This document shows positions 1-64,000 of a stretch of DNA of 64,000 nucleotides, piece after piece. Numbering within the stretch: the stretch's first letter is position 1; each line of letters begins with the position of its first letter. The position numbers and the translations under genes are program-made. Origin of the DNA: a virus; IMG/VR virus record IMGVR_UViG_3300003691_000002, positions 24,691 to 88,690 of that record; one strand, 5' to 3'. The notes beneath the pieces are model-generated. The model saw nothing but the letters and a program-made list of their open reading frames with translations. It had not been told where the DNA came from and ran no database searches.

Positions 1-3000
1 TTGAAAAGTTAAAAGATTCTTTTATGGAGGTACTTGCTTCTGTAGGAGTTACTATAACTAGGCAAAATTTAGACTTTTTATTAGAGACTCACAAAAAATT
101 TGATGATCCAGGAGAAGCTCTTGCTTTTATGGCTACTCAAGCAGTAAGGGCTGTAAAAGAAATTGGTAAAACAAGTCCTGGAGCAGAAGTGCTTAGAAAT
201 TCAGCTTTTGTAAATTTAGCTTCTGGAGAAGCTTTCTTTTTTGATAAAGGCTCAGATGCTTCTTTCTTTTCTGTTGGTAAAAGTAGATGGTTATATTCTT
301 TATATTCCCACCTAGAGAAAATATTTATAGAATGGAAAAATAATCCTGAAGCATTAAGGTCTCATTTTAATAGTTCAGCCTGGACTAAAGGTAGTTTTTA
401 TGCTAAAAAATTATTAGCTCTTGATTTAGAAGATGATGTAACAGATGAAGAAAGATTAGAGTTAATGCAACAAAGACTTGAAGATTTAGATGTCTTTGTA
501 TTTAACTCTTTTCAAACAGATAGAGCAGCTAAAGAGGCAGTAGATAATAAAAGTATTGAGTATATAGATAGGATAACTGACTATATCAATAAAATGCTTA
601 ACCATCATAAGAATGGTAAAACTTTTCATAACACTGCTTTAGCAGGAGATAAAAATAACCAATATCAAATAGTTTGGGGTGATTGGGTTCATCAAGAAAC
701 TAATGCTGAAAAAGGTACAGACGGTAAATTAATAATTAACGAGGATGTTAAAGATATTTTCTGGAATTATTTTAAAGCAGAATATTATCGTATAGAAGAA
801 GCACATCAAAGACTAGAAAATCAGGAAGAGCCTATTGTTAATTATGATCAAAAAGCCCTAGAGATGAGCTTATTTCCATCTCTTTCACCTGTTCAAAATG
901 GTAAAAATGTAGCCAAGCCAAAAGGTCTTAGTAAGCCTATTTATTATAAAGGGCGTCCTATATATAAAGACATAGAATCTAGAAAAGCAGATATTATGCC
1001 TTTAATCGTAGAGGCATTACATACTAAAATAAAAGAAACTTATAAAATATTAGAAGACGCAGGAGTTTTATATTATACATATCAAGGATTTAGAAAGCTT
1101 AGAAATGTAGATTTTGATATTTTAAGAAGTTATATTCCTACAGATAATTTACAAAGACCTGTTAGACCTCTTTCTGAAAAAGCAAAAGATACAAGAAGAG
1201 CTAATATTGAAAATGGTTTATTTAGTTTAATATCAGATGTTACTGTAAACAGTTTAATTTCTCAAATAGAGTACTCTATGCTTATAGCTGGGGATGTAGC
1301 TTTTTACAAAAACTTTAATGATTACAAAAAAAGAATACAGCAAACATATACAGACGGACAGTATTTAAATAGATTGTCCTCAGATGAAGTTTATTTTAAT
1401 ATTGCCGTAATTAATAGTGTAAAAGTTCCAGCTGTTAATTTAGACCTTATTAAAAAACATATAGATGATCCTTCAATTATAGACGCATATTCTAATGTAA
1501 ATAATGCTGATGGACAGGCTTGGATTACTCCTCAAAGGTGGAAATTTATTATGGATAAATTAGGTAAATCAGGACCTATTTTAGATTCTACCTATAAAAA
1601 AATGTTTGAAAGAGAACCTGTATTTACTTTAGAAGAATTAAAATTACTAGCACAGCCTTTAAAGGGTGTATATTTTAGTAATAGAAATGGGCATCCTATA
1701 TATTTAAAGTATTCTCAAGCTGTTATATTGCCTAATCTTATGCGCAATACTCCTATAGAAAAGTTGTATAAGAAAATGGTAGAAGATGAAAATGGCAATG
1801 AATTGCCTTTTAATGAACAAACTCACGAGCTTGTTACTTTGGATGGTATTAAAGTAGGCGCAATAGCTCCTACAACAGTACATAAAGCAGATGGCTCTAT
1901 AGCAGAGGATATTCAACTAAATCAAATGCAGCTTGAAAATTATTATTGGAAGCTGCAACAAGACCTTCCCACAAAAGGAATTAAACCTAGGGATTTAGGT
2001 AGCCAAATACAAAAAAATGTATTTCAAGGAATTGCTTTCTTTCCTGTGGAAGAAAGGTTTGATCTTGGTGGGAAAGAGCTTGATAAAAATGAAATGATTA
2101 AACATCTACATAATATATTTGGCGTAATGTCAAATAGATCGATGTTAGATTTAGTACAAAGTTTGGGAATTAATTCTAAAGGGGAGATTAAAAATGTAGA
2201 TGCTCTTTATAGAAATATTATTCAACAACTAAGTAAAAGAGATACCCCTAATCAAGTAATGATTGAAGCATTACAATATGGAGTTTCTCCTTTTGGTATA
2301 CCTGGAAGTTATGAACTATTTCAAAATGTCTTTAGTAAGATATGGAATGATAACACTATAAAAATTAAAACAAATGGTGCAGGGTATATTCAAATGTCTG
2401 ATTTTGGACTTAGTTATGATGAGGCTAAAAGGAAAAAAGGAATAAGATTTACTCCTTGGTTTGATAAAGAGGCTGGAAAACTTTCACCCCCTGTAATTGG
2501 GATTAATCCTGTTACAGGAAAAGAAGTGATTAAGCCTGCTGGCATATTTCTATCTGGTTCTTTTATTGCAAAACATATACCTGATTACAGAAAATTTACA
2601 GATGAACAACTTTTTGGTAAATATGATGCAGAAACTGGAGAATTATTAGAACGAGGCAAAATAGATGAAAGGATATTAAAGAATATTGTGCACTATCGTA
2701 TCCCTAATCAAGGGTTTTCTTCTAATGACCCTGTTACTGTAATGGGTATACTCCCAGATGAGATAGGAGATACTGTAGTTGTTTATACAGGTATTACTAC
2801 TAAAACAGGTTCTGACTTTGATATTGATAAAGGATATTTAATGATGCCTGCTTATAAAGCAGATTATCCTGAAGGAATAAAAGTAGAAGTTAGAAAATAT
2901 ATAGAATATCAAAACTGGACTTATGAGGATGTTATAAATGAATTATATAATTTACAAGTATTACCTAAAAATAATAAAAAATTAAATTATAATATTTTAA

Positions 3001-6000
3001 TTGATTTTATTATCAATGACCCTACTTATGAACACTACGATGAATTTAGAAGTGTTTTAGAAATTCAAAAATTACAAAGAAAAACAGCTAAAAAATTAAT
3101 TTATATTGAACCTGATCACAATGCTCCACTGGAAACACAAACTATGGAGCAATTACAAAATCATTTATTAGAAGCTTATATATCAGTTTTTACAAATAAA
3201 AACAACTATAAGTTGTTAATGAATCCTATTGATTCTTCTGTTATTGAAAATGATATTAAATCATTTTTAGATGTACCAGAAACTTCTGATCTTTCTGGCT
3301 TCTCTGGTATAGAAGATTTGGAATTGAAAAATAAATTAATGACAGGAAAAGCAGGATTAGGACAAGCTGTTAACTATACTGTTGATTATGGTAGGGGCTC
3401 TATGGCTAATTTATCTATGTTAGATGCCACTTTCCCTATGGGAAGAGATACATTAGATAGGCAAAGTAGTTTAGAATTAACTGATGAAGATTTAAAATTC
3501 TATGTAAAAGAGTTTAATTCTAAGATGCCTAAAGAATTACATATAACTTATGAATTTGCACAGGAAAATCTAAGAGATATAGAGATTGCAACTTCTTTTA
3601 TGACTATCATTAACGGGTTTGTAGATGTTGCTAAAGATGATTATTTAGTACAAGGTAATTGGAATTTAGCTACTAATGCTGTAGGTCTTAGTATGCTTAG
3701 AGCAGGAACACATCCTTTTATTATTACCAGGTTTTTATATCAACCTATAGTAAGAGAATATGTTAATTTCTTAGAAAGAGTTAATTCTCAAACTTTAAAA
3801 AGAGAAGGTAGTAGAATTAAATTATTTAAGCTAGAAAAAATACTAGACGAATTTAAAGAAAACAGTAATCTTACTTTAAATGGTAATACTATAAATGTAT
3901 ATCAGTTAATGAAAAGGCATTTAGGGTATTCTGATGTACAATTTTTAAATAAAAAACGTATTGAAAAAAGTGAAGAAAGTATTGAAAATACTTATGAGAG
4001 ATTATATGAAGAATTGCACGAAGCCTTTGATTTAGGTGCAGAAGATCAATATGAAGAAATACAAGAGATAGCTGAAAAAGCTAGAGACCTTTTATATTCT
4101 TATTTTTTAAGTCCTCAAACATCAGGTGTAAGTTACTTTTCATTAAAACATTTAACTAATCAAATTAAAAACCCTACTCTAGCAGGGCAAAAAGGTTACT
4201 TAGAATATTTTGAAGACACAAGAAAATTAGGTAGGAATTTAAATAAAGTAGTACAGGCAAATAAAACAGACGTAGAGGGTAAAGGTAAAAATGCTACGAG
4301 TAATTTAATTAAATTAAATATTATAAATAAGTTATTAACTTATATTGAAGAAGAAGAAGTTGCTGGTTATGAAACAATGCTTTTTTATGATGGTAAAATG
4401 ACATCTGTTGCACACGCTATTAATAATAGTCTTAGTGAGCCTTTAAAAATAATGTTAAATAACCCTACATTATTTCCTACAGTTAATAGCTCTGCTATTA
4501 AAACTTTTAATTATATTTCAAGAAGACTTAGTAAATTTAAATTAGACAATCAAGATTTAGGAGATACTCTTGAAAGAAATTATTATTCTTATTTAATGTC
4601 TGGTTTTGGTCCTTTTCAATTAAATACAGAGCAAAGGAAACAACTGTTGCTTAATATGCCTGATAGGGTAAGAGCTATGCAAATTTTATACCCTGAAAAT
4701 GCTTTGTTAGAAGAGCTAGTGTTGATTACAAGTGAAGATACTGGAATTACTTATATAAATTCTACTATTAGTAAAAAAACTCCTGATAGAATAAAAGAAA
4801 TGGTTTCTGCATGGGAAGATCTTTTAGAAGAAGAGGCATTTTTTGCAGAAGATTTAATTAAATATTCTTATATACATTCAGGATTTAACAGAAGGATAAA
4901 TTCATTTCATGAGTATATCCCTCCAAAATGGTTTAATTTAAATAGATTAAATTCTTATCTTTACCAGTTAGATAAAGATCTTCCTGATGTTGTTGATATA
5001 AATTTTGTAGATCAGTTCTTTAGAAATAATATAAATATTTCTTTTGGAAGTGTAACATTATGGCCTGGTAACTCTACTTATGACTATACTATAGACAAAT
5101 CAGGAAAATTAGTTAGGTTAGGCCCTGTAATTGAAGACAAATCAGAAGCTAAATACTTAGCAAAAAGAACTATACGTTCTAGCAATCCTAATATTCCTGA
5201 TAGAGATGTTTATTATAAATTAATAGGTATTAAAAGTACTAAAGCGGGGCTTAGAGGTATTTATGTTATTACTTCTCCTTTAGGTCTTATAGATGGTAGA
5301 AATAGATTTACAGAATATAATATATTAAATAAAAACAATGTTGCTTATAATTTTTCTATGTTTGATGCAATTAATGAGCAGAGTTTTAAAAAGATTGATT
5401 TAATGAGTATTGTTAATACTATTGAAAATAATTCAAAAGATATTACAAATTTAGATAAAGATGTATTCTTAGACACTCCTGTAGTTGATGAAGAATTTAT
5501 GGCTGGTGGGTTTAGAACAGAAGAGTTACAAAGTAGTGATATAGAAAATGAGCAGCCTCCTACAAGAGTAGAGGTTAATAAAATTATATCTGGAGGACAA
5601 ACTGGGATAGATAGATTAGGATTAGAAATAGGACAAGAGCTGGGGATATTAACAGGAGGAACTGCTGCTCCAGGTTTTGTTACTGAGGAAGGTAAAGATG
5701 ATTCTTTAGCTGATTTTGGTGTTGAAGAAATATCAGAAGATTTACAGCAAGGTAAAAAAGGCAGACAATTTTATTTACCTAGAACAGAGCAAAATGTCAT
5801 TAATTCTGATGGTACTGTATATTTTAGTGAAAATAAAAGTTCAGCTGGACTTAGAGCAACTAAAAATTTTGCAGATGGTTATGATAAACCTTTTATTTTA
5901 AATCCTACAGCAACAGAATTAAGAGAATGGATAGACAAAAATAATATACAAGTAATAAATGTTGCTGGTAATAGAAGCAGTAAAATGTCAGAGGAGTTTG

Positions 6001-6086
6001 TAGAAATAGTAAGAGAAACTATGATAGAAGCATTAACTCCTCAAGAGCTTTCTACAAAAGAGGGTGATAACTTTGATTTTTGTTAA
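1..6086 (+). CDS. Virion RNA polymerase of crAss-like phage, 5' partial, with C-terminal YpsA-like SLOG domain
   Basis: The frame is open from the first bases of the window (codons start at position 3), so the Met at 24 is internal and the N-terminus is missing. At about residue 931 counted from that Met, the segment TKTGSDFDIDKGYLMM holds the D-x-D-x-D metal-binding motif of the beta-prime-like catalytic barrel known from the crAss-like virion RNA polymerase. That enzyme is packaged, ejected with the DNA and transcribes early genes. From about residue 1850 to 2010 lies a second domain beginning IISGGQTGIDR, with later SDGTVYFSE and NVAGNR segments, typical of the YpsA-related 'molybdenum carrier' branch of SLOG nucleotide-binding proteins. 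The next gene starts two bases after the stop. The RNA polymerase call rests on the motif and protein size; the role of the SLOG tail is unknown. Confidence 0.85.
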   Translation, partial: EKLKDSFMEVLASVGVTITRQNLDFLLETHKKFDDPGEALAFMATQAVRAVKEIGKTSPGAEVLRNSAFVNLASGEAFFFDKGSDASFFSVGKSRWLYSLYSHLEKIFIEWKNNPEALRSHFNSSAWTKGSFYAKKLLALDLEDDVTDEERLELMQQRLEDLDVFVFNSFQTDRAAKEAVDNKSIEYIDRITDYINKMLNHHKNGKTFHNTALAGDKNNQYQIVWGDWVHQETNAEKGTDGKLIINEDVKDIFWNYFKAEYYRIEEAHQRLENQEEPIVNYDQKALEMSLFPSLSPVQNGKNVAKPKGLSKPIYYKGRPIYKDIESRKADIMPLIVEALHTKIKETYKILEDAGVLYYTYQGFRKLRNVDFDILRSYIPTDNLQRPVRPLSEKAKDTRRANIENGLFSLISDVTVNSLISQIEYSMLIAGDVAFYKNFNDYKKRIQQTYTDGQYLNRLSSDEVYFNIAVINSVKVPAVNLDLIKKHIDDPSIIDAYSNVNNADGQAWITPQRWKFIMDKLGKSGPILDSTYKKMFEREPVFTLEELKLLAQPLKGVYFSNRNGHPIYLKYSQAVILPNLMRNTPIEKLYKKMVEDENGNELPFNEQTHELVTLDGIKVGAIAPTTVHKADGSIAEDIQLNQMQLENYYWKLQQDLPTKGIKPRDLGSQIQKNVFQGIAFFPVEERFDLGGKELDKNEMIKHLHNIFGVMSNRSMLDLVQSLGINSKGEIKNVDALYRNIIQQLSKRDTPNQVMIEALQYGVSPFGIPGSYELFQNVFSKIWNDNTIKIKTNGAGYIQMSDFGLSYDEAKRKKGIRFTPWFDKEAGKLSPPVIGINPVTGKEVIKPAGIFLSGSFIAKHIPDYRKFTDEQLFGKYDAETGELLERGKIDERILKNIVHYRIPNQGFSSNDPVTVMGILPDEIGDTVVVYTGITTKTGSDFDIDKGYLMMPAYKADYPEGIKVEVRKYIEYQNWTYEDVINELYNLQVLPKNNKKLNYNILIDFIINDPTYEHYDEFRSVLEIQKLQRKTAKKLIYIEPDHNAPLETQTMEQLQNHLLEAYISVFTNKNNYKLLMNPIDSSVIENDIKSFLDVPETSDLSGFSGIEDLELKNKLMTGKAGLGQAVNYTVDYGRGSMANLSMLDATFPMGRDTLDRQSSLELTDEDLKFYVKEFNSKMPKELHITYEFAQENLRDIEIATSFMTIINGFVDVAKDDYLVQGNWNLATNAVGLSMLRAGTHPFIITRFLYQPIVREYVNFLERVNSQTLKREGSRIKLFKLEKILDEFKENSNLTLNGNTINVYQLMKRHLGYSDVQFLNKKRIEKSEESIENTYERLYEELHEAFDLGAEDQYEEIQEIAEKARDLLYSYFLSPQTSGVSYFSLKHLTNQIKNPTLAGQKGYLEYFEDTRKLGRNLNKVVQANKTDVEGKGKNATSNLIKLNIINKLLTYIEEEEVAGYETMLFYDGKMTSVAHAINNSLSEPLKIMLNNPTLFPTVNSSAIKTFNYISRRLSKFKLDNQDLGDTLERNYYSYLMSGFGPFQLNTEQRKQLLLNMPDRVRAMQILYPENALLEELVLITSEDTGITYINSTISKKTPDRIKEMVSAWEDLLEEEAFFAEDLIKYSYIHSGFNRRINSFHEYIPPKWFNLNRLNSYLYQLDKDLPDVVDINFVDQFFRNNINISFGSVTLWPGNSTYDYTIDKSGKLVRLGPVIEDKSEAKYLAKRTIRSSNPNIPDRDVYYKLIGIKSTKAGLRGIYVITSPLGLIDGRNRFTEYNILNKNNVAYNFSMFDAINEQSFKKIDLMSIVNTIENNSKDITNLDKDVFLDTPVVDEEFMAGGFRTEELQSSDIENEQPPTRVEVNKIISGGQTGIDRLGLEIGQELGILTGGTAAPGFVTEEGKDDSLADFGVEEISEDLQQGKKGRQFYLPRTEQNVINSDGTVYFSENKSSAGLRATKNFADGYDKPFILNPTATELREWIDKNNIQVINVAGNRSSKMSEEFVEIVRETMIEALTPQELSTKEGDNFDFC

Positions 6087-6088
6087 TT

Positions 6089-9000
6089 ATGAAGTGTGCA
6101 GTACAATTTAAAACAAAAGAGTTTTTACAAGACAATAATTTAATTGACTCTAATAATAATGTATTAAACTTAGAGGAATTTAAAAAAGCAGCAAGAACTC
6201 TTGATAATTTAGCTTTTTCTAAGTATTCAGTAGATACCTTAGACAATAGTTTATTTTCATTAAGGAATGAGGCTGATGGGATAAAGGTAGAGTATAATGA
6301 AAATATGTTTAATATTTTGCAAAATGCAGAAGCGGAATATTATACAGAATCTTTTCAATCTTTACTTGAAAAATATAAGCAAAAAGTTAACTCGTTACGT
6401 GTTAATAATAACTATGTTGAAGGTGATTTAGTAAGCGCTTTAGAGGATATAGAATTTACAGAAGTAACTGCAAGTACTACTTTATTTAATACGGAAAGAC
6501 CTTCTAATGCTAATGAGGCTATAAAAAGAATTTTAGAAGAAGATTTAGATGGGGAAGTTAGGGAACTTTTAGAGCAAATAGTAAGGAAATTTCCTGAGCT
6601 TAAAACTAAAATTCAATATGTTAGTGCTAAAGCTTTACTTGCTAAAACAAATGAGCCTGCTAATGTGATGGTCTATGACAGAATAAATAATGTTATATAC
6701 GTTAGCCCTGAACTAATTAAAGAAAGAGGTTACTCTGCTAGTTACATAAGTAACACATTTGTACATGAGGTAATGCACTCTGTTACTCTAAAGGCTTTAT
6801 TAGACCCTACAACCATAGAGCAAGAGCTTTTCTCAGAGCAAGTGGCACTGGAGTATACCAGACTAAAAGAAAAGGCGTCAGAAGAGCTTAAAAACAGTAA
6901 AGGATTTGCCAATAAAGAGGAGTTTGTAGCAGAAATGTTCTCTAATCCTGATTTTAGACAGGAAGTGAATAGATTAGACAAGAATTTTTTCGATATGCTT
7001 ATTAACTTAATAAGACGCATATTTGGATTCAAAAAAAATAATGTTTATAATAGGTTAATTAAATCAGGAGTAAGAGGATTTTCTCAAGAAAATATTAATA
7101 ATGAAAATGCTCCAGTTTATTATCTTAAAACAGATGAAAATTTTAAAGTAGATAATACTACTTTTGATAAAAGACTTGCTAATACTATAAAGAAAATCAA
7201 TAATTCTATTGATCAAAATATAAAACAAATTAAAGGTAAATTAGAATATCGTAAAGAAACTAATTATAATACAGAAGTATTAGATGAAATACTTTTAACA
7301 CTTCAAGCAATAGAAAATGATATTCAAACTACTATTCCTTTAGAGCAAATTAAAGCAATTAATGATTTTGTAAAATTAATTCAAAGATCTTTAAATACTT
7401 TAAATGCAGGACTTGCAAGAAGAGACCCTGAAAATTTAGAATACACTCGTAATCTTATTCAAAATTATACTGATATTATTTCTTATTATGAGGTTATAGA
7501 AGAAATTAAAGATATTGTTGTTGATTTAGAAACTTCTCGTCCAGAAAATATTTCCGAAGAAGATATAAAGAAGATAGCTGGAGCTACTAATTATACTTTA
7601 GGATTATTTTATAATGTACAAGGACAGCTGCATTCGTTAATTAAAGAACATATGTTTGATACTTTAAATGATATTAAATATCATAAAGAAGTAGAGAATA
7701 AACATTATCAAAGATTAAAACAAGAACATAAAGATGCTAATCTTATAGGAGATAGGGAACAGTGGATTATACAAATGATGTCTACTCGTGATAAAGAAAG
7801 AATAGATGAAGATGTTAAAATAGCTACTGAAGAATTAATTGCTAATCCTGTATTTGATATTAGTTCTTTTACTCTTAAATTTGTTTCTAGTGTTAATGTA
7901 GGTTCTAAATTTGTTCAAATATTAGAACATATGTTAAATGAAATATACACAGAAAGAAATAGTGAAAGAGAAAAAGCAGATCAAGAATTTCAAGATATTT
8001 TTACAGAAGCAGTTCAAACTAAAGGAACAAATAATATTAAAAAACTTTATAGTAATCTATATGAACAAACTGCTGATGGAACTTATTATTTAAAAGGAGA
8101 ATATTCTGTTAAATTTTTAGATGAGGTAATAGGTAAAATCAATACTGTTAGAGAAAAATATGATGAGCAAATTGAAGAACTTCAATTAACTTACTTAGGT
8201 ACAGACCCTGATAGTGATTTTTATCAAGCTCAAAATGATAAGGTAAGAGCTTTAGTTGAAAAAAGAAATACAGAAATAAAAGCTATTGAAGATGCTAATT
8301 ATGATTATGGCGCTGAAAATGAAAAAATAATTAAAGATAAATGGAAAAATGATTTATCTTCTTTATCTGAAATAGATAAAAAACTTTTAAGTTTCTTTAC
8401 TAAATCTTCAGAAGATATTCGTAAGCTTTCATATTCTGCTCCTATAATGATGAGCAATATTAAATATTATGGGAATGGAAAATTTTACACTTTACCTAAA
8501 ATTTCTAAATCTGATACAGAAAGATTAATTGTAGATAAAAATGCAGTAGGTTATGTAAAAGATAAATTTGCAGATAGAAATGTAAGAGTTGATGACGTAG
8601 GGTATGTAGAAGAAATGTCTACAGTTGCAGGTAAAAAGATTTTACAGAAAAAATTGTGGTATAGAGACCCTGTTGGAGTATTTGATTCTAAAAATCAATC
8701 TTTAGATTTAATGACGATATTCCGTTTAGATTATATAAACGCTCTTAATTATAATATAAGACATCAACATGAAGATAAATTAAATTATTTATTAGAAATA
8801 GCTTCTGCAAAAGAAAAGTTTTATAAAAAGAAAGGAAATTTATTAGTAGTCAATCCTAAATTAGAGCAAGCAAAAGTAATTGATGGTGAACAATCTAATA
8901 CTGCTGCTTTAATGAAACATATGATGGAAACTAGATTTTATGATGTAATGGCTAAAACAGGTACTACTTTTTTAGGAATGGAAGCGCATAAAATAGTCGA

Positions 9001-10342
9001 TATGCTTAATAGTACATCTGCACTACTTACTTTGTCTTTAAATTTTGCTTCAGGAACTGCTAACGTAATAAATGCTAATGGGCAATTATTTATAGAAAGT
9101 TTTGCAAAGGGTTATCATATAACAGCAAAAGACATAGCTAAAGCTAATGCTTTATATGGTAATAATTTACCTGAAATATTGAAAGATACTACAAGACCTG
9201 TAAATAGGTCTTTAGTTAATCAGATTCATGAATACTTTGATACTCAAGGATTAAGAAATATGTCTAATGTTAATTTTATTATAACAGACATGCTTAAACT
9301 TGGTATGAATAAAGAAGCTTTAAGAGTATTTCAAGAGTCTGGAGAACATTGGATTCAATCTACTGTAGCTTTAAGTATTTTAAATAATATTAAAGTTTTA
9401 AATGAGAATAGTCAATTTATTGATAAAGATGGTAAAGTAGTAAAATCTAAAGACAAAGCAGCATCTGTTTTAGATATGATGTCTGTAGATAAAACTACTG
9501 GTGCTTTACAAATAAGTGATAAATTTACTTATACTACTCATTCTAAATTAACTAAATGGAATGAAGGAGGTAAAGAAAATGTAACTAGTTTAATCCATAA
9601 AAAATTAGACGATATAATTGGTAACTACAGACAGACTCATCAGCCAGAAGTAATGAAACATTGGCTAGGAAAACTTGTATTATTATATCGCAAGTTTTTA
9701 GTACCAATGGCTATTTATAGAGGTAAAGGATTAAATACTGTAGGAATAAGAAAAGAAAACTTACAAGAAAAAGATAGACCTTTTAATTATGCCTTACAAG
9801 AATATGATGAAGGTTATTATACTACATTTTTTAGATATGTTTTAGATTCAATTAAAAGAAGAAAATTCTATTTACTTTCTAAAGGGGAAGTTTGGAAAAA
9901 TCTTACTGATTTTGAAAAACATAACATAAAAAAGTTTGTAGTAGAAACAGTTATGATATATGGTATGCTTCCTTTACTTGTAGAGTTTGCTGCAGCTTCT
10001 GCTAAAGCAGATACTTCTCAAGATGATGAAGAATACTTATTCTTTTTAATATATCAAATTCGTAGATTAAGAACAGAATTAGCACAATACAGAAGTTATA
10101 ATGAAGCTTTTAAAATGTTAAGATCCCCTATTCCTTCTGCACGTTTGTTTGAAACTACTTTAGATATATTTACTACATCACTTAATCCTACTAAATGGGG
10201 AGAAGTATATGAAAATGGACATAATAAAGGTAAAAATAAAATTATTACTAAAACTATGAAACAAATTCCAGTAGCTAAAGAATTCTATAGAACTTATAAA
10301 GATTTATTTGAATTTCAAAATAGTTATTTTGGTAATAGATAA
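6089..10342 (+). CDS. Giant virion-associated protein with zincin metallopeptidase motif
   Basis: 1417 aa. An upstream TTG at 6080 is in frame, but the ATG at 6089, just after the polymerase stop, is the likelier start. Around residue 226 the sequence FVHEVMHSVTL gives an HExxH zinc site, and KEEFVAEMF about 50 residues later offers a glutamate as third ligand, a gluzincin-like layout. The middle (about residues 330-800) is charged and helix-rich, probably coiled coil. A hydrophobic stretch (VMIYGMLPLLVEFAAA) lies near residue 1290. In crAss-like phages the giant genes beside the RNA polymerase encode proteins stored in the capsid or tail and ejected. This one may process ejected proteins or help transfer, which is inference. 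Confidence 0.7.
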   Translation: MKCAVQFKTKEFLQDNNLIDSNNNVLNLEEFKKAARTLDNLAFSKYSVDTLDNSLFSLRNEADGIKVEYNENMFNILQNAEAEYYTESFQSLLEKYKQKVNSLRVNNNYVEGDLVSALEDIEFTEVTASTTLFNTERPSNANEAIKRILEEDLDGEVRELLEQIVRKFPELKTKIQYVSAKALLAKTNEPANVMVYDRINNVIYVSPELIKERGYSASYISNTFVHEVMHSVTLKALLDPTTIEQELFSEQVALEYTRLKEKASEELKNSKGFANKEEFVAEMFSNPDFRQEVNRLDKNFFDMLINLIRRIFGFKKNNVYNRLIKSGVRGFSQENINNENAPVYYLKTDENFKVDNTTFDKRLANTIKKINNSIDQNIKQIKGKLEYRKETNYNTEVLDEILLTLQAIENDIQTTIPLEQIKAINDFVKLIQRSLNTLNAGLARRDPENLEYTRNLIQNYTDIISYYEVIEEIKDIVVDLETSRPENISEEDIKKIAGATNYTLGLFYNVQGQLHSLIKEHMFDTLNDIKYHKEVENKHYQRLKQEHKDANLIGDREQWIIQMMSTRDKERIDEDVKIATEELIANPVFDISSFTLKFVSSVNVGSKFVQILEHMLNEIYTERNSEREKADQEFQDIFTEAVQTKGTNNIKKLYSNLYEQTADGTYYLKGEYSVKFLDEVIGKINTVREKYDEQIEELQLTYLGTDPDSDFYQAQNDKVRALVEKRNTEIKAIEDANYDYGAENEKIIKDKWKNDLSSLSEIDKKLLSFFTKSSEDIRKLSYSAPIMMSNIKYYGNGKFYTLPKISKSDTERLIVDKNAVGYVKDKFADRNVRVDDVGYVEEMSTVAGKKILQKKLWYRDPVGVFDSKNQSLDLMTIFRLDYINALNYNIRHQHEDKLNYLLEIASAKEKFYKKKGNLLVVNPKLEQAKVIDGEQSNTAALMKHMMETRFYDVMAKTGTTFLGMEAHKIVDMLNSTSALLTLSLNFASGTANVINANGQLFIESFAKGYHITAKDIAKANALYGNNLPEILKDTTRPVNRSLVNQIHEYFDTQGLRNMSNVNFIITDMLKLGMNKEALRVFQESGEHWIQSTVALSILNNIKVLNENSQFIDKDGKVVKSKDKAASVLDMMSVDKTTGALQISDKFTYTTHSKLTKWNEGGKENVTSLIHKKLDDIIGNYRQTHQPEVMKHWLGKLVLLYRKFLVPMAIYRGKGLNTVGIRKENLQEKDRPFNYALQEYDEGYYTTFFRYVLDSIKRRKFYLLSKGEVWKNLTDFEKHNIKKFVVETVMIYGMLPLLVEFAAASAKADTSQDDEEYLFFLIYQIRRLRTELAQYRSYNEAFKMLRSPIPSARLFETTLDIFTTSLNPTKWGEVYENGHNKGKNKIITKTMKQIPVAKEFYRTYKDLFEFQNSYFGNR

Positions 10343-10365
10343 ATAATTTAATTTTTTAATTAATA

Positions 10366-10404
10366 AAAAAAGAGCATCTTTATAAATTAAAGATGCTCTT
10401 TTTA
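10366..10404. terminator. Bidirectional terminator between converging blocks
   Basis: A near-perfect inverted repeat (AAAGAGCATCTTTA, short TAAAT-type loop, TTAAAGATGCTCTTT) is flanked by an A-run on the left and a T-run on the right. It therefore works as an intrinsic terminator on both strands. It sits exactly where the rightward RNA polymerase operon meets the leftward replication block. Confidence 0.9.
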
Positions 10405-10434
10405 GTAAAACAAATGGTTATTTAATAATTATGT

Positions 10435-11187
10435 TTATTTTTTTATTCTTAAATTTGATAAATCATACATAGTGAGTTCTATATTATCTAAACGATTAAA
10501 TTGTTTTACTAATTTATCAAATGTTCTTTTATGATTAACTTTTAAAAATTTTAATGCTTGCTTAAAAGTAATTGATTCAGTTATTATTTTTCTTTCTCTT
10601 ATATATCTTTTTGCTTTTGTTTTGTAATCAACTTTATCCATATGTTTTAAAAATATATTCTGTTTTATTAACTTTTCTAAATCTTTTTCTGTTTTTTGTG
10701 TATTAATAAAACACCTAGTAAAAATATGTTCATTTTTACTTATATCTTTTAAATCTTTTTCTTTAAAATAAGTACGATTTAATTTTAATAAATACATCCG
10801 CATATCACTTTGATTAGAACTAGTATACTTTTTACTAAATACTATTTCTATAAAAGGAAAATATGTTTTAAAAAGTTTTTTTACTTTGTCATAAGACCAT
10901 TCTTTTTCATTAATATCTATTACCCATAATGGTTTCATCATCATATAAACTTTAAAAAAAATAATATAGACAATATTTTTTTTTATTTCTTCTTGATTTT
11001 TAAATTCAAAATGTCTATTGACACTATAAAAAATAGAATCTATATTACTTATAGAGCCTACTTGACAATTACCAGTAATATTATAATTTAATTTTGATCT
11101 ATAAGTTCCAAATACATTATCAAAAGATATTTTTACAGTGTGATCTGTTGAAGAATCTGATTCTGTAAATTCAATAAATGCTTTCAT
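10435..11187 (-). CDS. Hypothetical protein, 250 aa
   Basis: The last gene of the leftward block, 3 bp downstream of the phosphoesterase gene and followed by the bidirectional terminator. It is lysine- and aromatic-rich with no signal peptide. A short hydrophobic stretch (VYIIFFKVYMMM) near residue 75 is followed by a charged C-terminal half containing KTKAKRYIRERK. I recognise no family. Dense packing and same-strand context make it a real gene. Confidence 0.75.
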   Translation of the reverse strand: MKAFIEFTESDSSTDHTVKISFDNVFGTYRSKLNYNITGNCQVGSISNIDSIFYSVNRHFEFKNQEEIKKNIVYIIFFKVYMMMKPLWVIDINEKEWSYDKVKKLFKTYFPFIEIVFSKKYTSSNQSDMRMYLLKLNRTYFKEKDLKDISKNEHIFTRCFINTQKTEKDLEKLIKQNIFLKHMDKVDYKTKAKRYIRERKIITESITFKQALKFLKVNHKRTFDKLVKQFNRLDNIELTMYDLSNLRIKK

Positions 11188-11190
11188 TTT

Positions 11191-11760
11191 TTAAAATCTA
11201 GTTTTTAATCTTTTATTTATTTCTTCTAATGTTATAGGCTCATAATGTAATTGTTCTGCTGAAACATTAAAATAATTAGGATGTAATATTTCAACATCTT
11301 TTTTAAATTCAAAATCCCAAGTATAAGCATGTATATTATTTTCATGTAAATGACCATGAATATTTATACTTGCTCTATAAGTTAATTCTTTAGGATGTAT
11401 AGGTATATGAGTTAATAAATATTTATTTTTATATTTTATAGGCCCTGAAACATGATCTACATGTTTTAATAATTCTCTAACATCTTGTCTTCTGTCGTGA
11501 TTTCCTAAAACTACATATTTCTTTCCTTTTAATAAATCTAATAATTCATAACCTGCTTTCTTCTCCATAGTAATATCACCTAATATATAAGTGACATCTT
11601 TTTTATGAACAACTTTATTCCAAGTTTCAATAATATGTTTGTTCATTTTTTGTGCATTTTCAAATCCTCTGAAAGAAGCACAATTTTCGTGATTAAAATG
11701 TAAATCTGAAATAAATCTTACTACGCCCATATTTGTGGAATTAAAGTTGATATATACCAT
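11191..11760 (-). CDS. Calcineurin-like metallophosphoesterase
   Basis: 189 aa with the full dimetal phosphoesterase signature: DLH (D19, H21), GD (D62), GNHD (residues 86-89), TH (H118) and GHLH (H135, H137). This family hydrolyses phosphomonoesters or diesters, and small phage members may act on nucleotides, cyclic nucleotides or nucleic-acid ends. The start overlaps the preceding membrane-protein gene by 40 nt. An internal Met at residue 11 (position 11730) sits closer to the conserved core and could be the true start. Substrate unknown. Confidence 0.88.
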   Translation of the reverse strand: MVYINFNSTNMGVVRFISDLHFNHENCASFRGFENAQKMNKHIIETWNKVVHKKDVTYILGDITMEKKAGYELLDLLKGKKYVVLGNHDRRQDVRELLKHVDHVSGPIKYKNKYLLTHIPIHPKELTYRASINIHGHLHENNIHAYTWDFEFKKDVEILHPNYFNVSAEQLHYEPITLEEINKRLKTRF

Positions 11761-12026
11761 CCTAATAAAAATCCTACACTGCTAGGTATTGGAAATAAAA
11801 TATTTTTTCCAAATTTACTAACGTATTTATTTCTATTAAGTATTTTACTTTCTAATTGTTTTAATCCATAGTAGGCAAAAAAAATAAACCACCATAAATT
11901 ACTAATTACTGCTCCAATAACTATTGCGCTAAAGAAGCCGTAAAGAAAATTAACAAAAGCATGTTTTGTTATTTCTTGTATTGATACTTCTGTATCTAAA
12001 ACTTTTCTTTTTTTAGTATAGTGCAT
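11721..12026 (-). CDS. Small membrane protein
   Basis: 101 aa with about three hydrophobic segments: FLYGFFSAIVIGAVISNLWW, the short FIFFAYYGL, and a C-terminal SVGFLLGWYISTLI. The N-terminus is basic. It overlaps both neighbours (14 nt with the upstream gene, 40 nt with the downstream one), showing translational coupling. It belongs to an inner-membrane class by composition; no family recognised. Confidence 0.7.
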   Translation of the reverse strand: MHYTKKRKVLDTEVSIQEITKHAFVNFLYGFFSAIVIGAVISNLWWFIFFAYYGLKQLESKILNRNKYVSKFGKNILFPIPSSVGFLLGWYISTLIPQIWA

Positions 12027-12921
12027 TCTCTCTAAATGTTTTTAAAAAGCTAAGATTAATTTTATTTATTATTTCAACATAATTTAATAATATAAAATTT
12101 CTAATAAATAGTTCATTTTCTTTTGCAGAATAAAAAAAATACATTATTGTTTTTAACATATGATCAAAAGAAAATTCTTTAAATAAATTATCATGAATTT
12201 TATTATCTTCATCAAAAAAATTTTCAATATAATATGCTTGTAAAAAATCAATACAAAAATTTAATTTTTCTTCTTCTGTTAGCATATTAAAACATTTTAT
12301 TGAATAATGATTTGGTAATAAAAAACTTACTTTATAAACAGCAGATTTTAAATACATAGTATCTGTTTTATAAAATAATTGTACAATTTTGCCTAATGAT
12401 TTTTTAAAAGGGGTTGCTTTTTTAATATCATCTTCATAGCAAGTTTGTGCGCTATATGTTGAAAAGTAATCTCCTGCACTTATGGCTTTTTGTATCTTTT
12501 CATTTGTTATATATCCATTACAATTTAATTGTTCAAGTAATTTAGGATACATATAATGAAAACCTAACATTCTATTATGCCAAACTTCTATATCATAATG
12601 AATCTTAAATAAATTAAGACTATTAAAAATAAAAGTAGTAATAGGAGATGCTATTTTTGTTTTATTAAAAGCTAATTCATACCTATAATAATATTTGGCA
12701 TATTTTAAATGCAATGGGTTATAAAAACATAATGTATCTAAAAAGCTATCTACATTTTTATATAATCTAATTCCTTCATCTTTAAAATAAAGTTCATATT
12801 CTTTATTTTTAATAGAGTCTAAAAAATCATCAACTTCATGATCAAAAGCAATAAATTCTTTATCTATAATATCATGAGATGAATTGTAATAATTAATAGC
12901 TATATCTCCTATTACTAACAT
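12013..12921 (-). CDS. Hypothetical protein, possibly a degenerate nucleotidyltransferase-like fold
   Basis: 302 aa, rich in Tyr and Phe. The N-terminus (MLVIGDIAINYYN, then DKEFIAFDHEVDDFLD) loosely resembles the glycine-plus-acidic pattern that opens phage minimal nucleotidyltransferase-like proteins, but the canonical GS-x10-DxD signature is absent. The similarity is weak. It lies 3 bp downstream of the SF2 helicase gene in the same operon, which suggests replication or repair context only. Confidence 0.65.
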   Translation of the reverse strand: MLVIGDIAINYYNSSHDIIDKEFIAFDHEVDDFLDSIKNKEYELYFKDEGIRLYKNVDSFLDTLCFYNPLHLKYAKYYYRYELAFNKTKIASPITTFIFNSLNLFKIHYDIEVWHNRMLGFHYMYPKLLEQLNCNGYITNEKIQKAISAGDYFSTYSAQTCYEDDIKKATPFKKSLGKIVQLFYKTDTMYLKSAVYKVSFLLPNHYSIKCFNMLTEEEKLNFCIDFLQAYYIENFFDEDNKIHDNLFKEFSFDHMLKTIMYFFYSAKENELFIRNFILLNYVEIINKINLSFLKTFRENALY

Positions 12922-12923
12922 TT

Positions 12924-14123
12924 TTATTTTTTAATGTGATTTATACATTCTTTTAGGTTATTAAAATAAAACATTTTTAAATTTGAAATATTACTAAAAA
13001 TTTTATTAAACCAAACTTCTTCTTGGGTATTTTTAGTTACAAATATAAAAACTCTTCCTATTTTATTATTCTTTCTTAATCTTCCGATTCTTTGAATAAA
13101 ATCTTTATCTGTACTATAATAAGACATTATAATACAATTATCAACATTATTAAGATTTGCTCCTTGTTTTAATTTTTTAAAACTTCCTATAACATTTGTA
13201 ATTCCTTTTTCAAAGTTATCTCTTATTGCTGTATTTTCTGCATCAGTGTTACGAGAGCTTACAACATTATTTGTAACTTTATATAAGGAGTCTAAAGAAT
13301 TACTAAATATTATAGTTTTACTTTTTAAATGTTTTAAAATTTCTTTTGTTGCAGCTATTTTTGAAGGTAAATTATATAATATATTACTTCTTTTATGAGA
13401 AGTTATTCTTATTTTTAATTTTTTAGTTTCTTCGTCAGAAATAAACCACGCTGTTTTATGTTGTTTATCCCAATATGAGTATGCTGCATCTTCAGTTTGA
13501 TAGAATCTTTTCTTTTTATTACCTGCTTCTATAGTTTTATTTTTGTTATCTAATTCATGATTTATAACAAAAATTTCTAATTCTCTGGTTGTACCATCTT
13601 TTTGACCGTCTTTAACAGTATATTTAAAACAAATAGGAGCTATTTTATTTAATAAATCTCCTTTAGTATAAGATACAATTTCTGTTTCATATAAAGTTTT
13701 AGTATTAATAGTAGCAGATAATCCTATAATTGCATCATATTTATTATTAAAATAAAATTTAGAATATGCAGGAGTTAAAGAATCATGTATTTCATCAGCA
13801 ATTACTAATCCAATATCATTTCTTCCCTTCCATTTATAAACTGTTTGATAACAATAAAAATGTAAATTATAGTCTTCTAAAACATTTTTATCAAAAAGCT
13901 TGTTAAACTTATCAATATCATTTTTTAAATCTTTAATTCTATCTGTTGCTTCTGCTAAAAATAAATGTATTTTACCATCATTTTTAGGCATTGTATATAA
14001 AGCATGTAAAGATATAAAAGTTTTTCCTAAACCAGTTATGATTTCACAAGTACCTTTTTTATCTTTTTCGATCCATTTATGTAAAGCTTCTGTTTGAATT
14101 TTATTTCTAACAGAGTCTAACAT
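12924..14123 (-). CDS. SF2 DEIH-box helicase/translocase
   Basis: 399 aa. Motif I is TGLGKT (residues 30-35), motif II DEIH (110-113), motif III LSAT near 135, and motif VI QRIGRLRK near 350. Two RecA-like lobes are therefore present in a compact protein lacking extra domains. crAss-like phages conserve an SNF2/SF2 ATPase in their replication block, and this gene fits that place. It begins 20 nt after the hairpin that ends the ribonucleotide reductase operon. DNA unwinding or remodelling during replication or recombination is the likely role. Confidence 0.88.
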   Translation of the reverse strand: MLDSVRNKIQTEALHKWIEKDKKGTCEIITGLGKTFISLHALYTMPKNDGKIHLFLAEATDRIKDLKNDIDKFNKLFDKNVLEDYNLHFYCYQTVYKWKGRNDIGLVIADEIHDSLTPAYSKFYFNNKYDAIIGLSATINTKTLYETEIVSYTKGDLLNKIAPICFKYTVKDGQKDGTTRELEIFVINHELDNKNKTIEAGNKKKRFYQTEDAAYSYWDKQHKTAWFISDEETKKLKIRITSHKRSNILYNLPSKIAATKEILKHLKSKTIIFSNSLDSLYKVTNNVVSSRNTDAENTAIRDNFEKGITNVIGSFKKLKQGANLNNVDNCIIMSYYSTDKDFIQRIGRLRKNNKIGRVFIFVTKNTQEEVWFNKIFSNISNLKMFYFNNLKECINHIKK

Positions 14124-14142
14124 AAAAAATTTTTTTTAAATA

Positions 14143-14173
14143 AAAAAAAGGGCAGTGAAAACTGCCCTTTTTT
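14143..14173 (-). terminator. Terminator after nrdA
   Basis: GGGCAGT and ACTGCCC form a 7-bp GC-rich stem closed by a short GAAA-type loop. A-runs on one side and T-runs on the other would allow termination in either direction. It sits directly after the nrdA stop on the minus strand, upstream of the helicase gene. Confidence 0.88.
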
Positions 14174-14174
14174 A

Positions 14175-15803
14175 TTATGCTTCACAAGCTACACATTCAT
14201 TAATGTCTCTTGCAAAAGATTGTGCTGCACTTTGACTAAATTGATAATACAAAGTTTTAATTCCTTCTTCCCACGCATATAAATAAAGTTTATTAATTTC
14301 TTTAGCTGGTACAGAAGGATGAATCATAAGATTCAATGATTGACTTTGGTCTATAAATTTTTGTCTTTGTGCTGCTTGTAATATTAATTCTTTTGGACTT
14401 ATTTCAATAAAAGATTTAAATACTTCTTTTGTTGGAAAATCTAAATGTTGACAACTTCCATCATTGTCTAAAATAGATTGCCATACTTCAGGAGTATTTA
14501 GATCATATTTTTCAAGTTCCTGTTCAAGTATTTTATTTTTATATACAGATTTAGATTTAGCTAAATCTTTTACAAAATAATTAGACTTAATAGGCTCAAT
14601 TCCCATTGAAACTTGTCCTAAAATAAAACTACTAGATTTTGTAGGTGCTATAGCTAAAAGAGTAGTATTAGCAAATCCTTCTCTTAAACATTTATAACCT
14701 AAATGTTCATAACACCATCGAGAAGCATAGTCACTTCTCTCTTTTAAAGTAGAAAATATTTCATGATTTATTTGTTTAGTTTTTAAAGATTCAAATTCAA
14801 TAAGTTTAGATTGTAAATAAGAATGATATCCTAATACACCTAAACCTAAAGCACGATGTTCTTTAGCAAATTTATGTGCTCTTCCCATTCCTGGTAATTT
14901 AGAAGACTTTTCAATAAAATCTTCCATAACAGCATTTAAAAAAAGAACATAAGTTTCTATTGCGTCTGTATTTTTTATTTCATCCCAATGCAATAAATTT
15001 ATACTACCTAAACAACAAACAAAAGAACTATAAGAATCAGTTGGTAATTGTATTTCTGAACATAAATTACTTGCTGTAATTTCTAATCCTAATTCTTTAT
15101 AAGGAGTATTATTGTTACTGTTATCTTTAAACATAATATAAGGAAATCCAAACTCACTTCTTCTTTGAAGAACTTTAGCCCAAACTTTTCTGTTTGGAGA
15201 TTCTGGATTATTTATCATATCATGTAACCAATCGTCTGTAACAGTTACAGCATATTGTAAATTTTGTATAGGATTTCCTTCAATACCAATATCTAAAAAA
15301 TCCATAATATCAGGATGTTCAATAGGTAGATATAAAGCACAGGCACCTCTTCTAGCATCTGATTGTTTACATTTGTCTATAATAGTATCGTACATTACAG
15401 CATAATGTACAGGACCGTCTGCTTTACCTCCAGTACTAATATTAGCACCACGAGGTCTAATATTACCTAAATAAGCAGAAGTACCACCTCCATATTTAGA
15501 CATCATTCCTATTTCTCTACCTGCATTCAAAATACTGTCTAATGTATCGTCTACATTAGAACCATAACAACTAATCGCTAATGCACGTTCATAACCAAAG
15601 TTGGTCCATACAGGAGTAGAAAGAGAATAAAATCCTCTTTGCATATAATCCTCAAATTTTTGAGAAAAATTTTTAATTCCTAATATTTTTTCTGCGTGAT
15701 TAGCAATATCTTTAATTCTTTGTTCAGGAGTAATATTTTCTTTTAAATATCCCCTTGACAAAAATATTCTACTTTCTTCATTTAGCCAATAATACTTTTT
15801 CAT
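14175..15803 (-). CDS. nrdA: Ribonucleoside-diphosphate reductase, class I alpha subunit
   Basis: 542 aa. It reduces ribonucleoside diphosphates to deoxy forms together with NrdB. Visible catalytic residues are Cys79 (AISCYGS), the N-x-C-x-E triad NLCSEI (N246, C248, E250), the second active-site cysteine in FVCCLGSIN (263/264), the radical-transfer pair Y519-Y520 (LYYQF), and the C-terminal CVAC thiol pair for thioredoxin or glutaredoxin. The usual N-terminal ATP-cone is absent, so overall dATP feedback inhibition is probably lost, a common feature of phage enzymes. The nrdB gene lies 2 bp upstream in the same operon. Confidence 0.96.
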   Translation of the reverse strand: MKKYYWLNEESRIFLSRGYLKENITPEQRIKDIANHAEKILGIKNFSQKFEDYMQRGFYSLSTPVWTNFGYERALAISCYGSNVDDTLDSILNAGREIGMMSKYGGGTSAYLGNIRPRGANISTGGKADGPVHYAVMYDTIIDKCKQSDARRGACALYLPIEHPDIMDFLDIGIEGNPIQNLQYAVTVTDDWLHDMINNPESPNRKVWAKVLQRRSEFGFPYIMFKDNSNNNTPYKELGLEITASNLCSEIQLPTDSYSSFVCCLGSINLLHWDEIKNTDAIETYVLFLNAVMEDFIEKSSKLPGMGRAHKFAKEHRALGLGVLGYHSYLQSKLIEFESLKTKQINHEIFSTLKERSDYASRWCYEHLGYKCLREGFANTTLLAIAPTKSSSFILGQVSMGIEPIKSNYFVKDLAKSKSVYKNKILEQELEKYDLNTPEVWQSILDNDGSCQHLDFPTKEVFKSFIEISPKELILQAAQRQKFIDQSQSLNLMIHPSVPAKEINKLYLYAWEEGIKTLYYQFSQSAAQSFARDINECVACEA

Positions 15804-15805
15804 AG

Positions 15806-16780
15806 TTAAAATAAGTCACTTCCTGTGATAGGTTTTGATTTTTTGTTATAATCTATTTGTTTTTTGTAAAAAAAGTCTCCTTCTTTAGTAGATTTTAACT
15901 CTACTTCAAACCAAAGAGTAGGTTCTAATAATTCAATGTTAACTTCAAATAAAGGTTCTAAACCAATTTTTTCTAAAGAGTTATTAAATCTATTTTTAAT
16001 AAATTCCTGCACAACTCTTTGAGGTAAAAAATCTAATTCTCCCTTTTCAAAAATCCAATCTAATACTTTGCATTCAGCTATATAAGCTTTTTTGCAAGCA
16101 GAATAAATTAATTTATTAAAATCTTCATCAAACCACTCAGGGTTTTCTTTTTTTATAATATTGATAATTTCAACACCAAAATTACCATGTATATCTTCTT
16201 CCTTTGATGTAGCTTCTACTACATTAGATATACCTTTAAACAGATTTTTGTCTTTATTAAAAGACATTAAAATCAAAAATTGGCTAAATAATGACACATG
16301 TTCAATAAAAAGAGAAAAAAGTAATACACTTTTAGTATAAAGCTTATCACTCTTGCTACGTGTACCATCTAAATATTTAGTAAGATAGCTAATTCTATCT
16401 TTTATAGCTGGTACTTCTATTACCTTTTCAAATTCTTTTTGTAAACCTAATACATTTAATAATTCTGCATAGGCATCTTTGTGTCTTACTTCGGATTCAG
16501 CAAAAGTCATTCCAACATCTCCTATTTCAGGTATAGGCATTCTTTTATACATGTCTGCCCAAAATGTTTTAACACTGACTTCTATTTGTGCTATTCCTAG
16601 CATGGATCGTTTAATTGCTTCCTTTTCAACTTCAGTTACGTTTACTTTATAATCAGATATATCAGAAGTAAAATTAAATTCTGTATGCAACCAATAAGAA
16701 TGTCTAATTGCATTTTTAAATTTAATTAATTCTGGATATTGATATGGAAGAATATTAATCCTTTTCTTAAATATACTCAT
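15806..16780 (-). CDS. nrdB: Ribonucleoside-diphosphate reductase, class I beta subunit
   Basis: 324 aa, ferritin-like fold holding the dimetal cofactor. Ligands are readable: E67 (QIEVSVK), E97 and H100 (ESEVRH), E160 (LFIEH), and E195 with H198 (EEDIH). Tyr104, four residues after H100, matches the radical tyrosine of class I enzymes. It partners the alpha subunit encoded immediately downstream (2 bp apart). The use of Glu rather than Asp as first ligand resembles Bacteroidota/Flavobacteriia enzymes, in line with the presumed host. Confidence 0.96.
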   Translation of the reverse strand: MSIFKKRINILPYQYPELIKFKNAIRHSYWLHTEFNFTSDISDYKVNVTEVEKEAIKRSMLGIAQIEVSVKTFWADMYKRMPIPEIGDVGMTFAESEVRHKDAYAELLNVLGLQKEFEKVIEVPAIKDRISYLTKYLDGTRSKSDKLYTKSVLLFSLFIEHVSLFSQFLILMSFNKDKNLFKGISNVVEATSKEEDIHGNFGVEIINIIKKENPEWFDEDFNKLIYSACKKAYIAECKVLDWIFEKGELDFLPQRVVQEFIKNRFNNSLEKIGLEPLFEVNIELLEPTLWFEVELKSTKEGDFFYKKQIDYNKKSKPITGSDLF

Positions 16781-16806
16781 AAGCTAATATACTTACTAAC
16801 TTATTA

Positions 16807-17364
16807 TCAAATGTGTAATGTTTGTTTGTTTAATTGAATTGTTTCTTTTTCTTTAGACATTATATCTGATAATTCAGCATCATCAGAAAGAGTAACATTC
16901 AATTCTTTTTCTATTGATTTTTTTAAAATCTCTTCTCTATATAAAATATGTTTTATTCTTAATAAAAAACCAATAGCATCTGGCTTCCTATGATAAATAT
17001 GTGTAAAAAACTCTAAAATAAGTTCTTTAGCATCTTCTTCATATAAAGAATACTTACCTTGAATAAAACAATTATATTCATATAAATATTCTTCTGGAAA
17101 CTTAAATACTAATACAATAGTTTCTTTAGAAGAATCAATTAAATCTATAAAATATTCATTATTTGTTAATGAATATTCATATTGTTTAAAATCATCTGTA
17201 TCTATATATTCTAGTTCTACAAATATACAATTTTTATATTTATTTTCACTATCAAAAATATAAGTATTAAGAATATTATTGTAATATTTTTTATTAAAAT
17301 TTACAACTTCTGATAATAATGGTAGTAAGTAAGTTTTTGATTTGTTAGACTTACTTTTTTTCAT
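16807..17364 (-). CDS. Hypothetical acidic protein, 185 aa
   Basis: After a basic N-terminus (MKKSKSNKSK) the protein is acidic and rich in Tyr and Glu. A helical segment near residues 115-160 (EEDAKELILEFFTHIYHRK) is followed by a charged tail. It lies between the nuclease gene (13 bp upstream) and nrdB (26 bp downstream). No motif recognised; a role in nucleotide or DNA metabolism is only suggested by position. Confidence 0.7.
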   Translation of the reverse strand: MKKSKSNKSKTYLLPLLSEVVNFNKKYYNNILNTYIFDSENKYKNCIFVELEYIDTDDFKQYEYSLTNNEYFIDLIDSSKETIVLVFKFPEEYLYEYNCFIQGKYSLYEEDAKELILEFFTHIYHRKPDAIGFLLRIKHILYREEILKKSIEKELNVTLSDDAELSDIMSKEKETIQLNKQTLHI

Positions 17365-17377
17365 TACATAAAAATAT

Positions 17378-18379
17378 TTATTCTAAAGTTATAAATGAAT
17401 CTTCTAATTTTAACCTTCCTTTAGATTCATAAATTTTTTTAGATAATTTAAATTCGTTGTGATTAATATGCCATTTTATTTCTTCTAACAACTCATTTAA
17501 ACCTTTATATTTTATACCAGAAGTATCGGTAAAACCGTTTTTAGATGCCTTTAGCCATTTTTTAGTTGTTTCATATACTAAAGGAATCCTTTCATATCGT
17601 GAGATATATAAAAATTCAAAAGGTAATAATTTATATCCTTTTAATCCTGTTAATTTTAAAAAAGTAGGGAATGCAAGGGTATAAATTAAAGCTTGGAGAT
17701 CATATCTCCATTTTAAAAGACTTGTTATAAATTTACTACAACTATCTTTTCCTGTTTTCAAGTCAATAAATTTTACAGTCTTTTTTTTGTGGTCTATTAA
17801 AACTTTATCAATAATGCCTCTAATTTTGAAGCCTGATTTTTCAAACGTAAATTTAAATTGATTATAATGTTCTAAATTATTATTAAAAATATAACTAGAA
17901 TTTTCGTGGGTTAATAATACTTCCACTACTTCTTTTGCAAACTCTAAATCTTCAGAACTTACAATAGTTTTATTTTTAGAATCAAATTTAGCATGAATAT
18001 AATTCCAAAATTCTTCAGAATTTAACTCTTGTAAAATACGTTCATCTTTCCAGCGAGGCCATAACTTATTTTTTTTACAAAGTTCTAGCATCTCTTCTAT
18101 AGAGGGTATTTCAATATAATTATCTAAAATTATATTGCATAATTTAGCAAGATTACCTATAGGCTTACCGCCATCAAATACAAGATAAATCTTATTAAAA
18201 TTATGTTTATTTAGCAATAAATCATCTATAAGAGAACCAAGTCTAATTCCATCAGAGTCTATTTCTTTTTTAACTCTAACAAGTGCTTCCGCACCATTTT
18301 TGTTAAAATCGACAATACGACTATAAGATAAGGCACGATCAAATTTCTCTAGATCATATAATGCATCTAATTCATTCAT
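17378..18379 (-). CDS. PD-(D/E)XK nuclease, RecB/Cas4-like exonuclease
   Basis: 333 aa. The core motif reads GIIDKV (D191), fifteen residues, then FIDLKTG (D206, K208), the PD-(D/E)XK arrangement. It is followed by YDLQALIY, a QxxxY element typical of RecB/Cas4/AddB-like exonucleases. crAss-like phages carry such a nuclease in their replication block. It probably processes DNA ends during recombination-dependent replication, alongside the RusA and Sak4 homologues encoded nearby. No iron-sulfur cysteine cluster is apparent. Confidence 0.88.
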   Translation of the reverse strand: MNELDALYDLEKFDRALSYSRIVDFNKNGAEALVRVKKEIDSDGIRLGSLIDDLLLNKHNFNKIYLVFDGGKPIGNLAKLCNIILDNYIEIPSIEEMLELCKKNKLWPRWKDERILQELNSEEFWNYIHAKFDSKNKTIVSSEDLEFAKEVVEVLLTHENSSYIFNNNLEHYNQFKFTFEKSGFKIRGIIDKVLIDHKKKTVKFIDLKTGKDSCSKFITSLLKWRYDLQALIYTLAFPTFLKLTGLKGYKLLPFEFLYISRYERIPLVYETTKKWLKASKNGFTDTSGIKYKGLNELLEEIKWHINHNEFKLSKKIYESKGRLKLEDSFITLE

Positions 18380-18425
18380 TTAAAATTTAAACGACCACTT
18401 TTTAATTGTTTTTGTTTCATAAGCA

Positions 18426-18869
18426 TTATAAAATTTTTAAATAAACACCAGGATTTTCTTTGTCGTAAGAATAATAATTTCCTTTCAACAAAAGTGGAAA
18501 AGGTAAAAAATAATCCATATTATCATCTTCAATAATGTTATGTGCTACTAATAAATCTGCAATTATCTGCACAGCATTATGAAAATCAAATTTATGTCTA
18601 GTTCCACGTACAAAATGGATACCTATTTTTAATGGGTATTTTTCCTTTTCCACTTGAGCTTTAAATTCCTCAATGTATTCTAAAAATAAATTAGGTCTAG
18701 TTATATATTCTTTAACTGTTTTTTTACTTGCAGAAAAAGATTGTATACCTAAACTTCTTAAATATTTAGTTACTGTTTTGGAATGAAAAACTCCTCTTTT
18801 AGTTTTAATTTTACTGTTTTTTAAACTTGGAACATTTCCAGGTATAAATACTTTACCATGTGATTTCAT
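18426..18869 (-). CDS. rusA: RusA-like Holliday junction resolvase
   Basis: 147 aa from the ATG at 18869. The frame also extends to 18950, but that would overlap the upstream gene by nearly 100 nt and adds residues outside the fold. IPGNVPSLKNSK near the N-terminus and HKFDFHNAVQIIADLL followed by IIEDDN give the RusA acidic active site (two Asp in a DxxN-like segment plus a downstream Asp). RusA dimers cleave four-way DNA junctions, here probably to resolve replication concatemers or recombination intermediates before packaging. Confidence 0.85.
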   Translation of the reverse strand: MKSHGKVFIPGNVPSLKNSKIKTKRGVFHSKTVTKYLRSLGIQSFSASKKTVKEYITRPNLFLEYIEEFKAQVEKEKYPLKIGIHFVRGTRHKFDFHNAVQIIADLLVAHNIIEDDNMDYFLPFPLLLKGNYYSYDKENPGVYLKIL

Positions 18870-19593
18870 TTTTATTGTGTTCACTAAGTTTTTGATTAAT
18901 TTCGTCAAGGACAGAAGCAGACCATACTTTTGCTCCTTTTTTATAACCAACTTCTTTAATTAAATCATCAACAATAAAAACATCATGTTTTTCCGTATCA
19001 ATACAATGTTTAAATTCATTAGCAATATCTTCTCCTAAAAATAAAAAACATAAATATGCTTTTTTATTTAAAACAGATAAAATAAATTCAGTAAAATTTT
19101 TCCAAATATTCTTATGTTTGAATCTTTCCTTTCTACTTAATGTTTGAAAAGAAGGCAATAAAAAAACGCCTTGTTTCATATAAGAATTCATGGTAGGACT
19201 AAAATTTAAATTTAAAGTACCAAGAGCATTTTCTATAGAAGTATTCCAATAATGAGAAAAAAAAGGTAATCCAAATTCAGTAAGAGAATTAATTCCACAT
19301 CCTCCTACTAAAGCATGAGGATACACTCCATTAGGTATAATTACAACTTTTATACGAGAAAATTCAGTAAGTCTAAAATTTTCAAATAAATTTTCTTTTT
19401 TTGGAAAAACAATTTCTTCGTAATCATTTTTATAAACTTCATTTAAAAAAATCATCAAATTATATAAATAAGTTGAAGACATAAATTTTTGAGATTTTTT
19501 TAAAACTTTATACCAAGATTTTCCAAATAATTTTTTATAATCAATATTTAATACATAAGGAACTTTTACTTTCTTTATATTATTTAAATCCAT
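18853..19593 (-). CDS. UDG-superfamily protein with degenerate catalytic motifs
   Basis: 246 aa. The overall pattern matches uracil-DNA glycosylase: RIKVVIIPNGVYPHA in the place of the water-activating loop, SYMKQGVFLLPSFQT, WKNFTEFIL, CFLFLGEDIANEF, and a terminal VLDEINQKL. The catalytic Asp of the GQDPYH motif is replaced, and the HPSP leucine-loop motif reads IVDDLI. The fold is therefore likely kept while base-excision activity is doubtful. UDG-like proteins recur in crAss-like replication blocks. It may bind DNA or serve as a processivity or scaffold factor; this is inference. Confidence 0.75.
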   Translation of the reverse strand: MDLNNIKKVKVPYVLNIDYKKLFGKSWYKVLKKSQKFMSSTYLYNLMIFLNEVYKNDYEEIVFPKKENLFENFRLTEFSRIKVVIIPNGVYPHALVGGCGINSLTEFGLPFFSHYWNTSIENALGTLNLNFSPTMNSYMKQGVFLLPSFQTLSRKERFKHKNIWKNFTEFILSVLNKKAYLCFLFLGEDIANEFKHCIDTEKHDVFIVDDLIKEVGYKKGAKVWSASVLDEINQKLSEHNKNEITW

Positions 19594-19595
19594 TT

Positions 19596-21302
19596 TTAAA
19601 AATTATTTTCTAAATCTCTTAGTACTTCTTCTTCTTCTACTTGTTGTATTATTTCTGCTACTGCTGGTACTTCTTCATTATGATTAACAAATCTTATATT
19701 TGCAGCTTGAAGGTTACTACGATTAACCAAAGAATAAAAAGCATTTTTAAATTCTTTTTTTGAATTATTTAAAATATATCTAAAATCTACAGAAACAGGA
19801 GGACTATACAAAAGATTAGATTCATTAAAAAGAACAGGAGCTTCACCTTCTAATACTTTATTTTTAAAGTATTGTTGTCTTTTTCTCCAATAATCTTTTA
19901 TAACTTGTGCAAGTTTATTATCTTGAATTTCACTAATAATTATATAATTTAAATTTAATTTAGTAATAAGTCTTAAATCATTTTTAAGTAATTTATCAAC
20001 ATTATTATTAACAAATTTTATAATAGCAATACAAGTAAATAAATAAAAGATTACTTTATTAACATCAAAAGTAGGAGTATGAATTCTAAATTCTACAGTT
20101 TTTTTATTTCCAAAAACTATTGGAATTAAATTAACCCAATGATACCTACTTCTAATATTCCATTTAGCATTTCCATTAGGGTCGCTTGGATGATTTATAA
20201 CTTCATCCAAGTTACTTTTATAATGACTAAATGGAATTCCTCCTGATAATTGAGAAAATAAAACATCAAATCCTACTTCAGGCTTACTAAGTAATGAATA
20301 ATAAAATGTATCTCTATCTAATTCTTTAGTATAATCTTTTCTTTTTACTCTATATTTTTTACTTTTATATAAAGGAAAAGCAGAATAAAAATCATCTTGA
20401 ATTAAATAAAGAACTTTATATAACCCTAATAAATGTTTTGGAGTTCTTTTTAAACCTGCTACATGTAAATGTAAAGAACATTCATAATCTTCTTTAGTAT
20501 ATCTTTTAAGTTTTTTTAAACTTTTAATTAAACTAAAAACACCTTTAACACCTGAATAAGGAATAGTAGCATATTCTAAACCTTGTATACTTCCATCTCT
20601 TAAAGGAATTAATCCTAATTTTTTACAATCTCTTTCAGGAACTTTTCCTCTTACAGTTTCAAATTCAAAACCAAAACTATAATTTTCTTCAAAAAAATAT
20701 CTAAATTGTTTTAAAAAACTATCTATTTCTATATCTACATTACATTTATTATAAATTTCTATAGCAGTATTTAAATAATTTTTTGAATCATATAACAAGC
20801 CTCTTTTTTCTTCTTGATTACATTCAGGTAATGAAATAAATTTATATGCTCTTGTACGCTTAACATGTTCATATATTTCAGTTTCTAAATTATATTTATA
20901 ATAACGTGAGTTATTAAAAATATTATCATTTAAAACATTAAAAAATCCCTCAGAAGATTCTACTAATAAAGGAGCTATTTTATCTAAAGGAGATAAACTA
21001 AAATGTCCAAAAATAAGTTTATCTTTTTCAATACCTATTACTCCTTTAACAAATGTGTTATCTTTTTTGATTATATATCTTCCAATTCTATGATCAAAAA
21101 TTATTCTTTCTGTTTCAGCCCTATACCATTTTTTAACTTCTGGGATATAATATACATCTCCAGAATTTTTAATATGTATATTACCTTTTTTATAATATTT
21201 ACCATACATAAAACGGCAATTTATAATAGGTAATTTTTCTTGTGAAACAGTTGTGACTAATTTATTTTTTATATATTTACTACTCATAATAAAATTAATC
21301 AT
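19596..21302 (-). CDS. Putative amidoligase (glutamine-synthetase fold)
   Basis: 568 aa. Family motifs of the putative amidoligase group are visible: FGFEFET (E-x-E metal ligands) near residue 215, RDGSIQGLEYAT, CSLHLHV (paired His) and VEFRIHTPTF. These enzymes join a carboxylate to an amine using ATP. An in-frame Met at position 21287 is an alternative start, because the first codons overlap the upstream GATase gene. It is the most downstream member of a six-gene cluster with a second amidoligase, two amidotransferases, an ATP-grasp ligase and a cyclotransferase. Substrate unknown. Confidence 0.82.
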   Translation of the reverse strand: MINFIMSSKYIKNKLVTTVSQEKLPIINCRFMYGKYYKKGNIHIKNSGDVYYIPEVKKWYRAETERIIFDHRIGRYIIKKDNTFVKGVIGIEKDKLIFGHFSLSPLDKIAPLLVESSEGFFNVLNDNIFNNSRYYKYNLETEIYEHVKRTRAYKFISLPECNQEEKRGLLYDSKNYLNTAIEIYNKCNVDIEIDSFLKQFRYFFEENYSFGFEFETVRGKVPERDCKKLGLIPLRDGSIQGLEYATIPYSGVKGVFSLIKSLKKLKRYTKEDYECSLHLHVAGLKRTPKHLLGLYKVLYLIQDDFYSAFPLYKSKKYRVKRKDYTKELDRDTFYYSLLSKPEVGFDVLFSQLSGGIPFSHYKSNLDEVINHPSDPNGNAKWNIRSRYHWVNLIPIVFGNKKTVEFRIHTPTFDVNKVIFYLFTCIAIIKFVNNNVDKLLKNDLRLITKLNLNYIIISEIQDNKLAQVIKDYWRKRQQYFKNKVLEGEAPVLFNESNLLYSPPVSVDFRYILNNSKKEFKNAFYSLVNRSNLQAANIRFVNHNEEVPAVAEIIQQVEEEEVLRDLENNF

Positions 21303-23115
21303 TTTCTTCTAAATCGATTGATAAAACAGAAACTAAATTTTCAATATAATCAGAAGTAAAATCTATTATATGTTGGCCAATTGCATTTTGTGATAATTTT
21401 TCATCTTCTTCTAACAAATCTAAGACTGCTTTATTATCTAAAATAGAATTTTCAACTAATTGCAAAATTTCTTCTGAGATATTATCTACTGTTTCTTTTT
21501 CTTCTTCTTTTTCTTCTTTATATGCTTCTAGAATTTCATCTACAATTTCTGTAGAGGATTTTGCTACAATATTACTAAAAACATTAGTTTTAATTGTTTC
21601 ATAATATGTACAAAATCCTTTATTAATAGTATAAATTCTAGAAGCTCCTAAAGGAGCAATTATTCCTGTAAAAACTTGACCATTTAATATTAAAGGTTGT
21701 TTATTTGTTAAAATACTATTTACAGGGTGAACAGAAGCAAAAGAAAGCCTGGAAGGATTTAACATATTTGGATTATTATCTTCAATTGTTTTTACAGCTT
21801 CCCAATCAAAAGTAGATCTTAATTCTATGCCTTTATATATTGGTTTAATAAAAGCATCTATATTAGTAAAGTCTTTATCTTTAAAAGGTATAAAAGTAGT
21901 TTTAGAAGGTTTAATTACAAAATCTTGTGCTTCTAAACAGAAATTAGAGTTTTTTAGATTTTTTAGTCTCCTTCTAGCTGCTTTTAAATCATCTTGAGAT
22001 AGTAAATAAAAACCACATCCTTTTATCCAAGTATATAATCCTGTAACTAAATGACCATTTCTTTTATATCTAAAATTATTAAAATAAATATTCTTTCCAG
22101 AAACATTTATTTCTTCATAAAAAAGATCATAAGAAGAAGTAGCCACGTCTGGTAAAACATACTGTCTTTTTTCAGGAAGAAAGTTATAATCTCTTTTTTT
22201 AGCCCCTCCTCTTGCGTAGTTAGATTTATTATTTTCTTTTGGTTTACTAGAAACATAATATTGATTGTGCTTTCTAGTTATTACTGTTTTTTCTGCTGTT
22301 TTTAAGCAACCATTTTTAACTTTGTAAACAGTATTAAAATCTAAGTTAATAATGTTTTTACCACCAATAATTTTTAAACCTTCTTCTTGAGAAGAAAGAT
22401 AAAGACTATTTTTATTTTGTTGCCAAGCATATAAAGGTCTTTCTTCTGTTCCTTCTAAAGCATTAAAAGTTTTTTTAGATTTACCTTTATAAAAATAAAT
22501 AGTATTAGGTTCATCAACTTTAAACCAAATTAAAGCTGCAGCCCCTTGATATTGTTCTAATACTGAGTAATCATCAGTTTTAGATAAAATTTCTAATAAA
22601 ATTTCACTATCTATTTTTGGTACAACAACAGTAGAATTTGCTTTTTTTACTTCTTTATCGGTCTCTACTTCAAACTTATTAGCTAATGTAATATCATTGT
22701 GTAATGTACCATTATGAACACCTACAAAAATTGTTTTTTTGTTTTTATTTTTAAAACCAAAAGGATGAGCATTTTCTTCAGTATGAGCACCCCTAGTAGC
22801 TTGTCTAGTATGGCCTATTACTACAGGATATTTATAAGGTTTTTTATAACCATTTGCTAAAACAAAATCTCTATAGAGTTTATTTTCTCCAGTTCCTTTT
22901 TTAATAGCATTATCTGATACAACTCCACAAGAATGTATTCCTCTTGCTTGGTTTAGTATCCCTAATAAATCAAATTTTAATTTATCAAAGTCTTTTGGAG
23001 TTTTACCTGCCCAAGCAAAAATACCACAAAATAAAATATCATGTTTATTTTTAAAAATAATATTTAATCCTGTAGAAATAGTTAATAATATTAATATTAA
23101 ATTAAGTAAATTCAT
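21295..23115 (-). CDS. Class II glutamine amidotransferase (Ntn hydrolase) with hydrophobic leader
   Basis: 606 aa. CGIFAWAG at residue 30 followed by GHTRQATRG, ENAHPF and VGVHNGTLHN is a class II glutaminase domain (residues 30-230), which releases ammonia from glutamine. The remaining 370 residues are unrecognised and may be the acceptor or partner-binding half. The start overlaps the upstream ligase stop as ATGA, so the 29-residue hydrophobic leader before the catalytic Cys looks genuine. Class II enzymes need Cys at the mature N-terminus, so the leader should be cleaved, or the enzyme is inactive. A polyglutamate segment lies near residue 545. Confidence 0.85.
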   Translation of the reverse strand: MNLLNLILILLTISTGLNIIFKNKHDILFCGIFAWAGKTPKDFDKLKFDLLGILNQARGIHSCGVVSDNAIKKGTGENKLYRDFVLANGYKKPYKYPVVIGHTRQATRGAHTEENAHPFGFKNKNKKTIFVGVHNGTLHNDITLANKFEVETDKEVKKANSTVVVPKIDSEILLEILSKTDDYSVLEQYQGAAALIWFKVDEPNTIYFYKGKSKKTFNALEGTEERPLYAWQQNKNSLYLSSQEEGLKIIGGKNIINLDFNTVYKVKNGCLKTAEKTVITRKHNQYYVSSKPKENNKSNYARGGAKKRDYNFLPEKRQYVLPDVATSSYDLFYEEINVSGKNIYFNNFRYKRNGHLVTGLYTWIKGCGFYLLSQDDLKAARRRLKNLKNSNFCLEAQDFVIKPSKTTFIPFKDKDFTNIDAFIKPIYKGIELRSTFDWEAVKTIEDNNPNMLNPSRLSFASVHPVNSILTNKQPLILNGQVFTGIIAPLGASRIYTINKGFCTYYETIKTNVFSNIVAKSSTEIVDEILEAYKEEKEEEKETVDNISEEILQLVENSILDNKAVLDLLEEDEKLSQNAIGQHIIDFTSDYIENLVSVLSIDLEEND

Positions 23116-23918
23116 TTAATTAAAATATTTGATTCTTCTATAATAGATTTTCTTAGTTCTAATATTTCTTCATTAGACATTTCATGAGCATTTAATATAG
23201 CGTTCTCATGTTTATATTGTAGTTCTTTAAAATAAGGAAAACTAGCTAATTCTATAGCTGCTAAAGTATTAACAAAAATAGTTGTTTGTAATTCTTTTGT
23301 TTTTAGCCAAAAATTAGAAAGAGTTCTGTATTCTAAACCATAAAATTTATCTCTATAATTGCCTAATTGCCCGTAATATTGTTTTCTTTCTTTATCTGGG
23401 TCAATAACTAAAGCTAATAACCCTAAAGTAATATCTAAAGCTTTCACTAATCTCATATTAGCTAAATCATTAGGAGAAGTATATCCTATATGAATATGTC
23501 CCCCACACATTCTAGTGGTGTAATCTTCAGAAAATTGTAATTGATTTTGCTCAAAAGTATATACATTAAAATCAGGATCACAACCAAACATACGAGCTTG
23601 TCTACTAGTTAACTCTTCCTTTTTAAAAGTATGTGTAGTTGAAAAATCTAATTTATGATTTTTATTATTTAATTTTAGATAAATATTTAAATAATCTAAA
23701 ACTAATTGTATATTATTTAGAAATTCTTTTTCAGAAACGCATGGAGGAATATTAAATTCTACCATTACATTGTCTTCTTGAACAAAATATCCTTCTTTAT
23801 TTAAAACAGGTTTTGGATTGTTTTTAGTTCCTCCAATTAGCCCTTCTGCAGAAATAATTTGTGATCCATCATTCACAAACAATTCTGGGTCAGCTCCTAT
23901 TGTTACATTTTTATACAT
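23112..23918 (-). CDS. Phage COOH-NH2 ligase type 2 (amidoligase)
   Basis: 268 aa. IGADPELFV (D10, E12), VMVEFNIPP, CGGHIHIGY (residues 138-146) and GLEYRTL match the phage phiEco32-type COOH-NH2 ligase family, a glutamine-synthetase-fold amidoligase. The paired acidic and His residues are the expected metal ligands. It overlaps the glutaminase gene downstream by 4 nt (ATGA) and the class I amidotransferase upstream by 8 nt, so the three are translationally coupled. It probably forms an amide or isopeptide bond on an unknown acceptor. Confidence 0.9.
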   Translation of the reverse strand: MYKNVTIGADPELFVNDGSQIISAEGLIGGTKNNPKPVLNKEGYFVQEDNVMVEFNIPPCVSEKEFLNNIQLVLDYLNIYLKLNNKNHKLDFSTTHTFKKEELTSRQARMFGCDPDFNVYTFEQNQLQFSEDYTTRMCGGHIHIGYTSPNDLANMRLVKALDITLGLLALVIDPDKERKQYYGQLGNYRDKFYGLEYRTLSNFWLKTKELQTTIFVNTLAAIELASFPYFKELQYKHENAILNAHEMSNEEILELRKSIIEESNILIK

Positions 23919-24609
23919 ATAAATAATCTAAAATAATATTTCTTATAAAATCTAAAGTTTCTTGAGGTACTCCTTCAAATTCAGGATGTCCTTGTATAGC
24001 TAATCCATTTATTTTAGGATAATAAACTATTTCTGGTTCAATAAAATTATTTGCTAATTCTATCTCTTCATTTTTTCCATTTAAATAAGTATCGCTTTCA
24101 AAAAATTTTGACCAAGCAATAAGCTTATAATCATCTTCAGGTAAATTAAAAGGATACATCATTTGATGGTGTGTAGAAGTCATATCAAAACTTTTAAACC
24201 TATTATTGCCCCGCATTACCTCTATGAAATGATTTTTAGTATGATTTGTTACGTGTTGAATTAATTTACCATCAGCACGAACAGTCAAATATTGGGCTCC
24301 TCTACAAATACCTAATTTTTTTATTTTATAAGGTAAATAATTAAATAATAGACCACATCTTAAATCTCTTTCTTCATTAACAAATGTATGTCTACCATTT
24401 TTTTCTCCATATAAATTAGGATTTACATCTTCCCCGCCAGTATAAATAAGCAAATCTTTATCTAAATTTATTTTTATTTTACTGGTATTTAAATCATCAA
24501 GAAATTTTTTTATATTATTTACTTCTATAAATTCAATTTCTTCATTAAAAACAAAACTTAAAAATTTTTTATAATTTTTGTTTAATAGAGATTCACTGAT
24601 AATTTTCAT
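23911..24609 (-). CDS. Class I glutamine amidotransferase-like (C26) hydrolase
   Basis: 232 aa. Nucleophile elbow LGICRGAQYL (C102) and the His-Glu pair in IQGHPEFEG (H208, E210) complete the triad of the gamma-glutamyl hydrolase/PuuD-like family. The oxyanion segment YTGGEDVNPNLYG is also typical of gamma-glutamyl-hydrolysing C26 members. It lies inside the amidoligase cluster and overlaps both neighbours. It could release gamma-glutamyl groups or supply ammonia; the C26 resemblance favours gamma-glutamyl cleavage. Confidence 0.88.
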   Translation of the reverse strand: MKIISESLLNKNYKKFLSFVFNEEIEFIEVNNIKKFLDDLNTSKIKINLDKDLLIYTGGEDVNPNLYGEKNGRHTFVNEERDLRCGLLFNYLPYKIKKLGICRGAQYLTVRADGKLIQHVTNHTKNHFIEVMRGNNRFKSFDMTSTHHQMMYPFNLPEDDYKLIAWSKFFESDTYLNGKNEEIELANNFIEPEIVYYPKINGLAIQGHPEFEGVPQETLDFIRNIILDYLYV

Positions 24610-25399
24610 TTATTTTTTTATTTATTATTTTTGGTAATATTTCTTTATATTTTTCAGCTGTAATTTCTCCAAAAGAAGGTGCTGAATTAATTTCAATAAT
24701 AACAAAAGCTGGAAATTTATTATTAGATTGAACTCTTACATCAACAGCCCCAAAATCTAGACCTACTGCATTAAGAGCTTTTACAGACTCATTTACAATA
24801 TAATCCCAATTATCAGGTTTGTCAAAAAGTTCATTTTTTTCTAATATCCAAACACAATTTAAATTATTTTTAAACCATTTATGTTCATCTGGAGTATTAT
24901 TTTTAATCATTTTTCTACAAGAATAAAAAACACCATCTTTTGTAACATGAAGTCTATATTCTTTATTAAAATTATAAAAACGCTCAAAAATAAAATTATT
25001 TAATTCTCCAGAATGCTTATTTAAAAAAGAATTTAAATCTGTAGCATTATCAATTTTTTCATTACCATTATTCCTACTTCCAAATCTTCTTTTAGCTATA
25101 ATAGGAAAAGGCATATTTTCAAAATTTACTATTTCTTTAGTAATGCAATTAAAAAAATTGTAATTTTTATAAAAAGTAAACCATATAGGAGTTCTTACAT
25201 CTGCTTCTAAAAATTTATTTTTCATTTTTAATTTATCAGATGAGTTTTTTACTGCTTCTATTGTGTTTACCTCAATATTTGCATTTGATATAGTAGTTGA
25301 ACCAAATCTAACAACTACTGTTTTTTCAACTTTTGGTAAAATTCTTCTCAATACATTATGAGAAGGATGTCTACTTCTAATTCGTGGTCTATACTTCAT
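24593..25399 (-). CDS. ATP-grasp ligase (RimK-like)
   Basis: 268 aa. FPIIAKRRFGSRNNG (ATP-binding loop), FIFERFYNFNKEYRLHV, GAVDVRVQ and VIIEINSAPSFG (Mg ligands E and N) follow the ATP-grasp order seen in RimK-type carboxylate-amine ligases. A basic, arginine-rich N-terminus (RPRIRSRHPSHNVLRR) precedes the fold and could bind nucleic acid or be a tail. It overlaps its neighbours by 11 and 17 nt. Within this cluster it would add an amino acid to a peptide or metabolite. Confidence 0.88.
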   Translation of the reverse strand: MKYRPRIRSRHPSHNVLRRILPKVEKTVVVRFGSTTISNANIEVNTIEAVKNSSDKLKMKNKFLEADVRTPIWFTFYKNYNFFNCITKEIVNFENMPFPIIAKRRFGSRNNGNEKIDNATDLNSFLNKHSGELNNFIFERFYNFNKEYRLHVTKDGVFYSCRKMIKNNTPDEHKWFKNNLNCVWILEKNELFDKPDNWDYIVNESVKALNAVGLDFGAVDVRVQSNNKFPAFVIIEINSAPSFGEITAEKYKEILPKIINKKINENYQ

Positions 25400-25814
25400 C
25401 TACAATTTTATGTACTTTATTAATCATACTTTGATCATTCCAATCTCCAGAATCAACTATAGGTAAATTTTTTAAATCTATTCTATTACCTGCCAGGTAA
25501 ACAAAAGCATTTCCCCAAGGAGTAGGAATAATATCTTTATTATAAAGATTATTTTTTCCTTCCCCAATATAGCCTTCAAGATTATCTAATTGTTTTGCTG
25601 TATTTTCATTATCTATTTCAAAAACATCCATTGTAATAGAAGTTGCACTTCTATTTGTTTCTATTATAGCAGGAAATGCTCCTAAACTAAACATTGTATA
25701 AATAGGTTCTGTTCTAAAAGTTCCTAAATGTTTTGAATCTTTTAAGAAAGTTTTATAATTATTATGTCCTAATCTTAAAGTTCCATAAACTGCTACTAAT
25801 ACTTTATTTTTCAT
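25389..25814 (-). CDS. Gamma-glutamylcyclotransferase-like protein
   Basis: 141 aa. VAVYGTLRLGHNNY near the N-terminus is the signature glycine-rich substrate loop of the GGCT/AIG2 family, and KQLDNLEGY later carries the conserved acidic residue region. These enzymes cleave gamma-glutamyl amines, releasing 5-oxoproline. It opens the amidoligase cluster, 2 bp downstream of the primase gene, and could remove or edit gamma-glutamyl groups made by the ligases. Confidence 0.88.
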   Translation of the reverse strand: MKNKVLVAVYGTLRLGHNNYKTFLKDSKHLGTFRTEPIYTMFSLGAFPAIIETNRSATSITMDVFEIDNENTAKQLDNLEGYIGEGKNNLYNKDIIPTPWGNAFVYLAGNRIDLKNLPIVDSGDWNDQSMINKVHKIVDEV

Positions 25815-25816
25815 AT

Positions 25817-26845
25817 TTAAAAAGGTAAATAAATTTCTTTTTTATATATCTCTATACTTTTCTTTCTTCCCCAAACTTTTATTAAATCACTAAAATCTTT
25901 ACATTGATATCTATCAGGTATAGTAATTGATTTTAGTCCAAATTTTGTAGCTAATTCTTTAGCTTTAATTTGTCCAACATTTTCTTCTTTATCATAATCA
26001 TTGTCATACCAAATATAAATATGTTTAAATCTTTCTTTTAACTGATCTATAATATGTTGTTTGGGTAATACTGTTTCTGATTGTAATGCTACAGCAGGAA
26101 TTCTTAAATTTTCTACAATTGCCATTACATCTTTTAATGATTTTGTAATAATTAATTCTTTATGTCTTAAAGGTAATTGTTCCCATCCTTGCCAAACAGA
26201 ATAATTATGATTATTTAAAAATTTATATTTTTTATTATAAGGTTGATATATTTTTAAAGATGTTTTATTATCTTTTTTCTCAACATAAGAATAAGCATAT
26301 TTATCTGCTTTTACAGCAGAACCTTCTTTATTATAAAAAATATAACTAATAGGGGAAACTCTGTATTTTTTTAATGTATATAAAGAAATTCCAAATTTTT
26401 CCCAAAACATTATATCATGTTCTTTCCATTGTCTTGTTTTTTTTGCTAAGATTTTTCCAGAACTTTCAGATAATAATTTTTCTCTGCTTTTTGTATTTTT
26501 TTCTTGTTTATAATTAGAAGCTTCAATTTCTTTATAATTAAAATGCCATTTTAAATTAAAATCAACAATAATTTTATTTAATGCTTCATAATAAGATAAA
26601 TTAAACAATAGTTTAACAAATTCTATACAATCACCTTTATACTTAAAATCATTAAACCATATTTCTCCTGTTTTTTTATTTAAAAAAAATCTCAACGAAG
26701 GAACATTTTCTTCTCTAAATAAAGATTTATAGCTTTTAGATAAAGCAATATCTTGTTGCATATAATATCTATATATATCTATATCTTGTATATAAGAAAA
26801 AATATGTTCCTTAGAAGGATCTTTTTTATTTAAATTAATAGTCAT
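25817..26845 (-). CDS. DnaG-type primase with Toprim domain
   Basis: 342 aa. The N-terminal part (residues 10-95) resembles the zinc-finger domain of DnaG (GEIWFNDF, GDCIEFVKLL), but the zinc-binding cysteines are missing. The Toprim domain spans about 229-305, with IYIWYDNDYD giving the D-x-D pair (D281, D283). The usual Toprim glutamate position reads TKSLKDV, with no acidic residue directly before it. It makes RNA primers for the SF4 helicase/PolA replisome encoded in the same block. Its start overlaps the stop of a 43-aa gene by one base. Confidence 0.85.
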   Translation of the reverse strand: MTINLNKKDPSKEHIFSYIQDIDIYRYYMQQDIALSKSYKSLFREENVPSLRFFLNKKTGEIWFNDFKYKGDCIEFVKLLFNLSYYEALNKIIVDFNLKWHFNYKEIEASNYKQEKNTKSREKLLSESSGKILAKKTRQWKEHDIMFWEKFGISLYTLKKYRVSPISYIFYNKEGSAVKADKYAYSYVEKKDNKTSLKIYQPYNKKYKFLNNHNYSVWQGWEQLPLRHKELIITKSLKDVMAIVENLRIPAVALQSETVLPKQHIIDQLKERFKHIYIWYDNDYDKEENVGQIKAKELATKFGLKSITIPDRYQCKDFSDLIKVWGRKKSIEIYKKEIYLPF

Positions 26846-26976
26846 TACATTGGAGGTGTTAATACCATATAAATACTACCAAGAATAGCTATTAAAACCA
26901 TTGTCCAAATTAAGCTAAAACCTATTTTTTTAGCTGTATGTTTTTTTATAGCATATTTTTTATAATCATTTTTCAT
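26845..26976 (-). CDS. Small single-span membrane protein, 43 aa
   Basis: A basic N-terminus (MKNDYKKYAIKKHTAKK) precedes one hydrophobic helix (FSLIWTMVLIAILGSIYMVL). The stop and the primase start are fused as TAATG, and the gene overlaps the 35-aa gene upstream by 11 nt. Such packing supports a real gene. Possible holin-like or membrane-tether function is not shown. Confidence 0.65.
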   Translation of the reverse strand: MKNDYKKYAIKKHTAKKIGFSLIWTMVLIAILGSIYMVLTPPM

Positions 26977-27073
26977 TGTTTTTTTGTTTATAATTAATCC
27001 GCAACAGTTCAATTAGTCCTGCTGTAATACCAATTAGAGCTAACCATAATATCGGGTCATTAATTGCTCTCAT
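26966..27073 (-). CDS. Small membrane protein, 35 aa
   Basis: The peptide is MRAINDPILW followed by LALIGITAGLIELL and a charged tail, so it has one membrane-spanning helix. It overlaps the next gene by 11 nt and lies 14 nt after a 56-aa gene. It is very short, so confidence rests on the chained overlaps. Confidence 0.55.
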   Translation of the reverse strand: MRAINDPILWLALIGITAGLIELLRINYKQKNNEK

Positions 27074-27087
27074 CGTTGTTTTAGTTT

Positions 27088-27258
27088 TTAATTTTTGTTT
27101 AATTCTGTTAAACAAACATTCATAATATAAGTCTGTTCTTTTTTTAATTCTTCAGGAAAAACTTGTAAAGCAAATTGATATAGAAATTCAAAAAATTCTT
27201 TATCTGCTTTAAATTCTTTTTGTTTTTCTTTTTGTGTTTTTCTATAAACAACTTCCAT
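27088..27258 (-). CDS. Hypothetical protein, 56 aa
   Basis: A highly charged helical peptide (RKTQKEKQKEFKADKEFFEF, then FPEELKKEQTY). It is the first gene after the 27272-27301 hairpin in the minus direction. No family recognised. Confidence 0.55.
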   Translation of the reverse strand: MEVVYRKTQKEKQKEFKADKEFFEFLYQFALQVFPEELKKEQTYIMNVCLTELNKN

Positions 27259-27271
27259 AATTAGTTTTAAA

Positions 27272-27301
27272 AAATAAGGGGGAAATTAATCCCCCTTATT
27301 T
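27272..27301 (-). terminator. Terminator downstream of the SSB-like gene
   Basis: AAATAAGGGGGA and TCCCCCTTATTT pair through a short AATTAA-type loop. The stem is GC-rich and flanked by A and T runs, 10 nt after the stop of the 194-aa gene on the minus strand. Confidence 0.9.
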
Positions 27302-27310
27302 AATTAATTA

Positions 27311-27895
27311 TTAACTCCAATTCTCTACATCTTGAACAGGATTATCTTGTTTCATAACGCCTTCATCAGTGTCAGGAATAAGTTTTTCCATTAAATCACT
27401 TGGTTTTTTAAATAAAGTAGGTTTTTCACCTGCTCTTTCTATAAAATCAAAAAACCTAAGACTCAAATAACCTTTTTTATTAGGATAAGCTAATGTACCA
27501 AAAGTAACATAAACATTATATTTATGATTACTTGCATTTTCTTTTACTAATTTAAAAAGAACATCAAAAGCTTCTTTTGTGCTATTAACTTCTGGAAAAA
27601 CATAGTCTTTCCCCATAACAACCTTTGCAATTTGCAAAACTCTATTAATTTGAAGTTTAGCATATTTTTGATTAGCTTCTTCTGTTTTTTGAGGATTAGG
27701 TTGTGGATAATAAAAACCCTCATTGATAACAGCGCCTGTTTCATCTGTTACGATGAGTTTATAATCAGGTCTATTTTCTGGTTCATCTACTGCTCTTTTT
27801 TCAATAGCAATATCTACACCTTCTACTAGTCCTGCCTGTCCATTATTAAAAATAGGTTTTGAAGTGTTAAATTCGTTACTGTTTAAATCTATCAT
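27311..27895 (-). CDS. Candidate single-stranded DNA-binding protein
   Basis: 194 aa. A beta-rich first half (DYKLIVTDETGAVINEGFYY), a helical middle, and a C-terminus that is acidic and ends in Asp-Val-Glu-Asn-Trp-Ser, reminiscent of SSB tails that recruit partners. It follows the Sak4-type ATPase gene, a pairing common in phages between a single-strand annealing or recombinase protein and an SSB. No OB-fold signature can be confirmed by eye, so the function is inferred from context. Confidence 0.6.
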   Translation of the reverse strand: MIDLNSNEFNTSKPIFNNGQAGLVEGVDIAIEKRAVDEPENRPDYKLIVTDETGAVINEGFYYPQPNPQKTEEANQKYAKLQINRVLQIAKVVMGKDYVFPEVNSTKEAFDVLFKLVKENASNHKYNVYVTFGTLAYPNKKGYLSLRFFDFIERAGEKPTLFKKPSDLMEKLIPDTDEGVMKQDNPVQDVENWS

Positions 27896-27932
27896 ATTGT
27901 TTTAATTCCGTCCATATACCTACCACTTTTTA

Positions 27933-28703
27933 TTAATTAATAAAAATATCTGTCCAATTTATTTTTATTTCATCAGTTTGTGGGTCTGATTCGGCAACAA
28001 TAATTTCTTTGCCCTTCAGATGAGGTGATCTTGCTCCTGATAACAAGTTAGGAGAAGAATTAAAATTAATAATAGTTTGATTGTCTTTTCGATATAAATA
28101 TCCTACAGCATCTACTTGAGAACAAAGAATAGAAGAAGCTTTACCAGTTAAAGCAAGACCTCTTTCTGTCATTTCTTTGCCTTCTCTTTCAACTAATTTG
28201 TCTTTTACATGTCCTAATATAATTAAAGTATCACAAATTTCTTTTAATTCGTTAATAACCATACTAAGAGCATCTCTAGTATATTTATAACCTGCACCGT
28301 TTGGTAAAGTAGTAACATCTGTACCAACCCAGTTTCTACCCATTGAAGTTTTTTTATACAATTGATTAGCAAGAGGTAAAACAATATCTTCCAATGCCGT
28401 TACAGTATCAATTGCAATATAAGGATAAATTTTCTTACCCTTTTCTTCATTTTTCTCTTTAATAAGTTCAATGTACTTTTTTAAAGTAGAAATAGGTAGT
28501 TCTTTATTTTTAGATGCTTCTTTAATAATATCAATTTTTAAAGCATCTACAAAATGAGAACCAGATTCTAAATCAAAAATTAAACAACCAGGTAAAGCTG
28601 CTACAAGAGTAGTTTTACCCATTTTTGGCTGACTAAATATAACCACTGTTTCAGGGTTAACTCGATCAGCCTCAATTTTTTTAAATGGTAATTCCATCAT
28701 CAT
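27933..28703 (-). CDS. Sak4-like RecA-type ATPase
   Basis: 256 aa. Walker A is QPKMGKTT (residues 25-32), and Walker B lies in YPYIAIDTVTAL near 98-108. LESGSHFVDA and LIILGHVKDK fit the phage AAA_24/Sak4 family of RecA-fold single-strand annealing ATPases. Start choice is among three consecutive ATG codons. It is conserved in crAss-like replication modules, and it probably works with the SSB-like product encoded 37 bp downstream in recombination-dependent replication. Confidence 0.85.
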   Translation of the reverse strand: MMMELPFKKIEADRVNPETVVIFSQPKMGKTTLVAALPGCLIFDLESGSHFVDALKIDIIKEASKNKELPISTLKKYIELIKEKNEEKGKKIYPYIAIDTVTALEDIVLPLANQLYKKTSMGRNWVGTDVTTLPNGAGYKYTRDALSMVINELKEICDTLIILGHVKDKLVEREGKEMTERGLALTGKASSILCSQVDAVGYLYRKDNQTIINFNSSPNLLSGARSPHLKGKEIIVAESDPQTDEIKINWTDIFIN

Positions 28704-28752
28704 ATTATATCTTATGTTTTTAATTAATAAAACACAGATACATTGTTAAAGT

Positions 28753-29808
28753 TTATGATAATGCCAACATTTCTGCCGGAATTTTACCTTGAGATTTATA
28801 TCCTTTTAAGATATAATCATCAATCTCACTTTTTTCTAAGTCTTTTAAATTTTTTAAATTTTTTTTAATTTTTAAAGTACAATTACTAAATCTAAAATTT
28901 GTACTTCTTTTTAATTGTGTTTTTACGGCTTCAAAATGAGGATGATATATGTGAACATTCCTCAAATCCCCAATTAATTTTCCTGGAATATAACCTGTTA
29001 TTTTAGAAAGTATATGCATTAATAAACCATAAGAAGCAATATTAAAAGGTAACCCTAAGAAAGTATCTACAGAGCGTTGCTCCCATACTAAATCAAATCC
29101 ATATCCACCTTTTTTAAGAGGATAACACATAACTTGAAATCCTTTATGACATGGTGGTAGAGCCATCTGGTCAAGTTCCCCAGGATTCCAAGCAGTTACA
29201 ATAAGCCGGGTAGACATAGGAGTTTTAATCATATCATAAATGAGATAATCAATTTGGTCTAAATAACTACGTTTTAAATACTCTATCCTAGTATTTCTCC
29301 AATTATATGAATGTTTTTCATAAACTGGCAAAGAATCTACAAACCATTCACGCCATTGAGCTCCATACACCCTTCCTAAATCTCCTAATGTATAATCAGG
29401 AATACTTTGAAATTGATATAATTCTTCTATAGTTCTATTTAAAATAGTTTCTATAAATTCTTCAAATGTAAAAATATTTTGTGATTGAGCAAAACCTTGT
29501 CTTACTAAACTATTATAACGCTCTTTATAATGATTATAAGCATCTTTATTCCAGATATGAATATCATTATCAATAAGATATTTAATATTGGTATTTCCTT
29601 TTAAAAACCAAAGAAGTTCTCCTACTACACCTTTCCAATATAATGTTTTAGTAGTTATAGCTGGGAAACCTTCAGACATATTATATTCAAACCTATAACT
29701 TGGTATTTCTCTTCTTAAAACTTCTTTTCTATTAGGGTCTTGATAATCATAACCTGAATTAAAAATTTTATTTAAAAGAGTATGATATTTTTTATCAATT
29801 AATGCCAT
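28753..29808 (-). CDS. thyA: Thymidylate synthase
   Basis: 351 aa. Catalytic Cys220 (ALPPCHKGF), the RSVDTFLGLPFNIASYG segment with Asn256 (dUMP-specific; dCMP hydroxymethylases have Asp here), and HIYHPHFEAV at the end are all present. It converts dUMP to dTMP using methylene-tetrahydrofolate. An insertion around residues 95-140 makes it longer than bacterial ThyA. It sits with ribonucleotide reductase and two nucleotide-pool enzymes in the same block, supplying an AT-rich genome. Confidence 0.96.
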   Translation of the reverse strand: MALIDKKYHTLLNKIFNSGYDYQDPNRKEVLRREIPSYRFEYNMSEGFPAITTKTLYWKGVVGELLWFLKGNTNIKYLIDNDIHIWNKDAYNHYKERYNSLVRQGFAQSQNIFTFEEFIETILNRTIEELYQFQSIPDYTLGDLGRVYGAQWREWFVDSLPVYEKHSYNWRNTRIEYLKRSYLDQIDYLIYDMIKTPMSTRLIVTAWNPGELDQMALPPCHKGFQVMCYPLKKGGYGFDLVWEQRSVDTFLGLPFNIASYGLLMHILSKITGYIPGKLIGDLRNVHIYHPHFEAVKTQLKRSTNFRFSNCTLKIKKNLKNLKDLEKSEIDDYILKGYKSQGKIPAEMLALS

Positions 29809-29908
29809 TTATTTCATTTTTTTTCTTTTTTAATTTTCTAAAATATCTTTTAATATCTATATCAGGTCTTTGATGTAAATAATGTCTTCTTCTTGAATAT
29901 TTACTCAT
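29795..29908 (-). CDS. Small basic protein, 37 aa
   Basis: MSKYSRRRHYLHQRPDIDIK followed by a lysine-rich run. The gene fills the gap between the 248-aa gene and thyA and overlaps the thyA start by 14 nt. Its very basic composition suggests nucleic-acid binding. No family recognised. Confidence 0.55.
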   Translation of the reverse strand: MSKYSRRRHYLHQRPDIDIKRYFRKLKKKKNEINGIN

Positions 29909-29913
29909 AATTT

Positions 29914-30660
29914 TTATTTTGGAATTTTTGGTATTAAATCATAATTAGATTTAGCTTTTTTACTTCCAATAAGGTTTGCTAAACAAGTATATTCTTTTCT
30001 AGAAATTCTTTTTAAAGTTTTATGACTTATTTTTCTATGACAGGGAGAAATATTAGAATGATTAAAAATTTTTTGATAACCTAAATTGTTCCAATCTAAA
30101 TTTTTATTATAAATTCTTAATAAAAATTTTAAACTATCTTCTCCCTTTTCTCTTTTATTTTGTATAAGTTCTTTATAATAAGAAGTTCTTTTTAAACCAT
30201 TACTATGCCAAAAAATTCTTAAAAAATTTAAAATAATAAGATTTTTTAAATATGAATTTGTAAAAAACTCATAATAAATATAACTTTTATCGTTGTAAGT
30301 TACTAATTTACAAGTAGTGAATTCATTAATATAAGATATTGTAGCAAGTAAAGCTTTTTCATCTCTTTTATTCCATTTATGTCTTGTATTATTTTCTAAC
30401 TTATTAGCTCTAAATTTTGATATGAATATTCCTTTTACATTTTTAATATCTGTACCATTAGCAACATATTCTGTATCATTATTTAAAAAATTTTTAAGTC
30501 CTGCAAAACAAAAAGTATTACTAACTTTTTGAAATTTTTGTTTTGATAATTTTCTATTACTTGTTAAATTACGATCACTATATACAAATAAATAACAATC
30601 GTAAGAAGGAACAGCTCTTACAAAACATGGTACTTTTGGGTCATAATAATCTAAATTCAT
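29914..30660 (-). CDS. Hypothetical protein, 248 aa
   Basis: The frame continues upstream to 30837 but would then cover much of the preceding gene. The ATG at 30660, one base after that gene's stop, is the natural start. The protein is basic and aromatic, with PSYDCYLFVYSDRN, RHKWNKRDEKALLATISYI and NISPCHRKISHKTLKR. Scattered Cys and His residues do not form a clear zinc site. No family recognised. Confidence 0.7.
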   Translation of the reverse strand: MNLDYYDPKVPCFVRAVPSYDCYLFVYSDRNLTSNRKLSKQKFQKVSNTFCFAGLKNFLNNDTEYVANGTDIKNVKGIFISKFRANKLENNTRHKWNKRDEKALLATISYINEFTTCKLVTYNDKSYIYYEFFTNSYLKNLIILNFLRIFWHSNGLKRTSYYKELIQNKREKGEDSLKFLLRIYNKNLDWNNLGYQKIFNHSNISPCHRKISHKTLKRISRKEYTCLANLIGSKKAKSNYDLIPKIPK

Positions 30661-30661
30661 T

Positions 30662-31048
30662 TTAGGATAATATGGTAGTATTATTTTTTTCTTTGAATTG
30701 TATAGTGCCGTTTTGTATTTTAAAATATTTAATCGGTTTATTATGTTGTTGAGCATACTTAATTTCTGCTTGAACCCCTGTAGATTGTAATACTTTATTA
30801 TAGCCTTCTTCTGGTATAAGTACAAATACTTCATCACAAAAATCTATGAATTGATAATCAATTTTTTGCCAAAATTCCCAATTACCTGGAACTTCATATT
30901 CTGATATTAAAGTTAAAGGATGACTATGTGTTATAGGACTAAATACATTATATCCTTGTTGTAATAATAAAATAGTAGCAATATTTACTTGTTTATAAGA
31001 ACTGTCTCTCATTCCAGAATAAGGAACTGCTAAATATATTTTTTTCAT
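30662..31048 (-). CDS. DUF1937-type nucleoside 2-deoxyribosyltransferase-like protein
   Basis: 128 aa. MKKIYLAVPYSG, then ANI-like NIATILLLQQGYNVFSPITHSHP, WEFWQKIDYQFIDFCDEVFVL and GVQAEIKYA match the DUF1937/DUF4406 branch of the nucleoside deoxyribosyltransferase fold. Members are small, often phage-borne and little studied; a role in nucleotide salvage or modification is plausible. It overlaps the membrane-protein gene upstream by 4 nt. Confidence 0.82.
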   Translation of the reverse strand: MKKIYLAVPYSGMRDSSYKQVNIATILLLQQGYNVFSPITHSHPLTLISEYEVPGNWEFWQKIDYQFIDFCDEVFVLIPEEGYNKVLQSTGVQAEIKYAQQHNKPIKYFKIQNGTIQFKEKNNTTILS

Positions 31049-31350
31049 TTATTATTTTTTTCTTTTTTCTTCTTATTCAATGGTATAAAAGTGCCTATGC
31101 TACTTCCTATCATATAACCTAAAATTGGAAACCAACTATCCTTGAGAATAGCATTTACACCAATGGTCATAGATAATAGCCATAATACTGATATAACATT
31201 AGTACTTATTATTGCTTTTGTTATTTGTAAATTATTTACATGAATAATATTTAAACTACGAGCATAAAAAAATATTATTTGTAATATACAAATTAAAAAA
31301 GAAGAAAAATAAATATTATCAAGCCATTGTATCATCTTTGAATCTGTCAT
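31045..31350 (-). CDS. Small membrane protein, about three spans
   Basis: 101 aa. Hydrophobic segments FSSFLICILQIIFFYA, ITKAIISTNVISVLWLLSM and PILGYMIGSSIGTFI are followed by a lysine-rich tail (NKKKKEKNNK). The topology resembles small phage holins or membrane anchors, but neither neighbour is a lysin. It overlaps the upstream gene by 32 nt. Confidence 0.65.
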   Translation of the reverse strand: MTDSKMIQWLDNIYFSSFLICILQIIFFYARSLNIIHVNNLQITKAIISTNVISVLWLLSMTIGVNAILKDSWFPILGYMIGSSIGTFIPLNKKKKEKNNK

Positions 31351-31642
31351 CTAAATCTTTACGAAATAAAAACATATAAGATAAAAACATAGCATTACAT
31401 AAAATGTGTCCTACATGATAAAGTTTACTTTCTTTATCATTATCTTCTCCTTCCATAAAAGAAATTATATGTCTTTGCATACTTTCTAATATTTCTGTCC
31501 ACTTTAAACCTTTTTTCCAATTGTGTGCATCATATTTGTTAGCTCCAAACATTAATACTTCTACCATTGGTTTTAAAGCAGAAAAAGAAACTAAAGACCA
31601 TTTTAATTTATTTTTATTTTCTCTTATTCCTAAATTTTTCAT
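31319..31642 (-). CDS. dATP/dGTP diphosphohydrolase-like protein (DUF5664, MazZ-type)
   Basis: 107 aa. KLKWSLVSFSALKPMVEVLMFGANKYDAHNW, MQRHIISFMEGEDNDKES and YHVGHILCNAMFL follow the DUF5664 pattern (E, E/D-x-D and H-x2-H residues of an all-alpha NTP pyrophosphatase). In 2-aminoadenine phages such enzymes deplete dATP, but no PurZ is visible here, so ordinary nucleotide-pool control is the safer reading. It begins just after the hairpin that follows the helicase gene. Confidence 0.8.
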   Translation of the reverse strand: MKNLGIRENKNKLKWSLVSFSALKPMVEVLMFGANKYDAHNWKKGLKWTEILESMQRHIISFMEGEDNDKESKLYHVGHILCNAMFLSYMFLFRKDLDDRFKDDTMA

Positions 31643-31648
31643 AAAAAT

Positions 31649-31672
31649 ATTCCCCTCAATTAAGAGGGGAAT
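31649..31672 (-). terminator. Terminator downstream of the helicase gene
   Basis: ATTCCCCTC and GAGGGGAAT form a 9-bp stem with a short AATTA loop. The minus strand continues in T-rich sequence. It lies 4 nt after the helicase stop. Confidence 0.88.
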
Positions 31673-31676
31673 TTTA

Positions 31677-32615
31677 TTAATTATTAATTTGTTTTAAAGA
31701 AGTATATACTTTTTGCATATTTGTTATATCATCTGGTTTAGGTAATTCTTTAAAAAAATTAACTGCACCATCAAAAAACAAAGGAGCAACAGTACCTCCT
31801 CCTCCACTTCTACCTCCCAAAATTTCTAAAAATCTGATATGATCTCTAAAAGCTTTAATATCATACCCCATATATTCTGGAAGTTCATGTCTAAAGGGAC
31901 TAAATAATCCCATAATTAAATCAGCATCACGTTGAGTTAATTTACAATCACCTAATCCATTCAAGGTAGGTTTAAGTTTATTAGCTTTAGCGTGTTCAAG
32001 AGATTCTTGAGAAGCTGCTTGTTGTTGAATAACAACAGGTATATAATTATATTTATTTCTAAGTAAAATCAAATAATCAGAAGATAATTTTGTAATAGCT
32101 TGGTGTAAACTTGTATTATTTTCAGGAGTAATAAGTCCAACATGATCTATTATTATCATAACATATTCATCTGGATTATTAGGCTGATAATAATCATCTA
32201 TCTCTATTTTTTGTGTTTTACCTGTTTTGGGATCAGTAATCTCAATTTCTTTTTTATGTTGAGTACCATTAGCTTGCGCGTATTCTCTTAGTATTTTATA
32301 AATTCCAAAAGGATTTCTAATGTTATCTATAAAAGTTACTAATTCTTCTATTTTTTCAAAATAAGGTTTGTATTCCTCTATTTTTTTTAAAATTTCTGGT
32401 GACAATATTTTACTACTTTTAGTACTTCTAAGATCACTAGGAGCCACTCTAATGCCTTCTTTTAAATATAATATATTAGAAAAAGCAGAGAGCATTTTTT
32501 GTTCTTTAGACATTTCTAAACTAAAATAAAATATTTTTAATTTTATGTTTAGATTTTCATCAATTACTTTGCGAATAGGATTATAAACAAATAACCAATC
32601 AGTTATTTGCGTTTT
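31677..32615 (-). CDS. dnaB: SF4 (DnaB-like) replicative helicase, exon 2
   Basis: Encodes 312 aa beginning KTQITDWLF, the second half of the Walker A motif and the rest of the RecA-like core. Present are KIFYFSLEMSKEQKM, EYVMIIIDHVGLI (Walker B) and VVIQQQAASQ. Read alone it has no credible start (only a TTG within the intron's last codons), so it depends on joining to exon 1 at 34789-34953. The joined protein is 367 aa, a DnaB core without the N-terminal DnaG-binding domain, as in other crAss-like phages. It should be the fork helicase. Confidence 0.9.
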   Translation of the reverse strand, partial: KTQITDWLFVYNPIRKVIDENLNIKLKIFYFSLEMSKEQKMLSAFSNILYLKEGIRVAPSDLRSTKSSKILSPEILKKIEEYKPYFEKIEELVTFIDNIRNPFGIYKILREYAQANGTQHKKEIEITDPKTGKTQKIEIDDYYQPNNPDEYVMIIIDHVGLITPENNTSLHQAITKLSSDYLILLRNKYNYIPVVIQQQAASQESLEHAKANKLKPTLNGLGDCKLTQRDADLIMGLFSPFRHELPEYMGYDIKAFRDHIRFLEILGGRSGGGGTVAPLFFDGAVNFFKELPKPDDITNMQKVYTSLKQINN

Positions 32616-32692
32616 CAATTTGTTACTAAAAAAGAAAATTCTTTTTCGATTAGGCCATTTCTGCCTAATTCTATAATTTAATATATAAAAAA

Positions 32693-33439
32693 TTATTCTA
32701 CTAATATTACTTCCTCATAAACAACTGAATCAAATACTACTGCATTTGAAAAATCTAATTCACTTTTATTAATAATCCAAACTTTAATATTGTTACTAGA
32801 TTTTACATTATGGGTTGTGTGAGTTAAAACTGAAGGATAATTAGATAAAACAGTATCAATAATACCATATCTAAGTTGAGCTTTTACTTCTGGTATTTCT
32901 TCCTCTTCTGCATCATTAAATTTATTATTTTCATCTGCTATATTAGTAGATAATAAAAAAAGAGTATTATCCATTTCTTCCATAACAGTGTTTATAGTAG
33001 ATGCAAAAATAGCTTCTGTAACAATATTTTTATCTTTTACTAAATTGTTATAAGTTAAAAATTCATCAAATACTTTATTATTTAGTAAAGAAGAAATAAA
33101 AGGATTAATTCCATAAATTTCTAAAATAGCACAACTAATAGGAGATTGTGTGTAAGAAAAGTTATCAAAAATATTTTTTAAAGTAAATATTTTTCCTTCA
33201 TTATATATTAAAGATAAATCTGTATTTTTTTGATGTAATTTTAACTTATTAATATCAAATTTTTCTTCTTCTTGTTTAACAATTTGGAAAAGTGATTTAC
33301 TATATTGTTGAAGAAGATTTAAATCATTTATAATTTCATATTTATCTTCTGTTTCATTTTCAACATTATAGATTTTATTAACAGATATTCTAAAATTTTT
33401 AGAATTTGTACATCTAATTTGTGTTGTCTTGAGATTCAT
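32693..33439 (-). CDS. Hypothetical intron-borne protein, 248 aa
   Basis: Lies in the 3' part of the intron, after the presumed P7 strand. Its first 50 residues are beta-rich (TTQIRCTNSKNFRISVNKIY) and could be an SH3-like fold. The rest is helical with an acidic patch (DAEEEEIPEVK). It does not resemble a homing endonuclease or maturase. Codon use is like the surrounding phage genes, so it looks like captured phage cargo. Confidence 0.65.
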   Translation of the reverse strand: MNLKTTQIRCTNSKNFRISVNKIYNVENETEDKYEIINDLNLLQQYSKSLFQIVKQEEEKFDINKLKLHQKNTDLSLIYNEGKIFTLKNIFDNFSYTQSPISCAILEIYGINPFISSLLNNKVFDEFLTYNNLVKDKNIVTEAIFASTINTVMEEMDNTLFLLSTNIADENNKFNDAEEEEIPEVKAQLRYGIIDTVLSNYPSVLTHTTHNVKSSNNIKVWIINKSELDFSNAVVFDSVVYEEVILVE

Positions 33440-33489
33440 TTTTATAATTTTTTATATTTTATATTTATAGTTCGGACTGTCTCATCAAC

Positions 33490-33606
33490 CTAATTACAAC
33501 ATTTTTTACATTGTAATGCTTGATGTAATAAATAATCAGGTACATAAAATATATTTGTACAATTATTATTACAACATTCTTTTGGTTTTTTTACATTATA
33601 ATCCAT
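33490..33606 (-). CDS. Small Cys-rich zinc-finger-like protein, 38 aa, intron-borne
   Basis: Cysteines are arranged as CC-x3-C near residue 11 and C-x2-CC at the C-terminus (CKKCC), enough for one zinc-binding knuckle. The start overlaps the preceding gene by 11 nt. The stop lies only a few bases upstream of the putative group I core strand at 33471-33483. Function unknown. Confidence 0.6.
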   Translation of the reverse strand: MDYNVKKPKECCNNNCTNIFYVPDYLLHQALQCKKCCN

Positions 33607-34030
33607 ATTTTTTTAATTTTTCATCAAGTAATGGTTTTTCTTCATCTGGTAAAGAATCCCAATATTCCATTAAAATAAAATATACTTTTTTATAATCAGG
33701 TTGTTCCTTGTCAGTCTCTACACCGTTTTGTAAAATTAATTCAATTTCATACAAAGTATTTATAGATGTTCTTTTTCCATTTTGATAATCTATACATAAT
33801 TGTTTAATTTTATCAAGTGACGGCACGGGATTGTCTTCAACTAATAAATTGTAATCTGGTTTATTATACCAATCTTCTCTATATTTAGTTTTTTCTTTTT
33901 CAATTTCTTGAACTTTTTCATCTACTAATTGTTTAAGAAGTTCTATTTCATTTTTATGAAAAATTAGATTAAAATTTAATTTATATTGAATATTTTGTAA
34001 ATCTACATAATTTATTGGTATTTTTTTCAT
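33596..34030 (-). CDS. Hypothetical intron-borne protein, 144 aa
   Basis: A helical, acidic protein with likely coiled coil around residues 25-50 (NEIELLKQLVDEKVQEIEKE). The C-terminal YWDSLPDEEKPLLDEKLKKY is also helical. Its 3' part overlaps the GACUG segment that may form P7 of the intron core. No nuclease motif; family unknown. Confidence 0.65.
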   Translation of the reverse strand: MKKIPINYVDLQNIQYKLNFNLIFHKNEIELLKQLVDEKVQEIEKEKTKYREDWYNKPDYNLLVEDNPVPSLDKIKQLCIDYQNGKRTSINTLYEIELILQNGVETDKEQPDYKKVYFILMEYWDSLPDEEKPLLDEKLKKYGL

Positions 34031-34068
34031 TGATTACATTTTATAATATTAAAGATTTTCCCCGTTTG

Positions 34069-34353
34069 CTAAAATTTTTCTTGCACAAATTTTAAAAACT
34101 CTGCAATAATTTTATCAGGATTTTCATTTTTATAAATTTGGCAAAATTGGCGTGCTAACTCTAATAATGATTCATAGTAATCATCTTGAATTAACTGAAT
34201 GTTCCTAATTTCTATTAAATTAGGAAATTTAACAGGAAGTTTTCTTTGTAGACTATTAACATTGTCTACTCTTACAAATTTTGTTATGATTTTCTCATCA
34301 AAAATTGTATCATCATCTGTTTCTACAAGTAATTCAAGAAAGTATGTTTTCAT
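34069..34353 (-). CDS. Hypothetical intron-borne protein, 94 aa
   Basis: Starts in an ATGA overlap with the preceding gene. The first half is beta-like (MKTYFLELLVETDDDTIFDE), and the second is helical with LLELARQFCQIYK. No family recognised. Confidence 0.6.
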   Translation of the reverse strand: MKTYFLELLVETDDDTIFDEKIITKFVRVDNVNSLQRKLPVKFPNLIEIRNIQLIQDDYYESLLELARQFCQIYKNENPDKIIAEFLKFVQEKF

Positions 34354-34733
34354 TTTCTTTTACGAGAATAAATTATTGAAGAGTCAGGTAATAAAATATA
34401 ATCTTTGCCTCTAAAAGCATATCTAAGAATATCTTTTGGATTTTTCTCTATACTTTTTCCTACTACTCTATTATTTATATCCATTAAATAAATACTTCTT
34501 GTATTATTTCTTTTATTAATATTGATAGTAGGAGTAAGTAAATTTAATTTTGCTTTTTTAGAAATTCTTTTAGATAAAACTTTAATAGTTTTATAAATAA
34601 CATCTTTAAGAACTATATTTTCTCCAGTAATTTCTTTTAAAGCGTGTAAATTAAATCCTTCTTCTTCGGGAAAAAATTCATTTATTACCTCTAATACAAT
34701 TAATTCTTTTTCATTTTTTGTATCTACATTCAT
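34350..34733 (-). CDS. Hypothetical intron-borne protein, 127 aa
   Basis: The first ORF of the intron, starting 55 nt inside it. An acidic N-terminus is followed by a strongly basic C-terminal half (NKRNNTRSIYLMDINNRVVG, ending SRKRK), which suggests nucleic-acid binding. I looked for homing-endonuclease motifs and saw none, but a highly diverged nuclease cannot be excluded. Confidence 0.62.
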   Translation of the reverse strand: MNVDTKNEKELIVLEVINEFFPEEEGFNLHALKEITGENIVLKDVIYKTIKVLSKRISKKAKLNLLTPTININKRNNTRSIYLMDINNRVVGKSIEKNPKDILRYAFRGKDYILLPDSSIIYSRKRK

Positions 34734-34776
34734 TTTAACTTAATTCGGAATTTGCTGTAAATGTTACCACTTACAG

Positions 34777-34785
34777 GGGCAAAAC
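34777..34785 (-). other. Internal guide sequence of the group I intron
   Basis: Minus-strand GUUUUGCCC. GCCC pairs with the end of exon 1 (GGGU, with U-G wobble) and GUUUU pairs with the start of exon 2 (AAAAC). The nine pairs bridge the splice junction exactly. Confidence 0.88.
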
Positions 34786-34788
34786 TTT

Positions 34789-34953
34789 ACCCACTTTCGT
34801 ATTCGCAGTTAGTAAATAATATTTACCTTGTTCAATACCTGGATTTTCATTTTCAAAACGAGGTAATCCCCAAGGAATACAATTCACATGACCGTCAAGG
34901 ATTCTGTCTCTACGATCATTTATATCTTTTAAAACTCTATTATATAAGCTCAT
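34789..34953 (-). CDS. dnaB: SF4 (DnaB-like) replicative helicase, exon 1
   Basis: 55 codons, from MSLYNRVLKD to TANTKVG. They include IPWGLPRFENENPGIEQGKYYLL, the classic lead-in to the helicase P-loop, and the first six residues of Walker A. Translation without splicing would add only VLPL-type residues and stop at once. The start overlaps the end of the upstream loader-like gene by one base. The join with exon 2 (31677-32615) gives a 367-aa helicase. Confidence 0.9.
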
Positions 34954-35570
34954 TAAGATAATTTACTTGTCCAATCGTCATCTGTATTGGCTCCTTGTAG
35001 AATTTCATCTACATATGCAGAAAGACGAGAAGCTTCATTTTTTTTAGTGTCTTGTTTGTATATAAAATAATCTGCTCTTTGAAGAAATCTAGGGTCTCTA
35101 CCTTCAGTATTAATATAAAGATCAACAGCTTTTAAAATCACATCTAATTCAATACCTTTATTGGCTTGAATCCATCTTTTTAGTTTTGATTTAACAGCGG
35201 TTCTATCTCCCATAGCTCCTACTTTAAGACCTTTCCATTTACTCCTAAAAACATCTACAAAATTATCAATTTGTTCATTTAATTTTCGATCAGATATTTT
35301 TATTGTTTTTTTCTTTTTTTCAAATTGTAAATCTGCAGATATAGTATAGAATTCAATTAATTCTTTACCTGCTTCTCTAAGAGTAATATTATTTGTAGTA
35401 ATTTTAATTAATTTTTTATCTTCTAATGTTTTTAAATTCTCTTCAGTTAAAGAATCAACATTAGGAGATAATTTATCACCACTAAACAAATAATATAGAA
35501 ATAATAATTCATCAAAAGTTATTTTATAATAATCAAGAACATTTTTGTCAATAATCAAAAAAGTCCTCAT
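34953..35570 (-). CDS. Putative replication initiator/helicase loader
   Basis: 205 aa. The N-terminal 80 residues look like a winged-helix domain (FDELLFLYYLFSG, LKTLEDKKLIKI). The middle and C-terminal part (FRSKWKGLKVGAMGDRTAVKSKLKRWIQAN and DPRFLQRADYFIY) is helical and basic, as in phage replisome organiser proteins. It overlaps the helicase start by one base, so the two products are made together. Loader function is inferred from architecture and position. Confidence 0.65.
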   Translation of the reverse strand: MRTFLIIDKNVLDYYKITFDELLFLYYLFSGDKLSPNVDSLTEENLKTLEDKKLIKITTNNITLREAGKELIEFYTISADLQFEKKKKTIKISDRKLNEQIDNFVDVFRSKWKGLKVGAMGDRTAVKSKLKRWIQANKGIELDVILKAVDLYINTEGRDPRFLQRADYFIYKQDTKKNEASRLSAYVDEILQGANTDDDWTSKLS

Positions 35571-35754
35571 TTGTGTCTGTATAATTTACATTGATACTAT
35601 GAATGTAATCCTCTGCTATTTCAGAAGAAGTTTTACCAGTTCCTTCACATATATTACATTTTTTTTTATATTTGCCTCTAAGAACTATTTCTCCTGTACC
35701 TAAGCAACAAGGACATTCTACATCTTTACTCATATTTAAATTGTTAAAATACAT
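35548..35754 (-). CDS. DnaJ-type zinc-finger protein, 68 aa
   Basis: Two C-x2-C-x-G-x-G repeats (CPCCLGTG and CNICEGTG) form one DnaJ central-domain zinc site. The acidic C-terminus ends TNEDFFDY. There is no J domain. Stand-alone fingers of this kind act in protein or RNA binding. It overlaps both neighbours (23 and 11 nt). Confidence 0.8.
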   Translation of the reverse strand: MYFNNLNMSKDVECPCCLGTGEIVLRGKYKKKCNICEGTGKTSSEIAEDYIHSINVNYTDTNEDFFDY

Positions 35755-35998
35755 CCTTAAAAGATAAAGTGTATTGATGTCCTCCTATGTCAATGTTTCT
35801 ACTTTTTTCTTGTTCAAGAATATTTATAATTTCATATATAGACATATCAAGTTCAAACCACTCTAACAATTTATTTTTTATAGTGATTAAATCATCTTTG
35901 TAGATTTCATATAAATAATCTACTGCAAATTGAGGTTTATCATAAAAAGTAATAAATTGTTTTAAACTTTCAAGTTTTTTTGTATCAATTTTTGTCAT
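35744..35998 (-). CDS. Hypothetical protein, 84 aa
   Basis: Acidic and helical (LESLKQFITFYDK, MSIYEIINILEQEKS). It lies 1 bp downstream of the polymerase gene, ahead of the zinc-finger gene. No family recognised. Confidence 0.65.
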   Translation of the reverse strand: MTKIDTKKLESLKQFITFYDKPQFAVDYLYEIYKDDLITIKNKLLEWFELDMSIYEIINILEQEKSRNIDIGGHQYTLSFKDVF

Positions 35999-35999
35999 A

Positions 36000-37967
36000 T
36001 TAATGATTCCAGAAATTAGTTATTACAGCAGAAGCCTTTAATGGTATAATTTTACACCATTTATCTCCTGCTTTTTTCATACACTTTTCTAAGTTAGTAG
36101 CTACTAACTCTGCAATCTCTTGGTTACATTCTACATTAATTTCATCATGTACTATATTAGTAATAAATACTTTTGTTTGCAGATTTGATTTAAGTATCCA
36201 ATTTCTAAATAATATAGTAGCATATTTTGTAATACTTCCTGCTTCTCCTTGAATAGGATAATTTAAAGCATTACGTTTAATTTTACTTACTTCTGTAGGA
36301 GATTTAGGTTCATAAAACCAATTTTTCCTATTAGTAATATTATCAATTAAAATATAACCTGTTTTGAGAGTTCTACGTTGTACTGTATCAAAATAAAGTT
36401 TTAAACCAGGAAAGGCTTTAAAATAAGCGTCATAAACTTTATCACCTACTTCCGTAGATACTCCTAAATTTTCAGCAATAGTATAGCCATTGCCACCATA
36501 GTTAATGGCAAAACCAGCAGCTTTGGCTATTTGCCTTTTATCTTTGTGATTGTCTTTAATTTCTTTTAGAGATAAATTTGCAAGTTCTGGAAATATTTTA
36601 GATGCTACAAAGCTGTGCATATCTCCAAGACCTTGTTTATAAAAAGAAATTAAATCTTCATCACGAGATTTATTTGCAAGAATAATTTGTTCTTGTCCAG
36701 AATAGTCTGCATTTACAATTTTAAATAAGGAAGGTGCATCAAATGCTTTTCTGAACTCTTCTTTTGCTGGTATATTTTGAAGATTAGGACCACTGCTACT
36801 AATGCGACCAGTGGCAAGAATTTGTTTATAATTACTATGTAATCTACCTGTAATTGGATGAATATGTTTAAAAAAATCTTTTCCAAAGGTAGTACAAGAT
36901 TGTTCATATTCTTTGTATAATAAATAATCTTCAATAAAAGTCTTTAAATCTTCTGGTATATCTTTATTAATTGTATTTAAAGAGCTTTTAACAACATTAG
37001 CATTAACAGTATAAGATAATTCTTTTGTAGTAGTAGAAACAGCTTGTGGGCATATATTCAAATGTTTAAATAAATCTACAACCTGTTTAGGACTACCCCA
37101 ATTTATATTGGTTTTAATTTCATTTGAAAATAAATCTAATTGTTTTTCTATAAATTTACTATCACCTAAATTATTTAAAACAAAATTATTTAGTTTATTT
37201 TCGTACTGTTTAAATATAACTAAATTATCTTCATAAGTTTTTAACCATATTTCTTTATTGAAATGCATTCCTTTATATTCAATGTCACCTAAGACTTCTA
37301 TGAATAACATTTCTAATTTTAAACATGGCATTAAATTATGTCTTACAATTTTATTGAGTTGTGCTGTTCTTATTTTAAGAGGATAATAAATATCCCAAGC
37401 ACCATACTCAATTTCTTCTTTTTTAAAATCTTTTTGACCAATAGTACTAAAATTAGACCTGGTGTTTTTGTCTATATCTATATCTAAATACTTTTGGACA
37501 ATAGCTTTTAAAGAGAAGTTTGTTTTATAACCATTTTTTAAAATTTGCTCCACAATCATAGTATCGTATAAATTATTTATACGAACATTATAATTGTGTA
37601 ATATATGTTTATATTCAAATTTTAAATTGTGCCCTACTACTACAACAAGAGGGTCTGTAAGTAAAGACAATATACTGGTTATATTATTAATTTTTCTTAC
37701 ATCAATAATATATTGTCTTTCTAAATCACCTATCTGAAACATTATTATTTCAGATAAGTAAGGATCTAATCCTTCTTTGTTTTTATAAATCTTACCTTTA
37801 TAAAATTTATCTTTTATTTGTTTGTCAATCTTTCCGCCAAACTTACGGGTTGTTTCTATATCTAATGAGATTATTTTTTTCTCTTTTAGATAATTATAAC
37901 AATCTTCTAAAGTAGCACTCTTAAACTCAGAATGATTAAATCCTATTGTAAAAATGCTTAAATTCAT
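36000..37967 (-). CDS. polA: DNA polymerase, family A, with 3'-5' exonuclease
   Basis: 655 aa. The exonuclease domain shows SLDIETT (D36, E38), GHNLKFEYKHIL and YGAWDIYYPL (Exo III). Polymerase motif A is NADYSGQEQIIL, motif B KRQIAKAAGFAINYGG, and motif C IVHDE (607-609). The 5'-3' exonuclease domain is absent, as in T7-type enzymes. It replicates the phage genome with the helicase, primase and SSB-like protein of this block. A family A polymerase is one of the two polymerase types found among crAss-like phages. Confidence 0.95.
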   Translation of the reverse strand: MNLSIFTIGFNHSEFKSATLEDCYNYLKEKKIISLDIETTRKFGGKIDKQIKDKFYKGKIYKNKEGLDPYLSEIIMFQIGDLERQYIIDVRKINNITSILSLLTDPLVVVVGHNLKFEYKHILHNYNVRINNLYDTMIVEQILKNGYKTNFSLKAIVQKYLDIDIDKNTRSNFSTIGQKDFKKEEIEYGAWDIYYPLKIRTAQLNKIVRHNLMPCLKLEMLFIEVLGDIEYKGMHFNKEIWLKTYEDNLVIFKQYENKLNNFVLNNLGDSKFIEKQLDLFSNEIKTNINWGSPKQVVDLFKHLNICPQAVSTTTKELSYTVNANVVKSSLNTINKDIPEDLKTFIEDYLLYKEYEQSCTTFGKDFFKHIHPITGRLHSNYKQILATGRISSSGPNLQNIPAKEEFRKAFDAPSLFKIVNADYSGQEQIILANKSRDEDLISFYKQGLGDMHSFVASKIFPELANLSLKEIKDNHKDKRQIAKAAGFAINYGGNGYTIAENLGVSTEVGDKVYDAYFKAFPGLKLYFDTVQRRTLKTGYILIDNITNRKNWFYEPKSPTEVSKIKRNALNYPIQGEAGSITKYATILFRNWILKSNLQTKVFITNIVHDEINVECNQEIAELVATNLEKCMKKAGDKWCKIIPLKASAVITNFWNH

Positions 37968-37978
37968 ATTTAAAATAT

Positions 37979-38221
37979 TTAGTCTTGTCTAACTAAATAC
38001 TTTTTACAAAATAAATTTAAGATTTTAATATAAATGTGATTTTTATTATATTTATATATTCTTTGGGTGTCGTTATGAAAAATATGAAGATATAAATTTC
38101 CTTTTAATATAACAAATTTTTCACGTATTCTATATTCTTTAATACTTTTTCTTTTAAGATTTGCAAGTATTTTTTTTCTACGCCATACATATTTATTTTT
38201 AAAAGTTTTTACATGTATCAT
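37979..38221 (-). CDS. Small basic protein, 80 aa
   Basis: Very lysine- and arginine-rich N-terminal half (FKNKYVWRRKKILANLKRKS), then Tyr/Ile-rich sequence. Positioned 11 bp upstream of polA. Possibly DNA- or RNA-binding; family unknown. Confidence 0.6.
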   Translation of the reverse strand: MIHVKTFKNKYVWRRKKILANLKRKSIKEYRIREKFVILKGNLYLHIFHNDTQRIYKYNKNHIYIKILNLFCKKYLVRQD

Positions 38222-38224
38222 AAT

Positions 38225-38419
38225 TTAAAATACTAGATTGTAATTTTTTTCTTCTAATATGGAATATAAAAATTCTGCTACAAATACACTTTTTTCATTA
38301 ATTAATTCTATGTCAGAACTTAATGTAGTATATAAATTAATAATACACCCAAAAGAATAAGCTTGTTCAATAAGTTCTATGTAATATTCTAAAATAGCTA
38401 ATATATCTTTTTCTGACAT
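38225..38419 (-). CDS. Hypothetical acidic protein, 64 aa
   Basis: A helical acidic peptide (MSEKDILAILEYYIELIEQA). It lies 3 bp from the basic 80-aa gene, and the opposite charge of the two suggests, but does not show, that they may interact. Confidence 0.6.
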   Translation of the reverse strand: MSEKDILAILEYYIELIEQAYSFGCIINLYTTLSSDIELINEKSVFVAEFLYSILEEKNYNLVF

Positions 38420-38445
38420 TTTTATATAATTATAGCATAAATAAT

Positions 38446-38709
38446 TTATTTAAAAAATCCTATAAAAAAAAGAACAATAAAAACTAAATACCCAATGGGC
38501 AATATAATTTTCTCATAAACTGCCTCTGTTTCTGCGTCCAATAAAAAAGTTTTTGTGTAAAATACAATACTTACACCTGTAAAAATTAAGAAGAAACCAG
38601 AAATAAGGCTTAAATAATCTCCTCCATTAATAATTTGATGTATAAGCATACCTATTCCCAGTAATATTACCAGGAATGGGTATACTTGTTTAATTAAATT
38701 TTGTTTCAT
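38446..38709 (-). CDS. Membrane protein, three spans
   Basis: 87 aa with hydrophobic segments VYPFLVILLGIGMLIHQII, LISGFFLIFTGVSIVFY and LPIGYLVFIVLFFIGFF, and an acidic loop between the second and third. Size and topology fit a holin, but no endolysin is nearby. It is next to a secreted beta-rich protein gene, so an envelope role is likely. Confidence 0.65.
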   Translation of the reverse strand: MKQNLIKQVYPFLVILLGIGMLIHQIINGGDYLSLISGFFLIFTGVSIVFYTKTFLLDAETEAVYEKIILPIGYLVFIVLFFIGFFK

Positions 38710-38716
38710 TTTATTA

Positions 38717-39352
38717 TTAATTTAAAATAATACCTATTGATAAGAATCCTGATGGATTTTCAAACATTTGCCATTTAGAATTATCACCATTTAATGCTTT
38801 TATATCATATCTGGCAGTGAAAGAGCCTGAAAATTCTAAATAAAATCTAGAATGAAATATTCTATCCCATCTAATTTTACCTATTATACTTGGATTAAAA
38901 GTAGTTAGTTCTGGATTAAACATAACCATTCCATCTCTTCCTACAAATTCACCTTGCACTCCAGTTAAAAAAGCAAGAGTAGAATCGTTATTGGGATCAG
39001 CAAAATATCCACTTCTAAGACTAAATGTAGCTATTTCTCTATTAATAGATATTCCTATAGAGGTATAATCTATTTGTTGAAATACGCTTAAAAATAAATG
39101 TCCTTCCCAATAATCTCTATTAATGCTAAATCCACCTTTCCATACAAATGCTTGAGTGTTTCTTCTAACACCTTCATCATTTTTTTTACCGCCTACAATA
39201 GCATTTTTAACGTCAAAACCATTTATAATAGAGATTCTATCTTCTCTATCAGGTTGCCAACCTATTTGTCCTGTACAAGTAGCTGTGTATATAATTAATA
39301 TTGCTGCAATAAACATTTGCAACGATATTCTTGAATAACTATAATCTTTCAT
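38717..39352 (-). CDS. Secreted beta-barrel-like outer-membrane protein
   Basis: 211 aa. A hydrophobic export segment (SLQMFIAAILIIYTATC) is followed by alternating-residue beta strands with aromatic ends (AFVWKGGFSINRDYW, HLFLSVFQQIDYTSIGISI, FYLEFSGSFTARYDI, GFLSIGIIL). The C-terminus ends in a strand, as in outer-membrane barrels. A cysteine after the signal (TATC-TGQ) could alternatively be lipidated. It has its own promoter and leader hairpin. Surface modification or superinfection exclusion are the obvious candidates. Confidence 0.65.
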   Translation of the reverse strand: MKDYSYSRISLQMFIAAILIIYTATCTGQIGWQPDREDRISIINGFDVKNAIVGGKKNDEGVRRNTQAFVWKGGFSINRDYWEGHLFLSVFQQIDYTSIGISINREIATFSLRSGYFADPNNDSTLAFLTGVQGEFVGRDGMVMFNPELTTFNPSIIGKIRWDRIFHSRFYLEFSGSFTARYDIKALNGDNSKWQMFENPSGFLSIGIILN

Positions 39353-39370
39353 TGTTAAAGTTTTTAAAAA

Positions 39371-39410
39371 GACTAGTAAATAGAATTCCGCCTAAATTCC
39401 TCTACTAGTC
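39371..39410 (-). promoter_or_regulatory. Leader hairpin before the outer-membrane-protein gene
   Basis: GACTAGTA and TACTAGTC form an 8-bp inverted repeat around a loop of about 24 nt, and the minus strand continues with TTTTTAAAAA 18 nt before the start codon. It could be a 5' stabiliser, an attenuator-type terminator, or an operator. Confidence 0.6.
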
Positions 39411-39420
39411 TACATATTGT

Positions 39421-39450
39421 CATATAATAAAATCCTCCTAATTGAGTCAA
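39421..39450 (-). promoter_or_regulatory. Promoter for the outer-membrane-protein gene
   Basis: On the minus strand TTGAC (39446-39450) is followed after 19 nt by TATATG (39421-39426). Transcription would begin at the leader hairpin. It lies directly after the tRNA-operon terminator, where a new promoter is needed. Confidence 0.5.
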
Positions 39451-39493
39451 CTATTTTTATTAGAAAACATAATCTTATTAATTAAAAGGAATA

Positions 39494-39522
39494 AAAAAAG
39501 AGCCCAACAATTGTTGAGCCCT
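39494..39522 (-). terminator. Terminator after the 71-aa gene and tRNAs
   Basis: CAAC-AATT-GTTG core stem extended by GC pairs with one mismatch. It is followed on the minus strand by a run of seven T. It separates the tRNA transcript from the next minus-strand unit. Confidence 0.7.
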
Positions 39523-39566
39523 TTCCATCTAAAAACTAATCATGACAACATGAAAAACAACTCTTT

Positions 39567-39782
39567 TCAGAGTGTGAGTTTAGTTCCTTTATTATTACAT
39601 AAAGTAATAAGCATGTTCTCCCTATTTACCTGGTTTGCAAATCTTCTTGCAAATGATAAATATCTAAATTTTTTCTTTTTCACAGAAAATGTATTATTTT
39701 CTTTATTTTTTATTTTAAATATTACTTGATAAGGAGATTTAATATTTTTGTTTTTTTTTCTTTTTTTTAAAGTTGCTTTCAT
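39567..39782 (-). CDS. Small very basic protein, 71 aa
   Basis: The N-terminus is almost all Lys and Arg (MKATLKKRKKNKNIK), and more basic residues follow (KKKKFRYLSFARRFANQVNR). It lies between the tRNA-Leu gene and a terminator on the same strand. A longer ORF on the opposite strand over the same region is rejected. It is likely a nucleic-acid-binding protein. Confidence 0.5.
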   Translation of the reverse strand: MKATLKKRKKNKNIKSPYQVIFKIKNKENNTFSVKKKKFRYLSFARRFANQVNRENMLITLCNNKGTKLTL

Positions 39783-39801
39783 ATTATTTATTTTAGTTTA
39801 G

Positions 39802-39886
39802 TAGCTCAGAGAGGATTTGAACCTCCACGCTCTTTCAGAGCAAGGGATTTTAAGTCCCTCGTGTCTACCAATTCCACCACTGAGCC
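39802..39886 (-). tRNA. tRNA-Leu (anticodon TAA)
   Basis: On the minus strand: acceptor GGCTCAG pairs with CTGAGCT, D-arm TGGTGGAATTGGTAGACAC, anticodon loop CTTAAAA, a long variable arm (TGCTCTGAAAGAGCG) as expected for a class II tRNA, and T-loop TTCAAAT. CCA is not encoded. It reads UUA, by eye the commonest Leu codon in this genome. Confidence 0.95.
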
Positions 39887-39906
39887 TTTAAATATTTATT
39901 TGTTTG

Positions 39907-39980
39907 TAAGCCTAGTAGGACTCGAACCTACAACCACCAGCTTAGAAGGCTGGTGCTCTATCCAATTGAGCTATAGGCTT
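39907..39980 (-). tRNA. tRNA-Arg (anticodon TCT)
   Basis: Minus strand: acceptor AAGCCTA pairs perfectly with TAGGCTT, D-arm TAGCTCAATTGGATAGAGCA, anticodon loop CTTCTAA, and T-arm GTAGG-TTCGAGT-CCTAC. CCA is not encoded. It reads AGA, the dominant Arg codon of the phage genes, and lies 20 nt upstream of tRNA-Leu in one transcript. Confidence 0.95.
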
Positions 39981-40032
39981 TTTTAATTTATTTTTTAAAG
40001 AATTGTTAAAGTTATGCGTATACTATTTCTAT

Positions 40033-40050
40033 CTCTCAGGGTTTAGAATT
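40033..40050 (-). repeat. Shared leader repeat, copy 1 (degenerate)
   Basis: The minus strand reads AATTCTAAACCCTGAGAG, overlapping the 67-aa gene's stop. The following bases ATAG replace the ATG seen in the other copies. Confidence 0.7.
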
Positions 40051-40239
40051 TAATAGTTTTCTGTATCGTTGATAAAAGACAACTTCTTTTATGTCTTTTT
40101 TGTAGCGAACAACTCTGACGTACGGATTAGTTAACCACAACCAAAATCTAAACTTGGTTATGGCTTTTGGAAATTTAACAGCATCTCCTTTTCTTTCTCC
40201 ATAGAAAACTTCTGAGGGTGTGATAAGTTTGTACATCAT
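40036..40239 (-). CDS. Hypothetical basic protein, 67 aa
   Basis: Rich in Lys, Arg, Trp and Tyr (FRFWLWLTNPYVRVVRYKK). Its start is preceded by a shared leader sequence (minus-strand AAACCTTGAGAG), and its last codons coincide with another copy of that sequence. It has higher GC than the replication block. No family recognised. Confidence 0.6.
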   Translation of the reverse strand: MMYKLITPSEVFYGERKGDAVKFPKAITKFRFWLWLTNPYVRVVRYKKDIKEVVFYQRYRKLLNSKP

Positions 40240-40257
40240 CTCTCAAGGTTTAGAATT
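40240..40257 (-). repeat. Shared leader repeat, copy 2
   Basis: Minus strand AATTCTAAACCTTGAGAG runs straight into the ATG of the 67-aa gene. The TTGAGAG part may act as a ribosome binding site. Confidence 0.7.
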
Positions 40258-40313
40258 AGTGCCAATCTATTTTACAATTACATTTTCCCTCAATTTTTTT
40301 AAATTTTCTTCAC

Positions 40314-40622
40314 TCACCTCGTTATGCTTTTGTATTTTTCAACAACCAAAACAAACATTTTATCAACTATAACAGATTGCCCGTAAATATGACTCCCTTC
40401 TATTGAGTGTTTTTGGTTGCCCTGCCTTTCAAAGCACCTCATCATTTCAAGAGCCTCCAATTCGGCTAATTTTCGATTACTGTTTATCTCATTAGCTTTT
40501 TTTATAGTAAAAAAATATCTATCTCTTTCCATTTGTTTTTTTGCATATATTTTTATTGATTTATATCTTCCCGTACTAAGTTTAAAAACAGCCCACTTAT
40601 CGCCTATTTGTACTGCTGTCAT
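40314..40622 (-). CDS. Hypothetical basic protein, 102 aa
   Basis: Helical and basic in the middle (SIKIYAKKQMERDRY, IKKANEINSNRKLAELEALE). The start codon follows minus-strand AAACCCTGAGAA, the same leader as the 67-aa gene downstream. The 279 nt upstream contain a tandem hairpin element. Function unknown. Confidence 0.6.
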   Translation of the reverse strand: MTAVQIGDKWAVFKLSTGRYKSIKIYAKKQMERDRYFFTIKKANEINSNRKLAELEALEMMRCFERQGNQKHSIEGSHIYGQSVIVDKMFVLVVEKYKSITR

Positions 40623-40635
40623 TTCTCAGGGTTTA
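40623..40635 (-). repeat. Shared leader repeat, copy 3
   Basis: Minus strand TAAACCCTGAGAA abuts the ATG of the 102-aa gene. Only the AAACCYTGAGA core is kept. Confidence 0.65.
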
Positions 40636-40698
40636 TGGTTATTACGAGTTGTGTGTAATGCTACGTTACCACCATGCATAACATTGTATATAGTTAAT

Positions 40699-40718
40699 GC
40701 GCCGATGAAGGTCGGTGC
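40699..40718. other. GC-rich hairpin in the 40.6-40.9 kb intergenic region
   Basis: GCGCCGA and TCGGTGC pair (one G-T) around TGAAGG. There is no T-run on either side, so it is not a clear terminator. It lies just left of the tandem hairpin element and may belong to the same RNA. Confidence 0.5.
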
Positions 40719-40740
40719 TTAATTAAATAGGTTGTAATTA

Positions 40741-40870
40741 ATTGGCGTTAGACAGGTGGCTCGTTTTGTCTAAGTTCTTGTACCATCCACCTATAAATCT
40801 GCAAAGGCGGCTCGTTTTATGCAGAAGGCTGTACCCTACCAAACGGATTATTTTTCAAACCCACGCCAAT
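40741..40870. ncRNA. Tandem hairpin/pseudoknot element, probable structured RNA
   Basis: An outer stem ATTGGCGT (40741-40748) pairs perfectly with ACGCCAAT (40863-40870). Inside are two similar units of about 45 nt. Each has a hairpin whose stem differs (TTAGACA/TGTCTAA versus TCTGCA/TGCAGA) while the loop GGYGGCTCGTTTT and a following TGTACC are conserved. In unit 1 the loop AGGTGG can pair with the downstream CCACCT, forming a pseudoknot. Different but compensating stems around an identical loop are internal evidence for RNA folding. The strand is undecided. On the minus strand it would be the leader of the 102-aa gene. It could also act as DNA, for example as an origin. Confidence 0.6.
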
Positions 40871-40901
40871 ATAATTAAGTAATCTTTAACTGTTTTGCCA
40901 T

Positions 40902-41210
40902 TTATTTTTTTATAAATGTACCTTTGTGATAAGTATAAAAGGTTGTTTGATCTACTGTATCACCATTTATTAGTTTTTTAGTGGTGATATGATGTGATTT
41001 AGGTTTTTTATCCATCCAGATACTTTTAATGTAAGCAAATTTACCATAATTGTTAGTATAGGTTACTACCAATACTTCATCAGTTATTTCATGATATTTA
41101 TCTTCATCAAAAACACTGTGTATTTCACCATTGTCAAGAAGAACTTCTTTTCTACTGCTACATGATACAATAAAAAAAGTTAATACGAGTAATAATAAGA
41201 ATTTTTTCAT
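40902..41210 (-). CDS. Phage-encoded lipoprotein
   Basis: 102 aa. MKKFLLLLVLTFFIVSCSS is a lipoprotein signal peptide with cleavage before Cys17. The mature part is hydrophilic and beta-rich (EVLVVTYTNNYGKFAYIKSI). Phage lipoproteins placed with early genes often block receptors or DNA entry of competing phages, and that role is possible here. No domain recognised. Confidence 0.78.
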   Translation of the reverse strand: MKKFLLLLVLTFFIVSCSSRKEVLLDNGEIHSVFDEDKYHEITDEVLVVTYTNNYGKFAYIKSIWMDKKPKSHHITTKKLINGDTVDQTTFYTYHKGTFIKK

Positions 41211-41234
41211 AGTTGTATTGTTTAGTTTTAATTA

Positions 41235-41480
41235 TTAAAGTCTTAATTTTGATCTTAATTTAAGATTATAAATTTTATTATTTTTAATAATAAGATTTAA
41301 ATCTCTTAATATAGGTTTTCTACAACGATTAAATATATTTACATCAAAATTTTCATCTGAACATTTAAATATATAACCACTTGAAGTATTTTCTGGTTTA
41401 AACCAAATTACATTTTTAGTAAGTTGTGTGGCATAAGCTGAAAGTTTAGCTGCTTTTACAGCTGATGAGGTTGAAATCAT
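41235..41480 (-). CDS. Hypothetical basic protein, 81 aa
   Basis: A basic protein with NIFNRCRKPILRDLNLIIKN and a KLRSKLRL end. It lies 24 nt upstream of the lipoprotein gene on the same strand. No family recognised. Confidence 0.55.
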   Translation of the reverse strand: MISTSSAVKAAKLSAYATQLTKNVIWFKPENTSSGYIFKCSDENFDVNIFNRCRKPILRDLNLIIKNNKIYNLKLRSKLRL

Positions 41481-41521
41481 AATTAGTAGTTTTTAAAATT
41501 ATAAAGTTTTATAAAAATTAA

Positions 41522-41577
41522 CCCAAAGTTGTCAATATTAAATAAACCTTACAACATTTAATTTGACAACTCTGGGA
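41522..41577 (-). terminator. Terminator hairpin, long stem
   Basis: CCCAAAGTTGTCAA and TTGACAACTCTGGG pair with one mismatch over 14 positions, with a loop of about 28 nt. The minus strand then runs TTAATTTTTAT. It lies 15 nt after the stop of the 41593 gene. Confidence 0.75.
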
Positions 41578-41592
41578 TTAATTTATTATTTT

Positions 41593-41919
41593 TCATTGTG
41601 GAGTAGCAACAAACTTTGCTACAAGGTCTTGGTAGTCATTCGACTCCTCCTGGGTCATTCCCTTGAGACTGACCTGCTCTGGGTTGTTCAACATAGACTC
41701 ATAGTCTAGTATAACCTCGTTATTTGTCAGTGGCTTATTGTCCACTAGAGATCTCATCCATGCCTTGTGCATGTTGAAGGATACCACGTTAAGGACATAG
41801 ACCTTTGTTATCCATTCTCTGGATAGGTGGTATTCTTGTGGGTTATTGAAGTATCCTAACACAAATTCAAGGCTCTTGCCTTGACGGATGAACTCTTCTA
41901 TTTGTTTTTCTTCTGACAT
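41593..41919 (-). CDS. Hypothetical acidic protein, 108 aa
   Basis: A GTG 42 nt upstream (41961) is in frame, but the ATG at 41919 (MSEEKQIEEF) looks the better start. The protein is acidic with a Met/Gln-rich C-terminal half (YESMLNNPEQVSLKGMTQEE). Base composition is clearly GC-richer than the replication genes, with GTC, CTC and GAC codons, shared with the next two genes upstream. Function unknown. Confidence 0.6.
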   Translation of the reverse strand: MSEEKQIEEFIRQGKSLEFVLGYFNNPQEYHLSREWITKVYVLNVVSFNMHKAWMRSLVDNKPLTNNEVILDYESMLNNPEQVSLKGMTQEESNDYQDLVAKFVATPQ

Positions 41920-42031
41920 CTTGCTCGATTTAATGTGGTTAAGTGTGGTTGCCAGATTCACTCAGCTCTGGTCTGGGCATTATCCTCTTGGTTATAGTAC
42001 AAGAGTAACTAGGGATCGGGAGTGAGTGCTA

Positions 42032-42256
42032 CTATTGTTCACACTCTATGTACTCCCTTAGCTCTTTTTTGAGCCTACTGCACCGCATAGTACTTGCTCC
42101 CTTGTTGTGGAAGAACAAAACTGTCGGTGGTAGCTCATCGAGGATTGCTCGGGCTTGTCCCACTGTACGGATATCGTAGTAGTCAGCCCATGATTTGAAG
42201 CGGACTGAAAAACGATACTTGTCAATACGGTGGGCATTAATTCGTTTGGTTGCCAT
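42032..42256 (-). CDS. Hypothetical basic protein, 74 aa
   Basis: Basic and compact (MATKRINAHRIDKYRFSVRF, then GQARAILDELPP and CSRLKKELREYIECEQ). The GC-rich codon use is unlike the main block. The 70-nt gap to the next gene holds small hairpins (CTCTTG/CAAGAG, CCAGA/TCTGG). Function unknown. Confidence 0.6.
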   Translation of the reverse strand: MATKRINAHRIDKYRFSVRFKSWADYYDIRTVGQARAILDELPPTVLFFHNKGASTMRCSRLKKELREYIECEQ

Positions 42257-42296
42257 AATATTGATTAGTTAGTTATTTAATTATTGATTAAATAAT

Positions 42297-42334
42297 AACC
42301 TCACCTTCATCAGTTGCCTGAATCCAGTGAGGTT
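42297..42334 (-). terminator. Probable terminator after the 52-aa gene
   Basis: AACCTCAC and GTGAGGTT form an 8-bp stem with a 22-nt loop. The minus strand continues ATTATTT. It begins 8 nt after the stop of the 52-aa gene. Confidence 0.6.
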
Positions 42335-42341
42335 TAAATTG

Positions 42342-42500
42342 TTATTTAATTGGCTCTGTAAAGAATTGTATTCCAGTTTTATAATTATGAGAAAACTTTG
42401 TAGCTAATGCTTCTTGCATAATTTTTGCCATTCCTTCATTTTGAAATGCTCCCCATTCTCCTCCTTTATTATCTTTCACTATGTGTGTGTATTCAAACAT
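42342..42500 (-). CDS. Hypothetical protein, 52 aa
   Basis: MFEYTHIVKDNKGGEWGAFQ to QFFTEPIK. It is flanked by a hairpin downstream and by a structured, gene-free stretch upstream. Normal phage codon use supports it. Family unknown. Confidence 0.6.
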   Translation of the reverse strand: MFEYTHIVKDNKGGEWGAFQNEGMAKIMQEALATKFSHNYKTGIQFFTEPIK

Positions 42501-42529
42501 GACACTATATTTATATTGTTAAACCTGAC

Positions 42530-42840
42530 ATAATGTTTATGCGTTATGTTTCGTCTTAATTTTCAAAGACTCATCAGAGGTTCTTAATAGCTGTAAAAGC
42601 TATAAAATATTGTGAGATGTAAAAATACACAATTTAAAAAGAGAGGAAAAGGTGTGAAGAGGTATAGTACAACATATTAAGCGATGAACTAAGTCATACT
42701 ATAAATGGTAAATCCAAACTACACACCTATTATCCTCTCTCAGGCTTTTAGAAGCCTTCTAAGAAACTTTAACAATGGATCTGTACCAACATACCACTGC
42801 TACTCTAAAAGTCTCTTAAACGGGCTTATTTAAAGCCAAA
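42530..42840. ncRNA. Gene-free stretch with dense secondary structure, candidate structured RNA
   Basis: No ORF covers this region. The centre (about 42639-42741) is a long three-part hairpin: AGAGAGGA pairs with TCCTCTCT, AGGTGTG with CACACCT, and TATAGTA with TACTATA. Around it lie hairpins TAGCT/AGCTA, TTGTG/CACAA, AGGCTT/AAGCCT (TTAG loop) and GGCTT/AAGCC. CTTTTAGA inside the AGGCTT hairpin can instead pair with TCTAAAAG about 60 nt further on, giving two exclusive folds. The strand is uncertain: minus would make it a leader of the 52-aa gene, plus an independent RNA. Confidence 0.55.
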
Positions 42841-42890
42841 CAAACAAAACACCGAGTAAACTGAATCCTCGATATGCTTTTTAACCACGA

Positions 42891-42912
42891 AAAAGGGGAT
42901 TTAATCCCCTTT
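42891..42912 (-). terminator. Terminator after the 141-aa gene
   Basis: AAAGGGGAT and ATCCCCTTT form a stem with a 2-4 nt loop flanked by A-rich sequence on the left. It lies 3 nt after the gene's stop. Confidence 0.85.
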
Positions 42913-42914
42913 CA

Positions 42915-43340
42915 TTAGGTGGCTTCTCCCGCCAGCTCTGCTGCGGAGACCACCAACTTGTCAATGTCTTCTTGGGACAAGGTCCCAAAGACATCAGCAC
43001 TAGTCAGTGCAACTGACTGTGGTGAATACAAAGACACGTAGAATTCTTCTTCGTTGTCTTCTTTAGGTGAGAGCAACAACTGACAAGTTTTGTCCTCACT
43101 TTTGCCAGTTAACTTGTCAAAGTTCTGGTCAAATTGCCATTTCCACAACATACCTGTTGTTGGAATGTCTTGCCCAGAAGCATTCTTGAATGTGAACTGG
43201 GTGGTAGCGAACTGGGTTTTACCCTTGTTCTTACCTGTTCTAGTGGTTAAAAATTTCGGCTCGTCCGGAAGTTTTCCACTAATCACTGCGTCTGCTAAGT
43301 AAGCAGGTTTGTGATCCCATGTTAATGTTGGAGTCAACAT
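42915..43340 (-). CDS. Hypothetical protein, 141 aa, GC-rich
   Basis: The first leftward gene at the divergent region and clearly GC-richer than its surroundings. The middle is beta-rich with many Lys, Thr and Gln (KTQFATTQFTFKNASG, MLWKWQFDQNF, FYVSLYSPQSVAL), and the C-terminus is acidic (LSQEDIDKLVVSAAELAGEAT). A beta-rich core plus an acidic tail could fit a DNA-binding OB-like protein, but I cannot support that further. The codon use suggests high expression or recent acquisition. Confidence 0.65.
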   Translation of the reverse strand: MLTPTLTWDHKPAYLADAVISGKLPDEPKFLTTRTGKNKGKTQFATTQFTFKNASGQDIPTTGMLWKWQFDQNFDKLTGKSEDKTCQLLLSPKEDNEEEFYVSLYSPQSVALTSADVFGTLSQEDIDKLVVSAAELAGEAT

Positions 43341-43547
43341 AATTTTGTTTTTTAAGGATTAAATAAACATTTGTTTTTGTGTGGGGTACTCCCACAAAAC
43401 TGAAAAAGAGTGGGGGTTGATATTGGATAATAACCCACACCCATCCATATTAATTTTTTTTTCCAAAAAATTTTTTTTAAAAAATTTATTTTTTTTCTTG
43501 TATATGTCAATTTTTTTTTGTATATTTGCAGCATATAAAAACACATT
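43341..43547. promoter_or_regulatory. Divergent control region
   Basis: It separates the leftward and rightward blocks. It contains poly-T/poly-A tracts, two GTGGG/CCCAC inverted repeats (43381-43436), and on the minus strand TTGAC (43506-43510) about 18 nt before TAAATTTT, a possible leftward promoter. The rightward promoter is listed separately. Confidence 0.5.
43497..43532 (+). promoter_or_regulatory. Rightward promoter P1 (Bacteroidota type)
   Basis: TTG at 43498, 20 nt, then TATATTTG (43521-43528), matching the TTG/TAnnTTTG pattern of Bacteroidota. The extended sequence CTTGTATATGTCAA and GTATATTTGCA recurs almost unchanged at 44202. Confidence 0.75.
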
Positions 43548-43844
43548 ATGAAACTAGATACAATTTTTTTACAATTTGTGCCAAATAAAATACTAAAAAA
43601 GTATTCCCAAACATGGGCTGAAAAACCAAAAGCCACCTTAGCAGAATTTGCAGAGGCTTGTTCTAATTCTAAACATACTAATTTTTACACAGATTGGCAA
43701 GACATTAAAGAACATTATCAAGGTTATCTAAGAGGAGAAGTAAATCTAAGGTACCCAGAAGGTATATTACACCCTGATAGAGTTCTTTTAAAAATAATGA
43801 GAGAAGCAAACAAACAAATTAACCTTGATAATCATGAGTTTTAA
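43548..43844 (+). CDS. Hypothetical protein, 98 aa
   Basis: Its ATG lies about 20 nt after the promoter's TATATTTG element, so the leader is very short or nearly absent. Charged, helical sequence with WAEKPKATLAEFAEACSNS and LHPDRVLLKIMREANKQ. It is first in the rightward series and probably an early gene. Family unknown. Confidence 0.7.
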   Translation: MKLDTIFLQFVPNKILKKYSQTWAEKPKATLAEFAEACSNSKHTNFYTDWQDIKEHYQGYLRGEVNLRYPEGILHPDRVLLKIMREANKQINLDNHEF

Positions 43845-43858
43845 AATTAAAAATAAAT

Positions 43859-44176
43859 ATGGTAACAGCAGTAGTGAGTAAATTTACAAATTTACCAGAA
43901 TTAGAAGAATTTTTAACAAGTATAACAGAAGGAGAACTAGTAGATAGAACTGTTCTTTTAGAGTTTACAACAGACAGAGAAGCATACTACTTTTATAAAG
44001 AAGTTGTTAAATTTGATTCCCCTTGGCAAAAATATTATAAACAAAAAGATAATAGTGAAGTAGTAACAATAGATTATTTAATTGCCCCAAACAACATAAA
44101 AGTCTACCCAAAGATTCTTGAAGCAGCAGAAGAAAAAAATAAAGATGGTTTTATGTTTGGTCAGGCCGAGGCTTAA
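43859..44176 (+). CDS. Hypothetical acidic protein, 105 aa
   Basis: Acidic with alternating strands and helices (LPELEEFLTSITEGELVDRT, EVVTIDYLIAPNNIKVY). It lies 14 bp after the first gene, in the same transcript, and just before the second promoter. Family unknown. Confidence 0.65.
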   Translation: MVTAVVSKFTNLPELEEFLTSITEGELVDRTVLLEFTTDREAYYFYKEVVKFDSPWQKYYKQKDNSEVVTIDYLIAPNNIKVYPKILEAAEEKNKDGFMFGQAEA

Positions 44177-44201
44177 AACAAATTAAAAAAAATTAAAAAA
44201 A

Positions 44202-44236
44202 CTTGCATATGTCAAAAAATTTTTGTATATTTGCAT
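44202..44236 (+). promoter_or_regulatory. Rightward promoter P2, near copy of P1
   Basis: TTG at 44203-44205, 20 nt, then TATATTTG (44226-44233). CTTGCATATGTCAA and TTTTTGTATATTTGCA match P1 nearly base for base. Confidence 0.75.
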
Positions 44237-44272
44237 CAACAAAGAAAAGTAGCAAAAGAAATAAAAAGTAAT

Positions 44273-44302
44273 TATTATATATATTATATATATTATATAT
44301 TA
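44273..44302. repeat. AT tandem repeat in the P2 leader
   Basis: Repeated TATTATATA units between promoter P2 and the 79-aa gene. Possibly a melting or binding region; no function can be assigned. Confidence 0.5.
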
Positions 44303-44330
44303 AAAAATTATTATATAGCTTTTATCAAAA

Positions 44331-44570
44331 ATGGAAGAATTAAACGAGATAATTGAGTTTGCAATAGCCCAAAGAGAAGCAGGTTATTCTTTACTTGAAA
44401 CTCAAAATAACATGGAGGAGCATTTTAAGCTTATTTTAGAAGGAAAAATCCCTGATATATATCTAGGCATTCAAATCTCCCAAAACGATCAGAAACTTTA
44501 TCTAACAATCTATGATAAAGGATTATTAACCTTAGTAAAAACAACGATAATATTCGATGTCGAGTTATAA
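44331..44570 (+). CDS. Hypothetical protein, 79 aa
   Basis: First gene behind promoter P2. The N-terminus is helical and acidic (MEELNEIIEFAIAQREAGYS), followed by beta-like sequence (IQISQNDQKLYLTIYD). It overlaps the next gene by 14 nt. Family unknown. Confidence 0.62.
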   Translation: MEELNEIIEFAIAQREAGYSLLETQNNMEEHFKLILEGKIPDIYLGIQISQNDQKLYLTIYDKGLLTLVKTTIIFDVEL

Positions 44571-44721
44571 GATTTATAAAATAGTAAACAAAAATGGAGT
44601 TAATCCAGGACTTCCTGGATACTATGACAGAGCTACTGCAGAAGAAATAGCAGAGCAGCACAATAAAAAATATCCAAACGACAAATACACAGTAGTAGAA
44701 CAAATAACACATAACATTTAA
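44557..44721 (+). CDS. Hypothetical protein, 54 aa
   Basis: MSSYKIYKIVNKNGVNPGLP, then GYYDRATAEEIAEQHNKKYP. A small alpha/beta peptide that fills the gap between its neighbours and overlaps the upstream gene. It resembles many uncharacterised small phage proteins. Confidence 0.6.
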   Translation: MSSYKIYKIVNKNGVNPGLPGYYDRATAEEIAEQHNKKYPNDKYTVVEQITHNI

Positions 44722-44724
44722 AAT

Positions 44725-45231
44725 ATGACTCAATACATAGCATTAGCAATTTTCTTTTTAGCTCTTTTAACTGTAGGATTTTTACAATTAAAAGGTAAGA
44801 AAAATAAACAGCCTAAACCACAAAGACCTTCTTACAAACCTGTAAGCACTTTAAAAGGAACTAAATTAGAAAATGATATATTTAATTTAATTAACGAGCA
44901 AAGAGAACTAAGAGGTATTGCTCCCTTAGTAAAAGATGACAATGCTGTAAGATACGCAAAAACAAGATTAAATGATTTTCCAACAAAGGTAGGTCAAGTT
45001 AACCATGATGGCTTTAATCCTACCCCTTTAAAAGCAAAAGGATACATAAGAGTGGGAGAAAATGTAGCTCATGGTTACAAAGATGCAGAGAGAGTGGTCT
45101 TTGCTTGGATGAATTCTAAAGAGCATAGGGCTACAATTCTTAACCCAAGTATGAATATTCTAGGAGTTAAAGTCAAACTAGATAAAAAAAATAAAAAGAA
45201 ATCATTCTTTGTAACAATATTTGGAGCATGA
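44725..45231 (+). CDS. Membrane-anchored CAP-domain (SCP/YkwD-like) protein
   Basis: 168 aa. An N-terminal anchor (YIALAIFFLALLTVGFLQL) and a basic linker lead into a CAP domain (about residues 45-168): NLINEQRELRGIAPLV, NHDGFNP, RVGENVAHGY and SKEHRATILNPSMNILGVKV carry the conserved His and Glu cavity residues. Bacterial CAP proteins act outside the cytoplasm, with little-known enzymatic or ligand-binding roles. Its presence among small early-type phage genes is unusual. Confidence 0.85.
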   Translation: MTQYIALAIFFLALLTVGFLQLKGKKNKQPKPQRPSYKPVSTLKGTKLENDIFNLINEQRELRGIAPLVKDDNAVRYAKTRLNDFPTKVGQVNHDGFNPTPLKAKGYIRVGENVAHGYKDAERVVFAWMNSKEHRATILNPSMNILGVKVKLDKKNKKKSFFVTIFGA

Positions 45232-45368
45232 AAAACAGATTAGGACTTACTACTCACGAGAGAATAGCCATGTTAGAAGATGATATTGATAGACTAAATA
45301 AAAGAATTAATAACTTAGTATCAGCACTAACTACAAAAGCTCCAAAACAACCTAAAAAATATAAATAA
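45228..45368 (+). CDS. Small coiled-coil protein, 46 aa
   Basis: It starts in an ATGA overlap with the CAP gene and ends in a 1-nt overlap with the next. RIAMLEDDIDRLNKRINNLV is a heptad-like helix with a basic tail. Probably an oligomerising peptide. Confidence 0.62.
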   Translation: MKNRLGLTTHERIAMLEDDIDRLNKRINNLVSALTTKAPKQPKKYK

Positions 45369-45559
45369 TGTCAAAGATAAAAACACATCCAGTAGAGTTT
45401 TATAAAACCTTTTGGAAAAAAGAATGGAGATGGAGAATTAAAGCTAGTAATGGAAAAATTATAGCTAGTTCATCAGAAGGATATAAAAACAAACAAGATT
45501 GTATATACAATGCACATAGTACAGCAAAAAGCATCGTCGAATTCTTCAAACAGGTTTAG
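45368..45559 (+). CDS. DUF1508 (YegP-like) protein
   Basis: 63 aa. VEFYKTFWKKEWRWRIKASN, GKIIASSSEGYKNKQDC and a terminal helix match the small YegP/DUF1508 fold (one repeat). Such proteins are widespread, with no established molecular role. It overlaps the membrane peptidase gene by 50 nt. Confidence 0.8.
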   Translation: MSKIKTHPVEFYKTFWKKEWRWRIKASNGKIIASSSEGYKNKQDCIYNAHSTAKSIVEFFKQV

Positions 45560-46106
45560 TTTTTTTACACTAGCCTTTTCAGTAACACTCTTTGCAATCC
45601 TTGGTTTGTTTAACTGTTCTAAAGCAGTCTATGATAGAATTAATCCTATCTCTATATCTGAGCAAAACGAGTATAGAAGTAATATAATCCTAAGAGATGG
45701 CACTTCTATAGAAACAGATAAAATATTACAGCCACATGTAGAAGAGTTCTTTAGAGAAGCTTATAGATATAATTATCCAGTAGATAGTCTTTTTGCAAAC
45801 TTTGAAGGTATCTATGTAGATGATTTAGGTAAAATGGCAGGAGTTACTATTCCTTACAAAGGAAGTAAGTTTTGTATTATAGATAGAAAAAACGTAATTA
45901 GTTATAATCGTACCCGAGTAGTAGTATTTCATGAATTAGCGCATGTTTTATTTGGTGGAAATACAGATCATTGTCATACCAATTGTGATCATATTTTTTC
46001 AGCAACTATGAGCACTAACTTTTATGGTTCAAATTGGGAAGCCCAAAAAGCAACATTATTTTTAAATATTCCGCATTATGGAGAATCAAAAGGAGAACAT
46101 CCGTAA
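45510..46106 (+). CDS. Membrane-anchored HExxH metallopeptidase
   Basis: 198 aa. The hydrophobic segment LAFSVTLFAILGLFNC (21-36) is a signal anchor, or a lipoprotein signal ending at Cys36. VVVFHELAHVLFGG (H141, E142, H145) is a zinc protease site, followed by TDHCHTNCDHIF with further His/Asp ligands. The peptidase should face the periplasm. The long overlap with the upstream gene leaves the exact start uncertain. It may act on envelope proteins of the infected cell. Confidence 0.8.
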   Translation: MHIVQQKASSNSSNRFSFFTLAFSVTLFAILGLFNCSKAVYDRINPISISEQNEYRSNIILRDGTSIETDKILQPHVEEFFREAYRYNYPVDSLFANFEGIYVDDLGKMAGVTIPYKGSKFCIIDRKNVISYNRTRVVVFHELAHVLFGGNTDHCHTNCDHIFSATMSTNFYGSNWEAQKATLFLNIPHYGESKGEHP

Positions 46107-46215
46107 AAAAAGATTAAAGAAAAAAAGAAACGTAAAAAAACAAAAGTTTACAAATAATAAATTAAACCAAAGAGATTATATATTTTTTGACGAACAATGG
46201 AATATACCAGATTAG
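46078..46215 (+). CDS. Small very basic protein, 45 aa
   Basis: MENQKENIRKKRLKKKRNVK then lysine-rich sequence ending DEQWNIPD. It overlaps the genes before (29 nt) and after (19 nt) and fills an otherwise empty 90 nt. Short and low-complexity, so only moderately supported. Confidence 0.45.
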   Translation: MENQKENIRKKRLKKKRNVKKQKFTNNKLNQRDYIFFDEQWNIPD

Positions 46216-46475
46216 AAATATTTAATAAATATCTTGAAATAAAAAAAGATATAATTGACAACTTAAATGAAGTATATAATCGACAAAACTATTATTCAAA
46301 AAAATATAGAGGAAATATTTCTACCGATATTAACGTAGCAATTTCAGAAGAAGGGGATTATAAAAAAATTCAAATCTTTGTAAGAGCAAAAGGTATTTAC
46401 ATAAAAGAAATAATTCTCTATAATTTAAGTGGGTATTATAAGTCTACTATAAAATCAAATTTAATAAATGGGTAG
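46197..46475 (+). CDS. Hypothetical protein, 92 aa
   Basis: Helical N-terminus (NKYLEIKKDIIDNLNEVY), then beta strands (TDINVAISEEGDYKKIQIFV). The 8-nt overlap with the next gene indicates coupling. Family unknown. Confidence 0.65.
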   Translation: MEYTRLEIFNKYLEIKKDIIDNLNEVYNRQNYYSKKYRGNISTDINVAISEEGDYKKIQIFVRAKGIYIKEIILYNLSGYYKSTIKSNLING

Positions 46476-46764
46476 TTTTTTAAAACGGCAAAAAAGAATA
46501 GCAGAAAAAGAAAAAATAAATGCTTCTGCAAGAAAAATAAAAAAAATAAAACGTATTTTAAACAGGCTTGATGACGTAGCCAGAGGCATAGTAAAAGATG
46601 GGGTACCTCTTACTAAAGCAAATGTCGAAGTTTATGGGGCTTACTATATGGGTAGAGGATTAGATGAGATGGAACAAAACATAGTGCTTAGTAAAGTCAC
46701 TCAAGTATATGAAAAATTAGGAATTAAACCCAAAGAAAAAAGTGAAGAAAATAACAATACATAA
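46468..46764 (+). CDS. Hypothetical basic protein, 98 aa
   Basis: A strongly basic N-terminal half (LKRQKRIAEKEKINASARKI then KIKRILNRLDDVAR) is followed by a mixed C-terminal half with YYMGRGLDEMEQNIVLSK. Likely nucleic-acid binding by charge; no family recognised. Confidence 0.65.
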   Translation: MGSFLKRQKRIAEKEKINASARKIKKIKRILNRLDDVARGIVKDGVPLTKANVEVYGAYYMGRGLDEMEQNIVLSKVTQVYEKLGIKPKEKSEENNNT

Positions 46765-47029
46765 TATAAAAGATTTTATTTTTGGTAATTTATATTACTA
46801 TTATAAAAAAATATTACCTATACCAAAATACATAGAAGAGCAATTAGAATATAGAAAAAGTAAATGTAAAGACGATTGTATACCACAGGGTAAATGTATC
46901 ATTTGTCAGTGTCCTCCACTTAAAAAACATACAGTTGTAAAGTCTTGTAATCCTGATAGATTTCCTGATTTAATGAAAGAAGAAGATTGGGAAAAATTTA
47001 AAGAAAATGAAAAACTTCGTTTCACCTAA
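46742..47029 (+). CDS. Cys-rich putative zinc-binding protein, 95 aa
   Basis: GTG start overlapping the upstream gene by 23 nt. Cysteines occur as CKDDC, then CIICQC, with one more in VVKSCNPDRFPD, a likely zinc or structural cluster in residues 38-70. Function unknown. Confidence 0.65.
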   Translation: MKKITIHNIKDFIFGNLYYYYKKILPIPKYIEEQLEYRKSKCKDDCIPQGKCIICQCPPLKKHTVVKSCNPDRFPDLMKEEDWEKFKENEKLRFT

Positions 47030-47195
47030 AACATCTGCTTTAGAAGCATTACAAGACATAGAAAAAATATTGGAGGGCTTAAAAGAATTAGAAACAGAAG
47101 ACACTTACTATACTTATGATTTACAATTAAGACCTTACAACGAAAAAGGTTATAAATGGGAATTGAAGTTAAAATTAGAAAAGCATGAGCGATAA
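47007..47195 (+). CDS. Hypothetical protein, 62 aa
   Basis: Helical acidic N-terminus (SALEALQDIEKILEGLKELE) and beta C-terminus (YTYDLQLRPYNEKGYKWELK). It overlaps neighbours by 23 and 11 nt. Family unknown. Confidence 0.62.
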   Translation: MKNFVSPKTSALEALQDIEKILEGLKELETEDTYYTYDLQLRPYNEKGYKWELKLKLEKHER

Positions 47196-47493
47196 AGAAA
47201 AAGTATTAAAGTATTTTACAGAGCTTGTGGAATTTTTAGAATACCACAACTCTATGTCCCCTTTTCCCGTTTATGACTCTGAGTTTGTAGAAGTAACAAA
47301 ACAAAAATTAGAAGAAATGAAACAAAGGGAAAATTATGATGATTTACCTGTCACTGCTTGTAAATATTGTAATAGCTTATCGTTAGTTGTGGATGAACAG
47401 GAAAATGATGTTTGTACTAAATGTGGAGCTATTAATGAGGTAAATATATTTGACAATATTTTTAAGTATCTAGAAACTAAGGATGGACAATAA
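47185..47493 (+). CDS. Zinc-ribbon protein, 102 aa
   Basis: C-terminal CKYCNSLSLVV and DVCTKCGAINE form a two-knuckle zinc ribbon (residues 54-82). The N-terminal half is helical (VLKYFTELVEFLEYHNSM). Such ribbons often bind nucleic acid or transcription machinery. It overlaps the PhoH gene by 11 nt. Confidence 0.78.
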   Translation: MSDKEKVLKYFTELVEFLEYHNSMSPFPVYDSEFVEVTKQKLEEMKQRENYDDLPVTACKYCNSLSLVVDEQENDVCTKCGAINEVNIFDNIFKYLETKDGQ

Positions 47494-48130
47494 AGATAAA
47501 AGAAAATTAAAAAATGAGCCTAGATTAAATGTAACTCTTAATGAAGAACAAAAAGAAGTAGTAAAAGCTTTTTATGAGTATGATGTAAATTTTATATTAG
47601 GAGATTTTGGATCAGGTAAATCACTAGCAGCAGTATATACAGCTATTGCTGCATTTAGAAAAAAACAATTTAATAAAATATGGATAACACGCCCAATTCT
47701 AAAGAGCAATCTAGCAACCTTGCCTGGGAATATAGAGGAGAAGATGCATCCTTATGTCTTCCCGATTTTACAGAATTTAGATGTTTGCCAAGGAAAGCAG
47801 ACAACAGAAAGACAGAAGAAGAATGGGGAGATAGAGATTATGCCAATCTCGGTGGCAAAAGGTGTTACCTTCATGGATAGTGTAGTTATTGTAGACGAAT
47901 TCCAGGATATGAATTACCAAGACTTTAGAACAATACTAACTCGTTTAGGAAAGGATAGTAAAATTATCTTTTGTGGTAGTACACAACAGATAGACCAAAG
48001 TATGAATGGCAGTAGCTGTATACATAATGTACTAAAGTTAAAGGAGTCTGGGTTAGTAGGGTGGACAGAATTAACAGCTAATCATAGGAATGAAGTGTTG
48101 ACTAAGATTATAAATTATTTAGAGAAATGA
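47483..48130 (+). CDS. phoH: PhoH-like ATPase
   Basis: 215 aa. Walker A GDFGSGKS (40-47), ITRPILKSNLATLPGNIEEK (the PhoH RP...LPG segment), Walker B SVVIVDEFQDM near 131, CGSTQQID and TANHRNE. PhoH-family ATPases are common in marine phages and belong to the SF1-like NTPases; an RNA- or DNA-related role is likely but unproven. The start overlaps the zinc-ribbon gene, the stop overlaps the next gene by 4 nt. Confidence 0.9.
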   Translation: MDNKDKRKLKNEPRLNVTLNEEQKEVVKAFYEYDVNFILGDFGSGKSLAAVYTAIAAFRKKQFNKIWITRPILKSNLATLPGNIEEKMHPYVFPILQNLDVCQGKQTTERQKKNGEIEIMPISVAKGVTFMDSVVIVDEFQDMNYQDFRTILTRLGKDSKIIFCGSTQQIDQSMNGSSCIHNVLKLKESGLVGWTELTANHRNEVLTKIINYLEK

Positions 48131-48513
48131 AGAACTCAAGAATAGCTAATATAAATATAAAGTTAAAAGACTTATTTTATAAATGGATTGAATTCACACA
48201 TCCCTTTCATAAATTACCAGGTCAACAACAAAAAATATTGGCTTTATTTTTGTATTACCATTTTATTTATAAACAACAAATAACAAATGATAAAATCCTT
48301 TGGAAAACTGTATTTGACTATGACACTAAAATGTTAATAAAACAAGAGCTTGGCATTAAAGACCCAGGGTTTCAAAATGTAATGTCTTCCCTTAGAAAAA
48401 AAGGTATTATTAAAGATAAACAAATCCAGTCTTTTTATATACCTAACTTAGAAAAAGATTCTAATAACTTTAAAATTATTTTTAACTTTAATATTATAGA
48501 TGCAAAGAGATGA
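48127..48513 (+). CDS. Hypothetical protein with possible winged-helix fold, 128 aa
   Basis: KLPGQQQKILALFLYYHFI, DTKMLIKQELGIKDPGFQNV then MSSLRKKGIIKDKQIQSFYI reads as a helix-turn-helix with wing. Phage members with this look regulate transcription or replication, so it may control the late genes that follow. Overlaps phoH by 4 nt. Confidence 0.6.
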   Translation: MKNSRIANINIKLKDLFYKWIEFTHPFHKLPGQQQKILALFLYYHFIYKQQITNDKILWKTVFDYDTKMLIKQELGIKDPGFQNVMSSLRKKGIIKDKQIQSFYIPNLEKDSNNFKIIFNFNIIDAKR

Positions 48514-48769
48514 AAAAGAAATAAAAGATTTAATACACAGGATAGGATTAAAACACAACCTTCCAGATAATGTTGTTAAACAAATAGTAGAGTCACCTTT
48601 TTTATTTGCAAAAGAAGTTACAATTAATATAGACTTTAAAGAGATTAAAACACTGGAAGATTTAGAAAAAACAAAAACAAATTTTTATTTTTTAAGACTA
48701 GGGAAACTACACATACCCTTATTAAAAACAAAACTAGATATAATTAAAAGAAAATGGACAATATCTTAG
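48500..48769 (+). CDS. Hypothetical protein, 89 aa
   Basis: N-terminal helix with LIHRIGLKHNLPDNVVKQIVES, then TINIDFKEIKTLEDLEKTKTN. The first part resembles the short segment that phage structural-block proteins use before TerL, but no family can be named. It overlaps both neighbours. Confidence 0.62.
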   Translation: MQRDEKEIKDLIHRIGLKHNLPDNVVKQIVESPFLFAKEVTINIDFKEIKTLEDLEKTKTNFYFLRLGKLHIPLLKTKLDIIKRKWTIS

Positions 48770-49065
48770 AGAATGTTACAAAAGAAGAAGTACTGGCAAT
48801 GATAGATAATTTTCCTATCAAACCAATGAGTACTAAAATTATTGCCACTATTAATAGTGAAGTATCTTTAAAATCCCAAGAAAATGAGATGGAAGATGTT
48901 CAATATGTAGTAGCAGTAGGAGACGAAGTAAAAGAAGTATCTCCAGGGGATTCAGTTATATTAGATATTACAAGAATACCCAATGCGTGCCAAATAGTAA
49001 AAGTGGGAGATTTTACTTTTCAATTTTTAACAGAATTTCAAATAAACGCAATTGATAACAGATAA
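48754..49065 (+). CDS. GroES-like co-chaperonin candidate, 103 aa
   Basis: A beta-rich small protein. MSTKIIATINSEV, then QYVVAVGDEVKEVSPGDSVIL and a second KVGDFTFQFL resemble the GroES barrel pattern (VVAVG...GD.V). The length fits GroES (about 97 aa). A mobile-loop-like segment SQENEMEDVQ lies between strands. A GroEL-type gene is encoded two genes downstream. T4 gp31 and similar phage co-chaperonins have equally little sequence similarity. Moderate support only. Confidence 0.5.
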   Translation: MDNILENVTKEEVLAMIDNFPIKPMSTKIIATINSEVSLKSQENEMEDVQYVVAVGDEVKEVSPGDSVILDITRIPNACQIVKVGDFTFQFLTEFQINAIDNR

Positions 49066-49067
49066 TT

Positions 49068-49262
49068 ATGGAAGAAAATTTAAAATTATTACAAGTAATA
49101 GAAAATGCTTTAAACCTAGCTAATCAAAAGGGAGCATTTAATTTAAAAGAAGCGTCGTTTGTAGCTTCAGCATTTGAAAGATTAGCAAAGAATTTGCAGG
49201 ATGAAGAGGTGCTTACAGTGCCAGAACCAAAATCTTCTGACAATGAAAAAAGTAAAAAATAA
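49068..49262 (+). CDS. Hypothetical acidic protein, 64 aa
   Basis: A helical protein with LKLLQVIENALNLANQKGAF, then FVASAFERLAKNLQ and a Ser/Lys tail. It lies between the GroES-like candidate and the 185-aa gene, abutting both. Family unknown. Confidence 0.6.
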   Translation: MEENLKLLQVIENALNLANQKGAFNLKEASFVASAFERLAKNLQDEEVLTVPEPKSSDNEKSKK

Positions 49263-49819
49263 TGAAGCTAATTAAATTAGAAAATTGGGCAATAGTAGCC
49301 TCCGAGGAAACTTGGGGGCTACAGCCTTTTGCTGCTATTTTAAAAAGAGATAAAACAAAAAATAAAGAAATAGCACATAAAGAATTATTATATATTTATT
49401 ATTTTTGTAGTATTAAATCTGATTATTTATCAATCCCAGAAGATAAAAGAGGAGAAGAAATAAAGAAAGATGTAGGATTGCCTGATAAATGGACGCAAGA
49501 TGAAGTAATAACTAATGCTATTAATTTTTATAATAGTTTTGATAGTCCCCTGGAGACTTTATATAGACAGACACTTACGGCTGTTCAAGCTATTGGAAAG
49601 TATTTAGAAAACACAGAAGCGTTATTAGCAGAAAGAGATGTAGCAGGTAAACCAGTTTATGATATATCTAAAATAACTACTTCTGTGCAAAGAGTTCCAA
49701 AGCTTATGGCAGATATAAAAGCTGCTTATAAAGAAGTAATAAAAGAACAAGAAGATAACGAAAACAAAACTAAAGGAAGTAAAAAGTTTAATACATATGA
49801 AGACCTCGACGGATTTTAA
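49262..49819 (+). CDS. Conserved-type hypothetical protein before the chaperonin, 185 aa
   Basis: IKLENWAIVASEETWGLQPF and KELLYIYYFCSIKSDYL, a helical middle (LYRQTLTAVQAIGKYLENTE), and a charged tail. Its size, context and N-terminal style are like the small proteins that precede TerL in crAss-like packaging blocks. Function unknown. Overlaps the chaperonin gene by 23 nt. Confidence 0.68.
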   Translation: MKLIKLENWAIVASEETWGLQPFAAILKRDKTKNKEIAHKELLYIYYFCSIKSDYLSIPEDKRGEEIKKDVGLPDKWTQDEVITNAINFYNSFDSPLETLYRQTLTAVQAIGKYLENTEALLAERDVAGKPVYDISKITTSVQRVPKLMADIKAAYKEVIKEQEDNENKTKGSKKFNTYEDLDGF

Positions 49820-51230
49820 AGAGATAGAGTATAACAAAGATTTGCTATTTGAAGGTGTTACTGAAATGGCAGAGGCTGTAGGTTCTACTATGGGACCTTA
49901 TGGTAAAACAATTATTATTAAAGATGAGACAGGAACACCTAAAATTACTAAAGATGGTGTTTCAGTGGCTAAGTCTGTTTATTTTCATAACCCTATAAAG
50001 TATACAGGAGCTATTTTGGCTAAACAAGCAGCTATGAAAACAGTAGAAGAAGCAGGAGATGGAACCACTGCTACTACAGTTATTTTAAATAAACTTATAA
50101 ATAATAAAACCTTACAAGAACTAGATGAAAAAACAAGGCTAAAATATTTCAATGAAATAGAAGAAACTGTATATAAATATTTAAATAAAATAGCTACCAA
50201 AGTTAATCATTACGACTCAGACCTAATAGAAAATTTAGCAGCTGTATCTTCTAATGATTCCTATATTGGTAAGCTGATATCGGTTGCTTTTAAACCTACA
50301 GACAATGTAGTAGTTAAAAAAACAGATAAAACTCAGGACTCTGTTAAGACTGTTAATGGTATGAATATACCTACTGGGATATTTGATAATGCTTTTATTA
50401 ATGATCCTAAAACACAGTCTGTAGTGTATGATAAATGTCATTTTATTCTAATCAATGAACATGTAGATAATTTAAAAAAATATGCTGATTTTTTAGAAAA
50501 AATAACTGAAGATAATCCTTTACCTGTTATTATTATGGCAGAGCATTTTTCAGACTCTGTTATTAATCAATTAAGAAGTGTTTATAATAGTGGTACTTTA
50601 AAACTTGCTCTTATAAAAACCCCTGGGTATGCTGAACATAGACAAAACTTAATAAAAGACTTTAGTAAAACTATAGCTCCTGAAGTTAATCCTTTTCTAA
50701 AAGCAGTTCATTATGGGGTTATTAATTCTATTGTAGCCAGTAAAAAAGAAGTTGTTATTCAGTATGACAGGGATACCTCTGCAGATAACTATTTAAAAGA
50801 GCTTAAAAAAATAGAAGAAACTGGATATACTAAAGAGCTTTTACAACGTCGTATACAAATGTTAGAATCATCTTTGTCTGTTATTGAAGTAGGAGCAGAC
50901 ACTGTGGTAGAGTTAGATGAAAAATACGATAGAATAGAAGATGCAGTATTAGCAGTTAAATGCGCTATAGAAGAAGGATATGTAGCAGGTAGAGGAAGTG
51001 CTTTACAATTGTATGTTCAAAAATTTGGAAATAGCAATCCAGTAGCTTCTTCTTTACTTGCTCCTACTACTTGGATTTATAACAATGCAGGCGAAAGTAT
51101 AGAGTATAAAAATTCAGAAGAGCTTTTACAAGAAGGTATTATAGACCCTGTAAAAGTAATTAAAACTGCTGTTAAAAATGCTTTTTCTGTAGCTAAAACT
51201 ATGCTAAATACTAAAGCAATTATTGTATGA
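49797..51230 (+). CDS. groEL: GroEL-type chaperonin, phage-encoded
   Basis: 477 aa versus about 545 for bacterial GroEL. ATPase residues are kept: MGPYGK, TKDGVSVAK (Asp52 equivalent) and EAGDGTTATT (Asp87 in the same position), plus DAVLAVKCAIEEGYVAGRGSA near the C-terminus with the hydrolytic Asp. The apical-domain region is shortened and the Gly-Gly-Met tail is missing. It lies directly before terL, with ATGA-type overlap to it, so expression is tied to capsid assembly, and the capsid protein is its likely client. Confidence 0.93.
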   Translation: MKTSTDFKEIEYNKDLLFEGVTEMAEAVGSTMGPYGKTIIIKDETGTPKITKDGVSVAKSVYFHNPIKYTGAILAKQAAMKTVEEAGDGTTATTVILNKLINNKTLQELDEKTRLKYFNEIEETVYKYLNKIATKVNHYDSDLIENLAAVSSNDSYIGKLISVAFKPTDNVVVKKTDKTQDSVKTVNGMNIPTGIFDNAFINDPKTQSVVYDKCHFILINEHVDNLKKYADFLEKITEDNPLPVIIMAEHFSDSVINQLRSVYNSGTLKLALIKTPGYAEHRQNLIKDFSKTIAPEVNPFLKAVHYGVINSIVASKKEVVIQYDRDTSADNYLKELKKIEETGYTKELLQRRIQMLESSLSVIEVGADTVVELDEKYDRIEDAVLAVKCAIEEGYVAGRGSALQLYVQKFGNSNPVASSLLAPTTWIYNNAGESIEYKNSEELLQEGIIDPVKVIKTAVKNAFSVAKTMLNTKAIIV

Positions 51231-53482
51231 TAGAAATGAATAAATACCAAACCCCTTTATCTAAAGAGCTTCAAGAAGAAACTCCAAAGGAGGTTTGGGA
51301 CAATGTTTTAGAATATATATCACAAGTCAAATTTATTCAAAATTTAATAGATAAAGATCGTAAGTATGTCAAAGACTTACCTGTGGCTACTTATAAAAAT
51401 AGCAAAGGAGAAGATATAGAATATGAAGATGGTAGGAAACACATAGATATTACTCAGCCCCATATTTTAGAGGATATGGATTATTTTAGAGAAGCTGCTA
51501 TTAATTTTAAAAAAAATGGTAGATACACTAATTTAGTTCCTAATAGTAATCCTCGCTCAGAGTATGGACAATTTTGGAAAGAAGAGCTACGTCGATGGGA
51601 GTATGGATTAGTTAGACCAGATGGGGAATGGATTCCAGGGGAATTATATTTTTACTGGAACTATTCCCAAATCTGGATGGGAGATCAAAGAGACAAAGAA
51701 AAAACCTCTAAGCGGGGTCAAAGGGTAAAAGAATTCCCTAAGCCTTGGTTAGGGGATTATTTGTTTTTTCATTATGTAGATCAAGCCAAGGAAAGGGGTA
51801 TGCATGGAAAGCTTCTTAAAGCAAGGGGTGTAGGATTTTCATTTAAAGCAGGAGCTTGGTCACCTCGTAATATGTATGTGCATAGAGGAGAAGGTAATCC
51901 TAATTTCCACCTTGCTTCTGATAAAACATTCTTATCTGGAGATAAAGGTATATGGGGTAAAGTATTGGCTACTCTTGATTTTATAGCAGATAACACTCCA
52001 CTTCCTCGTATGAGGCTTGTGGATGGTAAAAGAGCTATGGAGGTTCAGTTAGGATATGAAGATGAATATGGTCGTCGTAGAGGAGTATTATCTTCTGTAT
52101 TTGGCATATCTTTAAAAGATAATCCTGACAAAGCAAGGGGTATTAGGGGTCCTTTTATTCATTATGAAGAAGATGGGTTATTCCCTAACTTAGAAAAAGC
52201 TTGGAACGTAAATAGACAAGCTGTGGAAGATGGGGGACTTGCTACAGGATTTATGCTTGCTGGAGGTACTGGTGGAGTTGAAGGTGCTTCTTTTGAAGGT
52301 TCAGAAAAATTATTTTATAAACCAGAAGCTTATAATATTTATGGTATACCCAATGTATATGATAGAAATACAGATGGGCAAACTAATTGTGGGTTTTTCT
52401 GGGGTGCTTATTTAAATCGTAATTTATGCTATGACCAGGAAAATGGAGAAACTGATGTTATTAAAGCATTAATAGAAATTTGCACAGAAAGGTTTAAAAT
52501 TAAATATAGCTCCTCTGACGCATTGGCTTTAACGCAGAAAAAAGCAGAGCTACCAATTACTCCTCAAGAAGCTGTTATGCGCACAGAAGGAACTGTTTTC
52601 CCTGTGGCAGAGCTTAAAGAATACCTTGAAAACATAATGGTAAAAAGAGATTCTTTCCTAGCTGAACATTATGTAGGAGAACTTATTACTAATCCAGCAG
52701 GTATAATAGAATGGAGACCTACAGATAAACATCCTATTCGTTCTTATGATGTTACAGGAGATAGAACGGGTTGTTTAGAAATATTTGAAATGCCTAAAAC
52801 AGGAGCAGAAGGAAATATTGTAAGAGGTAGATATATAGCAGGAATTGACCCTATTGATGCTGATACTGGTCCTTCTTTATTTAGTATGCTTGTAATGGAT
52901 ACTTTTACAGATAGAATAGTAGCAGAATATTCAGGTAGACCACGTACAGCTAATGAAGCTTATGAAATAGCTTTAAAAACTTTAAAGTTTTATAATGCAG
53001 AAGCAAACTATGAGATGAACTTAAAAGGGTTATTTTCTTATTTTGATAAACATAATGCACTACATTACTTGGCAGATACTCCGCAAATATTAAAAGATAT
53101 GGAGCTTGTAAAAGCTACTAACCTCTATGGTAATAAAGCTAAAGGAACTAGAGCTAACGCTCAAATAAATTCCTGGGGAAGATTACTTCAAGCGGATTGG
53201 CAAAGGAGTAAAGCTTATGGAGCTGATGATGATCCTAGATTAAATCTTCATAAAATAAGATCGTTAGCTTACCTTGAAGAATGTATAAAATGGAATCCAG
53301 ATGGTAACTTTGATAGGGTATCTGCAGGAGTAATGTTGTTTATACTTAGAGAAGATAGAGTCAAAAGAACAGAAAGTGCTAGAAAGAATAATGAGCAAGT
53401 AGGAACAAAACTAGCAAATGATCCATTTTTTAAGAAAAATTATAAAATAAACGGATATAATGATATAATTATGGATATATAA
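51227..53482 (+). CDS. terL: Terminase large subunit
   Basis: 751 aa. ATPase motif KARGVGFSFKAG near residue 197 (deviant Walker A), Walker B GPFIHYEEDG near 309, and nuclease motif AGIDPIDADTG near 538 with later Asp residues (FDKHNA, ADDDPR). It cuts and pumps DNA into the procapsid. Length and the RGVGFS-type Walker A fit crAss-like TerL. No small terminase subunit was recognised. Confidence 0.92.
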   Translation: MIEMNKYQTPLSKELQEETPKEVWDNVLEYISQVKFIQNLIDKDRKYVKDLPVATYKNSKGEDIEYEDGRKHIDITQPHILEDMDYFREAAINFKKNGRYTNLVPNSNPRSEYGQFWKEELRRWEYGLVRPDGEWIPGELYFYWNYSQIWMGDQRDKEKTSKRGQRVKEFPKPWLGDYLFFHYVDQAKERGMHGKLLKARGVGFSFKAGAWSPRNMYVHRGEGNPNFHLASDKTFLSGDKGIWGKVLATLDFIADNTPLPRMRLVDGKRAMEVQLGYEDEYGRRRGVLSSVFGISLKDNPDKARGIRGPFIHYEEDGLFPNLEKAWNVNRQAVEDGGLATGFMLAGGTGGVEGASFEGSEKLFYKPEAYNIYGIPNVYDRNTDGQTNCGFFWGAYLNRNLCYDQENGETDVIKALIEICTERFKIKYSSSDALALTQKKAELPITPQEAVMRTEGTVFPVAELKEYLENIMVKRDSFLAEHYVGELITNPAGIIEWRPTDKHPIRSYDVTGDRTGCLEIFEMPKTGAEGNIVRGRYIAGIDPIDADTGPSLFSMLVMDTFTDRIVAEYSGRPRTANEAYEIALKTLKFYNAEANYEMNLKGLFSYFDKHNALHYLADTPQILKDMELVKATNLYGNKAKGTRANAQINSWGRLLQADWQRSKAYGADDDPRLNLHKIRSLAYLEECIKWNPDGNFDRVSAGVMLFILREDRVKRTESARKNNEQVGTKLANDPFFKKNYKINGYNDIIMDI

Positions 53483-53527
53483 AAGCTATGAATTAAAAAA
53501 ATTACAATAAAAAAAGTAATAAAACCA

Positions 53528-53558
53528 TTGCTTTTAGCTTTTAAATTTCTTATATTTA
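53528..53558 (+). promoter_or_regulatory. Promoter for portal gene
   Basis: TTG (53528-53530), 20 nt, then TATATTTA (53551-53558), followed by the portal ATG at 53577. It lies in a 94-nt gap after terL. One base deviates from TAnnTTTG. Confidence 0.6.
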
Positions 53559-53576
53559 CATGTTTAAACAAAAATA

Positions 53577-55964
53577 ATGGGTAGAATTAATTCACTTAAT
53601 GCTCCTCCACAAAGACTTCCTTGGAGTAAAAAAACTAAAGAGTGGAGGAAAGAAAACTTAGACAGTGCGGATAAGCATTCTTTTTATCACAATGAATCTG
53701 TACGCCAAAGTTTAAGGAATAAGATCATAAATTTAAATCTATATAATGGGCTTGTCAATATAAAAGACTTAACTGATGTTGTCAATCCTTTTCATATGGA
53801 TGCTTCTTTTATACCTGATAATATTCCACACCATCCTATTGCAGTACCTAAAATTAACTTACTTGTAGGAGAAGAAAGTAAGCGTAGGTTTGATTGGAAG
53901 TTTGTAGTTAGTAATCCTGACGCTGTTTCTGCTAAAGAAGAGCAAAGACATAAGGCTTTAATGGAAAGACTTGTAGGGTTTGTTAATGCTAATTACTTAG
54001 ATGAAGAAGCAGAAAAGAAATTACAAGAATTAGAAAAATGGTTAAAATATGATTGGCAAGATATGCGTGAACGCATGGCTAATCAAATTGTAAGGCATTA
54101 TTATAAAGAACAAAACTTTCAAGATATATTTTTAAAAGGGTTCAAAGACGCCCTTATAATGGGAGAAGAAATATATCAAATAGATATTGTTCACGATGAA
54201 CCATTACTTCAAAAGCTTAATCCTTTAAAAGTTCATTCAGTAAGAAGTGGTAACTCTGATAGAATAGAGGATTCTTCTATTATAATTATAGAAGACCATT
54301 GGAGTCCTGGTAGAATTGTTGACACTTTTTATGAAGAGTTAAAGCCAGAAGATATTGATTATATTTTAGAATATACTACAACTAAAAGTAGTGGTAGTTA
54401 TGCTGATGACCATAATAATCATGTTCTTTTAAGAGATTCTTTAGAAGGAGTAGAACATCATCATTTATATGAAAATTTATTTTCAATTGCAGAAATAAAC
54501 GGACATTATTTTGGTTCTGACTTTACTGATGAGAATGGTAACATACGAGTATTTAGATGTTATTGGAAGTCTTTAAAGAAAGTAAAAAAAGTAAAATTTT
54601 ATGATGAGATTGGAGAAGTTGATTATAAAATAATGTCAGAAGAATATGTACCAAATAAAGAAATGGGGGAAGAAGCCACTTCTTTATGGGTAAATGAATG
54701 GTGGGAAGGCACTAAGATTGGAAAAGATATATACCTTCAGATGCGACCACGTCCTGTACAATTTAATAAATTTAATAATCCTTCTTATTGTCATCCAGGT
54801 ATTGTAGGACAAATATATAATACAAATCAAAGTAGAGCAGTGTCTTTAATGGACAGAATGAAAAACTACCAGTATATGTATGATGTAATTTGGGATAGGT
54901 TAAATAAAGCTATTGCTACAAATTACGGTAAGATATTTGAACTTGATTTAGCTAAAGTTCCTGCAAACTGGGAAATAGAGAAATGGTTACATTTTGCTAT
55001 TGTAAATAAAATAGCAGTAATAGATTCTTTTAAAGAAGGTACCCAAGGAGCTGCTACTGGTAAATTAGCGGGAGGTATGAATACTCAAGGTGGTAGAGCT
55101 ATTGATATGGAGACTGGAGCTTATATACAGCAACATATCCAGTTACTTGAGTATATTAAAAATGAAATGTCTGAGATTGCAGGAGTAACTAAGCAAAGAG
55201 AAGGAGCAATACATCAGAATGAAACTGCTTCTGGCGTAGAAAGGTCTGTAAACCAATCTTCACATATTACAGAGTATTGGTTCCATCAACACGAACAGGT
55301 AAAGCTAAGAGTATTAGAATGTTTCTTAGAATCTGCTAAAGTTGCTTTAAAAGGAAATAATAAAAAAGTACAAAACATATTAGATGACGAAAGTATACAA
55401 ATCATTAATATTGATGGGGATGCTATTAGCGATATTGACTATGGTGTGGTATGCACTAGTTCGTCTAAAGCGCAAGAGCTAGAAATGTTCCTAAAACAAA
55501 ATGCCCAGGCTTATATGCAAAATGGTGGAAGCTTTACTTCTTTAATGGATATTTACTTTAGTCCTTCACTTGCTGATATGAGGCGTAAATTAGAAATTGC
55601 AGAAGAAGAAGCTTATGCTAGAAATTCTAAACAAGCAGAAGAAGCTAATAAATTAGCACAACAAGCCCAAGCAGATGCTAAAGCTTTAGAAGATGCTAAA
55701 CTAATGCTTGAAGATGTTATGAATCAAAGAGACAATGAAACTAAAATTTATATTGCAGAGCTAGGATTGCTTAATAAAGAGCCTGAAGGGGATGGTATTA
55801 TAGACCCAATGGAGCAAAAGAAGTTTGATCTAGATGTTAAAAAACAAAAAGAAGAGTTAATGATTAAAATGAAAACATTAGATCAAGATATGAAAAAACA
55901 TAAAGATAATGTCAAATTAAAAGAAAAACAATTAGCTAAAAAACCTGCAACAAGCGCAAGTTAA
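53577..55964 (+). CDS. Portal protein
   Basis: 795 aa, the size of crAss-like portals. The order (after TerL and before scaffold and capsid genes) and features such as AVPKINLLVGEESKRRFDWK, an acidic-aromatic central domain, and RDNETKIYIAELGLLNK near the end support it. A long C-terminal helical/coiled-coil barrel-like tail with Gln- and Lys-rich repeats (QAEEANKLAQQAQADAKALE) fits a portal crown. It forms the 12-mer DNA channel. Confidence 0.85.
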   Translation: MGRINSLNAPPQRLPWSKKTKEWRKENLDSADKHSFYHNESVRQSLRNKIINLNLYNGLVNIKDLTDVVNPFHMDASFIPDNIPHHPIAVPKINLLVGEESKRRFDWKFVVSNPDAVSAKEEQRHKALMERLVGFVNANYLDEEAEKKLQELEKWLKYDWQDMRERMANQIVRHYYKEQNFQDIFLKGFKDALIMGEEIYQIDIVHDEPLLQKLNPLKVHSVRSGNSDRIEDSSIIIIEDHWSPGRIVDTFYEELKPEDIDYILEYTTTKSSGSYADDHNNHVLLRDSLEGVEHHHLYENLFSIAEINGHYFGSDFTDENGNIRVFRCYWKSLKKVKKVKFYDEIGEVDYKIMSEEYVPNKEMGEEATSLWVNEWWEGTKIGKDIYLQMRPRPVQFNKFNNPSYCHPGIVGQIYNTNQSRAVSLMDRMKNYQYMYDVIWDRLNKAIATNYGKIFELDLAKVPANWEIEKWLHFAIVNKIAVIDSFKEGTQGAATGKLAGGMNTQGGRAIDMETGAYIQQHIQLLEYIKNEMSEIAGVTKQREGAIHQNETASGVERSVNQSSHITEYWFHQHEQVKLRVLECFLESAKVALKGNNKKVQNILDDESIQIINIDGDAISDIDYGVVCTSSSKAQELEMFLKQNAQAYMQNGGSFTSLMDIYFSPSLADMRRKLEIAEEEAYARNSKQAEEANKLAQQAQADAKALEDAKLMLEDVMNQRDNETKIYIAELGLLNKEPEGDGIIDPMEQKKFDLDVKKQKEELMIKMKTLDQDMKKHKDNVKLKEKQLAKKPATSAS

Positions 55965-56010
55965 AAGCTATAAGAAATCTGTTTAAATTTAAATTAACTT
56001 AAAATTACTA

Positions 56011-56041
56011 TTGACAAATATAATAAAATTGATTATATTTG
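56011..56041 (+). promoter_or_regulatory. Promoter for the scaffold/capsid transcript
   Basis: TTGAC (56011-56015), 18 nt, then TATATTTG (56034-56041), an exact Bacteroidota-type match. A GGGAG ribosome-binding sequence and an ATG follow at 56051-56062. Confidence 0.78.
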
Positions 56042-56059
56042 CTAAATACGGGAGAAATT

Positions 56060-57196
56060 ATGGAAGAACAAAATGACACAGGACTTGATATGAGTCTTTT
56101 CAATTCAGATGGAATTGAATTAAACATGGAGGGGGCTCCAGACGATGTTAAAGATTTTTTAAACACAGAGGAAAAGCCTCCTGAAGAAACGGAAACAGAT
56201 AAAGAAACTGTAGAAGAACCAGAAGATATTAATGCACCTGATGAGGACGAAAGTCCAGAGGACGTAGTCGGGGAAGAAGGTCTAGAGGATGGTAGTGACG
56301 ATGATGATGCTACTTCTCCCAATCTCTTTTCTTCCTTTGCGTCGGAACTTCATTCTGAAGGATTGCTACCATCAATAGACCTTGAAAACACAGAGATTAA
56401 AGATATTAATGATTTAGCTAATGTCTTTAAAACTCAGATGGAAGCACAAACCAAAGAATATCTAGTTAATAAATTAGGGGAAGAAGGTTACGATGCTTTA
56501 GAAAAAGGGGTTAGTTTGGCAGAATACCAAGCATACCAACAAAGAACTACTAATCTAGAAAGTATTACTGATGAAGTTTTAGAACAAAATATAGAACTTG
56601 CTAAAGAAGTTATACTTCAAGATTATATTAATCAAGGCTTAGACCCTGATAGAGCTAAAAGAATTTTAGCAAAAACCATAGATTTAGGAGAAGATCAAGT
56701 ATTAGCAGATGCTAAAGAATCTATGGAGAGTTTGAAAAAGTTTGAAGCTCTAAAATTAGAACACATAAAAGCTGAAAATGAGCAAAGACAATTAGAAATG
56801 GCTCGTCAGCAAGAAAAAATAGATAACGATTTAAAAAACGCTATTTATAAGACACAGGAAATTATCAAAGGTCTCCCCATTACTAAGCAAATGCAAGACC
56901 AGGTTTATAAGTCAATTACAACTATTGTAGATCAAGCACCTGGAGGAGTAAATGAAAACAAGCTAATGAGTGACCGAAGAAAAGATCCTATTAACTTTGA
57001 TACTAAACTATACTATATCTACGAACTTACAAAAGGATTTGAAGATTTTTCAATGTTTGGAAAAGCAGAAAAAAAGAAAGCAGTTTCTGATTTTGAAAAA
57101 GCATTAAAACAAGCAAGAGTAGTAGATAATGGAAATCCCTCATATACACAGGACCCAGAAAGTTATGGTGGTATCGGTTCAGAAATTGTAATATAA
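56060..57196 (+). CDS. Scaffold-like acidic protein
   Basis: 378 aa from the ATG at 56060, preceded by GGGAG eight bases upstream. An in-frame TTG at 56039 falls inside the promoter and is rejected. The first 95 residues are extremely acidic with Asp/Glu runs (ETDKETVEEPEDINAPDEDE). The rest is helical (EMARQQEKIDND-type segments), and the end is TQDPESYGGIGSE. Position directly before the capsid gene and acidic, coiled-coil character fit a scaffold; no assembly protease is visible. Confidence 0.75.
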   Translation: MEEQNDTGLDMSLFNSDGIELNMEGAPDDVKDFLNTEEKPPEETETDKETVEEPEDINAPDEDESPEDVVGEEGLEDGSDDDDATSPNLFSSFASELHSEGLLPSIDLENTEIKDINDLANVFKTQMEAQTKEYLVNKLGEEGYDALEKGVSLAEYQAYQQRTTNLESITDEVLEQNIELAKEVILQDYINQGLDPDRAKRILAKTIDLGEDQVLADAKESMESLKKFEALKLEHIKAENEQRQLEMARQQEKIDNDLKNAIYKTQEIIKGLPITKQMQDQVYKSITTIVDQAPGGVNENKLMSDRRKDPINFDTKLYYIYELTKGFEDFSMFGKAEKKKAVSDFEKALKQARVVDNGNPSYTQDPESYGGIGSEIVI

Positions 57197-57231
57197 TACA
57201 TATTAATATAAATTAAAAAAACAATTAAATT

Positions 57232-58749
57232 ATGAGTTTAGGTAAGTTTGTAATGACCAAAGGTAAAGCTTGGTCTGGGTTGACTCTAAAAAACCATATT
57301 GGTGCTATTTTTGGTAGTCAACCTCAACTGGTTTCTCCTCTTACAACTGTCCTTTTACAAAACTCAGGGATGAAGAATCTGGATACTACTCTTTCACTCT
57401 TTCCAGAGAAAACTCTTGAAACCTCTGATGATTTTGTTTGGAAAGTAGTAGGTAGTGACGAGCGTAATATTCCGCTGGTAGAAGCTAGATACGCAGGTGC
57501 AGTAGTTCAAAGTAGCGACACTGGAGTTGGTGCTGGTCGTACTGTAATTGAGTTAGTATTTGGTGAAAAGTGGTTTACTAAAGTTCATGTGATTGCTGGA
57601 AATTATCCTGATGAGTTCCAGTATCGCATCTTAGAAGAGCCATACGAAGAAGGTGGAAATTATGTTTATGTTGCCGAAGTGTTTGGTGGGCAAGAAACAT
57701 TAAATGGTGTACCTGGAAGTGACTTAGTTGGAGGCGTAAGATTTAGCATTGAGTCTGCTTACGTTGAAGATGAACTGTCTACTGAAGGTGCTGGAATTCA
57801 ATTTACTTCTCCATACTTAATGAGAAACAGCGTATCTACGCTTCGTTTCGAGCATAAAGTATCTGGAGCAATGATTGATATGAAAGTACAGCCAGTATAT
57901 TTTGCAGGTATTGAGACTAGAGACCCTAATACAGGTAAAACACATAAGTCTGTTACCTGGATGCAGGAAGTCTACTGGCAGTTTGAAAAAGCTATGTCAC
58001 GAGTTAAAGCTCGTACGCTTATGTTTGGTAAGACCAACCGTGATGAAAATGGTCGATTCCTTAACAAAGGAAAATCTAATATTGAAATTAAAGCTGGTTC
58101 TGGTATTAGGGAGCAGATGGAAGTATCTAACACTACTTCATATAACATCTTCTCTATCTCAATGCTAGAAGATTTGCTTTACGAACTTTCTGAAGGTAAG
58201 CTAGATTGGGGTGAGCGTAAGTTTATGCTCCGCACTGGAGAAAGAGGTGCTGCCCAATTCCACAGAGCTGTAACTAATGAAGCTTCAGGATGGACTGGTG
58301 TAGGATTTGATAACACCAATACAAATGCTATCCAGAAGACCTCTTCTATGTTCCACCCTAATGCTTACTCTGCTGGATTCCAGTTTACAGAGTGGAAAGC
58401 TCCTAACAACATTCACGTAATGTTGGAAGTAGACCCAATGTATGATGACAAGGTAAGAAACAAAATCTTCCACCCAGATGGAGGTGTAGCTGAGTCTTAT
58501 CGTTATGACATTCTTTACATTGGTTCTATGGAAGAGCCAAACATCCAGAAGATTAAAGTTCGTGGTGATGATGAATTAAGAGGTTACAAAGCTGGTATCA
58601 GAGACCCATTTACAGGTCGTAGAGGAGGAGTAATGCAACACATGGAAGATTCTAGTACTATGACTGCAATGTGCAGCTCTGGTGCAATGGTAAAAGATTC
58701 TTCTCGTACTGCTACTCTTAAACCTTCTATTCTGGCTGTAGTAGCTTAA
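57232..58749 (+). CDS. Major capsid protein
   Basis: 505 aa, in the range of crAss-like major capsid proteins. It follows the scaffold-like gene and carries ordered beta/alpha sequence (TLRFEHKVSGAMIDMKVQPVYF-type strands, FQFTEWKAPNNIHVMLEVDP). It is visibly more GC-rich at third positions (TTC, AAC, CGT) than its neighbours, as expected for the most highly translated gene. HK97 fold is inferred from position and size. Confidence 0.85.
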   Translation: MSLGKFVMTKGKAWSGLTLKNHIGAIFGSQPQLVSPLTTVLLQNSGMKNLDTTLSLFPEKTLETSDDFVWKVVGSDERNIPLVEARYAGAVVQSSDTGVGAGRTVIELVFGEKWFTKVHVIAGNYPDEFQYRILEEPYEEGGNYVYVAEVFGGQETLNGVPGSDLVGGVRFSIESAYVEDELSTEGAGIQFTSPYLMRNSVSTLRFEHKVSGAMIDMKVQPVYFAGIETRDPNTGKTHKSVTWMQEVYWQFEKAMSRVKARTLMFGKTNRDENGRFLNKGKSNIEIKAGSGIREQMEVSNTTSYNIFSISMLEDLLYELSEGKLDWGERKFMLRTGERGAAQFHRAVTNEASGWTGVGFDNTNTNAIQKTSSMFHPNAYSAGFQFTEWKAPNNIHVMLEVDPMYDDKVRNKIFHPDGGVAESYRYDILYIGSMEEPNIQKIKVRGDDELRGYKAGIRDPFTGRRGGVMQHMEDSSTMTAMCSSGAMVKDSSRTATLKPSILAVVA

Positions 58750-58777
58750 TAAAATGTATATTAACTAAGTAAGATAC

Positions 58778-58796
58778 GGGGAGCTTAGTGCTCCCC
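58778..58796 (+). terminator. Hairpin after the capsid gene
   Basis: GGGGAGC and GCTCCCC pair around TTAGT. There is no clean T-run, so it may be a weak terminator or an mRNA 3' stabiliser that raises capsid expression. Confidence 0.6.
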
Positions 58797-58822
58797 AAAT
58801 CTTATGATTTAAAGGGAGAAAA

Positions 58823-59668
58823 ATGGAAGAAAAGTTTAAACTACCTTCTCGTAGGGTAACAGTTAAGTTTGTTCCTAGAAAAAAAGGAATGGCTGCAAAT
58901 GTAGATGATAATCATGTAATTGCTGGAGGTATGTTGCCCAATGCAAAAGATACTTTTTATTGTCCATTGCAAAGGTCTGGTGGAATTGCTAACATTTTAA
59001 GTAAAAAAGAAAAAGAATATCTTGAACAAGAACTAGGATTAGACCTTTCTGTTTACGGAGATTTTTGGAAAACTTTTAATGTTAAATTAGGAAAGAGTGA
59101 TGCAGGTAATAGATTTGATACTAGCAATCCTCTTGAATTTATTTCACTAAGAATTTTAGAACAATATACAGATCAAATTGCTCCTTCTTGGAAAGAAAGA
59201 AAAAATAAGCCAAGTTATAAGTATGCTATTACTGAACAAGGGGAAGAGCAAGATGAAAAGAAAATAAAATTAGACTTAAAGAAAGAAGCTTTTAAGAAAT
59301 ATGGTAGAATTGAAGAAGATAAAGATGCTTTGATTGGTGTTCTTAAACTTCTGGAAAATAAACCAATTTCTAAAGAGTCCAAACTTTCTTGGATTCAAGG
59401 ACAAGTAGAAGCTTTCTTAGATCAACATCCTGGAAAGTTTGTACAACTTATGACTGACCCTTATTTAGAAACTAAATTGCTTTTAAATAAAGCTGTTGAA
59501 GCAGGGGCAGTTAAAAAGAATGGAAATTCTTATAGAACTATTGATGGATTAGATTTGTGCAATTCTGGGCAAAAACCTACCTTTAATAATGCTGTAAGAT
59601 TTTTAAATGAAGATAAAAACCAAGAAGTAAGACTTCTTATTGAGTCTAGAATTGAAAACAGTAACTAA
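58823..59668 (+). CDS. Structural/connector protein, 281 aa
   Basis: Preceded by a good ribosome-binding site (AAAGGGAGAAAA). VTVKFVPRKKGMAANVDDNH, then LSKKEKEYLEQELGLDLSVY, and a basic C-terminal half. Position directly behind the capsid gene and overlap with the next gene suggest a head-tail joining or ring protein. Not recognised further. Confidence 0.65.
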   Translation: MEEKFKLPSRRVTVKFVPRKKGMAANVDDNHVIAGGMLPNAKDTFYCPLQRSGGIANILSKKEKEYLEQELGLDLSVYGDFWKTFNVKLGKSDAGNRFDTSNPLEFISLRILEQYTDQIAPSWKERKNKPSYKYAITEQGEEQDEKKIKLDLKKEAFKKYGRIEEDKDALIGVLKLLENKPISKESKLSWIQGQVEAFLDQHPGKFVQLMTDPYLETKLLLNKAVEAGAVKKNGNSYRTIDGLDLCNSGQKPTFNNAVRFLNEDKNQEVRLLIESRIENSN

Positions 59669-60429
59669 TGACTGTAGCTGAGTTTAGTAACGAGTTTGAT
59701 ATTTACTATAATAGTATTTCTACTAATAGTTCACCTAATGTAGATGCATATGAAAAATCTGTGTATCTTACTAAGGCACAACTTGAGATAGTAAATAATT
59801 ATTTTAATCCTAGAGGTAATAAATACGGACAAGGATTTGAACAAAGTTCTAAACGAAGATTTGATCTTAATGAGTTAGTTAGACCTGGAGTAAGTACTGC
59901 AGAGGCTAGTAACTTTACAGATGAGGATAAAATATCTGAAGATTCTCAATTTTTTACAATACCTTTAGATTTATATATGTTTATACAAGAGAGTGCTAAA
60001 GTTTTTTCTGAAGATGCTTGTATAAATAATACTTATTTAGATGTAGTTCCAAAAACACATGATGAATATAACAATCAGATAAAAAATCCTTTTAAAAAAC
60101 CAGAAGATTCAGTAGTTTGGAGATTAGATATTTATTCTAAAGAAGGACTTTCCCAAGCGGAAAAAGCTGTAGAATTAATATCTCCACACACTGTAACTGA
60201 ATATAAGTTTAGGTATATTATAAGACCTGAACCAATTGTTTTAGTTGATTTAGCTGCAAATTTTCCGTATGAAAATTTAAGTATAGATGGAGTAACAGAT
60301 GCTCAAACATGTAAGCTTTCTGACCATATACATAGAGAAATACTTAACAGGGCTGTTGAAATGGCTGTTGCCGATTTAGCTCCTGGTAAGTTACAGCAAA
60401 AATTAACAATGAACGCAAGAAATGAATAA
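59668..60429 (+). CDS. Head-tail connector/structural protein, 253 aa
   Basis: ATG overlaps the previous stop by one base. MTVAEFSNEFDIYYNSISTN and SVYLTKAQLEIVNNYF open it, and VVWRLDIYSKEGLSQAEKAV lies in the middle. The opening resembles tail-completion/adaptor proteins of podovirus-like connectors. Assigned by order only. Confidence 0.65.
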   Translation: MTVAEFSNEFDIYYNSISTNSSPNVDAYEKSVYLTKAQLEIVNNYFNPRGNKYGQGFEQSSKRRFDLNELVRPGVSTAEASNFTDEDKISEDSQFFTIPLDLYMFIQESAKVFSEDACINNTYLDVVPKTHDEYNNQIKNPFKKPEDSVVWRLDIYSKEGLSQAEKAVELISPHTVTEYKFRYIIRPEPIVLVDLAANFPYENLSIDGVTDAQTCKLSDHIHREILNRAVEMAVADLAPGKLQQKLTMNARNE

Positions 60430-60461
60430 TCTAATATAAACTTTTTAAAAATTATTAAACA

Positions 60462-61481
60462 ATGAGTGTATTTGGCCCAAACCAAGTAGAGGAGCTAATT
60501 ATTGGTAATGCGGTAGCTGCTGAAACTACCCTAGCCACTTTTATTGCTTCTGCTACTGATAAGGAAATTAAATGCTTATCTTCTAATGGGACTGCTCCTG
60601 CTAGTGGCGTAGATTTCTATGTTGTGCAGAAAACAGCTGACACTGGAGAAGCTGTTAATGGATATGAATTTAGTGATGTTGTTCCTGCTGACAAAGTAGA
60701 AAGTGTAATCTTAGCAGAGCATGAAGCAGAGACATTAAAAGCTGTTACTGTAAATGGTTTTGATGGTGCTGCTGCAGGTTCTGCAAATAAAACTTTTGCA
60801 GTAGAAATAAGAATCCTAAATGACGGAGGTTCTTTATCTCCTGAAAACTTCTCTATTGTTTCAGGTTACTATGTAACAGGTGCAACTGCTGCTACTGGAA
60901 CAGCTATTAGAGATGGTATCTTAGCAAGTCTTAATTATAATTTAAGCAAACGAGGTGGTAATGAACTAGTACTTACTACCCCTGATGTTGGAGAAACTGA
61001 CCTTGTTATTACTGGTGCTGCTCAAGCAGTAGTTCCTGGTAAGATTGTAGGTCGTCAAATTGAATTTGAAGTAACTGCTAAAGTATTTGACAATAACGCA
61101 GTTAATCAAACCAACCTTGGAGAGCTAGTAACTACTGTTGATGCTACTAATGACCCAGGAAAAGGAACTGGTAAGTATGCTGTTAACCTAGAATGGTTTA
61201 CTAAAGGATATAAGTATGAGGTATATCGTCAAACTGGCTATCCTGCTGACTTCACTGAAAGGACTCCTTTCTATGCTAGTCAAAGTGCTACTTATAACAG
61301 TATCCACATCAAGTATAAAAAAGATAGGATTTCTCCTACTTTAGAAGAGCAACCAAGAGTGCTTACTATTCTTGTAGTAAAAACTGATTTGGCTTCTAAC
61401 GCTAATACTAATGCGGTACTAGCAGATTTGAGAACTATCTTAGGTACAGGTAATGTACCTTCTGATCTAGCTACTAGCTAA
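60462..61481 (+). CDS. Beta-rich structural protein, 339 aa
   Basis: Ala/Thr/Gly-rich, beta-dominated (FAVEIRILNDGGSLSPENFS, ADKVESVILAEHEAETLKAV). Such composition suits a head decoration or tail-tube/ring component. It follows the connector-like genes and ends in a strong terminator. Third-position GC is raised, suggesting high expression. No family named. Confidence 0.65.
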   Translation: MSVFGPNQVEELIIGNAVAAETTLATFIASATDKEIKCLSSNGTAPASGVDFYVVQKTADTGEAVNGYEFSDVVPADKVESVILAEHEAETLKAVTVNGFDGAAAGSANKTFAVEIRILNDGGSLSPENFSIVSGYYVTGATAATGTAIRDGILASLNYNLSKRGGNELVLTTPDVGETDLVITGAAQAVVPGKIVGRQIEFEVTAKVFDNNAVNQTNLGELVTTVDATNDPGKGTGKYAVNLEWFTKGYKYEVYRQTGYPADFTERTPFYASQSATYNSIHIKYKKDRISPTLEEQPRVLTILVVKTDLASNANTNAVLADLRTILGTGNVPSDLATS

Positions 61482-61508
61482 TCAGAAAGCTTTTATATAT
61501 CTGAATTT

Positions 61509-61544
61509 AAAGGAGGGTTGAGTCATTGACTCTTCTCTCCTTTA
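61509..61544 (+). terminator. Terminator after the 339-aa structural gene
   Basis: AAAGGAG pairs with CTCCTTT and GAGTC with GACTC around ATT, a two-part stem followed by ATAATTTT on the plus strand. It lies about 25 nt after the stop. Confidence 0.82.
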
Positions 61545-61559
61545 TAATTTTAAAAAATT

Positions 61560-62171
61560 ATGATATACATAAATAATTTTTCCATCTCAGATGATGGTAC
61601 AGAAATTTTAGTTTACGCAGAAACAGATGAAGGATATATATTAGACAGCCTTAATTTCTGGACAGATGCAACTTTTAAAAATGAAAGCGACGCTATTGAC
61701 CTAACTTCCTTATTATCTCAAACTTCTAATAAAGAAGTTTTTTCTATTACAGCTGAAGACGTTGGACTAACTACTTTTTTTGATGGTATATTTTTTATAG
61801 AATTTACTACTACTGCGCCTGATAATGGAGATGATTGTAATAATTGTAATAATCCATTAGGTGTAGCTACTAAATTAGTTTCTGCTTATCTTTGTCTTTT
61901 AGAGCACGTACTTGCTTTAGACGTATGTAAAATTGGATGTAGTAACACGGGATGTAGTTGTACCAGCTCTTGTCAAGTAACAAATATATATCAGCATATT
62001 AACGCATTATCTATAGCTTTAAAGCTTGGTACATACACTGAAGCTATATATTTATTAAACCAAATTCGTAAATTATGTACTACCTGTTCTGAGTGCCTAG
62101 ACTTGGATGGTTTTAGTGCTAATCAAGGATTAGGATATTATACTTCTAATAATATATTAGTTTTACAATAA
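61560..62171 (+). CDS. Cys-rich structural-block protein, 203 aa
   Basis: The N-terminal half is beta-like (MIYINNFSISDDGTEILVYA) with acidic strands. The C-terminal half is Cys-rich (DDCNNCNNPLG, VCKIGCSNTGCSCTSSC, LCTTCSECLDL). The pattern could bind metal or form disulfides, which is odd for a cytoplasm-assembled virion. It overlaps the 86-aa gene by one base. No family recognised. Confidence 0.65.
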   Translation: MIYINNFSISDDGTEILVYAETDEGYILDSLNFWTDATFKNESDAIDLTSLLSQTSNKEVFSITAEDVGLTTFFDGIFFIEFTTTAPDNGDDCNNCNNPLGVATKLVSAYLCLLEHVLALDVCKIGCSNTGCSCTSSCQVTNIYQHINALSIALKLGTYTEAIYLLNQIRKLCTTCSECLDLDGFSANQGLGYYTSNNILVLQ

Positions 62172-62431
62172 TGGACGCAGATTATAGAGATAAAGTTGTT
62201 TTAGGGACAGTATACAAAGCGAGTAAAAAAGCAAGTATATATGGTACTCTGTGTTTAAAAGAACTAGAAATATTAGATATAATTCTTTTTTTAAAAAATT
62301 ACTGTCCTGTGGAGTTATCTGATGAGCAAGATAAATGTTTAGAAGAAATGGCTTTAACTATACTTAGTAAGTATCCTGAAATTTGTACTTACAGAATTAA
62401 GAATCTTAATGATAAAAAATTTATAACATAA
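62171..62431 (+). CDS. Hypothetical helical protein, 86 aa
   Basis: VYKASKKASIYGTLCLKELE and CPVELSDEQDKCLEEMALTI, with four cysteines spread through the chain. It lies between the Cys-rich protein and the tail-fibre gene, 1 bp before the latter. It may be a fibre-adaptor or chaperone; unproven. Confidence 0.6.
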   Translation: MDADYRDKVVLGTVYKASKKASIYGTLCLKELEILDIILFLKNYCPVELSDEQDKCLEEMALTILSKYPEICTYRIKNLNDKKFIT

Positions 62432-62432
62432 G

Positions 62433-64000
62433 ATGGCAACTATTATACCTTGTGAAAATATAGAACAAGAAGTAGATATTCTATTACAGAAGTTTAGAGC
62501 TTGTTACAAACCTACAGCAGAAGATTTAGATCAATTAAGTAATCTAGTTTATTCTGCTTCTTTGTGTGGTACGGGAGAAGGAAGTATTCCTACTTTTGAT
62601 CAAAATAACCTTTTCCCAGTAAAATCTACTGCACAAAATACAATTAGAATAAATGATCCTGCAACTGCAATTAATGCTTTACCTCAGTTTGTAGTCGATG
62701 AAAAAGAGATTATGATTTTTTATCATACTCGTACTATAGAAAGCGATGATTTACAAACTATATTTAGAAATGAATATTATGTTTTAAGAACAGGCAAGGG
62801 TACTTATGGGGCAGGGGGTACTGCAATTACTAATAATAATTTATTATTAATTAGGTTTACTGAAAGTACTTTAGGTACTCCTCCAGGCTCTACATCCCCC
62901 CCAAGAGTTTTGAATCTTTATGCCGATTCTACTGGGGGAGCTACTATTAGTACACCTCATACTATTCTAAACAACTTAGATGAGTTAATTACTATTACAG
63001 ACTCTCAAGATACTTATTTTGCAGTATATGAAACAGAAGCAGCTTTAGAGCCAGGGGCTTATAATCTATATAGATTTATAGGCGCTGCAGGGGATTATGG
63101 TAATGGTCCAGATGATTCTATTATTGGAGACTTTTTATTAATAGATACTATAGACCCTTCTGATGATAACAACACATCTAATGGTCAAATTAAAATTAGA
63201 GAAATAAATGTTCCAGCAATTATAGACCCAAATGGAACTTTTACTACTTTATCTGCTGCTATTAATGGAAGTTTTAACCAACAGATTAATGCTTCAGCAA
63301 ATGAAATTGTAATTTTTATTGCAGATTTTGTATCAGAAGAACCAGTACTAACTCCTACAGAAACTATTAATATAGTAACTCAAAAATGGGCTTGGAAAAA
63401 TGGAGAAGCTACAAGTATAAATACAGGCAGTACTGACGATGATTTTGTTTTAATTGAAACTGTAGGAACAACTACAGTTAATACTCCTGGAGGAGTTAAT
63501 CCTGCAGCAGTTTATTATGTTCAATGGAACGATGTAACAGATGTTAATGACGCAGTAGATGCTGTTAATTCTTTATCTGGTGCTGATAGAGTTGTATTAA
63601 ATGATAATTTAGTTTTAGTAAAAGTATCATTAGATGATGGTACTAATAATTATAAATTATGGGAATTTACAGGAGCAGTAGGAGGAAATGGAACTTATGG
63701 GGTTGCAGGTTCTACTGCAGTAGCTGGAGATTTCAATGGTACTCCCGTAGCAGACGGTACAGAATTTGATGGGGTTATAAAAGCTTCTAATGTATTGTAT
63801 GATGATACTGTAACTAATCTTGGAGTATTTAATGTACAAGAAGCTATTGAGGCTTTAGACACTGCTATAGATGCTGCAGTAAGCCCAACAGGTCTTGAAG
63901 CTATTAATGAAGGAAACGGAATTGGTTGGAGACTAATAGGACGTAATCCTGCTAACTATGGTAATATAGGAGCAAATTCTGTAGACTTTTCTAACTCTAC
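62433..64000 (+). CDS. Tail fibre/receptor-binding protein, 3' partial
   Basis: Open from the ATG at 62433 to the end of the window (more than 520 codons). It is Thr/Asn/Gly-rich, beta-dominated and repetitive, with INEGNGIGWRLIGRNPANYG near the visible end, a segment type found in Bacteroidota phage fibres just before long fibre repeats. It likely contacts the host surface, a capsule or outer-membrane receptor. The C-terminal domain is outside the window. Confidence 0.75.
   Translation, partial: MATIIPCENIEQEVDILLQKFRACYKPTAEDLDQLSNLVYSASLCGTGEGSIPTFDQNNLFPVKSTAQNTIRINDPATAINALPQFVVDEKEIMIFYHTRTIESDDLQTIFRNEYYVLRTGKGTYGAGGTAITNNNLLLIRFTESTLGTPPGSTSPPRVLNLYADSTGGATISTPHTILNNLDELITITDSQDTYFAVYETEAALEPGAYNLYRFIGAAGDYGNGPDDSIIGDFLLIDTIDPSDDNNTSNGQIKIREINVPAIIDPNGTFTTLSAAINGSFNQQINASANEIVIFIADFVSEEPVLTPTETINIVTQKWAWKNGEATSINTGSTDDDFVLIETVGTTTVNTPGGVNPAAVYYVQWNDVTDVNDAVDAVNSLSGADRVVLNDNLVLVKVSLDDGTNNYKLWEFTGAVGGNGTYGVAGSTAVAGDFNGTPVADGTEFDGVIKASNVLYDDTVTNLGVFNVQEAIEALDTAIDAAVSPTGLEAINEGNGIGWRLIGRNPANYGNIGANSVDFSNS

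Follow-up and report, generated by a model that had tools for sequence, protein, structure and literature searches.

What hammerhead ribozymes do in phages is still treated as an open question. For clustered phage hammerheads, the proposed role is to divide long transcripts into gene-length mRNAs (Perreault et al. 2011, PMC3088659). In the haloviruses HF1 and HF2, the HHphage ribozyme lies 13 nt before the start codon of a helicase gene, and a mapped mRNA 5' end falls at most 3 nt from the cleavage site (PMC3088659). The open-access literature that we searched contains no report of hammerheads in Crassvirales; the 2011 human-microbiome and 2010 tree-of-life hammerhead papers lie outside that scope.

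The locus described here lies in a 64,000-nt stretch of DNA (the window) from an 88.7-kb virus record, IMGVR_UViG_3300003691_000002, whose terminase best matches those of crAss-like phages (39-43% identity). Two minus-strand genes, for proteins of 141 and 52 aa, bound a gap (Table 1) that has no plausible coding ORF, and the region yields no tRNA, tmRNA or Rfam riboswitch match. Minus is probably the strand transcribed at the locus. As a query for relatives, the 141-aa protein found none, and the 52-aa ORF has no match in PHROGs and no tblastn match in phages. On the minus strand from 41,043 to 43,887 there is no Bacteroidota-type -7 element (TAnnTTTG), and none inside the spacer.

The original prediction had called positions 42530-42840 gene-free and highly structured, and both descriptions are borne out. 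The region folds better than its dinucleotide shuffles on either strand (z = -3.1 plus, -4.4 minus), and the repeats named as its stems all lie where they had been placed: AGAGAGGA at 42640 with TCCTCTCT at 42733, AGGTGTG at 42650 with CACACCT at 42722, TATAGTA at 42663 with TACTATA at 42697, and AGGCTT with AAGCCT. That reading was made on the plus strand, while the hammerhead lies on the minus strand. Its interval (from 42530) also stops 3 bases short, cutting off the 3' strand of the hammerhead and leaving C42527 just outside.

Table 1. Features of the locus, in minus-strand order.
Feature	Positions	Strand	Basis or remark
141-aa ORF	42915..43340	minus	First minus-strand gene, upstream boundary of the locus; relatives have an ORF of 118-186 aa here
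Terminator-like hairpin (AAAGGGGAUUAAAUCCCCUUUUU) after the 141-aa gene	42890..42913	minus	Read from sequence; equivalent hairpins in relatives
Strongly structured gene-free spacer RNA	42590..42885	minus	Folding against shuffles; syntenic gap gene-poor in relatives
Multi-segment long hairpin (100 nt) of the original prediction	42640..42740	minus	z = -6.6 by itself; several relatives have long hairpins here too
6-bp hairpin directly 5' of the ribozyme	42587..42603	minus	Sits where RAGATH-1 hammerheads have their 5' hairpin
Predicted type I hammerhead ribozyme with flanking A-rich nucleotides	42518..42586	minus	Covariance model, sub-threshold Rfam, local minimum free energy (MFE)
Stem I 5' strand GAACCU	42578..42583	minus	Pairs with 42521-42526
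Catalytic core CUGAUGA	42571..42577	minus	Invariant in all aligned phage hammerheads
Stem-loop II GUCUU-UGAAAAUU-AAGAC	42553..42570	minus	Nearly invariant in phage copies, partly owing to the search pattern
Catalytic core GAAA	42549..42552	minus	Comparison with phage copies
Stem-loop III ACAUAA...UUAUGU	42528..42549	minus	First A is the last A of GAAA; weakest stem
C of the GUC cleavage triplet	42527	minus	Predicted cut between 42527 and 42526
Stem I 3' strand AGGUUU	42521..42526	minus	First bases of the predicted downstream product
A/U-rich 26-nt leader left on the downstream mRNA by the predicted cut	42501..42526	minus	Sequence
52-aa ORF, gene downstream of the hammerhead	42342..42500	minus	ORF list

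Elsewhere in the window, a 477-aa ORF (49797-51230, plus strand) resembles a GroEL-type chaperonin, a judgement made by eye on its translation alone. A hairpin of the form CCUCAC-UGGAUU-N-GAAG-GUGAGG occurs in the window (42292-42339, minus) and in two relatives (L099 4514-4561 and L109 11030-11063), placed after the stop codons of different genes. Its stem and loop ends are conserved and the middle of its loop is not. It has no Rfam match and is possibly a terminator or a protein-binding site.

Read on the minus strand, the element just before the 52-aa gene is almost certainly a type I hammerhead ribozyme, to judge from its sequence. All its parts are in place (AACCU-CUGAUGA-GUCUU-UGAAAAUU-AAGAC-GAAA-CAUAA...UUAUG-UC^AGGUU): stem I pairs GAACCU with AGGUUU, stem II pairs GUCUU with AAGAC and stem III pairs ACAUAA with UUAUGU, around the core CUGAUGA...GAAA. 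The stems have 6, 5 and 6 bp with standard pairs throughout, and the open end lies in stem I. A CUGANGA and GAAA core, three helices, an NUH triplet (GUC) and stem covariation in homologues are among the features of type I, and these are found here. The two parts that would make a tertiary contact, loop II and the A-rich sequence flanking stem I, agree with the phage consensus. Folded by itself, the segment 42505-42610 has as its MFE structure the hammerhead plus the 6-bp hairpin just 5' of it.

Because Rfam reported this element only below its thresholds (RF00008, Hammerhead_3, 24.1 bits, E = 0.014; RF03152, RAGATH-1-hammerhead, 24.1 bits over the full-length model), we assembled our own collection of phage hammerheads. 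It holds 82 IMG/VR stretches matched by core and stem II only, 80 of them non-redundant. A covariance model built from 56 other phage hammerheads, with the window copy excluded, returns 42518-42586 at 70.7 bits (E = 1.6e-20) and no second significant hammerhead in the whole 88.7-kb genome. When 1.1 kb around the locus was compared with annotated phage genomes, the sole match was one of 42 nt at 93% in two crAss-like phages, and it falls on the hammerhead.

Across these phages the outer stems, I and III, show strong covariation. Stems I and III of at least 4 bp form at the required places in 64 of the 80 loci, compared with 0.3% for shuffled flanks. This is the fairer test because the aligned set of 56 copies was chosen for pairing; in that set, 189 double-change cells are seen against 56 in shuffles, and both partners vary in five of five stem I pairs and four of six stem III pairs. 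Pairing falls from 96% to at most 42% when the partners are shifted by 1-3 columns. Stem II is invariant in the homologues and uninformative on covariation. The cleavage triplet is GUC in 73 of 81 phage copies.

We also examined how these copies are placed relative to genes, using random positions as controls. A same-strand gene start lies 10-60 nt after the cut in 60% of phage copies and 7% of random positions, controls that lie mostly within genes and therefore overstate the contrast for intergenic placement as such, though they do not explain the exact-distance peaks. The same-strand leader from cut to gene has a median of 40 nt, and the next gene usually starts some 25-50 nt past the cut. 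On the other side, 50 of 81 copies have an ORF of 50 aa or more whose stop codon falls inside the core or no more than 60 nt upstream of it (12% of the same, mostly genic, positions). This stop codon abuts stem I in about 24 of the 81 (L004-L085), and 9 copies have the core's own UGA as the stop (0.4% at random). A stop codon at stem I or in the core could couple translation termination to ribozyme folding. These regularities in stop-codon and next-gene distance are sharp and checkable, and they argue for self-cleaving RNA as a punctuation mark between the genes of many phages. The window provides a clean, testable crAss-like case, in which 26 nt separate the predicted cut from the downstream ATG of the 52-aa gene. 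Downstream it is placed as most phage copies are, but a structured spacer stands where others have an abutting stop codon.

The best explanation of the hammerhead, and a probable one even with the uncertainty about its activity included, is a transcript-processing site before the 52-aa gene, a mechanism that we adopt from the proposal of Perreault et al. (PMC3088659). The polymerase would read through from the 141-aa gene, or start within the spacer, on the minus strand, and the ribozyme would fold in the transcript and cut after C42527. The downstream product would begin with a 5'-OH and the leader, AGGUUUAACAAUAUAAAUAUAGUGUC-AUG, and would serve as mRNA for the 52-aa gene and the sequence after it. 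The upstream product would end in the ribozyme with a 2',3'-cyclic phosphate and carry the folded spacer. As a processing site, the ribozyme would part the upstream transcript from the following gene block, and the phage would gain mRNAs with defined ends and two products of independent stability. The sequences themselves show that the motif is complete, how it covaries in other phages and where it is placed; transcription of the minus strand, catalysis in the cell and this benefit are what we infer.

Some results count against a processing site. Of the transcript contexts tried, the longest gives stems I and II predicted probabilities of about 0.8 and 0.93-0.94, but the A/U-rich stem III is formed in only about 35% (0.35). 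Stem I falls below 10% in one truncated context. For the spacer and ribozyme together, a non-hammerhead MFE structure is slightly better (-103.1, vs -100.6 for the hammerhead). Most close relatives have no recognisable hammerhead, the minus strand from 41,043 to 43,887 has no -7 element, and the ribozyme, unlike most phage copies, has no abutting upstream stop codon.

A tentative alternative, possible but in our view less than probable, makes the folded spacer the main object: an RNA of about 350 nt that is noncoding, has a function of its own and lies at a fixed place behind the first minus-strand gene in this group of phages, and for which the hammerhead only makes the 3' end here. In its favor, the spacer folds on the transcribed minus strand at -88 kcal/mol, against -58.8 for shuffles (z = -6.6, with none of 200 shuffles as good), and at z = -3.6 on the plus strand. 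Relatives of the locus bear on this idea in both directions. We collected twelve with 67-77% identity in a nearby ATPase-like gene, and more by profile. In the relatives that extend far enough, about 10 in all (L099, L090/L102, L094, L112, L114, L116, L118, L119, L109 and L091), the first minus-strand gene (118-186 aa) is followed by a gene-poor gap of 237 to about 1250 nt. On the transcript strand, structure is usual in the first 200 nt of the gap, with z about -2 to -6 (L112 excepted). Part of this signal, however, comes from a terminator-like hairpin after the gene; often a long hairpin like that of the original prediction contributes to it. The gap sequences align poorly save among near relatives, the spacer is unconserved outside the hammerhead halves, and a shared covarying structure could not be established.

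The conserved pieces are, between L090 and L099, the two halves of a hammerhead-like element (97% over 63 nt and 100% over 35 nt) and, between the window and L099, the cut site and leader (92% over 24 nt). Both L090 (1428-1690) and L099 (5089-5300, minus) have CUGAUGA, GAAAC, stem I (AAACCU or AAAUCU with AGGUUU) and UGUC. The covariance model does not score their elements as significant, since these have an irregular stem II and, within stem III, an insert of more than 100 nt; they may be slow or decayed variants. The model recognises no hammerhead in the other relatives, and L094, L089, L109 and L091 show no known ribozyme up to E = 1. Most close relatives thus keep the gap and lack a recognisable hammerhead, which is therefore not essential to the locus. 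An intact copy is found in a 91-kb phage contig (L004), about 20 nt before a start codon and with the same stem I sequence as in the window. The locus is conserved in place, and the ribozyme only in part. The conservation that had been expected in relatives accordingly extends to position and, in part, to the hammerhead halves, but not to the spacer sequence.

Two other sequences deserve mention. TATAGCT followed by A or T lies after the long hairpin in the window (42598-42604, minus) and recurs in the gaps of L099, L090, L119, L089, L116, L118, L004 and L110, sometimes 10 nt before an ATG. We considered it as a shared promoter or leader element; it is not enriched over chance in the window and is a weak lead. 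In the crAss-like relative L102, positions 4360-4707 (minus) give a borderline match to a permuted tmRNA (47.3 vs 47 bits) adjoining a 119-nt tRNA-like match, and ARAGORN makes no call for this tmRNA candidate.

Other Crassvirales have hammerheads in stretches of up to 2.2 kb free of annotated genes (cr131_1, cr272_1, cr273_1 and cr53_1), where some small unannotated ORFs are possible. The cr273_1 hammerhead has a one-base insertion in its core, and cr272_1 also carries a RAGATH-1 hammerhead. The 2.2-kb tract of cr53_1 packs a RAGATH-14 (206 bits), two hatchets (94 and 86 bits) and one hammerhead, a concentration that again favors a spacer RNA with a function of its own. In L103 (NC_055889.1, Blohavirus americanus), positions 1812-2730 hold a RAGATH-14, a hammerhead and two hatchet ribozymes within a 2.2-kb annotated-gene-free tract, followed by a tRNA-Leu. 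The folded spacer and the ribozyme-rich Crassvirales tracts point to noncoding RNA loci left blank by protein-based annotation. A broader version, which we regard as speculative and rather unlikely, is that Crassvirales have, after the first gene of one transcription block, a fixed-place and fast-evolving structured noncoding RNA locus whose product is the released RNA and not a protein. Its ends would be cut by ribozymes: a hammerhead here, and hammerhead, RAGATH-1 or hatchet in others.

It is improbable that the locus is a regulatory switch, in which the spacer, by folding in competing ways, would switch the ribozyme, or the translation of the 52-aa gene, on or off. The hammerhead and non-hammerhead folds of the full RNA do lie within 2.5 kcal/mol, and the probability of stem I swings from below 0.1 (in one truncated context) to 0.9 with the choice of RNA ends. 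Yet the accessibility of the start codon of the 52-aa gene in silico is hardly altered by cleavage (0.53 to 0.58), and there is no conserved alternative pairing. The mutually exclusive folds that had been proposed, through an 8-bp pairing of CTTTTAGA with TCTAAAAG, are at chance level: a perfect 8-bp complement is present in 66% of region shuffles, and 40% reach the observed number (2). A large RNA had been suggested as well, and covariance models for ROOL, GOLLD and other large RNAs in Rfam give no match at the gathering level or up to E = 5. What survives of the proposed functional RNA ahead of the 52-aa gene is the hammerhead itself and an adjoining spacer that is structured and gene-poor at a syntenic position; the large RNA and the switch pairing do not.

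Decay to an inactive hammerhead in a non-functional gap appears quite improbable: it would account for the A/U-rich stem III and for the degenerate, hammerhead-like sequences that L090/L102 and L099 carry at this locus, but the window copy is intact in every core nucleotide and all three stems.

Two or three hammerheads share a strand in several IMG/VR phages of about 70-100 kb. In G007, G008, G010 and NC_055903.1 (W02), two or three same-strand hammerheads lie 0.2-2.3 kb apart, one of them sometimes of the RAGATH-1 type. Hammerheads arranged in this way, which occur in other large phages, several of them crAss-like, could excise the intervening RNA. That a second, unrecognised 5' ribozyme joins the hammerhead here in excising the spacer as a separate or circular RNA is nevertheless very improbable: this region has no second known ribozyme (Rfam, E up to 5), the covariance model finds one hammerhead in this genome, and tandem phage hammerheads in published tests gave no detected spliced or circular products (PMC3088659).

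A processing site before the 52-aa gene remains the preferred reading, and the element can be set beside the systems already described. With the type I hammerheads of phages and prophages (PMC3088659; Rfam clan CL00010), it shares the core, three stems, the GUC triplet and an intergenic same-strand site just before a gene; unlike them, it scores under the Rfam gathering threshold and is preceded by a long structured spacer instead of a stop codon. It does not belong to Hammerhead_3 (RF00008), for which it scores 24.1 against a gathering threshold of 48.5 bits, and its helices show the type I and not the type III permutation. RAGATH-1 hammerheads (RF03152) resemble it in their full-length alignment, the same permutation and the hairpin directly 5' of stem I, but here too it falls short of gathering (24.1 vs 56.3 bits), and its stem-loop II is of the GUCUUUGAAAAUUAAGAC type. 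True RAGATH-1 copies were found elsewhere in crAss-like and other large phages. Like HHphage of HF1 and HF2, for which an mRNA 5' end maps to the cut, it lies a few nucleotides before a start codon; HHphage, however, has a variant core where the window has a canonical one, and the hosts of HF1 and HF2 are archaea. GOLLD and ROOL are likewise gene-free, structured and found in phage genomes, whereas the window spacer has no Rfam match, is about 300 nt long and is not conserved in sequence. Among these systems, the window element is best placed as a phage type I hammerhead that most likely acts in mRNA processing, joined to a structured region that evolves fast at a conserved position.
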